A DNA stretch of 64,000 nt from Phorcus lineatus. Its lineage: Eukaryota > Mollusca > Gastropoda > Trochida > Trochidae. Position numbers and translations under genes: made by a program. Positions 1-64,000 of this stretch are shown in pieces. The notes below the pieces were generated by a model. The model was not told the DNA's origin, ran no database searches, and saw only the letters and a list, made by a program, of their open reading frames with translations. How positions within the stretch are numbered: the stretch's first letter is position 1; each line of letters opens with the position of its first letter. Location: NCBI GenBank assembly GCA_921293015.1, contig OV121096.1, forward strand, positions 22,889,729-22,953,728. Direction: 5' to 3'.

Positions 1-72
1 TCTTCAGCACTCCTGCCCTATCTGTGTACGCAGCGTATTCCTTTGTCTTCCGCGGTTTCCCGTCTTTCCTTG
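1..72 (-). CDS. TRPA1: Copy 1 exon 22, partial at window edge
   Basis: The acceptor AAAAG at 73-77 and the frame match exon 22 of copy 2. It encodes a basic stretch and then KEYAAYTDRAGVLK before being cut by the left edge of the window. Confidence 0.8.
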
Positions 73-3000
73 CTTTTCATGCAAACAAAACAACATTTAA
101 TCAACTAAACTTTTGATTTATTGATAAATTATTTTGCAATTCACCTTCGGACATTTTCAGATTCACCCATACGATAATTTCCATCTTTGTACCTGTTATC
201 CAACAGAATCATGTATAAGTTCAAACTGACAAATAACTTGGATCTTCTTGCCTAATGTTACATCTCAATTTTTGGGCAAAACATATTTCATCGAGCTTTA
301 AAAAGGTACTCTATACCTCAAAGGGGTAAACTCATTTCGCATACCTTATACATTCATTAAAAATGGATTTTTTTCTAAAAGCTAATAATGACGTATTGCT
401 AAAATGACATTTTCAGGTCCACATTGCTGCCTCTAGTTACTACAGTTCAAATGCTGGTAACAAAGGGATGATCAGTTTACATCACATAATTCCAAAAGGA
501 GTTTCAGAAAAAGAGAAACATGTTTCAAGGCGAGAATGTGAGTCATTCAAAAGAAATACCCCAATTAATAAAAGTAAAGAATTTAAATAAGATAATTAAG
601 AATAAAGAAGAACGTTCGATCATCAACACTTGAACGTTACGCGTACGTTGTAACGACCAGCTGTCTTTGGTCATCAAATCATCTATGAACTCGTAGTTGT
701 ATTTGAATTTCTTCTTCGGCTTTATGGTATCATCCTTCGGTTTCTTCGTTACATCTGTGCAACACTTGTCCATCACTTCCATAGCAACGTCTTCGTTTCC
801 ATGAAAATTTAAATTAAAGGTTATCAGCAGTAATATCTTGAAATAGAAATTTAGGAAAGCAGCTGAAGATTCAGGATTCTGGATATGACTTTGATCGTTG
901 ATAAACGCGATCAAGTCCCTTTAAAGAATAAATAAGCAAGGGTATTATTATTTTCCGTGTTTTGGATACCTCCTTCTGGACATCATAAATCTGTTTGTGA
1001 AAGGTCAATCTTAAACTTTAAAAAATGTTCCGTAACAAGTTGTTTTTTCTAAAAGAGAAGACAAAACTTGTCAAAGGTCTACTATGCTCATAAAGCAATT
1101 CCACATGTGCTTCTTTGAGCGTGAATCTATTGAGACATGTAAAAGAGTTGTTATTTCTATGGTAATCCAATGGCTGAGATAAAACCAAGGGGATTGGAAT
1201 TGTCGATAAAGATACGTCCAGGTCAAAATTCACCCCCTACAAGTTTTACGTTATGAATAAGCATATGAGTTACATTTGTCATTGAAGGAATTTTTACCAA
1301 GGACGTATAGTTTAGGCAATACCAGTCGCTGATCATAATTCAAGATAAGTTCTACCTTATAAGAGAACAAAACGGGTTTCGTATCGGTCTGTAGAAAGTA
1401 TGCTAAATAATGGAGTGACATGAAGCATTGAACAGGTTATTTAATCGCTGCTATACTTATCGTATATCTTAAACATGTTGTACTGTGTGCCTCATGGCTA
1501 TTAGGTCAAGTTTAACAGATCCATGTACTAAACATACGACAAATTTAACAGATCAAACTACTTAAAATGGACAAGCTTAACAGATCAACGTACAAAACAC
1601 AGGACAAGTTTAACAGATAAACGTACAAAACACAGGACAAGTTTAACAGGTTAAAATACTAAAAATGGATAAGTTTAACAGACGTAAGTAATAAACATAA
1701 GACAAGTTTAACCAATGAGTTCACTAAAATTCAGACAAGTTAACAGGTCAGTACCTGGCATATCTCTGATCATCCTCCGCATGGGTGTGTCTATCTTCCT
1801 AGAGCCGGGTCTGGGCGGGACGCTGTTCCTCATGGCGTGAATCCAGAAGTCAGACTGGATGATGTACTGCGCTATCTCTCTACAATCATAGCAAGCTTCC
1901 TGGTAAACTATCTTCCAGATGAATTCACTGAGAAAGAACTTTTAAAGGGGCAGTAACACGTTTCCTCAATAAACATTAGTGTATGCAAAATGTATGATCT
2001 TAGAGGGTTAAAAAATCTCATTATTAGACACGACCGTTTACAGTCGTAGGGAAAAAAAATCAGGTATCAAGTAATGTCAGTGGCAGCCATATAGTTGTTA
2101 CCCCCTTTTAATTATTTGGGTAGGGAAATAGATTGGCATAACTTAAATGAGCATGGTACGTTCGTTTACGTATTTTCTTGCAATTTGTCACATTTATTTT
2201 TGTGTCCGTGACATCACTCTAATTATCTAAAAATGTGCTACTGCCCCTTAAGAATTGAAATTATTTCTAAGAATCGAATTCGAAATGATTTTCAAAGTCA
2301 TTTCCCACTTGAATAAGCACGGCTGAACAGTCACTACTTGTACACGTATAACTTACTTGTGCCCATTTCTGATTGCTATGTCCAAACAGTTAAGACCATT
2401 CTCATCCTTGAATTTGACGTCATCAACAGTTTTCAGTAGCAGTTTGACAACTTTGAGATGACCTTTAGCGCAGGCCAAATGAAGCGAGGATACCTTTTTT
2501 AATGAAAATTATCAAAATTTAACCACATTGAAATTATTGGATTTTAGTCATATTTAAACTAAAAGTTTTTATCTTTAAAACCATGCAGGAAGTACGTGTA
2601 CTTTGAACATGAGATATGAATTGACACGTCTATGATATGTGAGCCTTTGACATAACGTCCATACGACAAAAGTGTGTGACGAAGTTCATGAATAATGAAA
2701 AAAGTTCACATTTTCCAAATCAAAGATAAATGGGTTTTCAGGAGATAAGAAAATCATCAGCGAGCATTGATTACTCAAATGATAAGTTTAGAATGATACA
2801 CTTCCTATCTTTCTGGACAGAATGTATGTTGTTGTTGGACTTATAACCAGAATGAAAAAAGTTATAGATACTTGCTTAGTGTTGAGAAGAACCCTTCAAG
2901 GAGTAAATTATTAAAAATATTAGTAAGATTATACAAGACCAGACACCCTGTGTAGTGGTGGTACACAGAGGCACGTTTCTTGCAATAGTCTCCCAAAAGT

Positions 3001-6000
3001 ATCACTGTTGATAGAGGAATATTCCCTTTATACTCAAAGATTAGTGATTACTAAACGACTTCTCCGTTTAATAACGTATTCATGAAACGAGTGAAAAGTT
3101 TAATGTATAACGAGCAAAAGCGAGTTTGCTACCAATACCATTTAGGAGCTTCATAAAAATGTAATTAAACGGGATTGGGTTTAGTATTTTATCTATTACT
3201 CGCAGAATTATATAAAAAAGGCAATAAAGTATACCATTGCATTTAACGTCATACTTTACGATTGTAACGTCATTTGACGTCAATGAGAACATGATGGTAA
3301 CATAACATTGTAGATTTATTGAACGGCGGTATCTTCAACGGGCTAGTAAATAAATATCACATATCGGTTCCTCGTCCTCTGAGAAAACATGCCCATAGTG
3401 GGAAGTGATCCTAAACATTGCTCAGTTGACCTCCATCAGTCAGCATCATCCGACGTGGTTTGCCGGATGGTTGGGTTAACTAGATTCATGAGACATGAGA
3501 TGAGAACGGAACCTTATTCGAAATTTGCCTCTGTTTACCAAGCAGTACAAATGGGTACCTGGTTTGGAAGCAACAGAGGATAATAAAGCGGATAAGGGGA
3601 TTTTGAGTTGCATACTCCAAAGGAGTCGGATTATAACACATGGAGTGATTTTTGCCCTTACACCAGGTCAATAATGTGTGTGGCGCGTCCTCTTACCGTG
3701 GAGCCCAGCGCAATATCAGTATCCTCATTACTTATATGCTGATCTTTCATGAGGTCCGGCAGCCGAGGGATGGACCCAAAACCACTAACCACGATCATTT
3801 GATCAATTCATAAAGTTCATAAACTCACGTCGTCCTTTTCTAGCCACGACTGGGCCTCGAGCTGAACCAGTTGTTTGCAGATGTCTAGTTGGCCAAACTC
3901 AGATGCAAGGTCGATTGGTGTCTTTTTGTGAAGATTACTGGAATATATGCAATCAAAATGGATGGAATAAATGAAAGACTTCTGATAAAATGACGGGTTT
4001 AAATAAACAGGGGTATATTCACTGAATAATGAGCCGTTACACAAGCTTACTTGCAAAGTTTTTTTGTTGCGTCTATTAGAAAACTTAATCCCTGAGATTT
4101 GGTTGAAAAAATAAGAAAAAAATTTAAGAATGACGATAGTGACTCCATTTGTTTCGTTTAATGTAACGACAGAGGCTATTGTCAAAATGTAAAAAAATCA
4201 GAAACTGAATGGAATTGTCACATCTCTCGATTAGGTCGGATCGACAAGCTGAGATGACACGACTGAGTGAGTGAGTTGGGGTTTAAGGTGCTTTGAACAA
4301 TATTTCAGTTATTAAACACGTGGATGACAAGCATCCAAAAGAGAGTGGAGAGATAAGGGAGAAAGGGATCGAAAGGTTAAGGGAAAAGACGGAAAGAAAG
4401 GCATAGTGAGAGATAGACAACAGTTTTTAGAAGGACTCTAATTTAGTCTGGCTTCTACCCGTCGACCTGTCCAGCTTGGGTGTCCTTACCAGGAGCATGA
4501 AAGCTCCAGCTGGCATAGCTCTTGGGGTCTCTGAAGCACTGACACGACTGAAGGTACCTGTATATGTGACGTGACAAGGCTAGCAGAAAAGAATTGGTAG
4601 GATTTACATACCACAAATACTGTTACAGAATACCCTTAGCTACCACATCATTCTACAGAAAGCATGAAGCAACTCTATCAATGTTTAAACATCTGGGCTG
4701 AAACGAGGCACTGCGGAGAGCACTTTTGGTTTGAACATTAGTATTGGTTGATATTTGCTAAAACGTTACATTTGGTTGATATTAGCTCCTTTCCCAATCA
4801 GTATGTCCACCGTGTCCTTGTGTCCATGTCTGGCAGCAAGATGGAGAGGAGTGTTGCAGGTCGCGTCTTCTGCAAACACAGAGTTGGGGTGTTCCTCAAC
4901 GATCACCTCCACACACCTGAACAGAATACAAAGTCTGGTGATGAAGAGCACTCCTCGCTTCACATTGATTAATAAAGATACAACATTGTAGCCTTTCCCT
5001 CCCAACATGAGTAGATCCGTCAGAAATTCTTGTACAACTTCTGACCTTATACTTGCGTTTCTTGGTCTAGAACTTTAGAAGTCTGATTGGATGCAACCAG
5101 AGGTTAGTTGTGCAATCAGAGACGCAGTTTCAAAAGCTATCATTTAAAACGCAGTTATTTCCATATGCTTTCGGCAAGCTAAACTTTATTCGAATATACA
5201 CTTTTTACTTAGTCTTCTCTAAAGAAAACATTTGCCTTATAGTTTATTATGCGACTGCATCATTTCATATGCCTGTGTGACTACAAATATGTTGCTGTAG
5301 GTATTACAATATTTTTCCGCTAGTGGAACCTGCGGGAGGCCCGAGAAAATGTCCGTTCTAGAACAGAGGTTTTCTAGGAACTAGTGGCGATGCTGCCTCT
5401 ATGGGATGAGAATGCATTGGTGCAGGCATCAAAAGTCATTTTTCAATTACAAGAGAACACACCATGATGGTAGTTGTCCAAAATCACATTGACCCTTTTG
5501 GAACCGACAACCTATTGTTTTGTTAGATGTTAATTAATACACTTATGCTTCTGGAATAGAAAAAATAACACCGAAATCATCGTAAGATCATTGGAACGGA
5601 AACCATTGCTTTTAGGTCGGTAGGTGTATTCGACTATTGAACCTCTTGCCAATGCTTAAGCACTGTACTGTCCTGCCAGTATGGTACAATGAATCCTATC
5701 ATGAACAACTGAGAGAAAACTTACTTGTTCTTGCCGTTTTCTGCCGCCAGGTGGAGTGCTGTAGCTTCCTTGTCGTTCTTCCTGTCGTACTCCGCGTGGT
5801 GTTCCTTGAGTAGGCACTGGAACAGTCGGATAGCTTATCACAGATTCATATACCGAACACACTAATGCCACTCAAGGTGGACCACTTGAGAAGGCACTGG
5901 CACTGGCACGTTTTTCTGAAGTCTTGAGAGAGCAGGACAGGGGTGGGTGTCATGGCATGTCACTCGCAAGTTTGCAAAAGGTCTAAAGGTGGGCCGTGAG

Positions 6001-9000
6001 CGGTACGTTGGGCACGTGGTATGTGAGTTGAACGAGACTAAAACGTGCTTACCACCTACTATCTCCGTGCGATTGCCACGATATCTTACGGAGGCCTACA
6101 GGTGCTGCTCAAGTTCGTTGTCCTTACTATCATGTTGTTAAACCGGGCAAGAGTGTTGAACATAAAAAATTACACTCAATAATACACCATAGAAATTATA
6201 ATAGTAAAAGCATGGGAACAAAAACATTCAGACATGAACAATGAAAAGAAGTTGGCACTGTAGTCCACGATAACTCTAGTCCCACCCTGGACAGAACTGA
6301 AAAACAAAAACCGGAGGCGTAGTCAACTCTGCAATAAATTAAAGTCCTCATAACAGAAAAGTGTGTGTGTGTGGGGGGGGGGGGGGAGGATCTAAGGAGC
6401 GGTGTCAGGTGTCTTCTGAAATGGTGCAGAAATCAGTGCGCACACTTGCATTGTGAGTGAGGATCACATGCTTTCTTCGATACTGTTCACGTGAGTTCTG
6501 AGTGCTCAGTAGACAGGGAGTTGGAAATGTTCCAAGAGGCACGGACCATGGAATGGTATGCAAGTGCCAGAAAGTGATCGTGGCAAAAAAGTTAAAAGAC
6601 CCACGGGGTCCGTGTGTTGTATGCTCAATGCCAGGAGAAAACACACGCTTCACCTGTACTTGGAGTGAATCCTTAGCCCGACCGTAGCATGAAAGCATCG
6701 AAAGATCGGTAATATGCGCAAGAAGTGCTACAATGTATCCGCGTCCCCTACATCCGTGTTTAGTCGGTACTCACAGAGCTGGGATAGAAAACAATTTTGC
6801 CCACGCTTTTGCACGTAGACAACACGCACTTGCACGTATGGCGGATTGGGACCAACGCCAGAGTAGGGAACAGTCAAATGATAATACCCACACTCACAGG
6901 CAAATAAGCACACTTGCAACGATTAACATTTATGTCATGCTGTTGCATCAGATGGCACTGAAAGACAAATCTGCCATGACTATCAACTATAACACCATAT
7001 ACATCATCAAATAGAATAAAACATGGTCTTTCATTTTGCATATGTACACATGTATTCTAACCTTCACAATGGCGTCATATCCGTTCTTGGCCGCAAGGTG
7101 TAGCGGTGTGTTTCCGTCATGGTCCTCTGTGTTGACGATATTATCCTTGTATATCCTCCTCAGTAGCATCTGCAGAAAAAGGACACTACTTTCAGAGTTC
7201 TTCATGAGCCTGTTAACGTAGATTGGAGGGAGGAAACTATCTAGATGCTGTGGCACTTCCATAACAAATTACCTTAAAACTCAAGTCAAGTTGAGACGGG
7301 TATGCTTCAATAGTTTCGAAATTTTAAAACTTTATTGCAACATATGATTCTAATTCTCTATGTGATTCGATGGTATCCAAGGGACATACATACATCTACT
7401 TGGTCTCCAGATACAATGGTCTTCTGACGTACTAGCTGAAAATAAAAATAAATTTAGATACAATCTTGTATGAGGATGCACTTTACATTCTATAAACTGA
7501 AATGATTGCGTTCCATTGCGTGTGTTTACTATTTAATCAAAGATATGCAAAACTGGCTTGAACTTACAAACCGTCCATCTAAATATTTTGATATTATAAA
7601 CTTCCTTGACATGAAGAGAAGACTCTTCTTCCCCCCAACATGATCATTTTCGTCCTTTATTTCGAAGATGCATTTTTGCTTAAATAATGAAATGTTGAAG
7701 TACTTCTTTGAGTAAAAACCCAAACGTTGAAGACAAAAGGTTGCTGGATCAATATTACCGGTGAAACCCGATCTCGAATAGAATAAAGTGAAGCAGAAGC
7801 TAGTAGGAGGTGAGGGTTAAGGGTTAATATCTGGAGTTGTCATCGTACAATTATGATAGTTGATACACTATTTGAATCAACTTACCTGTGCAGGCACGGC
7901 ACCATTTTGAGTTTGAAGAAGGCAAATTGATAGAGTGATTAGATTGTTGGTAAGCTGAATATTCAATTTAATTAGTCAACTTTGTAGGAAAGAATAATTT
8001 CCATAAGGAATCATACCATCATTTTTTGATATCATCGGTTAAATCTCTAACAATTGAATAACTCACTGTGGGCATGACCGAAGTTTTCTTTTTCCATTTT
8101 TTTGTCTGAGCATGCAGCTGAAATATCAATAAAGATAAGATGAAAAAGGGACCGGTTCCATTCCTCATGGTACATGTTCAAACTTACTTAGTTTCAATTT
8201 AAAAGCCTAAAGAGGATCTCCCAAGTGTCAAATCCGTTTTGCTGGGAGCGAAATCAAACTGAACAAGTACGTATAATCAATCAAAGTTGATGACTTATAT
8301 GCCATGGAACTGTGGAAGATAGAAATAACCTAATCTAAATGAATAATACCAGAGGCGAAGCCGAGTGTAGATTTTAAAAACAAGAAGGATACTTAAGGTC
8401 GAGCATACATATATATAGATCAACCATTGATGATCACATATATAGTTGATATTAACTTTATCCATTTACCTGTGATTTTGGACATGTATATAGGGATGAT
8501 ATGTGTGATCAAATAAAACCGATAAATGAGGAATATCGCCTTTAATCATATGTCTCACGAAAAGTTCGTATTGTCTCCGTACATCCATCGAGCAAAACCA
8601 TAAAAGCACCAAATCAAAGTTGTTTATATGACAAAAAAGCCTTATGACCGATTGTATACCTACTTTTACGAGGTTCTTTATCCTCAGTGTGGGGACTCGG
8701 TCTTCCACCGTCTTGCCAAGTTTCTGTTCAAAACAGATACGTGTTTTCGTATTTTTCAGTAGACGGTAAAAGTATAATTAATACCTTTTCTTACGAAATA
8801 CATACATTTTCATTTGGCTGATCCTTTTGAACCTTACAGGGACTCTCGTATGGAAAGTTTCATGTGCAATTTGTATTTTCCTTAGCTACGTACCACCCCA
8901 ATCATGAATATTTATGCATCATATGAACTAAAGAATATCTCACTATAGAAAATCGGGGTGGCCCTTTACTTTTATTGTTAGGTATACATGAGCGATCAGC

Positions 9001-12000
9001 ATTTAGAAGTATCGTTTTAAAATGTCCTACCTCAAAGTTAAACCCATTGCTATTCCAGGAAGAAGTTTCAAACAACTGTTAATATCCCTGGTTGTTGATT
9101 GAAGTAAGAGACTATGATGAGATACCCTATGAACTCACTTCGAGGTACTCGCGGACCACCATCACAGCCTCCTCCATGTCCTCCGTGTCCTCTGTTGTGT
9201 CCATCTTATTTAGCTCCAGGCCTAAACTCTGACAAGAAGAATAAAGTCTTCGATTTTAAAAATGGACGCAGAATACTTGGTATTTTTGTCAACACAGACT
9301 TTCAAGACAGATTGTAAGTAATTTGTTAATTTGCATTAGAGTTCCAATGCTAAAATGCTTCTAAAGATCATTCATTTGGTTAGAGAAACGCTTCGAGATG
9401 ACAAATTTTAATAAATGGACTCTAGCTACAACTAAGTACACGAAACGAGACTATAGGATATAAATACCAATAAATATAAGCATTGACATTTCCCTCATCT
9501 TTTCAATCAAAGTATTTTTGTAGGTGGAAAGACTACGAGTTTCGACAATTTAACAAATTAATCAATTCAACTATTTTCACAAAAGGAAAAGTGTAAGTTC
9601 ACACGAGGGCAATGAATAAAAATAAGAGAAAAAAGACTGAAATACTTAATTTGTTTCAAAATACTACCTCAAGCTTCTTCCCAATCTTTTCTCTGTCGTC
9701 CTTTTTAATTTTCACAAACATTTTTCCAATCTCAGAATTTGTTGGATTTAAGATTTCCTGCAAATAAAAAAAATGATTAAGTTCCGTTGATTTATAAAGG
9801 AAATGACTTGTAATGCTGTCGACAAGTTATTGTGATTTTGTGATGCTATGCCAGCCACAGTCAATGACATTCCATCACATTGCTTTTGGGTGACCAAGTA
9901 CTTACATCACAATGCCATTACAAAATACGACAAAGTCACAGTGCCATGACATTAATGCATTTGATGTCTAATCATTATCTTAGATGAAGATTTACCCTCA
10001 TAAAACTGTGTTCCGACATCAAGGCCAACGCCGATAGATAATCAAGACTATAAAAAGACATAAACAGACAGAAAACATGCTTCTTTCCTATATGATGGAC
10101 TCAGCGTACCTCAAGTGCTATCTTATTGTTGTTCTCTGCCGCCCCGTGCAACGGAATCCTGCCCCTGGAGTTCCTATGATGAATATCAGCACCTGCCTTC
10201 ATGAGCAAAACCACCATCTCGGGATGTCCATACTGCGCCGCTATGTGCAGCGGAGTGTTCCCGTCTCGGTCAGTCATGTTCACCTGCTTGCTGTGAGTTT
10301 TAATTAACACCTTGCAGTGATTACTGTTGTAGAGTGTTATCATTGAAATGTACCAGTTCTTGTGGTGATAGAGACAAGTCATTGATGTGTTGCAGTGCTC
10401 GTTTTAAAATAGGGATGTCATAGATGTGTTGCTGTGTTTGTTCTGGTATATGGATGTCATAGATGTGTTGCTGTGTTTGTTCTGGTATATGGATGCCATT
10501 GATGTGTTGCTGTGTTTGTGGTGATGAAGAGATGTTAGTAGAAAAAATGCAGTGTTTGTTGTCATTGAGGTGTGACATTAACATGTTGCAGTCCTTGATG
10601 TGATAAAGGAATGTCAATAAAAGGTTCGGTGTTTTTTGTACTGAAGGAATATCATTGACTTTACATGTAGCAGTGATTGTTGTGACTGATGATGTCATTG
10701 ATATGTAGGAGAGAGATGTCGATAATATGCATTGTTTGATAAGCTAGAATTGTCACTGAAATGCTCCAGTGCCTACTGTGAGATAGAGTTCGAGATAAGA
10801 TACCATTGTATCTTATCTTAGGTTGTTGCATTTAAATTATGAAGGTGACATAATGTTTTATAAACCTCCAGTCACGCCAATCTGTTGTTATCTTATCTAT
10901 GCCCTCTGCGCCGGGTAACCATCTTGATATTTTCCTACAAATATCCATCTTCAAATAAGATAAGAACATTGGTTTTTAATCAAAGTTTTTACTTATCACT
11001 TTTGAACAAAATGAGTCAGGATCAAATTTTCAACCTACAAATGTTTTAGCGATATGAAATCTCGAAACCCATGTGGCTTGTTCATTCGCATTAGCAGTCA
11101 GACCAGTTTAATTACAATTTGAAGACGGTTTACATAAATGGTAAAACATTCTCGTTTATATTATGAACGGCGGACCTACTTGTGTTGAAGGAGTAGATCT
11201 GCAATTTCCACCCGGTTGTGTTGTGCGGCCATGTGGAGTGGTGTTGAGTGGGCCACGCTGTCAGAACGTGAACTGTAGCTACCAAGATGCTGCAATAGTT
11301 CAGCCACGATCTCCTTGTTACCAGAAATGACTGCCAGATGAAGTGGCGACATTGTGTCTCTCCGACCCTCAGTCGCACTTGCACCTGCAGGTAAATAAAG
11401 GCCTTCCGATAAATGAAAATAATTTTAACTCATTGTATGGTACGAGCCATATGTTGGAATAATAGATGCAAAGGCGTATTTGAATAATAATGATGACTTA
11501 CAAGATTGATGAATATTGTTAATATTGTTTATTGCGATAATCAAAATGGCAGGAATTAGTTTTCATAACTGCAATCATGTTGACCTTGTGATTGTATTGA
11601 TTTCTTTTCTAATGCTGTGTACTAATGTTCATGTTTAGGTTGATGCATATGCTTATGTTGATGCCAATCTTGATGTTTAGGTTCATGATTATGTTGATGC
11701 TAATGTTGATGTTAATGACGATGTTGATGCCAATCTTGATGTTTAGGTTGATGATGATGTTAATGTCATTGTTCATTTTTGGTTGATGATGATGTTGATG
11801 CTATTTTAAGATTGATGATGCGAATCTTGATGTTAAGGTTGATGATGATGTTAATGTCATTGTTCATTTTTAGGGCTTATGCTGATGTTGATGTGAATCT
11901 CGATGTTTAAGTTGCTGATGATGTTGATGCTAATGTTGATGTTGATGATGATTTTGATGCCAGTAGTGATGTCAGTGTTGATGTTGATGATTATGGTGAT

Positions 12001-13718
12001 GCTATTGTTCATGTTGAAAAAAAGAAAGCGGCACCTTCCTTACCTTTCAGCCAAAGTAACAAGGTACCATAATGATACCATTGATATATATTTTTTTCTA
12101 AGCGTACAAGGGAGACAATAATCGGAGCATATTTAGACATGTTCTGAAGAAAAGCAAATTGAAACATCCATCACAAATAGTTATCTTTAACTACACACTG
12201 ATAAAGAGTTGTGTCAATTTCCACGTACATGAACTGAAAGATTGATCTCCTTTTTATCAACTGATGATGATATTTTCCTGTCATAGATATTCATATTGAA
12301 TTGTTGATATTGATGCTGCTTTTGCTGAGCTAAGGGAAATGTTTATGATGACGTTAATAATGGTCATTTTTATAATCATCCTGCATATTGTGATGTTGAC
12401 GAACTCACCTGACTTGAGGAGTTTCTGTACCACCAGGTACCGCCCACTCTCAGCAGCGATGTGCAAACAAGTGTTCTTCCCATTGTCTTTTATCGACAGG
12501 AGCTGTAAGTCAATATAATAGTTGTTTTGGACAACTTCATATATATAGGTTCATACAAGCTCAGACGTCAGCAGAATGAAGTTTCATTAGAGCTTTTTCG
12601 ATTTAGAACAATATGAAATTAATATGAGAGTAAAAAGTACTCAAGTTTGGTCTTACATTTTTAAGACCAGTTACTTTGGAATATTCGCTTAAGAAACATA
12701 TTCTCCTAATATATTGAGTTACGTCGTATAACATGAAACACATGTTTTTCTTTTAGTCAACTGCAACATACATCTTACTTTTCTTCTTTCTTCTTCTGCC
12801 TGTGGGTCATCCCCAAACCTGTCGATGATATCGTTGACCATATGAATGTTTCCGTTAGCACATACGTAGTGGAGCGGGGTTGAGTTGGTGTTGTCGACAT
12901 GCTCGACCCTGGCGCCCTGTGAGAGCAGGACCCTGGCTATGTCGATCTGAGTGTAGGTGGCAGCCAGATGAAGAGGAGTCATTCCATGGTTGTCCTTCCA
13001 CTGTGCAGATAAATTACTTGTCACAATAAAGCTACAGGGACGGAACTTTGTTGTCTTTCTTCCTCAATGCAAGACTTCAAATAGAGGTGTACATTCATAA
13101 AGCGATGTATAAGTTAATCATAATAAATTCGTCTTGGTGACTTGAAAGACACCTTGACAATGGGCCATTTTATAGGTTTAGTCATTTTCAGGAATTTGAT
13201 TCGGCCATTCCCCCTTGTATCAATGATAAAATTTCTGATTCTGATGGCCCATTGCCCCCACCTTTCCCGATCCACCGTCAGCTTAAACTTTAAAACATTT
13301 GCTTCAACATTTCAAGATGAAGATACTGACGTGTACAAGATTTTTGTGGAGTCTGTTTGTGTCTGCTTTCAGGATGATCCCTACACAGGAGGTGCTCCCA
13401 TACACCACGGCATAGTGGAGGGGGGTTTGTGAGTTGACTTTGTCTGTCACGTAGATGATCTCTGTCTCGCCATTGTTAGCTTCCCTATCCTTTCTGATCA
13501 ACAGCTCCATACACTCTCTAGATCGATCTGATCCCTGTGGGAACAGCAATAAATTAAAGAAATACAATATATATACATTATATATTTCGCAAATAAACAG
13601 CATTATTGACAAGTCGAAACATGATGCATCTAGTCATCATTAAAATTATGTCTAGAGTAAGTGATTCTTGAAGTATTTCCTATTCCAGTATACATCCAAT
13701 TCGTGGGTGACCTTCTTC

Positions 13719-13758
<40 letters not shown>

Positions 13759-16700
13759 CACAAAACTTTTCACAACCGTGGGCGCCGTCAAGTCAAGTTG
13801 CAAACAGTAACATGCTTAAAATGAATTGGGAAGTAACAATGTATTTTGAATACCGAAATGTCTTTTGATCTGATGACCTAGCAGCAGACATTACGGCAGA
13901 TTTATGATCATTTCATGTTTTCATTTCTATTTAATTTCAAATGACAGGCTTTTATAAAAGAGTTTATGACAATGCACATCATCCGGAACCATAACGTTAT
14001 AGAATTTGTTCAGGATCTCTAAACGTCTGGTACGATTTATCACTCAACTGATGATATTAATGAGATTTTCAACGTTTGTAGGACAGCCACAGTTGTCTAC
14101 AAGAGCTCCTTAGGAAAGTCAACTGAGGCCCTAATTCCACATGGCGATGAGAAGTCATTACCCGAAAACTTCAATAAGTTCTTCAAGGGAAAATTGTCAC
14201 TAAAAGGCAATAAATAGACTTCTGATCTTGTTTCTGACGTCATATTTGAGAACTCTACTGAATCGCATCTGTGTGTATTTAATCCTGTGATGGATGCAGC
14301 AGGCGTTGAAAAGATCATACGTTCATCTAAACTTCACAGGCTTCAAAAATGCAAAACATTGCTGAAAAAATGATCACTCTTTCCAGTATTCGCTCCTACA
14401 TCTCAGCGATCTTAATCTCGTTAAACAGGCTCAGCATTCGGGAAAGAATCGAGATTAAAGTTCTCTGTTTAAACTATGAGCGCATTCATAAAAGAGGATA
14501 GTCTTATCTTCAAAATCTCTTTTACAACTTTGTTTTAGAAGGACCTTAATAATTTCAGAAGAGCTTTTTTTAACAGTTCCTTGTTACAATATATAAAACT
14601 CCTTTGAAGCAAAGGTCTTTAACCATATGCCCCGGCCCATGGAGTAGAAAGTACCTCTATCTCTCATCTCCATTAAGGCACACGCCAAGACCCACCAGTT
14701 CCTCAGACACAAGTTACTTTTTTACTTACTATTCCTGAACTTTGTAATTAGTTTTATTTATTCTCGGGCAACGCTTTGAGCATGACCAATCGTTGTGGAG
14801 CTAGTGCTATTCAGATAGCCTGCTACAATTACAGTACTCTCTCTTTAAAGCTGTAGAGCTGGTTTGAATTCTCGATCCAGATTTTTATTTTTTTTATTTT
14901 TTTATTTTCCATATTTTGTGATACAAGCAAAATAACATTGTATAAGGAAACGAGATAAACAAAAACATATACACAATTCCACATTTGGATCCATCAATTC
15001 ATTTTGCTAACAAAACAAGACCATCTACCAAGTAATAAATGAAAAGTTGACCAATATCGGAAAAACATTTCTTCTGTTGAAGTTGACAAAAAACAAATCT
15101 TGATAAATCGTAATAACGTACAATTTCCGTTTTAAGGTATTTCAAGTTTGGTTTAAAACCATTAATACTGCATCCGTATATACACTGTTTGACTAATAGA
15201 ATGATTGCATTTATAGGATTATTATTTTTACCCTTCATTCCTAAAATGATAGTTTTATTTGTGAATTCTAATTTCAATTGATCCGAATTTAGCCATGATT
15301 CTATTTCTTTCCATAATCTGAAGATAGGTTCACATTCCCAAAACATATGGTTGATTGTTTCTATTTCTGTTTGACAGAATGGACAGAGTGGCGAGGATGT
15401 ATATCCAATTTTATAAAGAAAATTTCTTGTTGGTAGAATATTATGAATAATTCTATATTGCAACCATTTTAGATCTGTGCTTTTCGAACATTTATTTGCA
15501 ATAATATTGAAAATTTTCCAGTCATTTTCAGTAAACTCACTTTGAAGAATTTTTTCCCATTTTGAGTAACTTGGAAGACGAACAAATTTTGAGTTGAGGA
15601 GAAAGGCTTTTTACCGCCAATTATGGTATCAATTTTCAACTTATTAAATGGGTAAATAGGGCCCATAAGTTTTCTATTAAATTTGTTTATGTTAAGTGAT
15701 CGGGTGTAGGTCCAGATTATCAAAAAGTTAACTACAATAGCTCTTTACATTCCCTTCATCCATTTGACTCGAACAGTGAGTGCAGGTGAAAAACGACTGC
15801 GTTTGTATAACGTGTACACAAACATTAATCAAGGTATCTTTTGTAGAAACCAATGTTGAGGAAGCATTTCTGTCATAAACACATGGTCATTACCAGTTGA
15901 ATCATTTACTGCTGATTACATCTTAATAGCATTTTACTTGAAAATATTATGAAAATATACTGCTCATTCAGTGATCATCCGAATTGAAATACGTTATCGG
16001 TACTACCAGTGCAAACACACCTTGCTACTGCATTACAAGAAATTTATTTTCTTTCAACGGATCATCATTTATAAATTATAATCTATCGTTCCAAAACATA
16101 GTGAATCATCAATAATTTATGAAATATCTATTCATGAAATGCAAACATTAAATAAAATGGTGGACACAGCAAAGCCGGTAGAACTTCTACTCGGGCTTCT
16201 ACTAAGGCTTTCTGAGCATAAGAGAAAACCCTGTCTAAATTAACACCCTCGCCAATCATAAGCTTTGGGGACACAGCAGCAGATTTAATCATGCAACGAC
16301 TAACTCACACTTGAGGTTGAACTACTGGCATCTGATCCTGAGGGCCTGGCATCATACTCTCTCTGTTCTTGGCCTCCTTGTGCCCTGAATTCAGGAGCGT
16401 TTCGGGTCTTTCCTCGGACTGTCTTGGCGGCGTAGTGGGCCAATGTTTGTCCATGCTCGTCTTTCACAGTGTGGTCTACAAAGAGAAGCAAACAGCGTTC
16501 AACAGTTTCTCATCAAAAGCATTCAATTTGGAAATATAAGACTTAGTGCTATTATTTCTGCTAGTTCAATTGTTAAATCGTCGCTAATGGCTGAAGTATT
16601 GCCCAAGCGGCGTTAAGCAATAGCTCACTCACTCACTCACTCAATTGTTAAACTTTTCAAATAAATTGCATGTCCTTATTTATAAATGCCATAATGTCTG

Positions 16701-19700
16701 AATGTTTTTGAGTCTATATTACCTTCCTCAAACAACTTAAGGTGTCCAATGGTTAATCACATATTCAACAAACTCCTCATCAGGATGTTCATATTGATGG
16801 TGACATCGCTTGAGCTTCCTCACCTGGAATACCAACGTCCTTGTTGAACTGGTAGGTCTTGAAAAGAAGAAGCTCAACAACGTCGGGTCTATTGTTGAGG
16901 ACTGCGTGTTGGAGGGGTGTCAGCCCCCGGGCGTCTCTCTCGTTGATGTCCTTGACCGCACCTTCACCCCTATCCTTCAGGCGTAGCAGTAACTCATTCA
17001 CGTGACCCTGCTTCGCCAACTAAAACATACCGTACAATATGTGTTCGATAAAGGATTTGTGTCACTAAAGGAAGTTTTGATTGAACATTATTTCGTTCCG
17101 AATCACGATCGTTTTTATATACCCCTAAGCGAGGTTTGCAGTAGTGTACATCAAGTCATTGATAAAAATGCTTTAAAAGGTTCTCCTGTATCAGGTGATT
17201 TTGTAAACTAACGCATCTCTTACGCATTTGTTTGTTTTCGTGGTTATATATTTCAAGCATCAAGGCAGTCTAAGTTAGGGTCCAACAATCCTAGATCGAC
17301 ATAATGGAGTAATTTAATCTGTAAAATTGTTTTGAAATGTCAGAGGGAAAAACATTCGATGAACTTTATCTTTTGGCAAAACCCTAAAGTATTTTCTCAA
17401 GGCCAACGACAAAGGAACAAGCCCAAATCTAAAAGTATGCATCTATTGAACTCCATGTCTATGTCTGGACAACAATGCCTAGAAGAAATTCTGCGACCTA
17501 TCGACACCATAATCGTGGATCAACAGGCTAGGCATCTGTCAATAACATTAAAATCCGGAGCACATCCTAAGAGCAAAAGACCACCTCATCAAATGAAAGG
17601 CAACTAGATTACTGTCAATCATCAACAAAATATGGTTGAAGAGGAAACTCCAAGAAGTCATTGACATTCGAAGGGATCAACCTGCAATGAACCACGTTCA
17701 AGGCATTTCCCTGCTCACTCATCTATTTAAAACACTTCAACCATCAATGCAAACAGCATTCAAATCACTCCCGTCGTAGACAAATCCGAGGTGTAACCAC
17801 CAATCATTCCGTTGGGGCCATTCTCAACCTGCCTATCAACACCGATCACCATCCATCGACCATTTCACATAGAAACCGACTTCGGTACGTGCGCACGTTC
17901 CGTGTTAGCGCCATTTCTCATGAACCATTGCGTTCTTAGTTTACAAATTTGGCGCCTTGCTTCAATGGCAAAGTTCCATGACATGACTTTCATTTTCGAG
18001 GTCATTCGAAAACTTGACAATTTTGTGAAATAGCGGGTAAATTCATGAACGACTGCACTCAGAGTCTTCAATTACGGTGCACTCAGAGTCTTCAATTACG
18101 GTTTAAAAATTCAACGGAGGTGTGCCCAGATACCTGTCGATTTGACATCATTTTCCATGTCACTAGCTCAAGCACGATCTTTCCCGTGGTTGTGGTCACC
18201 ACGAGACTCTTATCAGTATCAAACATGTAAGAGCAATATATCATGTAACGGCGCAACCAGAGTCTTCAAATTAGGTTTTGTTTTGTTTTCTTTTTTCACA
18301 AAAATGAATTCAACATGTACCGCAGCACCCAGAGTCTTCAAATTCGGTTTTGTTTGTAGGGTAAGACTGATGTGATTTTATTCATGTTTCTATAGCTTAC
18401 TGATGATATATTTCACGAACAAGACAATAATTTAACAGCTTGGTGGTCACGTAGAAACTTAACTTTTGGGATTGAAATAATCCACACCCCTGAGTTTATG
18501 CTGTTGGCCAACTCAGTATTGATAACATTTGTCATACGATTGTCGTGAATTAATGGAAATTATCATGGAAAGTTTATTAATTTGTCGATACTCTGATATG
18601 TGCCTACCAGTTTACTTCATTTGTGATGGTTGGGGGGGGGGGGGGGGTAATTTTTTTTCTCTCAAGTAGGTGTGAAAAAACTTTCATACATAACTTTATC
18701 TGTTAGATGAATGTTTGATAGACATGATATTTTGCCTAGAAAAGGAGGTAGCATTTTCATTTATACCCAACAGTACCCTATTATATTCTGACGAGTTTTG
18801 TGCTTCTCTTGTTTCAAATAAGCTTGTGAGCAATATGAAATTTGATGTTTAAAATGTCGGACTGCTTAACTGACATACAAATAGACAAAATGTTCATTTA
18901 TGAAATTTGATGTTTAAAATGTCGGACTGCTAAAGTAATATCAGCGACAGTGTTTTGACAACCACGTCGAAATCATGTGAGCGAAAACTTTTCTTTCAAT
19001 ACACCAGTGATGCAATACAGACATAAAACCATAAGAAAGATTCATGGCAACTTGAATGTCTTTGTTAGTAATTAACCATGTCGGTCTTGGGAATTGAACA
19101 TGACCATCTTAGTTATTGAACCTTTACGGAATTTATTTTATTTTTTATTTATTTGATTATTTTATCAAATACAAGAGAGGAGACTCAAAGACATCGGACT
19201 TGTTGATAAACATCAGAATTGACTTGCTATTGAGAGGTTATGTTTAGTGTTAGAGTAAATCTAATATATTATGTAGTGCAGTCTACGGGTGACCCTTTCA
19301 TGAGTTTGTGTTAAATGTGTTCATTTCTACATATCAGACATTTGTTTCGGCAAAGTTTACATGAAAATATAGAGATGTTTCTTTAGCACTCTGTTGAACA
19401 TGGTGTTACCAATGTGTGGTAGTTTCACCACAATTTACATAAGAACATCTTCCCACGCATGGCATAGTCTTCTGCCTAAAAATAGGGCTTGTCGTATTTC
19501 CCGTACTTTTTTGTGCTTGTGGCCAAGATGCTGCGACGGATCGCGATAGTACACGAGAAATCACACGAGAATTGCAACTTTTCGCAGAAGAGGGCGCTGT
19601 ACTCAGAACACTAATTTTGACTAGTTGGCAGCAAGATTCATTTTAGCCAGTGCTGTTGAAAATGTCGAAAGAGAGGTCAGTCATATTTTGAATTTGCCAA

Positions 19701-22573
19701 CCAGTTACATACTTTTACATGTTAGAAGTAAAGTTTTCCTTTGAGTGAGATATCTTTAAGAGAAAGAATAAATGTAAAAGATTGTTTACTTCAATTGAAA
19801 GTAGTGTCTCTTTCTAAATGATCGTTTAATGTTTTTAATAATTTGTTTGTTCATTCGCATATAAATACGGTTTGAAATGTACAAGATCAACATGAATATA
19901 TAACCGAGCTTACAACTATTTTAGACAAAAGAATTCAAATGTATACCGTTAGACAGCCGATCAAAGAATACTGTAAACACTGTTAAATATCACTTGAATT
20001 ATTTGATAGCTGTGTTTGCTCAGTTAAAATGTTTGACATGTCATATATTTAAATCACTTTTTAAGAGGGTCAATGGACTATTATGCGGGGAGCTTGTTTC
20101 TTATTTGTAAATTCACCAACCTTAACATTATTGCACATGATATTTCGCATCTATTGTGTATGAAATGATTTTGAATCTCTGGAACCAGATCGATATTAGC
20201 ATGAAAAGATAATTCCTACAGTAAATTTTGAATCACCGACAAACATGTATGCATACAGCTAGCTTGTAAAAAATTCTAAAGTTTAAATTATCTAGGAATT
20301 ATTTAAGATAATTTAAACCAGAAAAATCATTGGCTCACATGCACGTAAGCATGTACTTACGCATACTTCACGCACACAAACACGGCCATAAACACGCATA
20401 CAATACTCACACGTGCACGCACTCCGAGACGTGTTTCACACTATGAGCGATTTTCCATGCTTTGCGTAAAAAATTCCCATTCAGTTACTTTTTCTTATGG
20501 ATTACACATGATGTGCGAATATGACATGCCTTTCGATACGATGCGATTGAAATATGACCTGTACCTATTTTTGACGCATCGCATTTGAAAACGCAAGGGA
20601 AATGCTTTGATGACGAAACCACTTGAGTGTAGTTTCCATCTCGTAGATCTACATATCGCAATGTATCGTACGCAAGTAGTGTGAATGGAATATTGCATTC
20701 CGCGACGCATGCGTGTGAATTTTCGCCTGTGTGTGAAACGCGCCTTAAACACATGCAATGCTCAGACGTGCACGCGCACAAACACGTCACACACATCCAA
20801 TGCACAGACGTGCACGCACACAAATACGTTACGCACATACAGTAAACGCACATGCACGCACACAAACACGTTACCTACATACAATACACACATGTACACG
20901 CACACAGACAAAACCGCACAGAAGTACAATGCGCAAATGTACAAGCTCACAAACACGCCACACATATGCAGACACATGCACGCAAACAAAACACGGCCGC
21001 ACAGAAGTACAATGCGCACATGGACAACCTACGCACACAAACGCGTTACTTTCATGCAATGCACACACGTGCACGCACAAAAACATGTTACATACATACA
21101 ATGCACAGACATACAAACACACAAACACGTTTTACACAGACAACGCACATACGTGCATGTACACAAACACATTACAAATACAATGCACAGACGTGCACAC
21201 ACACAAACACGCCACACACAATCATTGCACAGACATGGTGCACGCACACAAACCCGCCACACGTATACATGCACAAACATGCACGCACGCAACCACGTTA
21301 GATGCACAATACACAGACGTGCACACACAAACCGTCACGTGCATACAATGCACACGCGTGCACGCACACAAACGCGTTACACACAAATGCAATGCAAAGG
21401 TATGCAAGCACACAAATACTTTCCACACATTGAATGCACACACGTACACACACACATGCACGCACACAATCATGTTACACACACACAATGCACAGACGTG
21501 CATGCACACAACCCGTCACACGCATACAATGCACAGACGTGCACGCACACAAGCAAGGCCGCACAGACACAATCGGCGATATTTTGTTTTTAACAAGCGA
21601 AGCTAAGGAGACGAGTAGAGAGCTATAAATACAAATATTGATTACATTACCGATTTGCCTTACGTGACAGGTTAACAGTGCGAATGTCAATAAAAGCATG
21701 CAATTCTTTCACTTGAGTTTATTGATTTTCCTGAGATAACGTTTAGTTCGTTGAACATTTTCGTTTTTTGAAAACAAGGTTGCAAAAGCATATAATCAGT
21801 GTTAGGGAGTTAGACGATCAAAACATTTTAGTATATCTTGAAATTGAGATAATAATAAAAACCCAGCTTAAATGAATTCCTATTAATTGACGCTTATTAC
21901 CTTATGTCTAAACGTCTATATCCTAATAACTACAGTAATTGAAATAATCAATTTAAGATTAAAACTCAAAACCAAAACATTCTTGCCATAGAGGGTTCGA
22001 ACTCATGCATTTACAATTTACCCCTATGCAGTCGTATCCAGATAACGAAAGGTCAAAATGAGAGCATTCGACAACGAAGTCGTCGATATTGCATTCTTAA
22101 ATTCTAGATGATTTAAAGTCGATCTTGCATCATATGGTTCCAAACAATCAAAATTTACCTCTATCTCGGTTTAATAACTAAGAGAGTATCACCCTTTTAG
22201 TGCATTTTGGAAACAGTAATAGACTTTTGCATTCGGAGAGAGATTAATGAACGGCGATGGTTCTACTCAGGGAATAAAATTTGTTTACTTTCTTAGTGAT
22301 AGTTTTGGAAAATTTTAAAATATTATACTAACGTCTATCTAAGAGAGTTCCGAAAAAAAATTATGATATAAGGTGAACCAGATCAACGAACGTTATCAGC
22401 ATAAGGGTTGTCCACGTCAGCGTATTAACATTCACTATCATGTTAGGAGTTTAGCAAGCACCTGTTGGTTTGATTAATTTCAGGAGCAAAGAGGTAAGGA
22501 CCTAAATACTCACCTTATGTATATCTGGTTTCTTGTTGAGAAGCTGGCCTGACCTGCTTGAAGAGGTGTTCAT
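1..22573 (-). CDS. TRPA1: TRPA1-like ankyrin cation channel gene, copy 1 (5' two-thirds)
   Basis: This gene encodes a TRPA1-type plasma-membrane cation channel, a family of chemical and thermal sensors with a long N-terminal ankyrin domain. Exons in transcript order: 22514-22573, 16824-17019, 16309-16475, 13331-13534, 12779-13000, 12409-12502, 11180-11384, 10110-10290, 9668-9757, 9139-9228, 8664-8723, 8067-8117, 7886-7954, 7394-7423, 7062-7169, 5725-5816, 4770-4916, 3829-3937, 2357-2493, 1755-1927, 647-790 and 1-72 (cut by the window edge). Phases join without a stop for about 900 codons. About 14 ankyrin-type repeats (xTPLHxAA) are followed by the TRPA1 pre-S1 linker, recognised by MIRDMPDVAMEVMDKC. 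S1-S6 lie off the left edge. The family assignment rests on the near-identical exon order of copy 2, which contains the channel domain. Orthology to TRPA1 rather than another TRPA subtype is not proven. Confidence 0.85.
647..790 (-). CDS. TRPA1: Copy 1 exon 21, pre-S1 linker
   Basis: The acceptor is the AAG at 791-793. With the split codon it gives MPDVAMEVMDKC, the usual TRPA1 pre-S1 motif. It continues with a Lys-rich stretch and [15 protein letters not shown]. Donor CAAC|GTACGC, phase 1 to 1. Corresponds to 38963-39094. Confidence 0.8.
1503..1750. repeat. 33-bp minisatellite beside exon 20 donor, copy 1
   Basis: About seven degenerate units built around acaagtttaacagatcaa and gtacaaaaca. 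The last unit merges with the exon 20 donor region (ttaacaggtcagtacctg). The same array occurs at the same intron position in copy 2, so it predates the duplication. Confidence 0.85.
1755..1927 (-). CDS. TRPA1: Copy 1 exon 20, linker before S1
   Basis: Acceptor TTTCTCAG, donor CCAG|GTACTG, phase 2 to 1. Starting at 1927 keeps the frame through [20 protein letters not shown] and then [11 protein letters not shown]. The nearer AG at the GAAGCT position would shift the frame into a stop. The paralogue lacks 13 nt here. Confidence 0.75.
1928..3828. other. Copy 1 introns 18-19 (excluding exon 19)
   Basis: 1928-2356 and 2494-3828 are intronic, AT-rich and patchily alignable to copy 2 (40319-40825 and 40963-41978). 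I see no gene, RNA or element border here. Confidence 0.65.
2357..2493 (-). CDS. TRPA1: Copy 1 exon 19, last ankyrin repeats
   Basis: Phase 0 to 2, donor CACAA|GTAAGT. It encodes [19 protein letters not shown] and [15 protein letters not shown]. The acceptor sits in an A-run (AAAAAAG) and is weaker than the ATAG of copy 2 at 40962. Confidence 0.82.
3829..3937 (-). CDS. TRPA1: Copy 1 exon 18, ankyrin repeat
   Basis: Acceptor TTCCAG, donor GAC|GTGAGT, phase 2 to 0. It encodes [20 protein letters not shown]. Corresponds to 41979-42087. Confidence 0.87.
3938..4769. other. Copy 1 intron 17
   Basis: Contains a SINE-like segment from 4262 and a sequence at 4440-4560 that is richer in GC than its surroundings. 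Otherwise I see nothing. Confidence 0.6.
4262..4312 (-). mobile_element. SINE-like fragment, (CACT)n-ended, minus strand
   Basis: Read on the minus strand it runs ctgaaatattgttcaaagc and ends in actcactcactc. It matches the element at 16578-16640. From memory this tail type is abundant in abalone and other gastropod DNA. The 5' limit is not clear. Confidence 0.55.
4770..4916 (-). CDS. TRPA1: Copy 1 exon 17, ankyrin repeat
   Basis: Acceptor GTTCAG, donor CAAAT|GTAACG (weak, but identical in the paralogue), phase 2 to 2. It encodes [11 protein letters not shown] and [20 protein letters not shown]. Corresponds to 42673-42819. Confidence 0.88.
4917..7061. other. Copy 1 introns 15-16 (excluding exon 16)
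   Basis: 4917-5724 shows nothing. 5817-7061 is longer than its paralogue (43376-43675). About 1 kb between roughly 6030 and 7000 has no counterpart there and is probably an insertion. It holds a GT/poly-G run at 6361-6387 and no recognisable coding region. Confidence 0.6.
5725..5816 (-). CDS. TRPA1: Copy 1 exon 16, ankyrin repeat
   Basis: Acceptor TTCCAG, donor AACAA|GTAAGT, phase 0 to 2. It encodes [15 protein letters not shown] and then [13 protein letters not shown]. One codon longer than 43287-43375. Confidence 0.85.
7062..7169 (-). CDS. TRPA1: Copy 1 exon 15, ankyrin repeat
   Basis: 36 codons, phase 0 to 0, acceptor CTGCAG, donor AAG|GTTAGA. It encodes [19 protein letters not shown] and resumes the ankyrin domain after the linker. 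Corresponds to 43676-43783. Confidence 0.88.
7394..7423 (-). CDS. TRPA1: Copy 1 exon 14, 30-nt microexon
   Basis: Encodes KTIVSGDQVD between acceptor GTCAG and donor GAT|GTATGT, phase 0 to 0. The counterpart at 44020-44049 has the same length and borders and reads [10 protein letters not shown]. Conservation of position, phase and sequence supports a real microexon. Confidence 0.65.
7886..7954 (-). CDS. TRPA1: Copy 1 exon 13, small linker exon
   Basis: 23 codons, phase 0 to 0, acceptor AATATTCAG, donor CACAG|GTAAGT. Mostly hydrophobic and polar (LTNNLITLSICLLQ). The copy 2 counterpart is damaged, so this exon has the weakest support in the chain and may be optional. Confidence 0.5.
8067..8117 (-). 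CDS. TRPA1: Copy 1 exon 12, small basic exon
   Basis: 17 codons, phase 0 to 0, acceptor ATTTCAG, donor ACA|GTGAGT. Strongly basic (TKKWKKKTSV). Counterpart 46359-46409 has the same length and donor. Confidence 0.6.
8664..8723 (-). CDS. TRPA1: Copy 1 exon 11, small linker exon
   Basis: 20 codons, phase 0 to 0, acceptor GAACAG, donor AAA|GTAGGT. It begins KLGKTVEDR. The copy 2 counterpart (47442-47501) keeps the splice sites but is divergent in sequence. Confidence 0.65.
9139..9228 (-). CDS. TRPA1: Copy 1 exon 10, acidic linker
   Basis: 30 codons, phase 0 to 0, acceptor TTGTCAG, donor GAA|GTGAGT. Acidic, with [20 protein letters not shown], probably helical. Corresponds to 47931-48020. Confidence 0.72.
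9668..9757 (-). CDS. TRPA1: Copy 1 exon 9, charged linker
   Basis: 30 codons, phase 0 to 0, acceptor TTTGCAG, donor GAG|GTAGTA. It has no ankyrin signature and ends in the charged helix KIKKDDREKIGKKLE. Corresponds to 52937-53026. Confidence 0.72.
10110..10290 (-). CDS. TRPA1: Copy 1 exon 8, two ankyrin repeats
   Basis: Acceptor CTCACAG, donor GAG|GTACGC, phase 2 to 0. It encodes [20 protein letters not shown] and [12 protein letters not shown]. The acceptor and first bases (CACAGCAAGCA) resemble the unit of the large minisatellite in the same intron of copy 2. Confidence 0.9.
10376..10790. repeat. Degenerate 38-bp-type minisatellite, copy 1 intron 7
   Basis: About ten diverged units with cattgatgtgttgcagtg and tgttgctgtgtttgt cores. 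It sits just upstream (in transcript sense) of exon 8, in the same place as the much larger array 53585-56515 of copy 2. The rest of this intron to 11179 shows only a short atgccctctg segment near 10900 shared with 28740-28805. Confidence 0.75.
11180..11384 (-). CDS. TRPA1: Copy 1 exon 7, two ankyrin repeats
   Basis: Acceptor CTGCAG, donor CACAA|GTAGGT, phase 1 to 2. Repeats [20 protein letters not shown] and [20 protein letters not shown]. Long stretches are identical at the nucleotide level to 56828-57032. Confidence 0.87.
11385..12408. repeat. Copy 1 intron 6 with GATGTT-rich repeat
   Basis: Imperfect gatgttgatgctaatgttg-type repeats fill about 11630-12015. Short open frames here are a by-product of the repeat period. 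The same repeat type occupies intron 6 of copy 2 (57295-57690). Confidence 0.75.
12409..12502 (-). CDS. TRPA1: Copy 1 exon 6, ankyrin repeat
   Basis: Acceptor TTACAG, donor TCAG|GTGAGT, phase 0 to 1. It encodes [20 protein letters not shown]. Corresponds to 58187-58280. Confidence 0.87.
12503..13330. other. Copy 1 introns 4-5 (excluding exon 5)
   Basis: 12503-12778 and 13001-13330 are ordinary intronic sequence. I see nothing else. Confidence 0.6.
12779..13000 (-). CDS. TRPA1: Copy 1 exon 5, two ankyrin repeats
   Basis: 74 codons, phase 0 to 0, acceptor CACAG, donor AAA|GTAAGA. Repeats [20 protein letters not shown] and STPLHYVCANGNIHMVNDII are followed by an acidic and basic tail. Corresponds to 59266-59472. 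Confidence 0.88.
13331..13534 (-). CDS. TRPA1: Copy 1 exon 4, ankyrin repeat
   Basis: 68 codons, phase 0 to 0. It contains [13 protein letters not shown] and [20 protein letters not shown]. The donor is CAC|GTCAGT; the paralogue uses CAG|GTCAAT, a weak site. Corresponds to 59983-60186. Confidence 0.85.
13721..13754. repeat. (TA)n microsatellite
   Basis: A run of about 15 TA dinucleotides in copy 1 intron 3. Confidence 0.9.
13865..14830 (+). mobile_element. CR1/L2-like LINE remnant in copy 1 intron 3
   Basis: Antisense to the host gene. It aligns piecewise to the LINE in the same intron of copy 2 (60600-62830): the endonuclease end near 13880-13960, a central part at 14040-14340 with tgaaaagatcatac, and the 3' end near 14755-14830. 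Most of the reverse transcriptase is deleted and frames are broken. Confidence 0.65.
14875..15725 (-). mobile_element. 5'-truncated non-LTR retrotransposon (L1/Tx1-like), copy 1 only
   Basis: A 154-codon open frame at 14999-15463 carries KWLQYRIIHNILPTRNFLY just upstream and then LCPFCQTEIETINHMFWEC, the Cys/His knuckle found at the C-terminus of L1/Tx1-type reverse transcriptases. The upstream part (15469-15723) continues the protein with frameshifts. The low-coordinate end is T-rich on the plus strand (14880-14908), consistent with an A-rich 3' tail. There is no counterpart in copy 2, so insertion followed the duplication. It is dead as seen: no catalytic domain and a broken frame. Confidence 0.8.
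15726..16308. other. Copy 1 intron 3, proximal part
   Basis: Unique-looking sequence that aligns with 62925-62986 and 63718-64000 of copy 2, interrupted there by an LTR-like insertion. This alignment places copy 2 exon 3 just beyond the right edge. Confidence 0.65.
16309..16475 (-). CDS. TRPA1: Copy 1 exon 3, ankyrin start and Ser-rich tail
   Basis: Acceptor TTTGTAG, donor AGT|GTGAGT. The split codon with exon 2 gives Asp. It begins with HGQTLAHYAAKT, an ankyrin first helix, and continues as a polar stretch ending in a Ser/Thr run. That tail looks disordered and interrupts the repeat. Confidence 0.75.
16578..16640 (+). mobile_element. Short SINE with 12-bp target-site duplication
   Basis: A 63-bp insert containing gctgaagtattgcccaag and ending in (CACT)n. 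It is flanked by perfect direct repeats tcaattgttaaa at 16566-16577 and 16641-16652. It lies in copy 1 intron 2 and is 5'-truncated. Confidence 0.85.
16824..17019 (-). CDS. TRPA1: Copy 1 exon 2, first ankyrin repeat
   Basis: Acceptor TTTTAG, donor CCAG|GTGAGG, phase 0 in and 1 out. It carries GLTPLQHAVLNNRPDVVELL, a clear ankyrin helix pair, preceded by a basic and acidic helix (LAKQGHVNELLLRLKDRGEG). Confidence 0.8.
18839..18934. repeat. Direct repeat pair
   Basis: Two copies of a roughly 30-bp segment (tttgatgtttaaaatgtcgg core) start near 18839 and 18902. Confidence 0.8.
19490..19680 (+). promoter_or_regulatory. Possible plus-strand first exon or regulatory island
   Basis: GC content rises relative to its AT-rich surroundings. 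The segment includes gcagaagagggcgctgta, which resembles a CTCF-type core. It then has an ATG at 19662 followed by four codons and AG|GTCAGT, a donor-like site. No downstream exon was found. Speculative. Confidence 0.2.
20340..21575. repeat. CA-rich minisatellite, about 42-bp period
   Basis: Units contain aatgcacagacgtgcacgca and cacaaacacgttacac. The best units lie from 20755 onward; the left 400 bp is degraded or only loosely similar. Because the period is a multiple of three, long frames (up to about 300 codons) stay open on both strands. These are repeat artefacts rich in Thr/His or Cys/Val. Confidence 0.88.
22514..22573 (-). CDS. TRPA1: Copy 1 exon 1, candidate start exon
   Basis: Reads MNTSSSRSGQLLNKKPDIHK, with CACC before the ATG and a consensus AAG|GTGAGT donor in phase 0, matching the phase-0 acceptor of exon 2. 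It sits 5.5 kb upstream of exon 2. It has no homology support here because the copy 2 equivalent lies off the window. A more upstream start or another first exon is possible. Confidence 0.5.
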
Positions 22574-25500
22574 GGTGGGCGCACCTGTATCAGTGCACCC
22601 GTTCAATATACCCGGGTAGATAGCGCTATCCCACTATACAATGTGGGTGACATGAGTTGGGTATGAGGTGAACGTATGATTACCTCAGTAAGTTTTAATT
22701 GCCCACAGATTCCGCTTTGCGTTAAATCCGTTATTCATTTGAACGCTACCCGTTTTCCTACAGCGCTTGCCCAGGCATGAATGATCGATCGGTTTCCTGG
22801 AACTCGTAAGTTTCCGAGAAATAAAACAAAGCATGTTGCAAACTCTCACGACCGATTTGCTTCCCTTTTGTAAACTCGTTTCTTTGTGGAACATGACTAT
22901 GACTCTGTAAATTTACATAAACAAGGATTATTTATTATAATCTATGTTGTTGAGCAAACTGTTTTGCACTGATATTATAATTATATTGTTGATTTATCTG
23001 CAACATAGTATTGTTGAATTAAAACATTTATAAGATACAACATTGTAAGCAGTTGATTAAAAAAAAGGAGGGTGATCACAAAGTTTGAACCCTCTTGAAG
23101 GGAATACACAACATGAATGGGTTACCTTTCTAGCATGACCTTCAGAGGTGTTTAAGTCATCAGAAACTGTCATTGATGTATTAGAGATTACCATGTAAGT
23201 TAGGACAGCAAAAGTCATCGAAGCACTAGTAAAATATAAGTTTAGGTCTTGTGCTTTTGAAAGAAATCATAAATCTACTTAAATATTATTATTGTAATTG
23301 ATGAATGTATATTTATATTGTTTACATAAGGATCAACATCGATGATGTCGCATTTTCTTTCATTTTATATCACATGTTGTATGTGAGCGGTGTTAAAATA
23401 AGCCCTTCGGCTTGTTCACCAATCCCAATTCAATTTTATTGAATAAAATATGTTTAAATCAAATCATAAAAAAACAATTAACCAACAGTTTTCTGTTTAA
23501 ACCAGGTTTACAACTTAAGCAGAAGATGTATTAACTAGTCTGAAGTAATCTTGTCAAAGCTTTCATGGCAGTAAGGAATTGGTAAACAATTTTGAAAGCA
23601 TGGGACAGACAACAAACTTGGTGCTAAGATATTTTCAAATAAACTGCCTAATAAATAATTGGTACATCCCTGGTTTGGAAAACATTTGTAATTTCCAAAT
23701 GATCTTGACATCTTGAGAGAAAACCTTTTATTACAAAGTAATATTAAGGGGTTCAGAACAGAGGCGCGCTGCTGGAAGATGACTCACAACCATGAAAACC
23801 ATCATGTTGGGACAGATGATACCATCTATACAATGACAAACTTCAGTTATAATGATATGTTCAGATTTTTACCTGAGTTAATCAAGGTGCCGTTCATAAA
23901 CGTATGCTCAGGATGCTTAAGTTTAACAAATACTATGTTGAGCTCCGAGGTTCATGTGATATTTTGTATATTATATTTATGAACTGATATTATGTCAATT
24001 CAGTAATTTTCATTCAATTTAGTCATTGTTTTGTTAATAATATTCAATTCAAAAAAGTTTAAACTAGATGATTTAGATTTTTTAAAAATCTTTAAAATGT
24101 TTCAGTACAGTGTCTTATGTTCCAAAAAACAAATTAGACTCTCGATTTGTGAACCATAGATAGACTTTATTCAAAAGCAACATAATCTACTTGTAAGCAA
24201 AACAGAGTATATTTTAAAAAAAGAAAAAAGTCAAAGCAATAAAATACTAGATAATTCACATGCAATGGACAGGAAAGCAATACAAAAGCATACGCTACTT
24301 ACAATATGAAGTGGCATCTTTGTTATGATTGGATAATGTGTTGATTCAGACTTCTGGCCCGGTTGGGGATTGAAGGTAAGCAAAGGTTTAACAGTAAATA
24401 TGTTTATACATAAAAATATCATAGAGGACTACTGAAGAGTAAACTGAACTAATCACTCATATCAGATCAAGATAAAGTAGAACTACTCACTCATATCAGA
24501 TCAAGATCAAGTAGAACTACTCTCTCATATCAGATCAAGATCAAATAGAATTACTCACTCATATCAGATCATGATCAAGTAGAACCACTCACTCATATCA
24601 GATCAAGATCAAATAGAATTACTCATTCATATCAGATCAAGATCAAGTAGAACTACTCACTCATATCAGATCAAGATCAAGTAGAACTACTCACTCATAT
24701 CAGATCAAGATCAAGTAGAACTACTCACTCATATCAGATCAAGATCAAATAGAATTACTCACTCATATCAGATCATGATCAAGTAGAACTACTCACTCAT
24801 ATCAGATCAAGATCAAGTAGAATTACTCATTCATATCAGATCAAGATCAAGTAGAACTACTCACCATATCAGATCAAGATCAAGTAGAACCACTCACTCT
24901 TATCAGATCAAGATCAAGTAAAACGACTTACTCATATCAGATCAAGATCAACTAGAACTACTCACTCATATCAGATCAAGATCAAGTAGAACTACTCACT
25001 CATATCAGATCAAGATCAAGTAGAACTACTCACTCCTATCAGATCAAGATCAAGTAGAACTACTCACTCATATCAGATCAAGATCAAGTAGAACTACTCA
25101 CTCATATCAGATCAAGATCAAGTAGAACTACTCACTCATATCAGATCAAGATCAAGTAGAACTACTCACTCATATCAGATCAAGATCAAGTAACACGACT
25201 CACTCATATCAGATCAAGATCAAGTAGAACTACTCACTCCTATCAGATCAAGATCAAGTAGAACTACTCACTCATATCAGATCAAGATCAAGTAGAACTA
25301 CTCTCTCATATCAGATCAAGATCAAGTAGAACTACTCACTCATATCAGATCAAGATCAAGTAGAACTACTCACTCATATCAGATCAAGATCAAGTAGAAC
25401 TACTCACTCATATCAGATCAAGATCAAGTAGAACTACTCTCTCATATCAGATCAAGATCAAGTAGACCGACTTTATATACCGAAATTATGAATATTTTAT

Positions 25501-26906
25501 ATATCAAATAAATGTTGAAACATTAGCGTATCAATGGACACTACTGACTATGATTTTTCTAAATTACTGACTAACATCAGATTAAGACGAGCATAAATGG
25601 AAGTCTAAATGGAAATACAAAATGATTGTAATGTTATCTTAGTCTGAGGCACGTTGATATATGATAAATATTTTACATTGAAAATTTTAATTTCTATACA
25701 GTGTTTGACGCAAAATTAATTTAATATTAAAGTTACCAATGACCAGCTCGATTGATCTTAAAGTCACAGTCTCATTTTTGCAAGGCAAATTGTAATAAAT
25801 GCCGGACAAATAGTTCACCACTCACAGAAATCTTTCCCCTGACGTTTGCAACAATTTTCAGGACTCTGCAGGCATTCTAGCCCTCAATAATGAAGTTCAA
25901 ACTACCCTACCCTGCCCGAATATTATGTTTTTTGCGAGCGTTAGTCCTTACCACGTCATTTCACTAAGGCCGTGACGAAGAACACATAAAATTTCCCAGC
26001 TTAATATCCAATGAACTTAGCTAATAGCTTACGCTTTTTCAAATATAGAAATAACAAAAAGTTGGTAAACTCAGTCAAGATTCAGCGTCTGTCATAAGTA
26101 TCGGCGCTGCGATGACTAGATTTCCGGTGTTTCGTTCACGCGATTGGATTGCACTTGATTCGGCACCTCATCGGTCTGAAACGGCATACGCCAATAAGCT
26201 GCTTCATCCAAAACTGTAAAACGGCCATAAAAATTATAATCTTTGCAAATGCGACAGGAAATATTTGTGTTACTGATTAGATTTTGTTCATGAAGAATAC
26301 TTAGTTCAGTTTAGTTTACTTACAAAAATGAGACGATGACTTTAAGACTGTTTTTTTCTTAGTTAGGTAAAACATGTGGGCTTATAGCATTAGATACAAT
26401 TCAACGATCGACAAAAATACTAGTAGAAGTACTATCAAACAACATCATTATTGTCTTTCAGGTTTCATGTCTTATTGTTCTTACTTATTTAATTGAGCCG
26501 AAAACTCTTTTTATCTATGTAAATTGTAATTGCTATAATTTTCAATATTCTTAAAGGTTTATACCTTTTAACTATCCCCATGTCTAAAAAAATGTTACAT
26601 ACATATTGCCATACATTTTCAAGATATTGACCGTAAGACGCTGTTGAAAAACAATTCATTCAAACACGTTGAATAGTTATTTGACGGGTCCAGTGTATGT
26701 TTCTGCGCTTCCGTCTGGTCATCAGTCTTTCATTTTAAAGGTTATTGCCATGAATTCTAAACTACATATTTGTTAGTGCCATACCCTTTAAACACGTGTA
26801 AAAAAACAAGAACAAGTTTGAATTTGTTGTCTTATCTTTTCAACACAAGATATTGACCCTAAGAGACTGTAGAAAAACAATTAATTCAAACGAACATGTT
26901 GAGTGG
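22574..26906. other. Intergenic region between copy 1 and copy 2
   Basis: Upstream of copy 1 and downstream of copy 2. Apart from the 34-bp array I see no gene. The sequence is AT-rich. An ATTAAA on the minus strand at 26488-26493 could serve as the poly(A) signal of copy 2, but the evidence is weak. No clear TATA box or initiator is visible upstream of 22573. Confidence 0.55.
24447..25468. repeat. 34-bp minisatellite, about 30 units
   Basis: A highly regular array with cores actactcactcatatcag and atcaagatcaagtag, and few substitutions between units. The homogeneity suggests recent expansion. It sits between the two channel genes, 1.4 kb from the copy 2 stop codon and 1.9 kb from the copy 1 start. 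Confidence 0.95.
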
Positions 26907-27044
26907 TTATTTGGTTGGTATGTTGTTGCTCTTCTGTGTTTGCATGTCCAGGAGACTGGTCATCAGTCTGTTCATCTTCTCCAGTCTCTCGTCCATCCTC
27001 TCCTCAATTTGTCTCCGTCTGTTCGCTATCTCTGGAATACTATC
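26907..27044 (-). CDS. TRPA1: Copy 2 exon 33, coiled coil and stop codon
   Basis: 46 codons including TAA at 26907-26909, acceptor [18 protein letters not shown] leads into a heptad-type helix ([20 protein letters not shown]), consistent with the C-terminal coiled coil that assembles TRPA1 tetramers. Confidence 0.82.
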   Translation of the reverse strand, partial: DSIPEIANRRRQIEERMDERLEKMNRLMTSLLDMQTQKSNNIPTK

Positions 27045-30000
27045 CTGCAACGAGATGATAAAGACATATTCTCAATCTATATGGAAGAATCCTGCAACTT
27101 TATCTGACTGTTGTTTGCTTGCTATCTCCGGGATCACATCCTGCAACAATAAGAAAAACTTTCTCAATATCTATGGAAGAATCCTTCAACTTTATCAGAC
27201 TGCTGTCTGCTTGCTATCTCTAGAATAATATCCTGCAACAAGAAACATTTTCTCACTGTATGGAAGAATCCTGCAACTTTTAGCAGAGACGTTGTAATAT
27301 CCTTTAACAAATACGATACACGTTTTCAGTATCCTCAGAGATGTTGATTATCTCCCTAACATACTCCTGTAACAAATCACATTCATAATTACCTAATTTA
27401 TCACTGTTAACAAATGATTCATTCAAATTTGTTAATAATTGAATATGTGGTTAATGTCCTTATAACAGTAAGGTAATACACGTTTGTATTACTCACCAGA
27501 ACAGCATTTTCATTAGGTACCATGGTATCGTTCCACCACCAGATTGGCCAGCCTAATAGATAATTCCACAGTATTTTCAGACGACCAACATTACCTCCAT
27601 TCCCTGTCTGATCCTGGTCTCGTTTTATGTAAAGCTTTCTTCGAATACTTACAAACAAAACCTTCTCGACATCAAGGACAAGATCAATCTGCAGAAGAGG
27701 AAATAAATTTTTCTGATTTAATTTCTGTAGCAACAATATTTTTCTGTCCAAAGTGACTCTTTGTGGAGTAACAATGGTCTTTTTTCAAGAAAAAAAACTG
27801 ACAAATTGCCTCATGTAGGCTTGACACCCAAAAACAATCTTCAAACTTACATGCATCGCAGCCCTTTTAAACGCTGCTATTCGAAGTATGCCCTTGATAT
27901 CGTCAACTGCCAAACCAACCTGAAAGAGGCTTCATTTGAAAATACTTGCAATACCTGGCAATAACATTCCTCGTACTTGATGAATGAAAAGTGAGTTACA
28001 TTTAAAAATGTCAGTCTCCATATGCTAAAAATACGATCTGTCAGAAAGAGTTCACGAAGATACTTGACACATTACTGAAAGAATCAAGAGGTAGCAGGGA
28101 ATGTTTTATTTTTCAAGGGTCAACAGGCATTCTTTCGAGAGGTTTAGGGGGACACATTAAAGGAATCACCAAGGGGTTCAGAAGAACACATAACAGATTA
28201 ACCAAAAGGTTCATAAAGACACATAACAGACTTACCAAGAGGTTCAAAAGAACACATAACCGATTAAGCAAAAGGTTCATAAGAAACATAACAGACTCAC
28301 CATGAGGTTCACAGGGACACATAGCAGACCTTTATCAACCTCTTGGTAAGTCCGAGGTTGATAAAGACACAAAAATATCTTCCCGTTAGGTTCACAAGGA
28401 CAAATAACAGAATTACCAAAAGGTTCAAGGGGACACATAACAAAATTACCAAAAGGTTCAAGGGGACACATAACATACTAACAAAGAAGTTCATAGAGGC
28501 ACATATCAAATTTACCAAGAGGGTCATAAGGAAATATAATAGAATTACCAAGAGTTTTATAAGGACACAAAACATGTCAAAAATAGGTTTATAAAGACAC
28601 TTATAAAGCTCCAGTGACGTCACTTAATTGTTCTTGCGGGACACTATTGTAAGCAATTTCTCTTAAACCTGATTCAGTAATTTCTCTCAAACCTGATTCA
28701 ATCACGCTACCTCAGGCAGGTATCTGTCCCATCATAATGGCAATCATCTTGATAATGCCCTCTGCCCCGGGCAATTATCTTAATAATGCCCTCTGTCTCG
28801 GGCGATTATCTAAAATATTTTCGATTGATATAACTGACTTTTTTTCTTAAAGTAATAGTGTAGGCTTACTATTACTTTTGAAAAATAGCTCAACATTATT
28901 TTCCCATCTGCCCATTTTTTTGACGATATGCCGTCTAGAAGCATCATAGTCCACACTGCAAATGCTACACCCGACGTTCTGACTACTGAAGTTGGATTAA
29001 ACATGACCCGTGGGCATAATTGAAAAGTATGTCCTCCTCCCTCGGGAAATGCCTCCGGCCAGTGGGCATTTCCCGCAGTAGTCGGGCATACTTTTAAATA
29101 ATGCCCGCGGGTCATGTTTTATCCTTCACATAGCAACCTTACCAAGAGGTTCATAAGGACGATGCAGGCCAATGTGATGAAGAAGGAGAAGATGACAGAG
29201 GTTGCTGCAGGATATAGCAAATTGGTCGTGTCGATCACCGTGATGTCATCTACACCTCCGTTGAATAGAGCATTGTAATCTATTTCTCCAAGGAACATCA
29301 CTGCTGTTTTCAATATTGAATTTGGGACATCTCTGAAAGCAACCTTCAATAAAAAAAAACCACAATGAGTTAGTTTGATTATTATATAGTTTTAATCTTA
29401 TATATGTGCGAATGTTAAAAAGAAGTGATGTGGTAATTACGCCATGGTTGGACATCTATTAAACATGTTATAAATACAGAACTCTCATAGTCTTGCGATC
29501 CTTCTTTCAAAATAAGGGAAGTTAGTCTATCTTATTAGAGTATTACATCTTTATTTGCTCAAAAAGGTCATTTACTACAAACAAGGGGATTACTTATGAT
29601 AAAAAGATAAAGGTTACATAATAGATAATACACGATTTAGGAATAAAAATGTTGCGGTTCTTTAAAGTCCATAGCTTTATATCATTTCATCTTGTGAATA
29701 TTATACATGCGATAGCGTAAGTACATCATTTTTTTTCTTTTCACTGCCTTGTATTTAAAAAAATCAAAGGGTAACTTGACTAGGATAAAAGTAAATATTA
29801 AACAACAAATACAATTTCTGCAATTCTAGAAGTTGATGAGGTATTACGATATGGACAATTTTGATGGATAAGGAACTTCTGTATTCTGTGGAAGCGACTT
29901 TTCGACATAGGTTCTAATGTCGTTGTTCAGCAAGTAATCTGTTCAGGGAAAGAATATATAAACTAGTTGTTTACACCGGAGAATAGTTTATACAATAACT

Positions 30001-33000
30001 AGCATTGGTGGACAATGGTTGGATAGAATAATGACCAAGTTAATTGAAAATAATTGAAAGTCAGGTAGATGTTTTTACAATAGATTAGGTCAATGTACAT
30101 AGATTGAGGAGGGATTTCTGTTTAATAGGAAGCCAAGTAGATGTTTATTCAATGGATTGTGTTGATGTACACAGTGAATACATGATATAGATGGAGTAGA
30201 GAAGAATGTAGTGAAAATAATTATGCAATAACTAACTTAAGAGTTACAGAACATGAAAATAGGAAGATAACATTAATAGAAAGATTATATTAATAAGTAA
30301 TGATAATTTAAGCCCTATGGATAAAGTATCTCTCATCTCTGTTGAGAAAGGGACCTATCTTCCTGATATGTATAGCTTAGTAGTTTGCGGATTTTGTTGT
30401 CAGATTTCTTTCTTTCTATGATGTGTTTTAAACATATTCATTTCCTAAAAGAAAGAACCGGCTTGGTAAACAAGCCAATGGTTTTATCACTTCCAGAAGT
30501 GCTTATCCATGAAAATGGACCTTATCGTTGTTATCTATTTCAGCCAGGGAATCACTAAATCTAAATTGCCTTATATTCCTGTGAAAGAAATCCAATTGTT
30601 TTGGTAGGGCTTGGTCCCGTTGACCTTAATGAGGGAAGACATAGTCACTAAATTTATGATTGATAACTGTATAACTTTAGATGCCAAAGAATCACCGAAT
30701 GAACACTTGGGTATACTAAATATCATCTTACAGTAGATGAGGAATAGTGTTTAGTGCGTAGCCAATTTTGCCTTTACTAAGATTCACAAAATAATAAAAT
30801 CGTAATCAAATTAATAATTTGTATTGGCTAAGGAGTCTATATGAAACACTTTTCTATACCATTTTTGTGGAGATGAAGAATATGTTTGAGAGCACTTATT
30901 TCAAAGTTATTTGGAGCAACAGAGTCACCAAATTACAATTCATCATCACCTCAGTAGACATGAGTTAAAATATTTAAGCCTTTTCGGAGAAATATATGAA
31001 AATATGTTTATGTTATGCTATACGTTCATCGGACCAGATAAGCTATTAATATGTTTCTTAGGTTGACATAAACTAAGTTGACATACCTGGTTCTGAAGCA
31101 GAGTGAAGAATCCCATTGCGAAGGCGAGAATTAACGAAAAGAAGACAACGAAGACCTTGACAAAGGTCCAGCAGACCATCTGGAACATGATGACGTACAG
31201 ACCCAGGGAGGTGAAGGCCTTCAGAAACATCACAAGGTCAATCCACGCGAAGAAGAGAGCAAAGGCTCCAACAGACCATTGCCAGTGCTGACGGAAACAT
31301 AGGTATTAGTTAGACCCTTAACAATAAACAGATGTTTGGAGTAGAGTAGGATGCATGGATATAAAAAAGGTACATGTTTACATTGCCACTAAGTTTTCCT
31401 GTTGTGTAGTGGAGTGGATTTTACATTAGTTCTGAAATGCACTATTTGGACTTAAGCAAGTTGGCAACTCGGCCATTGTTGAAAGAGGCCTGAAAGAGAG
31501 ACAAATTACATTACATAAGATAAACACCAACAAGCTAAATCTTCACGAATAATCAAAGTATGTTCTCTCCACAAATTCTTAATGATGCAATCAGCATTTT
31601 TCATTAAACTGCAAAATTATCATTGCTGTATTATTATCGTATAACAGAGTTATAGACCCCTGAACAAAATCAGAAAAGGCCCCAGTTCCCGACCTACCTG
31701 TCGATAAGATGTTTTGATTGTGCAGCTGTTGAAGTCAAGGAGAAAAAGGAAGGACAAGCCGTAAACGATCCATTCCACGTAGTTCTCGAATTGAGAGAAG
31801 TATGGCCACTTCATGTTGTACAGCTGTAAAATCTGTAGATCGATAACATCAAGCGAAAATCAAATATATATTTTTTCAACGTAAAGAAATCAAAATTAAA
31901 TTGCTTTATCTTTTTTAAACAAAACAACAAAAATGTGACCAATTGAAATAACGTTAACAATTGTTAAATAAGGAGATAAATCCATTTTGTTTTTTTATAT
32001 TGAGGTTGTAAGGTGAGAGTTATCAGCATTTTTTACCCCTAAATTCACATTTCAAACTTCACAAGCTCGGTTTGAAATTCAATTTAGGGCTAAAAAATGC
32101 ACAACATACAAACCCAAAATCAGAATGGATTTATCTCCATTTTAAAATGCCAAATAAGAATCCCTACAAGACCGACAAGGACTGACCCAATCAAGGGACG
32201 GTACTCTAAAAGAAGTTGTTAACTAGAAGTGCAAACACCTCACCTTACAAGTGAACTGTTTGGAAAAAACTGACAGAAAAGTTTGATATTTTGTCAGGGT
32301 TAAGGACTCTGTGCCAGGAAATGTGTTCACTTAATTGTGAATTAGAGGCGAGGGAAAGGGAAGCATTTTTAATAATTGAAGAATAACGTCGCTTCTGTTC
32401 ATTCAACGAATCGCTATTAAGCGTTATGATACGAAGCGAGCTCGGTTTGAAATTAAATTTAGGGATAAAAAATGAACTACATTCAACCTAACAATAAAAC
32501 CAAGAATGGAATTTCTTCAAAGTTCACGCTTTCCAAATGTCTGTACAAATTTCGATTTTGTATGCAAGCTCATGTTAACAAAGGGTTCACTGAGTACAGT
32601 TTTTATACGTGCACGAAGGAATATGCATATGTCGTTATCATTTAGAGGTAATTATTAGCTAAATAATTACTCCAAAATTGATATCAGAAACCAATCAGAA
32701 AGCGGTATTTTCATTCTAGTTTTCGTTTCATGTTCGAATGAGATATCAAATTGTTGTTTTGTTTTAGACGACATATGCATGTACACATATACATTTAATC
32801 TTATATATCTTTAAAATTTCTTCAAACCAATTCAAGACTTTTGACAGCGTTAGATACCAAGTTCAACTTCAGAAACCACCTTGAGGTCAATGTTCATATT
32901 GTGTCAAAAATAACAAACTCATATATTTGTAAATGCATCAGTTGCAGAATGTTTATATGCATTCTTGTTTTCAGGTTATGTTACAGAATCCTATTGAAAA

Positions 33001-36000
33001 TAGACCAACCCAACTGACCTCAATCACAGCTCCTATTACCATAAGGACATACATCAGTACTTTTTCAATCGGGAGCCATGCATTTTCAGAGACTTCAAAA
33101 GACAGAGCACCACAGTTGTCATCCATGATGTGCTTAGCATCCTCTGGACTGAAATTTTTAACCCTGTATATTAATGTCAATACAAGTTTTGAAATTCATA
33201 TACAGCTGCATACCGAAAGTTTGTTCACTTACCACTGAATCGTAGTGCAAATATCATGTAATTTGGGTTTCGTTTCAACGTCAGTAGAATAACTTACGCA
33301 AGACTGACAATGGATCACCCATTGCACATATGTGAAATAGCCATTCTTGAACTCATTTTGGCATCATCTGGTCACTCGTACAAAAATTCGAATTTTGGCA
33401 TATTGATATAGACAGAAGGGGTCACAATTTCGAAATTTCAATGTCGTTAAATGTCGAATAAAATGCTTTATATCGACTCTCTGAGATTAAAACCAACATA
33501 ATCACAATGACTTTGTGCTAAGAATCAAACGTGACTAATTTTAAAAGAAGTTGATAAGTTATAAACGATTTTATGGAGAAAATAAAAATTAGTGTTTTCG
33601 GACCCCTGGTCACTTCAATGGCCTGCCAAAACTGTTACGGGTAATTGTGTGCACGTGAGTACGATAAACATTTGCCTTAAAGAAGAATGGATCTGCATAT
33701 CAATATAGAAAATTCAATTATATAAGTGTTTGTTTTCGCAACGCTACGATACCTCAAGGCATCTCAAATTACATGATATTTGCACTATTATATTCAGGTA
33801 TGTGAACAAACTTTTGGCATGCAGCTGTAATGTTATTGAGGTGACATAACATATTTTTGGTGATAGTTTCTTGATTTGAAAAAGCTCATTTTGAATAGGT
33901 TTCATTGCTTAGTAATCAATAACTCTAAGTTCCCCTCCGTTTGTTTCAAACATTTTTGTCAAGTCCACTGAAAATGATGAGTATATAAAAAGATAATAGT
34001 GAGAGCAAATCGTAAATGATACAATTTGAGATTTCTCTACATAATCGAATGATTTCTGATAACGTTCCTGATCAAATTTGTAATTTGTATTTGAACTGTG
34101 CATATTGATAAAATTGTCAGATACTACATTCTATGAAGAAGAGTCACTTAACAAATTAAATGAAAAATTGCTGTAAATTTGCAAGGCGAAAGCTGAATAT
34201 GTATTCTTTGATATTCAAAAATAAAAATTGCATGTCACGGACCTTCTTTTTCAGATAAATGATGATTTTGACGGGTTTATTTTAAAAAATTGGGAAAAGA
34301 CCAATTTTGCTAATTTAATTTTAAAAACAAAACAATAAAAACATTTAGAGTTCAGTTTACTTTTTTCCAATAAATGAGATGTTAATGTAATAAATATTAT
34401 TTCTTGTATTTCCTTTTTTGATTTTGTAAATAATCTGCAAATATTAAGATACAAGTTCAATGATGCTCGCTACAAACATAGCTTCAAAAGACGCGTTCAG
34501 TAATAGAAATAAATGAAAAATATTTTTAAAATGTTTTAAATAGAAGAAAACATATTGCAAAGAAATAGTTTGAAAGAAAAAAAATATGTCACGGGCCTAT
34601 TTTCCGAGATAATTGAAGCTGAAGTTAAAATTACTTATGAAAAAACTCATAAGGGGAGGTAACTCTTTATTTCCCTTGAATGATAATTCATGATAATGGT
34701 TTGAAGTACACAGTTTATCCCATTTCAAAGTATTTCATGAAATTCTAAGGTCAGTGTTATAAAATATTTGAAGTGTCAAAAGACATTTATGGCCTCTTGG
34801 TCAAATCCACGTGTTAACAAAGTATTAGTATCCACAATTTTTTTTCAAAACACACCTTTAAAATATGACAAATGTTTTCTATTTGTGAATGATTTGAGTT
34901 TTTCAAACTGCGTTTGAGTGTACTGGGGCTAGATGACTGAACCAGATAATAGGATAATTAGGTGGATTGAAGGCACGTAAAAAAACATCACAAAATGGTA
35001 AGAATTCATTAACCTCAAAACTTCCTCTCAAAGATCTATTTATTGCGCGATAAAGAACACCGCATCCAAGCGCCGCAAGTTGGCGAAGCTAATACGATGA
35101 GGAATAGACCTCAATCAAGTCGGCCCGGTTCGGGAAGCATTTGGTGCTCGTTCATATTTAAGTCATACTCTAGAGTTGATAACAAATAACTTTGTTTTCT
35201 CCAAGATGAATGTAAAATCTTATCAATTTGATTTACTTCATGAACCGAGCAGGCCACGGACATATTTTCAATTACTTTTTGACATTTTACTTCGGTCTAA
35301 TATATTTTTACCAAAGTACTTAATTTCACTTGATTGGTAATGTTACAGTGAATGATATGTTTATAAATGTTTCCCCACAATTGTAAGTGTGTACATGATT
35401 GAAAATTACCGCTCATATAATTAATTTGCAAAATAAATGCAGCCAAACCGAAATGTAAAACTTCCGCGATACATTCCCGATTTTTCAAATACTCATTGTG
35501 TCTCAATGACCGTTTTGACTTTTCATTTAAACATCTATCTAGAACTTTTCCAAAACAGATTGCTTATGAGTTTTATTTCTATTCTTTATTATGAATTTCT
35601 ATTCATTGTTTGAGATGACAATGCAACGATTTATTTTCATTTTATAAATGTTCCAGCAAAAAGGCTATTCGAAATGAGATTTCACTTACCGAAACCGCTA
35701 CTGCTTACGGCCTAATGAGGGTAACTTAATATTCCGTTCTAATTATTCTACAAGTTTCATCATTTTCAAGATGGATGCATATCTTTCAATGAATGAAAGT
35801 TCCGTTACTAGTCATATATTGTGAAAATGACGAGGACTATTCCATGCACAGTGTATTTTCCGCACATTGTGTGTCAATGACGTCACTGCAACAATGTTCA
35901 ACAAAGCGATTACAACGGATAACTTGTATAAGTTCATCAACAATCGGTTTTATGAAGAATGTAAACACACAAATGTTATCAGTGACATTTTCTCTGTTTC

Positions 36001-39000
36001 AAAAATAATAATTGGAGTACATTTTGGAAAACCGCAATCTAATTATAACCTATGAAACAACGGATTTCGAATTCACGTTCAGTGAACATTTGTGTCAGAA
36101 CATCTCTGTCTATTATGACCAATGCATATGATTTTTAAAATCTATGACTAATATGTACATGGATCATATAATAGACAATTAAACAGTCCACAGTAAAAAT
36201 TTCCTTATTTTCCGAACATGGATAACGCGTCAGTGACATTTTTTCTACAATGTTTACGCAACTTTAGTTTTCTCAAAATGTTAGCGGCACTTTTTCGGAT
36301 GCGCGAAAAGATGCGCACTGACAAACGTTCGGAACGTCTTTAAGTGGCATTGACTGTCACAGCTAAATTTGTAATTCAATGTTTAACATAAAAGTTTATT
36401 GTTTTCCTGAAATATTCTCGTGTGATAGCTGTCAGTGTCCAATCTAAAAAGTCTCATATAAAAGGCTCTCATGTTGAAAAATTCGAAGGTCACGAAAATA
36501 CAAATCCCCCAAATCTCACCAGAAGATGTTAAGTGAAAATAATTATGAGAATCTACGGTGGATATTTCTTGATCTATTCCTCGTAAAAGCCTAACATTGA
36601 GTTCCTTATGGCGTATTACTCAAAATTTTGTTCTGATATTTAAGATCAACAAGAAACATGAAAATCTTTTATTTGAGCCATTTGATTGAGTTATCAAGCT
36701 GACATGAATAACATTCCGCCACGGTCAAGGCCAAAATTAGCGTATCTCCCACGTAAAATCAAGTTAAGGGTTTTTGGATATCTGAGGCCAGAAATGTTCT
36801 TTCGGATCTAACAATTGCATGAACAAGATACACCTCTGTATGAACATTACTCACAGGAGAACACCCTTTTGAATGAGGAGGTTTACCTGTAAAGGTGTGG
36901 TGGTTTGGTGACGATGACGTGTCGAGTGAGGAGGATAAGGAATAAGACGTGGATGAAGAAGGTAAACAGGTAGTAGAAGCCCCCAAAACTGAACCATTTG
37001 TACTTCACCAATGCCCTCACAAGTTCGTGCTGCAGAAGTTCCCGACAGTTGAGGTTTACCTAAAAATAAGTATTTATCATGTTTGTTACAGAAACCTGTT
37101 CTCCTGGAATCATATAGAGGTTCTTATTGACAAATTACTTTCTCCTTTTTTGATCTGACATCAAATTCCTGTGACAATTAATACTTGTTCAAATCCAGAC
37201 TGAAAACACACCCGTATAGCCAAGCCTATTGTGATGACTGAACTCTTTTAATAGGCGCTTGGAGCGTGAACTTTTCATGGAGTCATGCACGTTATAAATT
37301 AACTTCTATTATTATAATATTATCATTAATATGATTTTAATTATTATATAATATATTACTATTGTCAATGTTACCACCAAGGTGGTAGACGATGCTCGTA
37401 ACTTTGTCCAACTAAATGTATCGTTCAACAGCAGTCTTGACTATCATAATCGAAATCGACTGGCCATGGAACATTTCAAAGATTCAGAAGATTTATTTTG
37501 ATTGGTTGGCAATCGGAAATTTGGCCTGTCAGATCCATGTTGAAGAAAAATTAGTTTCTTTGCATTTTCCCCATATTGTATTAAATGTATAATATTAAAT
37601 TATCTTCAGAAGGTCCAATAAATTCGTTAATTAACCACATCCTTGATTGTAGAGGAAAAATTCAGTTTTTCCTGTAGCAAAGCCTACCATGATCTGTAGA
37701 GGGTGGTTCTTCTTCAGCACTTCTGCCTTATCTGTGTACGCAGTGTATTCCTTAAAGGTCTGTGGCTCTTTTTTGTCTTCCTTGTCTTTGCTTGCTTTTC
37801 ATACAGAAACAAAACATGAGTTAACCAACTCAACTTATGATCGATTAATAAATTATTTTGCAAGCCAGTTAGTTTCAGACAGTTTCATAACAAACTTTAC
37901 ATTATAAATTATTTACACAGTTAATATTGTGTTGACAATGCCTACGTTGATATCGTAATTGAGATGTTTTGAGAATTGCAGTTTTAATTATCAAAATGAA
38001 CAAAATAGTTAGAACTAGTAAGTTATGTGACTGTTTCATAAAATAACCGATAAAGGATGAATAATTCCTTCGAACATGTTTATGAAAAACTAACTGGCAG
38101 TGTGTGATGATACAATATTTATTTTGCGCAAAAAAATTGTAAACTTTCTGATGGCAAAAATAATAATTTTGTTCCAACGTTTTCGGAGAGCAAGATACCT
38201 TTCATCGTACTTTACGATCCTCTAAACCTCCAAGGGGTATATGTCATACAATGTACATCCATTAAAAGGAAATTTTTACCTAGGAGCAAAGACTGACAGT
38301 GCTTATCATTTAGTGACTTTTTGAAAATCTATATTTCCAAAAATGACATTTGAAGGTGAACATTGCTTGCGTTAGTGTTCACTGTTAAAAAGCAGATAAC
38401 AAAGACATCATCAGTTTACAACACATAATTCCTTTCTTAACAGGCACTTTATATTACAATTCGTGTGTTTCAAATGTGCATATATGATCGGGGAAAAAAA
38501 CTGGAAAAATAATAAAGTCATATTTATATGACATTAAGTTAACAATCCGATTCGATTGACGTAGAGAGAGGGCGAGGGAGCGAGTGTAAAGGACCGTCAA
38601 CCTCGACTTTTTCACCTCTCGATTCTCAGTCAAATACTTTTCAACAAAATAAGAACTGAGCTTGATTTTTGTTAATTTGTCCAATAAACACCTTTAATTA
38701 GCCTTTAGACAGCATAATTTAGACAGCGTCATTATCGGCTGTGAAAAACCCACCTGAGGTGGGAGCCATAAAATAACTGAACATATTTGAGTAGCAACCT
38801 TTGACGCACTATACAATATTGTTATCAGACAATCATATATTCCTAAGAAAAAAGTGGACCATGTTTGTGGTTATGTAGACTTTAGAAAAGAGAAAAATCT
38901 GGAGAGATTAAAAAAATATAAGGATTTAGAACAAGGTTCCATTAGTGACACACGAGATTTACTTTGTAACGACCAGTTGTCTTTGGTCATCAAATCATCT

Positions 39001-42000
39001 ATGAACTCGTAGATGTTTTTCGGCTTTTCAGTTTCATCCATCACTCCCTTCGTTACGTCTGCGAAACACTTGGTCATCACTTCCATGGCAACGTCTTCGT
39101 TTCCAAGAAAAAAAGTTTTAAGGTAGCAATAGGGCGGCAATATACATTACAAATCAGCTGGATATTCAGGATTTCAATCCCTATAAAATCAGGTTAGCAA
39201 TGAGCTTATGTTATGGGTGTTTTGGATAACTTCTTCTGGACCTTAATGGGTATCCTATCAGCCTGTAAGAAAATGCTAAATAACCGAGTGACATGTTGTA
39301 TTTAACAGGTAATCTAAATATTGTTTCACATGTCTTAATCTTCGACATGTTTTATTAAAAACAATTCAGGTATACATACAGAATGCATTGTCACATTAAA
39401 GGACACAAAAATTCGATATACATGCAGAATAATAGATACATACATGCATACGTTTTTCATACAAGAATTTTGTAAGTGTCTATTCCTTTCTAAAAATGTC
39501 TAAAATGCACAACAACTTCAGCAAATATGCCTTCTAGCTTTGGTTAATGTTGATAACTTTGGTGCAATTTTAGTATTGTGTTATCTGTCGTTTCATGAAT
39601 GTGATATTTGGGGGAATCTTGAACATATTTTATTGTAGGCCTTATGGCCATTTATAGGGAATAACATGTACCAAAAATATGGCTAGTATAACGGATCAAC
39701 GACTAAACAGTTGACAAGTTTAACGGATGAATGTAGTAAACATACGACAACTTTAATAGTTCAACGATTAAACATTCGACAAGTTTAACAGATCAATGAC
39801 TTAATATACGACAAGTTTAACAGATCAATGTACTAAACATACGACAAGTTTAACAGATGAATGACTTGATATACGACAAGTTTAACAGATCAATGTACTA
39901 AACATACGACAAGTTTAACAGATCAATGACTTAATATACAACAAGTTTAACAGATCAATGACTTAATATACGACAAGTTTAACAGATCAATGTACTAAAC
40001 ATATAACAAGTTTAATGAATTAATGTTCAAAGCATACGACAAGTCTAACAGATCAATGTAAAAGGCATTTGGCAAGTTAAATAACTAAATGTACTAAATA
40101 TACATGTACGACAAGTTTAATTGATGAGTCTACTAAACATTCAATAAATTTAATAGGCCAGTACCTGGCATGTCCCTGATCATCCTCCGCATGGGAGTGT
40201 CTATTTTGCCGTCACTGGTCTTGACGCTGTTCCTCATGGCATGAAGCCAGTAATCAGACTTGATGATGTACTGCGCTATCTCTCTACAATCATAGCAAGC
40301 ATCTTCCAGGTCAGTTCACTGATTAAGAACTCTTAAAGAGCCAGAAACATGTTTATATGAAAGATTTATTTTACACAAAATTCCCCAAAGAACATTAATG
40401 TGTGCAAAATGTATCATTTTAGAGGGTTAAAATCCTAACTATCAGAACTGAAGTCTGGCGTAGGGGAGATAATCAAGTATCAAGCAAAATGTCAGTGGCA
40501 GCCGCTATTGTGTGGTTATAACTTAACCGATCATGGTGCATTCGTTTTAAAACCACTTCTTTTGATACAAAAAATATTTTCTTTACATTACTCACAATTA
40601 CTTTCGTTTCTTGAAATTTCTTTGGTCATTTAAAAACGTGCCACTACCCCTTTAGGAATGAAATTTTTGTTCAGAATCAATATGAACAAGCACCGCTTGT
40701 CTAAAAAAAAATTCCAATAGTTCAGCCTACAGATCCGGGAATGAATGCCTACTAGTTGTTTTTAAAAAAATTGGCATTTAAAAATTTGATAATGATATTA
40801 GTATAAATCTATACATAAAACTCACTTGTGCCGATTTTTGATTGCTATGTCCAAACAGTTAAGACCATCCCCATCCTTGAATTTGACATCTTCAACAGTT
40901 TTCAGAAGCAGTTTGACAACTTTGAGGTGACCTTCAGCACAGGCCAGATTGAGCGAGGATACCTATTTTTATCAACATTTTCAAAATTAATTTCCACAAT
41001 GAAATTATTGAATTTAAGCCATACATATACTAAATGTTTTTCTTTTTCAGGCCCTTTATGTAAATTAAACTTGAAATATGAATTAACACAACTACGATAT
41101 TCAAGCCTGATATAATGTCCACACGACAAAAGTGTGTGACAAAGTTCATGAACAATGAAAAAGTTCACGTTTTCTAAATCAAAGATCAATAGGCGCACAA
41201 GACATATGTATATCATAATCGTAACAAGGGGGTGCTTTCACAACATTGTGGAGAGGATAGCCCCTGGTACATTATGTTCGAATCCTGTTCGAGTCAATAT
41301 ACACAAACTTTTATTCCTCGAACACGGTTGACCTTCCAAGATGTAAATCATTCAAAATCTGGATTAAACCATACAAAACCAGATATCCTGTGTATTGGTG
41401 ATACACGGAGGCACATTTCTTGCAATAGTCTCCCCAAATATATCGATGTAGATAGAGGAATATTCCCTTTATACTCTAAGGTAATAAAATATCGGGCCCT
41501 CGTCTGCTAAACATTCAAACATTTGTCAAAAGATGGTCCTGTACATTGCTCAGGAGACAGCTGAGATGAGAAAGAGCTTTTCTAGCTTTAAGTTGCGCGT
41601 GAAAATCGTCTTTCGGCCGTCCTCATTAAATAACCGAAAGATTTATTTGTTTAAGTGAGTTGGAGTAAAAAGTTAAATGATTTGAGAACATGTCTGCATA
41701 TTTATTGTAGCATTCGGTCAAGAAAGCGGGTGGGGGCGAATGGAGTGTCTGACCTTTCCATATACTATTACCTTTAAAAAAAAATTTGTATTTGTTTATT
41801 TGTTTTTAATGATCTGAGGGCCTGCGGTTAGGAGAACTTTCGACGAAGCTGCTGGATGAACGGGATAGAGCCCTCATTACTTATTATGCTGATCTTTTTT
41901 TATGTCCGTGAGCTGAGTGATGCACCCGAGACCACTAACCACGATCATGTGATCAATTCATCAGTTTATCCAACTCACGCCGTCCTTGTCTAGCCACGAC

Positions 42001-45000
42001 AGGGCCTTTAGCTGAACCAGTTGTTTGCAGATATCTAGTTGGCCGAACTCAGATGCAAGGTCGATTGGTTTCTTTTTGTGCAGGTTGCTGGAACAAATGC
42101 AATCAAAGATTTTTCAAAATTTGCTTTTGAGTTTATGACATGTGTTGTATGGAACATCTCTAAGGGACAATTTCAACTCACCAGTTATCAAGCTATGGAC
42201 CGTTATAAAGTGACAAAGAACCATAATTACATGTATCTTCCAAATTTTATGGACTTATTTAAATACTTCTGAAGTATGACCGATTTGGATAAATGAATCC
42301 ATAATCATTACGCACGAAAGTTGCCTAAAACGTGTTTGCACAATCTATTTGATGCAGATATTTGAAGAAAATGGCCTTCCTTGGATTCGGTTGAATAAAT
42401 ATAAAATGAGCCATTAAAGTTGTTGATAATGACTAGATTTGTTAAGTTAATATGTAACAGCAGTGGGTATATTCGAAAGTACTTCTACGAGCCCGGAAAG
42501 TCTGGTAGCCAAGAATTGGATTGGATTTACTTATCTCAGTCAGATGATTAGATTTTACACAGAAAGCATATAGAATCTTCGTAAATTTTTAAACAATGAG
42601 TTGAAACAAGTGACTGTTGACATCAATGTGGGTTTTTAAGTTAGAATTTGTTCATATCAGCTAAACCGTTACATTCGGTTGATATCAGCTCCTTTTTCAA
42701 TCAATAAGTTCACTGTGTTCTTGTGTCCCTGTCTGGCAGCAAGATGGAGGGGAGTGTTGCCCTTCTCGTCCTCTGCAAACACAGAGTTAGGGTGTTTCTT
42801 CACGATCGCCTTCACACACCTGGACAGAAAACAAACAGCCTTGAATTCATTAGCACGTCCTTCTTTTAACATTGAGTGCGAAAATCCCGGGATAATGTGT
42901 TGCTGAACGCAAGGCAGGTTTCAACTATCATTTTTCAATTACTTGACAGGAGAACTCAGCATTAGGGCAGTTGTCCACGATCCCATTTACACCTTTGGAA
43001 CAGACAACATAGTGTTACGTTTAATGTCGATTAATACACTTACGCTACTGGAACAGAAACATAGCATTTAGACTGAAGTCACCATTACATTCCTTGAACA
43101 GAAAACATTGCTTTCAGGTCAGTAGGGTTATTCAAACATTCAACCTTGCTTGCTTTAGAACTTTAATGTCCTGCCAGAAGATACATTTGTAAATGGGTCA
43201 ATCGACAAAATTTAATTTATCGGGTGAATATTAACTTTTACTATGAAACCGATTTCTGATATACTGTGAAAAAAAAAATTGATTACTTGTTCTGGCCGCT
43301 TTCTGCTGCTAGGTGGAGTGCTGTAGCTGTGTCGTTCTTCCTGTCGTACTCCGCGTGGTGTTCCTTGAGTAGGCACTGGAACACAGTCAGAAAGCAAATC
43401 ACATAATCATGTACGGAACTCTTTCAGCCCTCTCCAAAGTGCAAGGCGAGCCACTTGAGTAGGCACTGGCACACAGTCATATGACCATGTACGCAGTCAC
43501 GTCACGTTGTTCTAAAAAGTCTGGAAAGATTGGAAAGAGCGGGTCTGTGCAAGGTGTAAAGGTGACCGTGAGCGGTATGTTGCGCACATGGTAAGTGTAT
43601 CGTACGAGTTCATTCATTTTTTTATCATACTCAATAATGTTTTTTCCTTTTGCATATGTAAACATTTATTCTAACCTTCACGATGGCGCGGTGTCCGTTC
43701 TTGGCTGCCAGGTGTATCGGTGTGTTTCCATCATGGTCCTCGGTGTTAATGATATTATCCTTATATATCCTCTCCAGGAGCATCTGCAGATATAGGAAAA
43801 GACTTTCAGAGTTCTCATCTTTGTGAGTCAGTGTTAAGGTATAATGGAGGGAGAAAAGGCCTTAAGCGAAATGGTATCTCTGTAGAAACAATTATCACAA
43901 GACTTAAGTTGAGAAAGATATGCCTAAGCATTTAACAGTTCCTATTTAAAAAACAGTTCATTTCAACATATAATTCTTATGCTATAAGCAATTCGAAGGT
44001 ACCAAAGGAACAAACTTACATCAACTTGTTCAACAGTTACAATGGACTTCTGAAATTACAAGTAAATTCAAAGACAATGTGTATATGATACTTCAGTTTT
44101 CATTCTGTAAATTGAACAAACTGCACTCAAAACTATTTAATCATTGATACGAAACATTGGCTTGAACTTATTAATCGTACATCTTAACATTTTCATATTA
44201 TACACTGTCTAGAATATAACCCAAGAGTTGAAAACAAAGGATTCTTAGATTATTATTACCAGTAAAACCGTATTTCGAATAGAATCAGGATGGAACACAC
44301 GCCATTATGGGTGGAGAGTGTTACGGGGTAAATTCTGAGATTGTAATCGTAGAAAAGGTAGCTGATAAACTGTTTGAATAACATACCGTTGTAGGTAAGG
44401 CACCATCTGAAGTTTGAAGGTTTATGGCCGGTTCTACATTCAATTCTTTTAAACATAATTCCAAAAGAGAAACTTCTTTAAGTTTCGCTTAAAATAATGT
44501 TGAAAAAACCCAACAGATTTACCCTTCCATTGATGGGTTTAACATAATATCTGATATGGTCTATAGTGTTTCAGTTTTATTAGAACTTTTTTTTTCATCA
44601 ACTGTATATCCAAATAGGTTTTGAATGCTATTGCTTTTAATACACGCATATGTTCAACATAGTGTAAATTCTATCGTCAATTTTTTCTTACTTTGAAAGC
44701 TCATTTTTATTTATTTTTAAAATTCAAATCACAATGTGTTTTTTATCTTTAAAATAACAAAATAGGTTAGCACTGAGGAAGAGAAGGATTTTTTTATGGA
44801 TGATAGAACTTAAGTATTTAATTTACTTTTCAACAGAGATTAAAAGAGCTAAGATATTGCACTAGTTAAAAATTCCATCAAAATACATATCTTGCCCACA
44901 TTATTCCACTGAAAACTTAAAACAATGAATTCATAAATTGATAAAACCATGGAAGGAACACGTTGGGAGATAAGCTCTTGACATAAATATTTCTTTTAAA

Positions 45001-48000
45001 GCAAAAAAAAAAATTTAAAATTTATCTACAAACACTTTCAGAGTATAGGACCAAACAATGTAAAATGTCAAATCTGTACTTTATAGGAATTAAATTATCA
45101 AATTTCATAACATTTAAACTGTGTGTGTATGAGTTTGATTAAAACCAATTTAACCGTCTACATTAAGTTTGTAGCACAAGATATCTATAGAATTTTGAAG
45201 GTACATAACATAAGGATAATAAAGGCACATCTAGGTTTCACAGAAATTACATACGTTACATTTGTTACATGTTACATAATATTTAAACAATAAAGTGTAA
45301 AACCCAAAAGGTATGGAAGCTTAAGTATGAATATAGCAAATGTTCCCAATTTTTGGAATATCAACATTTGAATTTATTTTTCTAAATACACATTTAGATA
45401 TTTTTCATAAGTATGGCTGTATTAACAAATGTGCACCAATCAAGCCATCTGCTAAAGTGTTATGGTTTCATAACTTTGTATCATTGAGAACGATTAATAT
45501 AATCATTCAGATATTAATAATTTGACTAGCTGTTTTAACTTTATGAGTCTATTTGTTATCAAAAATGCATATTTGTTGTATAAAATATAGCAAACACCTG
45601 TTAACTGCTTGTATAAACTCTCAGTCCAACAGAACTACTTTTCTACTTTTTGTTCTTCAAGAATAAAGAACAATGAATTAAGCAGTGAATTCATGGTGAA
45701 TTTGTTTTATATAAGCATGTGTTTTTATGAATATAAACCAGTCTTGCTCATATTCTGGATTTTTTTTTCATTTGATAAGGCATTATGATAATGTTTCAGC
45801 CCCACTTTCAATTGCTAAAGAAGGATGGTTTTATAACTGTCTATTTCATGACCCTCCCCTGGTGGCTGTATATTTTTTTCTGACCCTCCCCTGAACCCCC
45901 CCCCCCCTGTAATGACCGGTCCCTAAGTTGATTATTAAATAAATCAACTTTGACTTTTGATTCAAGTTTCACGGTGGTACATGTACATGGGTAATTCTAA
46001 AAAAAGATATATAAAGATACAGCTTGCACATAAAGATAGCACATGACATGTGACATTACAAATGTCATACTATACATTTTATGAAATGTACAAATTCTTT
46101 AAACATCGGAATTTGTTGCTTTTTAAAAGTAGACCGAAGTTATAAGGGTTTGGCCTATTTGAGTAAAAACATGGTTTTATTTTGATCTTGTGGTATTTAA
46201 AGCTTGATATCTTAACAAATAATTCATTTTGTCAGCAACCACGGGTGATTCACAGAGATGACATGTCCTCTCCTCCCTTGGGAGTCCACGTTACCTCCCC
46301 ATCTCAAGTGAATCACAACACCATTTTAAATATAATCGGTCTGTCACGAACAACTCACTGTGGGATTGACCGAAGGGTTCCTTTTCGAACGATTTGCCTT
46401 AGCTGGCCGCTGAAACGTAAACCAAAATCAGATGAAACAGGGACCAGATTCTTTCCTCATGCCACATTTTCAAACTTACTTAGATTCAATTTCAAACCTT
46501 TAGAGGATCTTCCAAGTGCGGAACCCGTGTCGAAGGGAGCGGTCTACCATCTTCAAATTTGAACATGTAAGTATATGAAATCAGACACATATATTGAGAA
46601 CTTATGCTGAACTTAAATAAAGTGAATTTGTATCACTGCTTCTTAGAGACGTTTAATTAGTGGTGTGGTGAAGAAAGGAAACTTCTGTAAACTTACGAGT
46701 CTATGTTCTCGAAACAATAAAACATACGTGCCAGATTGATAAATATCACATAACTTTTACCGATTTCTTCATATTGAATAATAATAGACGCAACATAGTT
46801 AATGTTAAAAAACAACGTCCTTTTATACAGGAAGGATACTGCAGGTCGAGTCGAGGTAGACGTAAATATATTAACCATTGATGACGTCATATGACTTTGG
46901 CGGCCGGTGGTTCTGAGCATAGCTGATTTGATTGCTATCAGTGAAGTTCAGCACCATCGGGTGCGGCCCGCTGGGTGGGTAGCTTAAGCCGTCATTACTG
47001 AATAAACTGAGCGTTTGAAGGGTTGATTCCCTGCCCTACACTGAGACACGAGTGAGGAGACCTGTGGTGTTTACTTGGCATGAGACTTTGTTAGTGTGCC
47101 ACTGTTCAACCAGCAGGAAATGGGTACTTGGTAAAGCAGTGTGTTGGTAGTGACCTTCTAGCGACTAATTATTACACCAGGGTAATAAGGTTGGTAGCGC
47201 CCTGAGCATGCACTTGTGGATAGAAATTATTTCTCTTATTGTTGTTATTATTATTATCATCTATTTACCCGTGATTTCAGACATGTATATAAGGATAATA
47301 GAACATAAGTGAGGAATATCACTTAATATTTTGGTCGTATTTTCTCCGTCCATTCATTCACCAAAATTTGGAAAATAACAATAAATAAGTCTTATAAATG
47401 AATGAAAAGCAAAAAAGCCTAATGATCGTTGGTACACATACTTTGAAAGGTTTCCTCATCCTTTGTGAAGGGTCTCGGTCTTCCCCCGTCGTGCCAAGTT
47501 TCTGTTCAAGAAAGGATGGTATTTCATGTAACTTTATGTAAATACAACGTGTTGTTTTGATTTTTTTCAGAAGACGTTCAAATTACAATTACTATCTATA
47601 ATCACATATCGCATATATTTGCAGTTGTCTGAACTTTTTGCTTTGCAGGGGTCACTCTTGTATAGAAAGATACATTTGTAATCTGTCTTTTCCTTAAACA
47701 TAAAGGACATAGAGAAACAAATACTCAACGAAATATTATAAAACACTTATCGTTGCTGATTAGTATTATTTAATGCCAATCGGTTCAGTGGAGCAATGGT
47801 ATCTCATATAAATCTTATGATTAACCGGACAAGGCCAAGTCGAATGTAATTTTTTTTAAACAAACAACTGTTGATGTCCATGATTTTTGTTCGAAACAGA
47901 AGGGCCAACCTATTAACCCTATGAACTCACTTCGAGGTACTTGCGGACCACAATCAGTGCCTTCTCCATGTCCTCCGTGTCCTCTGTTGTCTCAGTCTCT

Positions 48001-51000
48001 TTCAGCTCCAGGCCTAAACTCTGACAAAAAGAACGAACTCATTGATTTTGAAACTGTTTGCGGAGTGCTTGGTGTACATGATTGCAAATATTTTGGGGTT
48101 TTTTTGCATTCCAGTTCAAATTTTTAAATGCTTCTCAAACATAAACAACATATAAGTTCATTCAGTTGGTTAGAGAAACGCTTATTTTTGTTGTTAGATT
48201 ACTTTTCCATAAGAGGAGTATCTTAAGACTTATCTTAATAATTGGACTCGAGCTACCACTGTGAACACACAAAAAGACTATAAGACATGGAGATATTAAT
48301 TGTAGATAAGCATTACGAACAATTCTTGGTATACAACTATCAGCTGATTGTTTGAACATTTTGCAAATTGTGAGCTCACAATCTAGGGATATTCTTCTGT
48401 TTATAGATTGCTTTAATAATCTGTAGGTTGTGAGGCCTTAACAATATGGGGAAAATCATTATCTATCAATTCATTTGTTACAAGCTTACCAAAGCTTCAT
48501 ATTTGTGATCAACCGGTGATCAGGAAGTAAAGGGGCCGATTCCCTAGATTGTGAAGTCAGTAGTTGTTCTGAACCCGTATAAGGACTGATACTGTCTACC
48601 AGTTCTTTCATCAAAGACAGCCACATGCTGAAAAATGGCCTGCATAAAAAACTGAAAACCTCCTAAGAACCCCCATTTTAATTTCATAAGAACAGTATAT
48701 CCACCTACACATCCCACTTTATTTTGTACGTACTTCTTGAGAAATTTGAGACCTGAACCTCTGGAGAAGTTCCTCAAAGGAGAAAAAGTTCCCAATCTTT
48801 CCTCAGGCATTTGGTATGGGATATGGAAAGTCATTATGAAAGAAACCACCTTCATGAAGTATGAAAAGGTCCTGATGGTAAAATTGGAACAACCCTCAAA
48901 CCAAATGCTTTGAAGACATTGGCTCACAACTCTCATGCATGTAGCGTTTTGACTTGCAGACCTATTTGCACTATAAAAGACAGACTGTAAGGTTCATAAA
49001 GAAAAATGAAAGGAACAATCGAGGCAGATGCACAATACAGAAAGAACATCAGACCTAAATTTGAGAAAACAACTGATCTTTTTGATGAACTGAAGATACC
49101 TCCTGATTGACTGCTCAATGTAGTGAATGGAAAATGGACAGATGGCACAGCCAATGCAGATCAGGCACTGGACCTCGGTTAAAAAAGGGAAATGACAAAA
49201 TATATGAAGGTTCTTGGCCAGATTGTTTTCACAAGGCACTGTCTAAAAGGGTTATAGACATGGCTTTCATGGAGAGTCGTCTTCGAATTTGACAAACAAT
49301 GCTCTATGCTTTTCTCAAGAATACTTGGCCGTCAGGCTTCAGGATATCGACATGGAAGATATCCTCAAGTTTGAAATCTCTCCCATTATAACCTCCCTTT
49401 TCATGTATACTGGTGACATGAGGACGGAAAAGAACTACTCAGTGTAGTTAGTATTAGTAAATGGTTTCGATACAATTTTTTTTATGGTATTAACAAATTC
49501 CTGTTGACACTAACTTGAATTTTTTAATTCTGTTTGTACAATTTCTCTTTTTGAATGTATATATTCATAGTTTGTGTAGATAATTCTATTGAAATATTCT
49601 GTAAGTGAATTTCTTTCTTATTATAATGTATGTTACATATTACTTTGTATATATCCTATCAATGTCACGTGGAGCAATTATTATATAGGGGTAACTGTTT
49701 ATCAATCCACCTTTCCTGCACCATCCGGAAATAATACAGGCTTAAATCATCATTAAAAAATCATTTTAGTCTATTCATCATTATATCATGAAATGTGACC
49801 ACTTCCAATTTTTATTAGCACTCATACTTATAATAGATGTCACAAACAAAATAGTATTTATGCATTACCACCATATATATCTTCGAAGTTGAATTTTGAG
49901 TCGGACATGCGGCACTAGCCATAATCCATGTGTCTATCTTGAATCATGTATAATTATATTGGAGCAGCTTTAGAAAAAGCTTTCCGGAGCTTGTTGGTCA
50001 ATTACTTCATGTATTCATTTCATGAATAGACATGTTTGAATAAAAAATAAACCGTTATTTTAACATAAGGCACGAATAAAAACCTTCAGAATCAAAGAAT
50101 AAGAATCACAATGAAACTAACATAAATTGTAATTTAAATATATTTTAACTTTGTATTTGTCCTGCTTTATGATTTATGTAACGGAGCGGTGTTCAATTAA
50201 GCTGTTCTCCAAGCCTGGTTTCAAGTTTTAAGAGAATTTCCGATCTAGTAATTGAAATACTCAACCACATGCTCATCTGGACGATCTGAAGCTCTTCAGG
50301 GGCAGCAGCCCGTTTTAAGATAAATAATGTTAAACCATGCAAAAAAAACATTTTCCAATTAAAAGATTGCAGTTTTAAAATAAACTTACCTTGATCAGTT
50401 AAGCTATGATTTACTTAATTCTAATTATTAAAAGGTGTTCACATTAAAATTGGCGCCATTAGTTCTGCTACAACTCTGCAACTACGGATGATCGGGTTTA
50501 GAAAACAGATCCAAGGAATCAAATTCTTCTGAACATAATGCAATCGTAAAAATTGGAGAAATAAAACTTTCAAACAACGTTATATTTCCCCTATGAACAA
50601 TGACATAATATGCAATTGAAGCCCTTCAGAATCCAAGAAGCCACCCCTTTGAAAACAAGTAAAGAAGTGAGCACAGCTCACATACCCCCGCTTCAAACTA
50701 TAGTCTGGCTTTCTTTGTTGGTCGTACCCTAAAAAAGCTGACTAAGGGATCATGGTTGATAAGTGTATTAAGTTTGTTGAAGCTAGCATGTATAGTTTAG
50801 GATATATGCAGAGGAAACTGCACTTTGTCAGATAGTCATTGTTTTAGTAACTATTCCATGGAAACTGAAAAAAATAAAAATCATTTGTTGGTCTCACCCT
50901 CAAAAGGCACATCTAGGGATCATGGTTGATAAGTGTATGAAGTTTGGTGAAGCTAGCATGTATAGTTTAGGAGATATGCTCCGGACAAAGGACTTGGTCA

Positions 51001-54000
51001 TACAGGTACTGTTTTAGTCATGTTTCCATGGAAACCGCAAAAAATAAAAATCATTTGTTGGTCTCACCCTCAAAAGGCACATCTAGGGATCATAGTTGAT
51101 AAGTGTATGAAGTTTGGTGAAGCTAGCATGTATAGTTTAGGAAATATGCTGCGGACAAAGGACTTGGTCATACAGGTACTGTTTTAGTAATGTTTCCATG
51201 GAAACCTCAAAAAATAAAAATCATTTGTTGGTCTAACCCTCAAAAGGCACATCTAGGGATCATGGTTGATAAGTGCATGAAGTTTGGTGAAGCTAGCATG
51301 TATAGTTTAGGAGATATGCTCCGGACAAAGGACTTGGTCATAGAGGTACTGTTTTAGTCATGTTTCCATGGAAACCGCAAAAAATAAAAATCATTTGTTG
51401 GTCTCACCCTCAAAAGGCACATCTAGGGATCATGGTTGATAAGTGTATGAAGTTTGGTGAAGCTAGCATGTATAGTTTAGAAGATATGCTCCGGACAAAG
51501 GACTTGGTCATAGAGGTACTGTTTTAGTCATGTTTCCATGGAAACCGCAAAAAATAAAAATCATTTGTTGGTCTAACCCTCAAAAGGCACATCTAGGGAT
51601 CATAGTTGATAAGTGTATGAAGTTTGGTGAAGCTAGCATGTATAGTTTAGGAAATATGCTCCGGACAAAGTTTTGTGACGAACGGACAGACGGACAGACG
51701 GACGGACAGAATGAACGCTATATACCCCCGCTTACGCTGTAAGGCGGGGGTATAAAAATATCAATGAAGACAAGCTCACAGACCTGTACAGTTTGGTAAT
51801 TGTCACCTTCATTTCAAACAACTAACATAATGAAGAGTTGAAACACAGTCTCAATCTGGCAATCGACCCTTATACGAAATATATTTAGCATAAAGACGAG
51901 CTCAAAGACCTCCAAAATCTAAGAATTACCCCTTATACTTCTTAACTTGAGAAAAAGGAAAAGCTCAAAGCCTTTTACAATCAGGCAATCGACCCTTATA
52001 CTTATCAACTTAATCAAAAAGAAAAGCGGTTTACAATCTAAGAATCGGCCCCTACAAACCCTAAGTTCGATATAATGTGTAGCTTAGAGCCCTTCACATT
52101 CTTGGAATGATTCCTTATACTTTACACCTTTAGCATAAAGACGAGATAAAAAGCCCTTCACAATCAGGCATTCGCCCCATAAACTTATTAATTGGAACAA
52201 AAATACGAGCCCTTCACAAACTAAGAATCGATCCCTACAATCCCTAAGTTTGACATAATATCAAGCTGAGAGCCCATTCACAATCTTGTAACTGGCCCTT
52301 GTAAATACTAACATGAACAAAAAGAAGAGAAAAGAGCCCTTCAAAATCTAGTATTCAACCCGTATACCTGCTTAACTGAACATAACGACAAGCACAAAAC
52401 CCTACACAACCTGAGAATAGACCCCTATATTCCCTTGGATTGAGCCCTTCATTTGGAATATATCTCTCACTTGCTAAATTAAATGAAGCCTGTCACAATC
52501 TGAGAATCGACCCCTTCAATCTATCATTTAGACATAAGAGGATCTAAGATCCCTACACAATTTATGATTGACTCATTAGCTTGTGAGCGAACAATCTGCA
52601 GATTGTGATCAATCCTAGATGGGACGGAACATAAGCACTGATAATTCCCTCAACTATTCAATCTCAGTCTAAGTGCAGGTAGAATTTTTAAAGGACAAGA
52701 TTTTCGACAATTTAACAAATCGATTAAACTATATTTAGGAAATGAAACGTTGATGGCAATAATTGATAGACAACATATACGACTATATGTATTTTTAAGT
52801 TACAGTAATACCCTCTCTAAGGTTTGTAGCTTACTATAAGATTTAGCTTGTCATACATACATTACATTAATATCTTAAAACATCAGCCAATATCTTATCA
52901 ATACGTCTCAAAGACTTCATTTGTTTCTGAATACTACCTCAAGCTTTTTCCTAATCTTTTCCTTGTTGTCCATCTCAATTTCCACAAAAAATTTTCCCAT
53001 CGTAGAATTTGTTGGTTTTATGATTTTCTGCAAATAAAAAAACATAAAGATCCGTGAATTATTACAAGCAATGACTAAAAAAGCAATCGACAAGTTATTA
53101 TGATGATGTGAAACTATGCAAGCCACAGTCAATTGCATGATATCACAATGCTTCTACGTGATAAAGTAATGACAAATGAATGCCATGACAAAATACGATG
53201 TAAACAAAATACAGAAAACATCAATGCTTTTGAAGTCTAATTGTTATCTTAGATGAAGATTTACAATCATTATACTATGTTCAGAAGTAAACAACATGGC
53301 TCACGAGTTAGACTTAATCCTTACAAACAGGAAAATGTGGTTCTGTCCTACATTACCTCAAGTGCTATCATATTGTTGTTCTCTGCCGCCCCGTGCAATG
53401 GAATCCTGCCCCTGGAGTTCTTCTTGTTGACGTCAGCACCTGCCTTCATCAGCAGATCCACCATCTCTGCATGTCCATACTGCGCCGCTATGTGCAGCGG
53501 AGTGTTCCCGTCTCGGTCAGTCATGTTCACCTTCATGCTGTGGGTGAGAGATTTCATTGATACCTTACAGTGATTACAGTTGTAGAATTTTGTTATTGAC
53601 ATGTTGCGGTGCCTACTGTGATGGAAAGATGTCATTGACATGCTGCAATGTTTGCTGTGATAGAGATGACATGGCCATGTTGCAGTGCTTTCTGTGATAG
53701 AAAGATGTCATTAATATGTTGCAGTGCTTCCTGTAATAGAAAGATGTCGTTGACATCTTGAGTGCTTGCTGTGATGGAAAGATGTCATTGACATGTTGCA
53801 GTGCTTGCTGTGGTTTAAAGATGTCACTGACATGTTGCAGTGCCTGCTGTGGTAGAGAGATGTCATTGATATGTTGCAGTGCTTGTAGAGAGAGGTAGAT
53901 GTCATTGCCATGTTGAGTGCTTGCTGTGTTAGAAAGATGTCATTGACATGTTGAGTGCTTGCTGTGATGGATATATGCCATTGACATGTTACAGTGCTTG

Positions 54001-57000
54001 CTGTGGTATAGAGAGATGTCATTGACATGTTGAGTGCTTGCTGTGATGGAAAGATGTCAATGACGTGTTGCAGTGCTTGCTGTGATAGAAAGCTGTCATT
54101 GACATGTTGAGTGCTTGCTGTGATGGAAAGATGTCATTGACGTGTTGCAGTGCTTGCTGTGATAGAAAGATGTCATTGACATGTTGAGTGCTTGCTGTGA
54201 TGGAAAGATGTCATTGACATGTTGAGTGCTTGCTGTGGTGGATATATGTCACTGACATGTTGCAGTGCCTGCTGTGGTAGAGAGATGTCATTGATATGTT
54301 GCAGTGCTTGTAGAGAGAGGTAGATGTCATTGCCATGTTGAGTGCTTGCTGTGATGGAAAGATGTCATTGACATGTTGCGGTGCTTTCTGTGGTAGAGAG
54401 ATGTCATAAACATATTGCAGAACTTGAAGAGAGAGATAGATGTCATCGCCATGTTGCAGTGCTTGCTGTGGTTTAAAGATGTCAATTGACATTTTACAGT
54501 GGCTGTTGTGGTAAAGAGATGTCATTGACATGTTGCAGTGCTTTCTGTGGTAGAGAGTTGTCATAAACATATTGCAGAACTTGAAGAGAGAGATAGATGT
54601 CATTGCCATGTTGAGTGCTTGCTGTGATGGAAAGATGCCATTGACATGTTGAGTGCTTGCTGTGATAGAAAGATGTCATTGACATGTTGAGTGCTTACTG
54701 TGGTCGAGGGATGTCAATGACATGTTACAGTGCCTGCTGTGATGGAAAGATGTCATTGACATGTTGCAGTGCTTGCTGTGATGGCTATATGTCATTGACA
54801 TGTTGAGTGCTTGCTGTGATAGAAAGATGTCATTGACATGTTGAATGCTTGCTGTGGTCGAAGGATGTCAATGACATGCTGCAGTGCTTGCTGTGATAGA
54901 AAGATGTCATTGACATGTTGAGTGCTTGCTGTGATAGAAAGATGTCATTGACATGTTGAATGCTTGCTGTGGTCGAAGGATGTCATTGACATGTTGAGTG
55001 CTTGCTGTGATGGAAAGATGTCATTGACATGTTGAGTGCTTGCTGTGATGGATATATGTCACTGACATGTTGCAGTGCCTGCTGTGGTAGAGAGATGTCA
55101 TTGATATGTTGCAGTGCTTGTAGAGAGAGGTAGATGTCATTGCCATGTTGAGTGCTTGCTGTGATGGAAAGATGTCATTGACATGTTGCGGTGCTTTCTG
55201 TGGTAGAGAGATGTCATAAACATATTGCAGAACTTGAAGAGAGAGATAGATGTCATCGCCATGTTGCAGTGCTTGCTGTGGTTTAAAGATGTCAATTGAC
55301 ATTTTACAGTGGCTGTTGTGGTAGAGAGATGTCATTGACATGTTGCAGTGCTTTCTGTGGTAGAGAGTTGTCATAAACATATTGCAGAACTTGAAGAGAG
55401 AGATAGATGTCATTGCCATGTTGAGTGCTTGCTGTGATGGAAAGATGCCATTGACATGTTGAGTGCTTGCTGTGATAGAAAGATGTCATCGACATGTTGA
55501 GTGCTTACTGTGGTCGAGGGATGTCAATGACATGTTACAGTGCCTGCTGTGATGGAAAGATGTCATTGACATGTTGCAGTGCTTGCTGTGATGGCTATAT
55601 GTCATTGACATGTTGAGTGCTTGCTGTGATAGAAAGATGTCATTGACATGTTGAATGCTTGCTGTGGTCGAAGGATGTCAATGACATGCTGCAGTGCTTG
55701 CTGTGATAGAAAGATGTCATTGACATGTTGAGTGCTTGCTGTGATAGAAAGATGTCATTGACATGTTGAATGCTTGCTGTGGTCGAAGGATGTCATGGAC
55801 GTGTTACAGTGCTTACTGTGATGGAAAGATGTCATTGACATGTTGCAGTGCTTTCTGTGATGGAAAGATGTCATTGACATGTTGAGTGCTTTCTGTGATA
55901 GAAAGATGTCATTGACATGTTGAATGCTTGCTGTGGTCGAAGGATGTCATGGACATGTTACAGTGCTTGCTGTGATGGAAAGATGTCATTGGCATCTTGA
56001 GTGCTTGCTGTGATGGAAAGATGTCATTGACATGTTGAGTGCTTGCTGTGATAGAAAGATGTCATTGACATGTTGAATGCTTGCTGTGGTCGAAGGATGT
56101 CATTGACATGTTGAGTGCTTGCTGTGATGGAAAGATGTCATTGACATGTTGAATGCTTGCTGTGGTCGAAGGATGTCATGGACATGTTACAGTGCTTGCT
56201 GTGATGGAATGATGTCATTGACATGTTGAGTGCTTGCTGTGATGGAAAGATGTCATTGACATGTTGAGTGCTTGCTGTGATAGAAAGATGTCATTGACAT
56301 GTTGAGTTCTTACCATGGTCGAAGGATGTCAATGACATGTTACAGTGCTTGCTGTTGCAGTGATATCATTGACATGTTGAAGTGCTTTCTGTGATAGAGA
56401 TATCATTGACATGTTGCAGTGCTTTCTGTGATAGAGATGCCATTGACATGTTGCAATGCTTACTGTGGTAGAAAGATGTCATTGACATGTTGCAGTGCCT
56501 GATGTGCAGTGTCCTTGGGTTATATTTTTAACCACACAACTACACTGCTTGCTGCATTGGGTGATGATGCCATTTTAATAGGTTTGTGCACGTAGCAGTA
56601 CACGCTATTGAAATAGTAGCGATGATTTCAGTCGAAAATGAACAAAACTACATGTAGGACTTTCTCTACAGTGGTGGATATATTTTCTAAACAATGTGAA
56701 AAAGTTAAACGTGGGGCCTAATTTTCGTCGAGGAGTATTTTTGCGATTTCCTTCCGGTTGTGTTGTGCGGAGATTTACATGTTGTAGTGCTTGTTGTGAC
56801 ATTGTGAAAGAATGCCGATAAACCTACTTATGTTTGAGGAGTATTTCAGCGATTTCCACCCGGTTGTGTTGTGCGGCCATGTGGAGTGGTGTTGAGTGGG
56901 CCATGCTGTCAGAACGTGAAGTGTACCTTCCATGATGCTTCAACAGTTCCTCCACGATCTCCTTGTTACCAGAAATGACTGCCAGATGACGTGGGGACAT

Positions 57001-60000
57001 TGTGTCTCTCCGACCCTCAGTCGCACATGCACCTGCATGTAAATAAAGGTCAGTTCGTCAGCCTTCCGATATATGAAAATGAGTATAACTTATTTTATTT
57101 ATGGTACACAGCCATGATGTTTGAATAATGTTTTGAATAATAGATGTGAAGTCGTATCTAAATAATTATGATGACTTTCATGATTGATAATTATTGTGAT
57201 AATACATATCAGAATCAGTATGAAAGGAATTAGTTTTATCTATCATGTTGACCTTTATCTTTTTGAAGATGTTGAAGGTTAGTCATAGCGTTGAAAATGT
57301 TGTTGTGTTTGTTGTCCCAATGTATGTGTTGATTGAGTGTTAATGTTGAAGTTGATGATGATGTTAATGCTAGTGTTAATGTTAAAGTGGATAATGATGT
57401 TGATGCCATTGTTGATATTGAGGTATTTACTGTTGCCAATGCTTTTGTTTATGTTGAAGTTGATGATGATGTTGATACCAATTTGATATTGGGTTTCTGC
57501 TGTTGCCAAAGCTATTGTTGATGTTGAGTTTTATGATGATGTAGATGCTTTTGATGATAGCTATATCTATAGGAAAGGTAATTGCACTGGTTGCACAGTT
57601 CTTGCCAGTATGCAGGTTAACTAATTATGCTTTTTTAATTAATATTAGTGCTGACAATGTTTATGTTGATGTTGATGATATTGACGACAATTGATGAAAA
57701 TGGATCCTTATCAATGACGTTCAGGGTTCATGACTGAGTTGGATAAGACATTTGTATCCATACCTTAGTTACCTTTCTGCCAGTGAAAAAAAGGCACAAA
57801 ATGAGTTTAGCGATGTTAAATTCGATGAATTACTTTTAACCACAATGAAATTCGAACACACTTTAATTTTCTAAGCGTAACAAAGGGACAATTAACTAAA
57901 ATAATATTTAAACATGTTCTGAAGAAACTGTAAAGCATAAAAAAATTATATCTTCAACGACCATCTGATATAGTGGAGTAGAGATTGCCAAGGAATTACT
58001 GAAAGAATAAACAGATGGCATGGATTGATCCCCAACCGAAGAAGATGCTTTTTCTGTCATAGATAATAAACTGCTGATGGTAATGCTGGGCTAAAGGAAA
58101 ATCTTATGATGACGCTAATTATTGTCGATTTGATAATATTTCTGATTATGGTGATGTAGAAGATGCACTTGATGTTGTGCACCCACCTGACTTGAGGAGT
58201 TTCTGAACCACCTGGTAGTGTCCACTCTCGGCAGCGATATGCAAACACGTGTTCCCTCCATTGTCCTTCATCGACACGAGCTGTAATGACCATAAAACAG
58301 GCACATATGTATACAACTTCACATATGTATGTTGATACAAGCTAAGACATCAGCTAATGGAGTCGAACAAATGAAAGAAAAATATAAAGTTAATAGGCGA
58401 GCCATCATCATTATCAACTTTTTTCATGAATAAAGGTCCCTGGGCCTAAATACAGGGATACATACCATGACTAATACAAAACCACAGAAAATATTCAGAC
58501 GGTAGATAACATGAATATACATATATAATTTTCATCAGTAGTAAGCACTAGTTTAAATGCATGAATATTTCCAGTTATAGTTTTAGGTAGGTACAAATGT
58601 CTTAAATCATTATAGAATGGACAAATAGAAACGAAATGAAAACTCATCTTCTCCTCCGCATTTATAAAAAGGGCAAATCCTCGTAAGTTTATTAATTTGC
58701 TGCCATCTACTTTCATTAATCCTTAAACGTAGCAGCCCCGATCGTAACGTAATTATACATTTTCGTAATCTAAAATCTATTTTTTTTGTACTGTTATTTT
58801 ATGTTGCATTCCGGTTTTGAAAGAAACTCTGAGTTTTAAAAGTTTTATTAAGCTGAAATTTGTTTCTTAAACTTTGTGATAACCAGACAAAACCAAATCC
58901 ATGTGCAAAAAAAGCAATTTTCGTTTTTCAGAAGCCCACGTGTTTTAACCCATATCATCTACATGCATGAATAGTACCTTAATCCAATAGTTTATTGCAC
59001 GCACTGCAGAATTGTATGCAAAGGGTATCCACCACATTCAACATAGACAATCGCATTTAGGGCTTGAGGTCCGACATTTAAATTTATCTTACAAGGAGAG
59101 ATATGTATTTTTTCAATATTTTCATATCTCTAAGTCAAAGCACTCAAGTTTGTTCTTACTTTCAAAAGACTCACTACTTTTGAACATTTGCAAAATATAT
59201 GCACCCAAATCGTATAATATAAAACAAATATGTTTTCCTTTAGTCAACTATAACAGAAATCTTACGTCTCTCCTTTCTTCTACTGAGAGTTTGTCGAGCA
59301 TATAATCGACCATCTGGATGTTTCCAGATGCACATGCGTAATGGAACGGGGTTGCGTCGGTTTTGTCGACATTGGTTAAACTCGCGCCCTTATCTTTCAG
59401 GACCTTGGCTATGTCTATCCGATTGTATTTGGCAGCCAGATGAAGAGGAGTCATTCCATGGCAGTCCTCCGACTGTACAGATAGAATTACTCTTAACAAT
59501 CTTACTACGGGAAAGAAACTTTGTTGTATTACTTTCTCAATGCAAGTATTCATATAGTGGTATACATTCATAACACGATGTAAAAGGTCATCATAATAAT
59601 TCGTCATGTTGACTTTTACTCGAGAGCAATGTTATTATGACGATACATTTGCAGTTCATTCAGTTCAAGTCTGTCTCTCTAATGATACCTTCGAGATGTT
59701 TTCCCCTGCGCACAAACTGGATATTGTCAGATTAAGGTATTAAAATAACAAATCTGTCAATATGTCAAGATGAAAATACATACGCTTACAAGATTGTTTT
59801 AGTGTGTTTTAGTCTGCTTTCAGGATCGTTTTAGCCCAAAAATGCTCCCATAAACCACTAGATTCGGTGATCATCATGAACTATTGTAATCAAACTTAAT
59901 ATAAAATTACAGTTAAAAACATCATCAGCATAACACAAAAAATTATGTCCCAGCCTCAACATGTCAGGATGAGGATATTGACCTGTACAAGATTGTCGTG

Positions 60001-60186
60001 GAGTCTTTTTGTGTCTTCTCTCAGGATGATCTCTACACAGGAGCTGCTCCCGTACACCACGGCATAGTGGAGGGGAGTTTGCTGGTTGACATTGTCTGTC
60101 ACGTAGATGATCTCTGTCTTCCCCTCGTTAGCTTCCTTATCTTTTCTGATCAACAGCTCCATACACTCTCCAGATCCGCCTGACCC
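26907..60186 (-). CDS. TRPA1: TRPA1-like ankyrin cation channel gene, copy 2 (exons 4-33)
   Basis: Paralogue of copy 1, complete at its 3' end. Exons in transcript order: 59983-60186, 59266-59472, 58187-58280, 56828-57032, 53357-53537, 52937-53026, 47931-48020, 47442-47501, 46359-46409, (damaged 13), 44020-44049, 43676-43783, 43287-43375, 42673-42819, 41979-42087, 40826-40962, 40165-40318, 38963-39094, 37688-37794, 36887-37059, 33019-33163, 31698-31832, 31087-31287, 29143-29343, 27851-27919, 27497-27688, 27322-27366, 27191-27232, 27099-27140 and 26907-27044. S1-S6, the pore (FLGEIDY), the TRP-like helix after S6 and a coiled coil follow the TRPA1 order. Exons 1-3 should lie beyond 64000. A net 13-nt deletion in exon 20 shifts the frame, so as read the protein stops before the membrane. 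It is either a recent pseudogene, a sequence error or an unusual splice. Confidence 0.85.
27099..27140 (-). CDS. TRPA1: Copy 2 exon 32, duplicated 42-nt exon
   Basis: Encodes [14 protein letters not shown], acceptor GTTGCAG, weak donor AAA|GTTGCA, phase 0 to 0. A further decayed copy lies at 27278-27301 but is only 20 nt from exon 30 and is unlikely to be used with it. Confidence 0.5.
27191..27232 (-). CDS. TRPA1: Copy 2 exon 31, duplicated 42-nt exon
   Basis: Encodes [14 protein letters not shown], acceptor GTTGCAG, weak donor AAA|GTTGAA, phase 0 to 0. It is a near-copy of exon 32 and of the start of the last exon. Flanking introns are only about 50-90 nt. Confidence 0.5.
27322..27366 (-). 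CDS. TRPA1: Copy 2 exon 30, C-terminal helix
   Basis: 15 codons ([15 protein letters not shown]), acceptor GTTACAG, donor AAC|GTGTAT, phase 0 to 0. Start of the C-terminal coiled-coil region. Confidence 0.6.
27497..27688 (-). CDS. TRPA1: Copy 2 exon 29, post-TRP region
   Basis: 64 codons, acceptor CTGCAG, donor CTG|GTGAGT, phase 0 to 0. It encodes [20 protein letters not shown] and then a Trp-rich stretch (GWPIWWWND). An internal 42-nt segment could be spliced (GTAATG...TTAG), but it is open and fits the family alignment, so I keep it as one exon. Confidence 0.82.
27851..27919 (-). CDS. TRPA1: Copy 2 exon 28, TRP-like helix
   Basis: 23 codons, acceptor TTTCAG, donor CAT|GTAAGT. It reads [20 protein letters not shown], directly matching the TRPA1 segment after S6 (NLLxGLAVxDI...KRxAM). 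It joins exon 27 to give [12 protein letters not shown]. Confidence 0.92.
28128..28600. repeat. 34-bp minisatellite derived from exon 27 donor border
   Basis: About 13 imperfect units with cttaccaagaggttca and acacataacag. The exon 27 border reads ccttaccaagaggttcata preceded by cacatagca, so each unit resembles the last exon bases plus the 5' splice site. On the minus strand some units read CTCTTGGTAAGT. One unit near 28336 is inverted. Confidence 0.88.
28999..29119. mobile_element. 120-bp foldback (MITE-like) element
   Basis: Near-perfect inverted repeat: aaacatgacccgtgggcata on the left pairs with tgcccgcgggtcatgttt on the right, with arms of about 54 nt and a short loop around 29055-29064. 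No transposase. A target duplication was not identified. Confidence 0.8.
29143..29343 (-). CDS. TRPA1: Copy 2 exon 27, pore and S6
   Basis: 67 codons, acceptor TTGAAG, donor CTCTTG|GTAAGG, phase 0 to 0. Pore helix and filter [18 protein letters not shown], then S6 ending in [14 protein letters not shown]. The filter has Glu (GEIDY) where vertebrate TRPA1 usually has Asp. This exon's 3' border resembles the units of the adjacent minisatellite 28128-28600. Confidence 0.92.
29344..31086. other. Copy 2 intron 26
   Basis: 1.7 kb of AT-rich intron. I see no gene or repeat with a clear border. Confidence 0.65.
31087..31287 (-). CDS. TRPA1: Copy 2 exon 26, S4-S5
   Basis: 67 codons, acceptor CGTCAG, donor CCAG|GTATGT, phase 0 to 0. 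[20 protein letters not shown] followed by [10 protein letters not shown] and [20 protein letters not shown] match the TRPA1 S4, S4-S5 linker and S5 layout. Confidence 0.9.
31698..31832 (-). CDS. TRPA1: Copy 2 exon 25, S2-S3 region
   Basis: Donor CGACAG|GTAGGT, phase 0 to 0. It encodes [20 protein letters not shown], the TRPA1 NxxEW motif entering S3. Two acceptors are possible, at 31832 or 31823, differing by three codons (ILQ). The longer one fits the family spacing better. Confidence 0.82.
31972..32138. mobile_element. 167-bp foldback element
   Basis: ggagataaatccatttt at the left end pairs with atggatttatctcc at the right end. The inner arms gcattttttacccctaaatt and aatttagggctaaaaaatgc are also complementary. 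Likely a MITE-type remnant. A partial second copy of the right arm lies near 32440. Confidence 0.7.
33019..33163 (-). CDS. TRPA1: Copy 2 exon 24, S1-S2 loop and S2
   Basis: Acceptor TATACAG, donor GAG|GTCAGT, phase 2 to 0. A polar extracellular loop ([13 protein letters not shown]) precedes a hydrophobic helix ([14 protein letters not shown]). Confidence 0.8.
33164..36886. other. Copy 2 intron 23
   Basis: 3.7 kb of AT-rich intron. A short segment (tgtcacggaccttc, then tgtcacgggcctat) recurs near 34230 and 34590. No gene recognised. Confidence 0.6.
36887..37059 (-). CDS. TRPA1: Copy 2 exon 23, S1 segment
   Basis: Acceptor TTTTAG, donor TACAG|GTAAAC, phase 0 to 2. [18 protein letters not shown], the TRPA1 pre-S1 helix, leads into the hydrophobic S1 ([16 protein letters not shown]). 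Confidence 0.87.
37060..38962. other. Copy 2 introns 21-22 (excluding exon 22)
   Basis: 37060-37687 and 37795-38962. The latter aligns in part to 73-646 of copy 1. Nothing else recognised. Confidence 0.6.
37688..37794 (-). CDS. TRPA1: Copy 2 exon 22, pre-S1 linker
   Basis: Acceptor AAAAG, donor ATG|GTAGGC, phase 1 to 0. A Lys/Glu-rich start is followed by [20 protein letters not shown]. Aligns to the partial exon at 1-72. Confidence 0.8.
38963..39094 (-). CDS. TRPA1: Copy 2 exon 21, pre-S1 linker
   Basis: Acceptor AAG at 39095-39097, donor CAAA|GTAAAT, phase 1 to 1. With the split codon it reads [12 protein letters not shown], then [15 protein letters not shown]. Four codons shorter than copy 1. 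Confidence 0.8.
39095..39669. other. Copy 2 intron 20, distal part
   Basis: AT-rich, alignable in patches to 791-1502. No feature seen. Confidence 0.6.
39670..40160. repeat. 33-bp minisatellite beside exon 20 donor, copy 2
   Basis: About 15 units (cgacaagtttaacagatcaa followed by tgtactaaacata or tgacttaatata). It abuts the exon 20 donor, whose flank (aaatttaataggccagtacc) reads as a diverged last unit. Longer than the copy 1 version at 1503-1750. Confidence 0.9.
40165..40318 (-). CDS. TRPA1: Copy 2 exon 20, frameshifted by a 13-nt deletion
   Basis: Acceptor AATCAG, donor CCAG|GTACTG as in copy 1. Relative to copy 1 the exon lacks 6 nt in frame and, near its 5' end, a net 13 nt (14 nt replaced by one base at the position of copy 1 1896-1909). 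With the phase-2 donor of exon 19, the frame reaches TAG after about 14 codons. Downstream the expected frame is intact ([30 protein letters not shown]). No nearby AG restores it. Confidence 0.75.
40826..40962 (-). CDS. TRPA1: Copy 2 exon 19, last ankyrin repeats
   Basis: Acceptor AAATAG, donor CACAA|GTGAGT, phase 0 to 2. It encodes [19 protein letters not shown] and [15 protein letters not shown]. Confidence 0.85.
41979..42087 (-). CDS. TRPA1: Copy 2 exon 18, ankyrin repeat
   Basis: Acceptor TTCCAG, donor GGC|GTGAGT, phase 2 to 0. It encodes [20 protein letters not shown]. Confidence 0.87.
42673..42819 (-). CDS. TRPA1: Copy 2 exon 17, ankyrin repeat
   Basis: Acceptor GTCCAG, donor CGAAT|GTAACG, phase 2 to 2. 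It encodes [11 protein letters not shown] and [20 protein letters not shown]. Confidence 0.88.
43287..43375 (-). CDS. TRPA1: Copy 2 exon 16, ankyrin repeat
   Basis: Acceptor TTCCAG, donor AACAA|GTAATC, phase 0 to 2. It encodes [15 protein letters not shown] and [13 protein letters not shown]. One codon shorter than copy 1. Confidence 0.85.
43676..43783 (-). CDS. TRPA1: Copy 2 exon 15, ankyrin repeat
   Basis: 36 codons, acceptor CTGCAG, donor AAG|GTTAGA. It encodes [19 protein letters not shown]. Confidence 0.88.
44020..44049 (-). CDS. TRPA1: Copy 2 exon 14, 30-nt microexon
   Basis: Encodes [10 protein letters not shown] between acceptor ATTTCAG and donor GAT|GTAAGT, phase 0 to 0. Matches 7394-7423 in length, phase and sequence. 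Confidence 0.68.
44384..44430 (-). pseudogene. Copy 2 exon 13 remnant
   Basis: The 3' part aligns to copy 1 exon 13 (LQTxxGA then GTATGT donor). The 5' part is shortened and no acceptor gives a phase-0 length: the candidates give 47 or 20 nt. A copy-2-specific insertion of about 1.8 kb begins immediately beside it. If skipped, exons 12 and 14 still join in phase 0. Confidence 0.45.
44431..46358. other. Copy 2 intron 12 with copy-specific insertion
   Basis: About 1.8 kb (roughly 44460-46330) is absent from the corresponding 112-bp intron of copy 1. It includes a dispersed repeat also present at 61490-62285 and a poly-C run at 45895-45908. Confidence 0.65.
44490..45305. mobile_element. Dispersed repeat of about 0.8 kb, copy A
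   Basis: Shares order and sequence with 61490-62285: atttacccttccattgat near the start, aaattcaaatcacaatgt in the middle and gttacatgttacataata near the end. No coding capacity seen. Probably a non-autonomous element of unknown type. Confidence 0.7.
46359..46409 (-). CDS. TRPA1: Copy 2 exon 12, small basic exon
   Basis: 17 codons ([17 protein letters not shown]), acceptor GTTTCAG, donor ACA|GTGAGT, phase 0 to 0. Length and phase are conserved with copy 1. Confidence 0.6.
46410..47441. other. Copy 2 intron 11
   Basis: Aligns to 8118-8663 of copy 1 on both sides of a SINE-like insertion at about 46925-47258. Confidence 0.65.
46925..47258 (+). mobile_element. tRNA-derived SINE-like insertion
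   Basis: The interval has an A-box-like gtgggtagcttaa and a B-box-like gggttgattccc with tRNA-like spacing, and ends in an (ATT)n tail at 47245-47258. It is missing from the aligned intron of copy 1. The exact 5' end and target duplication were not determined. Confidence 0.55.
47442..47501 (-). CDS. TRPA1: Copy 2 exon 11, small linker exon
   Basis: 20 codons, acceptor GAACAG, donor AAA|GTATGT, phase 0 to 0. It begins [15 protein letters not shown]. Diverged from copy 1 after the shared KLG.TxxDR start. Confidence 0.65.
47931..48020 (-). CDS. TRPA1: Copy 2 exon 10, acidic linker
   Basis: 30 codons, acceptor TTGTCAG, donor GAA|GTGAGT, phase 0 to 0. It contains [20 protein letters not shown]. 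Confidence 0.75.
48540..49446 (+). pseudogene. Decayed intronless coding remnant, family unknown
   Basis: Broken plus-strand frames give protein-like blocks: [77 protein letters not shown] and [18 protein letters not shown]. Several stops and shifts separate them. From memory this order resembles an uncharacterised multicopy protein of marine invertebrate genomes, possibly mobile. I cannot name its function. Confidence 0.5.
50660..51752. mobile_element. Non-autonomous element with six 170-bp tandem units and terminal hairpin
   Basis: tcatttgttgg recurs at 50881, 51051, 51221, 51391 and 51561, an exact 170-bp period. A first diverged unit starts near 50711. The left flank has cacatacccccgc. 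The right end has a gacggacagacgg tract and the hairpin atacccccgcttac/gtaaggcgggggtat (51720-51752). This resembles mollusc tandem-repeat-bearing elements such as the pearl/Helitron-like type, but no Helitron CTRR end is visible. Confidence 0.8.
51757..52610. repeat. Degenerate tandem repeat, about 66-bp period
   Basis: Diverged units share gagcccttcacaatct, gaatcgacccctata and aacataaagacga. A further unit lies at about 50600-50650, on the other side of the 170-bp element, suggesting that element inserted into an older array. Confidence 0.75.
52937..53026 (-). CDS. TRPA1: Copy 2 exon 9, charged linker
   Basis: 30 codons, acceptor TTTGCAG, donor GAG|GTAGTA, phase 0 to 0. Ends in [15 protein letters not shown]. 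Clearly alignable to copy 1. Confidence 0.75.
53357..53537 (-). CDS. TRPA1: Copy 2 exon 8, two ankyrin repeats
   Basis: Acceptor CCCACAG, donor GAG|GTAATG, phase 2 to 0. It encodes [20 protein letters not shown] and [12 protein letters not shown]. The large 38-bp array begins about 50 bp upstream in transcript sense. Confidence 0.9.
53538..56827. repeat. 38-bp minisatellite filling copy 2 intron 7
   Basis: About 75 units of 37-40 bp (53585-56515) with gatgtcattgacatgttg and cagtgcttgctgtgatag. Units resemble the copy 1 exon 8 acceptor region (catgttcacctgcttgctgt). On the minus strand each can read TTTCTATCACAG, an acceptor-like sequence. A higher-order duplication of about 810 bp is present. 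56516-56729 is non-repetitive. Confidence 0.93.
56730..56771 (-). pseudogene. Partial duplicate of exon 7 3' end
   Basis: gaggagtatttttgcgattt and ccggttgtgttgtgcgg repeat the 3' part of copy 2 exon 7 (from 56836), offset by 106 bp. It lacks the donor and most of the exon, so it is not a usable exon. One unit-like piece of the 38-bp array lies between the two copies. Confidence 0.75.
56828..57032 (-). CDS. TRPA1: Copy 2 exon 7, two ankyrin repeats
   Basis: Acceptor ATGCAG, donor CATAA|GTAGGT, phase 1 to 2. It encodes [20 protein letters not shown] (the first repeat has Arg in place of the usual Leu) and [20 protein letters not shown]. Its 3' end is duplicated at 56730-56771. Confidence 0.87.
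57033..58186. repeat. Copy 2 intron 6 with GATGTT-type repeat
   Basis: Imperfect gttgatgatgatgttaatgc repeats at 57295-57690, the counterpart of 11630-12015. The remainder is AT-rich. Confidence 0.72.
58187..58280 (-). CDS. TRPA1: Copy 2 exon 6, ankyrin repeat
   Basis: Acceptor TTACAG, donor TCAG|GTGGGT, phase 0 to 1. It encodes [20 protein letters not shown]. Confidence 0.88.
58281..59982. other. Copy 2 introns 4-5 (excluding exon 5)
   Basis: 58281-59265 and 59473-59982 are AT-rich introns. No further feature seen. Confidence 0.6.
59266..59472 (-). CDS. TRPA1: Copy 2 exon 5, two ankyrin repeats
   Basis: 69 codons, acceptor GTACAG, donor GAC|GTAAGA, phase 0 to 0. It encodes [20 protein letters not shown] and [20 protein letters not shown]. 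Five codons shorter than in copy 1, at the tail. Confidence 0.87.
59983..60186 (-). CDS. TRPA1: Copy 2 exon 4, ankyrin repeat
   Basis: 68 codons, acceptor AACACAG, donor CAG|GTCAAT (weak). It contains [14 protein letters not shown] and [20 protein letters not shown]. Same length and phase as in copy 1. Confidence 0.87.
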
Positions 60187-60599
60187 CTGTGTTAACAGTG
60201 ACGGATTTAAGATAGAACAAAGTGTATGTATTTATCTTTATATATCAAGATTACCTATACCTAAATCTATATGTACATGTAAGTAATATCATATGACTAA
60301 TCGATACACCGATAAATAGCTTCATTTCTAGATGTTTTTCTCAATATGAATGAGCTGGAAAATGCTTAAAATAAATTGGGAAATAGTGAAGTATCTATGA
60401 CCTGTTTACAAACAGAAATGCCCTCTTGAATTTCGTTTCAACAAAAAAAAAAACACGAGAAAAAACTGATGATCTAGTCTTAAACAGGATTGTAATTCTT
60501 TTTACATGTGATGGAAAAAATGGTTGTGAAAGTTCTGTAATGACTTAATTCACCTGACTCTGTAACTCCCTCTGTCCAAAACTCTGGTCTTACTTAAGG

Positions 60600-61330
60600 G
60601 CAAGACTTGAATGTGCATTTTGATAACAGAGATAATCTTCTCACCAAGCAGGTTATCCCAACAATTAATTCTGATGGGTTCACTCAGCATATTTATTGCT
60701 CCACATGCCGTTCTTGTCATGTGTTGGATTGGATCATCTCTGGATCTAATGACCTAGCCGCAAACATTACTGCAGATGACCTGCAGTTTTCTGATCATTA
60801 CATGATTTTATTTCTACTCAGTTTGAAACGACAAACTTCAAAAAAAGAGTTTTTGACAATCTGAAACATCAGGAACATTACCGTAACAGTATTTGTTCAG
60901 GATCGCTAAATTTCTGGTATGCTTTTTCACTCAACTGATGTTGTTAATGAACTTTTCAACGCTGGAATGACAGCCATTAACTGAAAACGTTAATAAGTTC
61001 TTGAATGAGAAATCGCTACTTCAGGCAGGGAAGAGACACCTCATCTGATCCTGTTTCTGTTTTGTGGACTCTATTGAATCACATGTATATATTTCATCAT
61101 GTGATGGAAGCAGAAGTTGAAAAGATCATGCCTTCATCAAAACCTTTTTGAACTTGATCCCTTTCCGACAAACTATCTTATTGATATTTTTTACATCTTT
61201 TTATCAGTCATTACACAAATTGATCTGATTGTGTCCCGTCATGTTTTAAGCAGGCTGTGGATAGGGACCTGTTATTTATTACAGAGGTTTGTATATAAAT
61301 ATTTGGCCCTCCCCAACTCGTCGTAATCTC
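60600..61330 (+). mobile_element. CR1/L2-like LINE remnant, 5' part, copy 2 intron 3
   Basis: A frame from 60607 carries the end of an endonuclease domain (CHVLDWIISGSNDL and LQFSDHYMILFLLSL, with the SDH motif typical of LINE apurinic endonucleases). The following sequence aligns to 14040-14340 of copy 1. Frames are broken and most of the reverse transcriptase is missing. Confidence 0.72.
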
Positions 61331-61489
61331 TTCATAGCTCTTCCCATTTCAGCAGGATTTTTCCAATGACTTTCCCTGAAAGCATATCTACAAAACTTCT
61401 TGAAATTGGTCTTTTGAAGATTTACGTTCAGTTATACATGAAATATTTTTCTTTGATTCTTAAAAGAAGTTTCTTTGAAAGAAACATAT

Positions 61490-62285
61490 TTACCCTTCCA
61501 TTGATTGTTTTGACATGATGGCTGATAATGGTCAATATTGTTTTAATACAGTTTCATTAGAAATGTTTTTACAGCCAGCATCTTAGAACATCAACTACAT
61601 AATAAAATGAATTGAATACCATTGCTTATGAAACATAGATATTTTTAACAAAGTGTAAATTTTATCTCTTAAATGTGAATGAATGCATTCTAACTTTACT
61701 TTTTAGGTTCATTCGTTATTCATTTTAAAAATTCAAATCACAATGTCCTTTTATCTATACAAAAGAGAATAAGTGAGCACTGCTTACTCATATATCCCAC
61801 AATCAACAGTGATAAAAAAAAGCTTAAGATATTGCACTTGTTTAATTTCCATCAAAATATATTTGTCTGACCCACATCATTCCATTGAGAACTCGAAACA
61901 ATGAACTCTAAATATAAAATATATAAAATGATGGAAGGACCATGGTTGACACGTGTTTCACTTTTGGATACTAGCAACTTTAGGTTTGGAAGATAAGCTC
62001 TGGACAAAAGGATTTCTTGTAACCAAAAAATAAGGTTTAAAATCTACAAATACTTTGAGGGTGAAGGATCGAACAATGTAAAAAAAAATTATCATGGATT
62101 ATATATATATATGGATATCATATGGATTAAATTATCAAAATTCATAACATTACAACTATTATTGTCTGAAAACAAAATTAAACGTAAACATACGTATGGT
62201 AAAGGCACATGTAGGAATCAGAGAAATTACATCTGTTACATTAGTTACATGTTCCATAATACTTAAACATTCAGTGTTTATGCTA
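61490..62285. mobile_element. Dispersed repeat of about 0.8 kb, copy B
   Basis: Same family and orientation as 44490-45305. It lies between the two LINE parts and is absent from the copy 1 LINE, so it probably inserted into the LINE after the gene duplication. Confidence 0.68.
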
Positions 62286-62324
62286 ATAATAATTCCATAC
62301 GCTCATTTCACGATAATCTAACAA

Positions 62325-62830
62325 ATAAAATTGGATTGAAAGTGCAAAACAAGGCTGCAAGAAAGATCACCAATACTAACTTATACATCTTCCCGTTCTT
62401 AAACTCTCTACACTGGTTCCGTTTTGGGGGGAAAACCTCGAGTTTAGGATTCTCGGTCTTACCTATCGTTGAGTTTATAAAAATGGGCTCTCTTATCTTC
62501 ATAATCTCAAATGCCACTATGCTCCAGAAACGGCTTTACTTGTTTTAGCTGTTACCAGTTTCTATCTAACATCCTTTGAATCAAAGTCATTCACCTTTGC
62601 CGCTGCCTCAGTATGGAACTCCCTGCCCATGAATTAGAAATTATCTCTTTCTCTGGTTATATTATATTATATTATTAGATACAAATACGTTTTTTACTGT
62701 CCGATTTTCGTACCTTTCCTTGACTTTGTAAATAGTTTTCTGCTCAGGAAACGCTTTTACCTTGACCATATGTTTTTGGAGAAAGTGCTATTTAAATATC
62801 CAACTATAATCATACCACTCTCCCTTTAAA
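62325..62830 (+). mobile_element. CR1/L2-like LINE remnant, 3' part, copy 2 intron 3
   Basis: Encodes broken pieces of the reverse-transcriptase C-terminus: LKVQNKAARKITNTN, FLNSLHWFRF and FTFAAASVWNSLP, all characteristic of CR1/L2-type elements. The 3' end aligns to 14755-14830 of copy 1. Confidence 0.75.
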
Positions 62831-62986
62831 ACTATTGATCTAGAGAGATTGTTTAAGAGGGACGTATTATTGAAAAGTAAACTACAAAAGCACCAGAAAT
62901 TGAAGAAAACGATTCAAAGGGACATCTTCGAACCCAATTTTGAGGAAACGTTTCTGTCATAAACACGTGGTCATTGCTTGTTGAAT

Positions 62987-63713
62987 TGTTACGCGGTTCG
63001 AGCGTGCGTCCTTTTTTACGCCTCTTCTCTAATGCTGGGCTGGGCGTGCGAAAGTACTCTCTGCCCTGCTGGGGCAAGGACGCGGCTAAAGTTTGAGTCA
63101 AGACGGGACTATTGGAAGCTGGATTGGTGAGGTCAATATACCTTTATTCCTCTGTACCTTTCTGGAGTATGTGATCACTTCCTTATAAGGCTTACAGTTT
63201 TACCTTAAAGTCCCTTTATTTTTATAAGTCCTACTAAACCTATCTGGTGGTTCTTAATTATTTATTACTCACTCAAGAAGTGATTAGGGTATATCTGCAG
63301 TACTGTGTACTTATTGTTTTTCATTCCTATTTAGTCCTGTCCCGTCAGACCATTATTAAATCACACCAGTGTTGATTTGTCTGATTGATACAATCGCGTT
63401 GAGACGGCCATTAGCGTGTCCTGTTGTTTCAATGTCTTGGTCTTAGCGATGCTACTGTGATTGCCTAGTCTATGCTGTCTATTTGTTTATTCACGGGTCG
63501 CTGACTCACTTAACGAGTTGTTAACTCCTGTTGAGTTGTCTACGGGTAGCCAGTAATCTCACCCAGTTATCGTCTTGTTTAGACTGCAAATAAATCACTT
63601 GATTCACTCATTGCTTCTCTCTTACTTTTATTGGCTTGATTTTTATATTGTTTTATATCTTTCTATCGGATAAACCGATCTTGTCGGAGTTTAGATTTCG
63701 TTACACCGTGACA
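62987..63713. mobile_element. Candidate solo LTR, 727 bp
   Basis: Begins tgttacgcggttcg and ends gttacaccgtgaca (TG...CA), flanked by gaat on both sides (62983-62986 and 63714-63717). It interrupts sequence that is continuous in copy 1 (near 15900-15930). AATAAA occurs near 63590. No internal retroelement genes are present. Confidence 0.65.
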
Positions 63714-63717
63714 GAAT

Positions 63718-64000
63718 GATTAACTGTTGTGTATATCATAATTGCGCTCATTCAGTGATGATCCGGACTGAAGTCAGTTTTCGGCTCTACTAGTGCGAAC
63801 AACTCTTATGCTGCATGACAAGGCATTTTTGGTCGGTCTATAGATACTATATATACATTTGTAAATTGTGAAATATTGTACCAAACAAAGAGTTTAACAT
63901 AAAATTCATTGAATAAAACCACATTTTATGTTTTCGTGTAATGAAATGATTAAAAACAAGTGCACCTGCCAAAATCGGTAAAACTGTTACTTTAAGCTAC
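63718..64000. other. Copy 2 intron 3, proximal part
   Basis: Aligns to 15925-16180 of copy 1 (shared gctcattcagtgat core). By extrapolation copy 2 exon 3 starts about 130-300 bp beyond the window edge. Confidence 0.6.

Follow-up and report, generated by a model that had tools for sequence, protein, structure and literature searches.

A donor border repeated in its own intron

The question raised by this locus is how near-copies of an exon-intron border come to stand in tandem within the intron that this border opens, and whether the gene makes any use of them. The stretch of DNA analysed here (the window, 64 kb of C37 in an assembly of 958 Mb) contains on its minus strand a TRPA-type channel gene with ankyrin exons upstream. 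Matches to Ion_trans and to ankyrin were obtained for this gene, which is TRPA1-like in combining a TRPA-type pore/S6 exon with ankyrin exons, and five joined translated exon stretches match solved TRPA1 chains (best match 7ykr, 3.3e-28); the 67 residues of the S6 exon alone had no match at 0.001 in the search of solved structures. The S6/pore exon (29143-29343, minus strand; exon 27 of a first-pass annotation of the window) comprises 67 codons, ends in ...IVLMNLL and has the donor TTG|GTAAGG, its identification resting on its translation, six homologues in the cluster, the TRPA1 match and the presence of the exon in a more distant paralog as well. Its authentic splice partner is the next exon on the same strand (27847-27921; VGLAVDDIK...), which starts in phase 0 with VGLAVDD at 27921. 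As a separate observation, a molluscan haemocyanin beta-sandwich family gave 16 matches on C12, in two groups of eight, and none in 14 control genomes. These matches mark the assembly as molluscan, so that a lancelet was rejected as its source, and two genes with eight such units each would suggest a gastropod.

The intron between these two exons holds a minisatellite that the first-pass annotation described as a 34-bp repeat made from the donor border of the S6 exon. The derivation from the border stands but the period is 33, as reported by Tandem Repeats Finder (TRF) at 28168-28329 and at 28388-28574. A scan with a 33-base consensus places the units from 28154 to 28565 on the minus strand and recognises 11 decoy units at 20 or more matches out of 33, a procedure that favours well-kept units. 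The authentic border (29127-29159, minus strand), which would be the ancestral or terminal unit of the array, agrees with the consensus at 30 of the 33 positions (3 mismatches). Sequence with at most 3 mismatches to the consensus occurs at two places in the 64-kb window, namely this border and one unit of the array, and at no place in 100 dinucleotide shuffles. When 18,375 windows of 40 nt were compared across 26700-64000 with the array excluded, the border was the best match with a score of 26, the next place reaching 14. The likeness spans the exon-intron boundary, with 17 exon and 16 intron bases, and because it covers all of these the reading that only the GTAAG core is shared, which the first-pass annotation had named as the outcome that would tell against it, is refuted.

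In the window copy, 561 bases separate the last recognised unit from the border unit. Between border and array lies a foldback, MITE-like element (28994-29124) that matches itself in inverted orientation over 131 bp at 79% and for which a DNA fold of -46.1 kcal/mol (z -10.8) is predicted in single-stranded form. No second copy of this element was found in the 260-kb region or in a 26-kb outgroup stretch, copy 6 of the gene lying outside the search; the element was also seen to stop two bases short of the border unit. The remainder of the gap (28566-28993) is probably another insertion, since some of it is similar to three further loci of the cluster, over lengths of 47-199 bp and at 62-81%.

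The array in six clustered paralogs

Six close homologues of the S6 exon, the window's included, were found in the cluster, with 91-100% of the 67 residues in common, and two distant ones at 29.71 Mb on C37 (55%) and on C9 (38%). The 33-bp array is present in all six close copies and absent from both distant TRPA paralogs in the DNA examined. Copies 1-6 have 12, 36, 12 (window), 10, 6 and 25 units, a range of 6 to 36 between paralogs of one assembly, counted at 20 or more of 33 matches with the authentic unit included; the figures for copies 1 and 6 each include one unit that stands apart from the array. The first-pass annotation had asked whether the array also occurs beyond the left edge of the window, in what it called copy 1; it does, with 36 units at C37:22878481-22879669 that are contiguous with the exon.

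The six copies differ in how the array meets the exon. In copies 2, 4 and 6 (36, 10 and 25 units) it leaves the exon head to tail without a gap, so that the working donor is its terminal unit; single one-base shifts occur inside the runs of copies 2 and 6. In copies 1, 3 (window) and 5 the array has lost contact with the border, from which degenerate or inserted sequence now separates it, the first intron units of copy 1 being degenerate and a length of two units in copy 5 no longer recognisable. The exon side of the border matches the array in all five copies tested, copy 6 being outside the test, with a score of 16, which 4 in 20,000 background places attained. That the array was built from the donor border of the exon is strongly supported, and better supported than from the window alone because array and border are continuous in three of the six paralogs.

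Comparison of the copies also points to turnover of the units. Between copies 2 and 4, a single one of the 201 exon bases differs and the aligned flanking blocks are 91-94% identical, yet the two have 36 and 10 units, respectively. For 66% of units the closest relative is another unit of their own copy, against 22% expected. The donor variant shared by copies 1, 3 and 5, GTAAGGTTGC, recurs within the array of copy 6 in units that differ from theirs at 1-3 positions; this points to an exchange between the working donor and units of the array.

Decoy donors and the origin of the array

The intron units could be functional decoys that bind U1 and tune the splicing of the S6 exon, for example by giving truncated, NMD-prone transcripts or by guarding the intron from early polyadenylation. 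This we consider unlikely, although several features of the units speak for it. A strict GT is found in 91 of the 101 units of the six copies, authentic units included (9/12, 36/36, 10/12, 10/10, 4/6 and 22/25 in copies 1-6, the third being the window's), and the mean conservation of the donor 9-mer lies above that of the rest of the unit in five of the six copies, all but the window's, with the GT likewise kept better than the mean of the rest in five, a pattern that weak selection could explain. Within the three decayed arrays, however, the donor 9-mer ranks just ninth in conservation among the 33 circular 9-mers, the T of its GT scoring 0.97 and the G 0.75. The strength of the decoys is a further point against a function. 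The first-pass annotation held that several units have a better donor than the authentic TTG|GTAAGG; two of the 11 decoys on the gene strand equal or beat it (TTG|GTAAGT and ATG|GTGAGT), so "several" was generous, and its idea of decoy donors is only partly supported, the GT being kept in most units but few of them matching the authentic site in strength. Another TTG|GTAAGT is found in an inverted, palindromic unit within the array (28325-28361, plus strand, with 13-bp arms), recognised by its sequence and by a reverse-strand match at 28361, where it lies opposite to the gene strand, that is, on the wrong one. Over copies 1-6, decoys at least as strong as the donor of their own copy number 2 of 11, 1 of 35, 2 of 11 (window), 3 of 9, 1 of 5 and 7 of 24; these counts were the same whether strength was taken from a weight table of frequencies or from U1 pairing energy.

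When the authentic donor is read through, an in-frame stop follows within 5-13 codons in all six copies, and the use of a decoy would therefore be predicted to truncate the channel after S6, which would fit the truncated form proposed above. Extension of the coding sequence by the array was considered and rejected, since these stops occur in all six copies although 33 is a multiple of three; 92, 38 and 32, the unit lengths of arrays described below, are not. The human gene IFI6 (6-16) offers a parallel in favour of function, in that a minisatellite at its donor border has units reported to serve as splice donors and to make isoforms (PMC4526556). The two cases are alike in that a minisatellite at a donor border supplies several donor sites, and unlike in that the units of IFI6 are reported in use, whereas the mollusc decoys are predicted from sequence and their use would meet stops. 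The mirages of lancelets, by contrast, are reported not to disturb splicing (PMC3087553, PMC3902484). We see no clear sign of selection for the decoys in the conservation of the units, and they are most likely neutral passengers.

Taken with the state of the array in the six paralogs, these data make it very probable that the array arose by tandem amplification of the donor border of the S6 exon, was tolerated and was then turned over, with the decoys most likely carried along as passengers. The starting event would have been a head-to-tail duplication in place, presumably through slippage or unequal exchange, of a 33-bp segment with 17 exon and 16 intron bases in an ancestor of the six clustered genes. 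The extra copies would have become intron and would have been tolerated because splicing at the exon-proximal copy should still yield the same mRNA. Unequal exchange and conversion would then have altered the copy number and mixed the units, apparently including the working donor, as the shared variants suggest. Border and array would later have been driven apart in the window copy by the foldback element together with other sequence. The acceptor of the last exon would have undergone the same kind of amplification, giving a 92-bp array, and two other splice sites of the gene may have done so too. We infer the mechanism of duplication from the sequence of a single assembly.

Two other origins have to be weighed against amplification of the border. 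Were the array a dispersed satellite or a transposon-derived repeat that inserted near the exon, its likeness to the border being secondary, then the foldback element and the repeat-like sequence that part the window copy's border from its array would find a ready place. A genome search with the 33-bp array, however, found at least 11 places, all of them in the TRPA cluster, and one with 1000 bases of the 38-bp array of the same gene found at least 11, again all in the cluster (C37:22.86-23.10 Mb); a dispersed satellite was rejected on this confinement. The continuity of array and exon in half of the copies also speaks against such an insertion, as does the exon part of the unit, which encodes S6 residues that are kept in array-free paralogs, and we hold this origin to be extremely improbable. 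The array might instead be a by-product of the birth of the intron, if a proto-splice site was duplicated in tandem, a model put forward for mirages in the lancelet globins (PMC3087553). Tandem duplication of an exon border is common to that model and to the array described here, but the mollusc intron predates its array. The more distant, array-free paralog on C37 (L035) shares these codons, its donor, CTTATGAACTTGTTG|GTGAGT, stands at the corresponding position, and its intron agrees in codon and phase. By this sequence comparison the S6 exon and the intron that follows it are older than the array. This contradicts intron birth for the S6 intron and leaves it very improbable as an origin of the array.

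Arrays at other splice junctions and the lancelet mirages

The gene has a second array, formed from the acceptor border of its coiled-coil exon, the last one. It has a 92-bp unit (27044-27290, minus strand), in each case with a polypyrimidine-TTGTTGCAG stretch and about 40 exon bases, and the acceptor border of the last exon itself (26907-27043, minus strand; identified from sequence, its stop codon read by eye) is the terminal unit. The best match outside the array lies at 27048-27009, with a score of 24.5 against 15.5, and exon sequence is included in all four copies tested, copy 6 lying outside the DNA covered; copy 5 gave no match to a 42-base probe of the array. Downstream of the last exon we also observed a 34-bp array (24446-25466, about 30 copies, 94% match), a counterpart of which lies near the neighbouring copy at C37:22872883-22873395, and elsewhere inside the TRPA cluster a 9-kb array with a 48-bp unit (C37:23048687-23057780).

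Two further arrays of the gene approach splice sites. One, of 32-33 bp (39685-40158, minus strand), runs toward the donor CCAG|GTACTG of the exon ending at 40159 and has no exon part: the intron side matches in four of five copies and the exon side in none of the five, the exception on the intron side being the window copy, in which the stretch at the 40158 border itself no longer matches the 32-bp unit. The other, of 38 bp and about 76 units by TRF (53541-56812, minus strand, or 53547-56506 in a narrower delimitation), occupies almost all of its intron and extends to the acceptor (53540) of an ankyrin exon. Its exon part is weak, and in the four copies tested the intron side is strong in two while the exon side matches weakly. 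Where they could be placed from TRF spans, in four and five copies, the 38-bp and 32-bp arrays lie 0-123 bp from the border. Because they have no clear exon part, both may simply be intron arrays of the ordinary kind that have come to lie at a border by chance. An array matching the 38-bp one was also seen in reverse orientation at C37:22975436-22975998, where the S6-exon search found no copy. Strictly exon-spanning are two arrays, the 33-bp and the 92-bp, and three more, an array of the C9 paralog among them, just reach or abut a splice site.

These arrays raise the broader proposal that splice junctions are the preferred birthplace of minisatellites throughout the genome of this mollusc, duplication of a border in place being shielded as splicing keeps the outermost copy, and growing arrays exchanging with, and being able to replace, the working site; mirages would then be a general process of animals, and some arrays would make isoforms. 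We regard this proposal as doubtful. In its favour, the single minisatellite in about 12.8 kb of the C9 TRPA paralog starts at a donor. Its 32-bp unit (L036, TRF 1989-2091, 3.2 copies) was seen to begin exactly at donor +1 and looks like a tiny intron, because each unit runs GT...TTCAG. The proposal is opposed by a more distant TRPA gene (26 kb, L037-L039) that has no array of period greater than 26, by a stretch of another Ion_trans gene (L040, 10 kb) that has arrays of 32-35 bp as well as one of 16 bp, which stops 27 bases short of an acceptor located by eye and shows no exon likeness by eye, and by the window gene itself, in which three of seven arrays (36, 170 and 183 bp) lie away from borders. 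A placement test found two of the seven arrays within 10 bp of a border (p = 0.0024, 20,000 random placements), a weak result because the list of 17 exons is incomplete and partly set by protein matches, the array span was trimmed to the border and the cut-off was chosen afterwards.

The nearest known counterparts are the mirages of amphioxus, minisatellite-like tandem duplications across an exon-intron boundary that were described in Adh3 and in the globins BflGb6 and BflGb9 (PMC3087553), PGBD5 and troponin C being added to the lancelet genes by a further paper (PMC3902484). They are reported at donors or acceptors, change in copy number and in many repeats keep the AG or GT (PMC3087553, PMC3902484), with units of 10-72 bp in Adh3 and about 150-160 bp in the globins (PMC3087553). 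The mollusc array resembles them in that its unit spans the boundary, its repeats lie in the intron by the border (contiguous in three of six copies) and most of them, not all, keep GT. It differs in its host, a mollusc, in the presence of one array in six paralogs, and in the involvement of two, possibly four, splice sites of one gene, with exon-spanning units of 33 and 92 bp; the mollusc arrays are known at the level of the genome. The 33-bp array is a mirage minisatellite, in a mollusc. Our literature search, which covered titles and the openings of abstracts and few subscription papers, found no mollusc case of such arrays, and the phrase "mirage minisatellite" had no match in it; within the literature passages covered, mirages have so far been reported from lancelets only. 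With six paralogs, in three of which exon and array are still joined, the TRPA cluster presents a series of states of one array. It provides a natural test of how a single donor is chosen by the spliceosome where up to 36 near-copies are present, and it opens to test the idea that minisatellites start preferentially at splice junctions.
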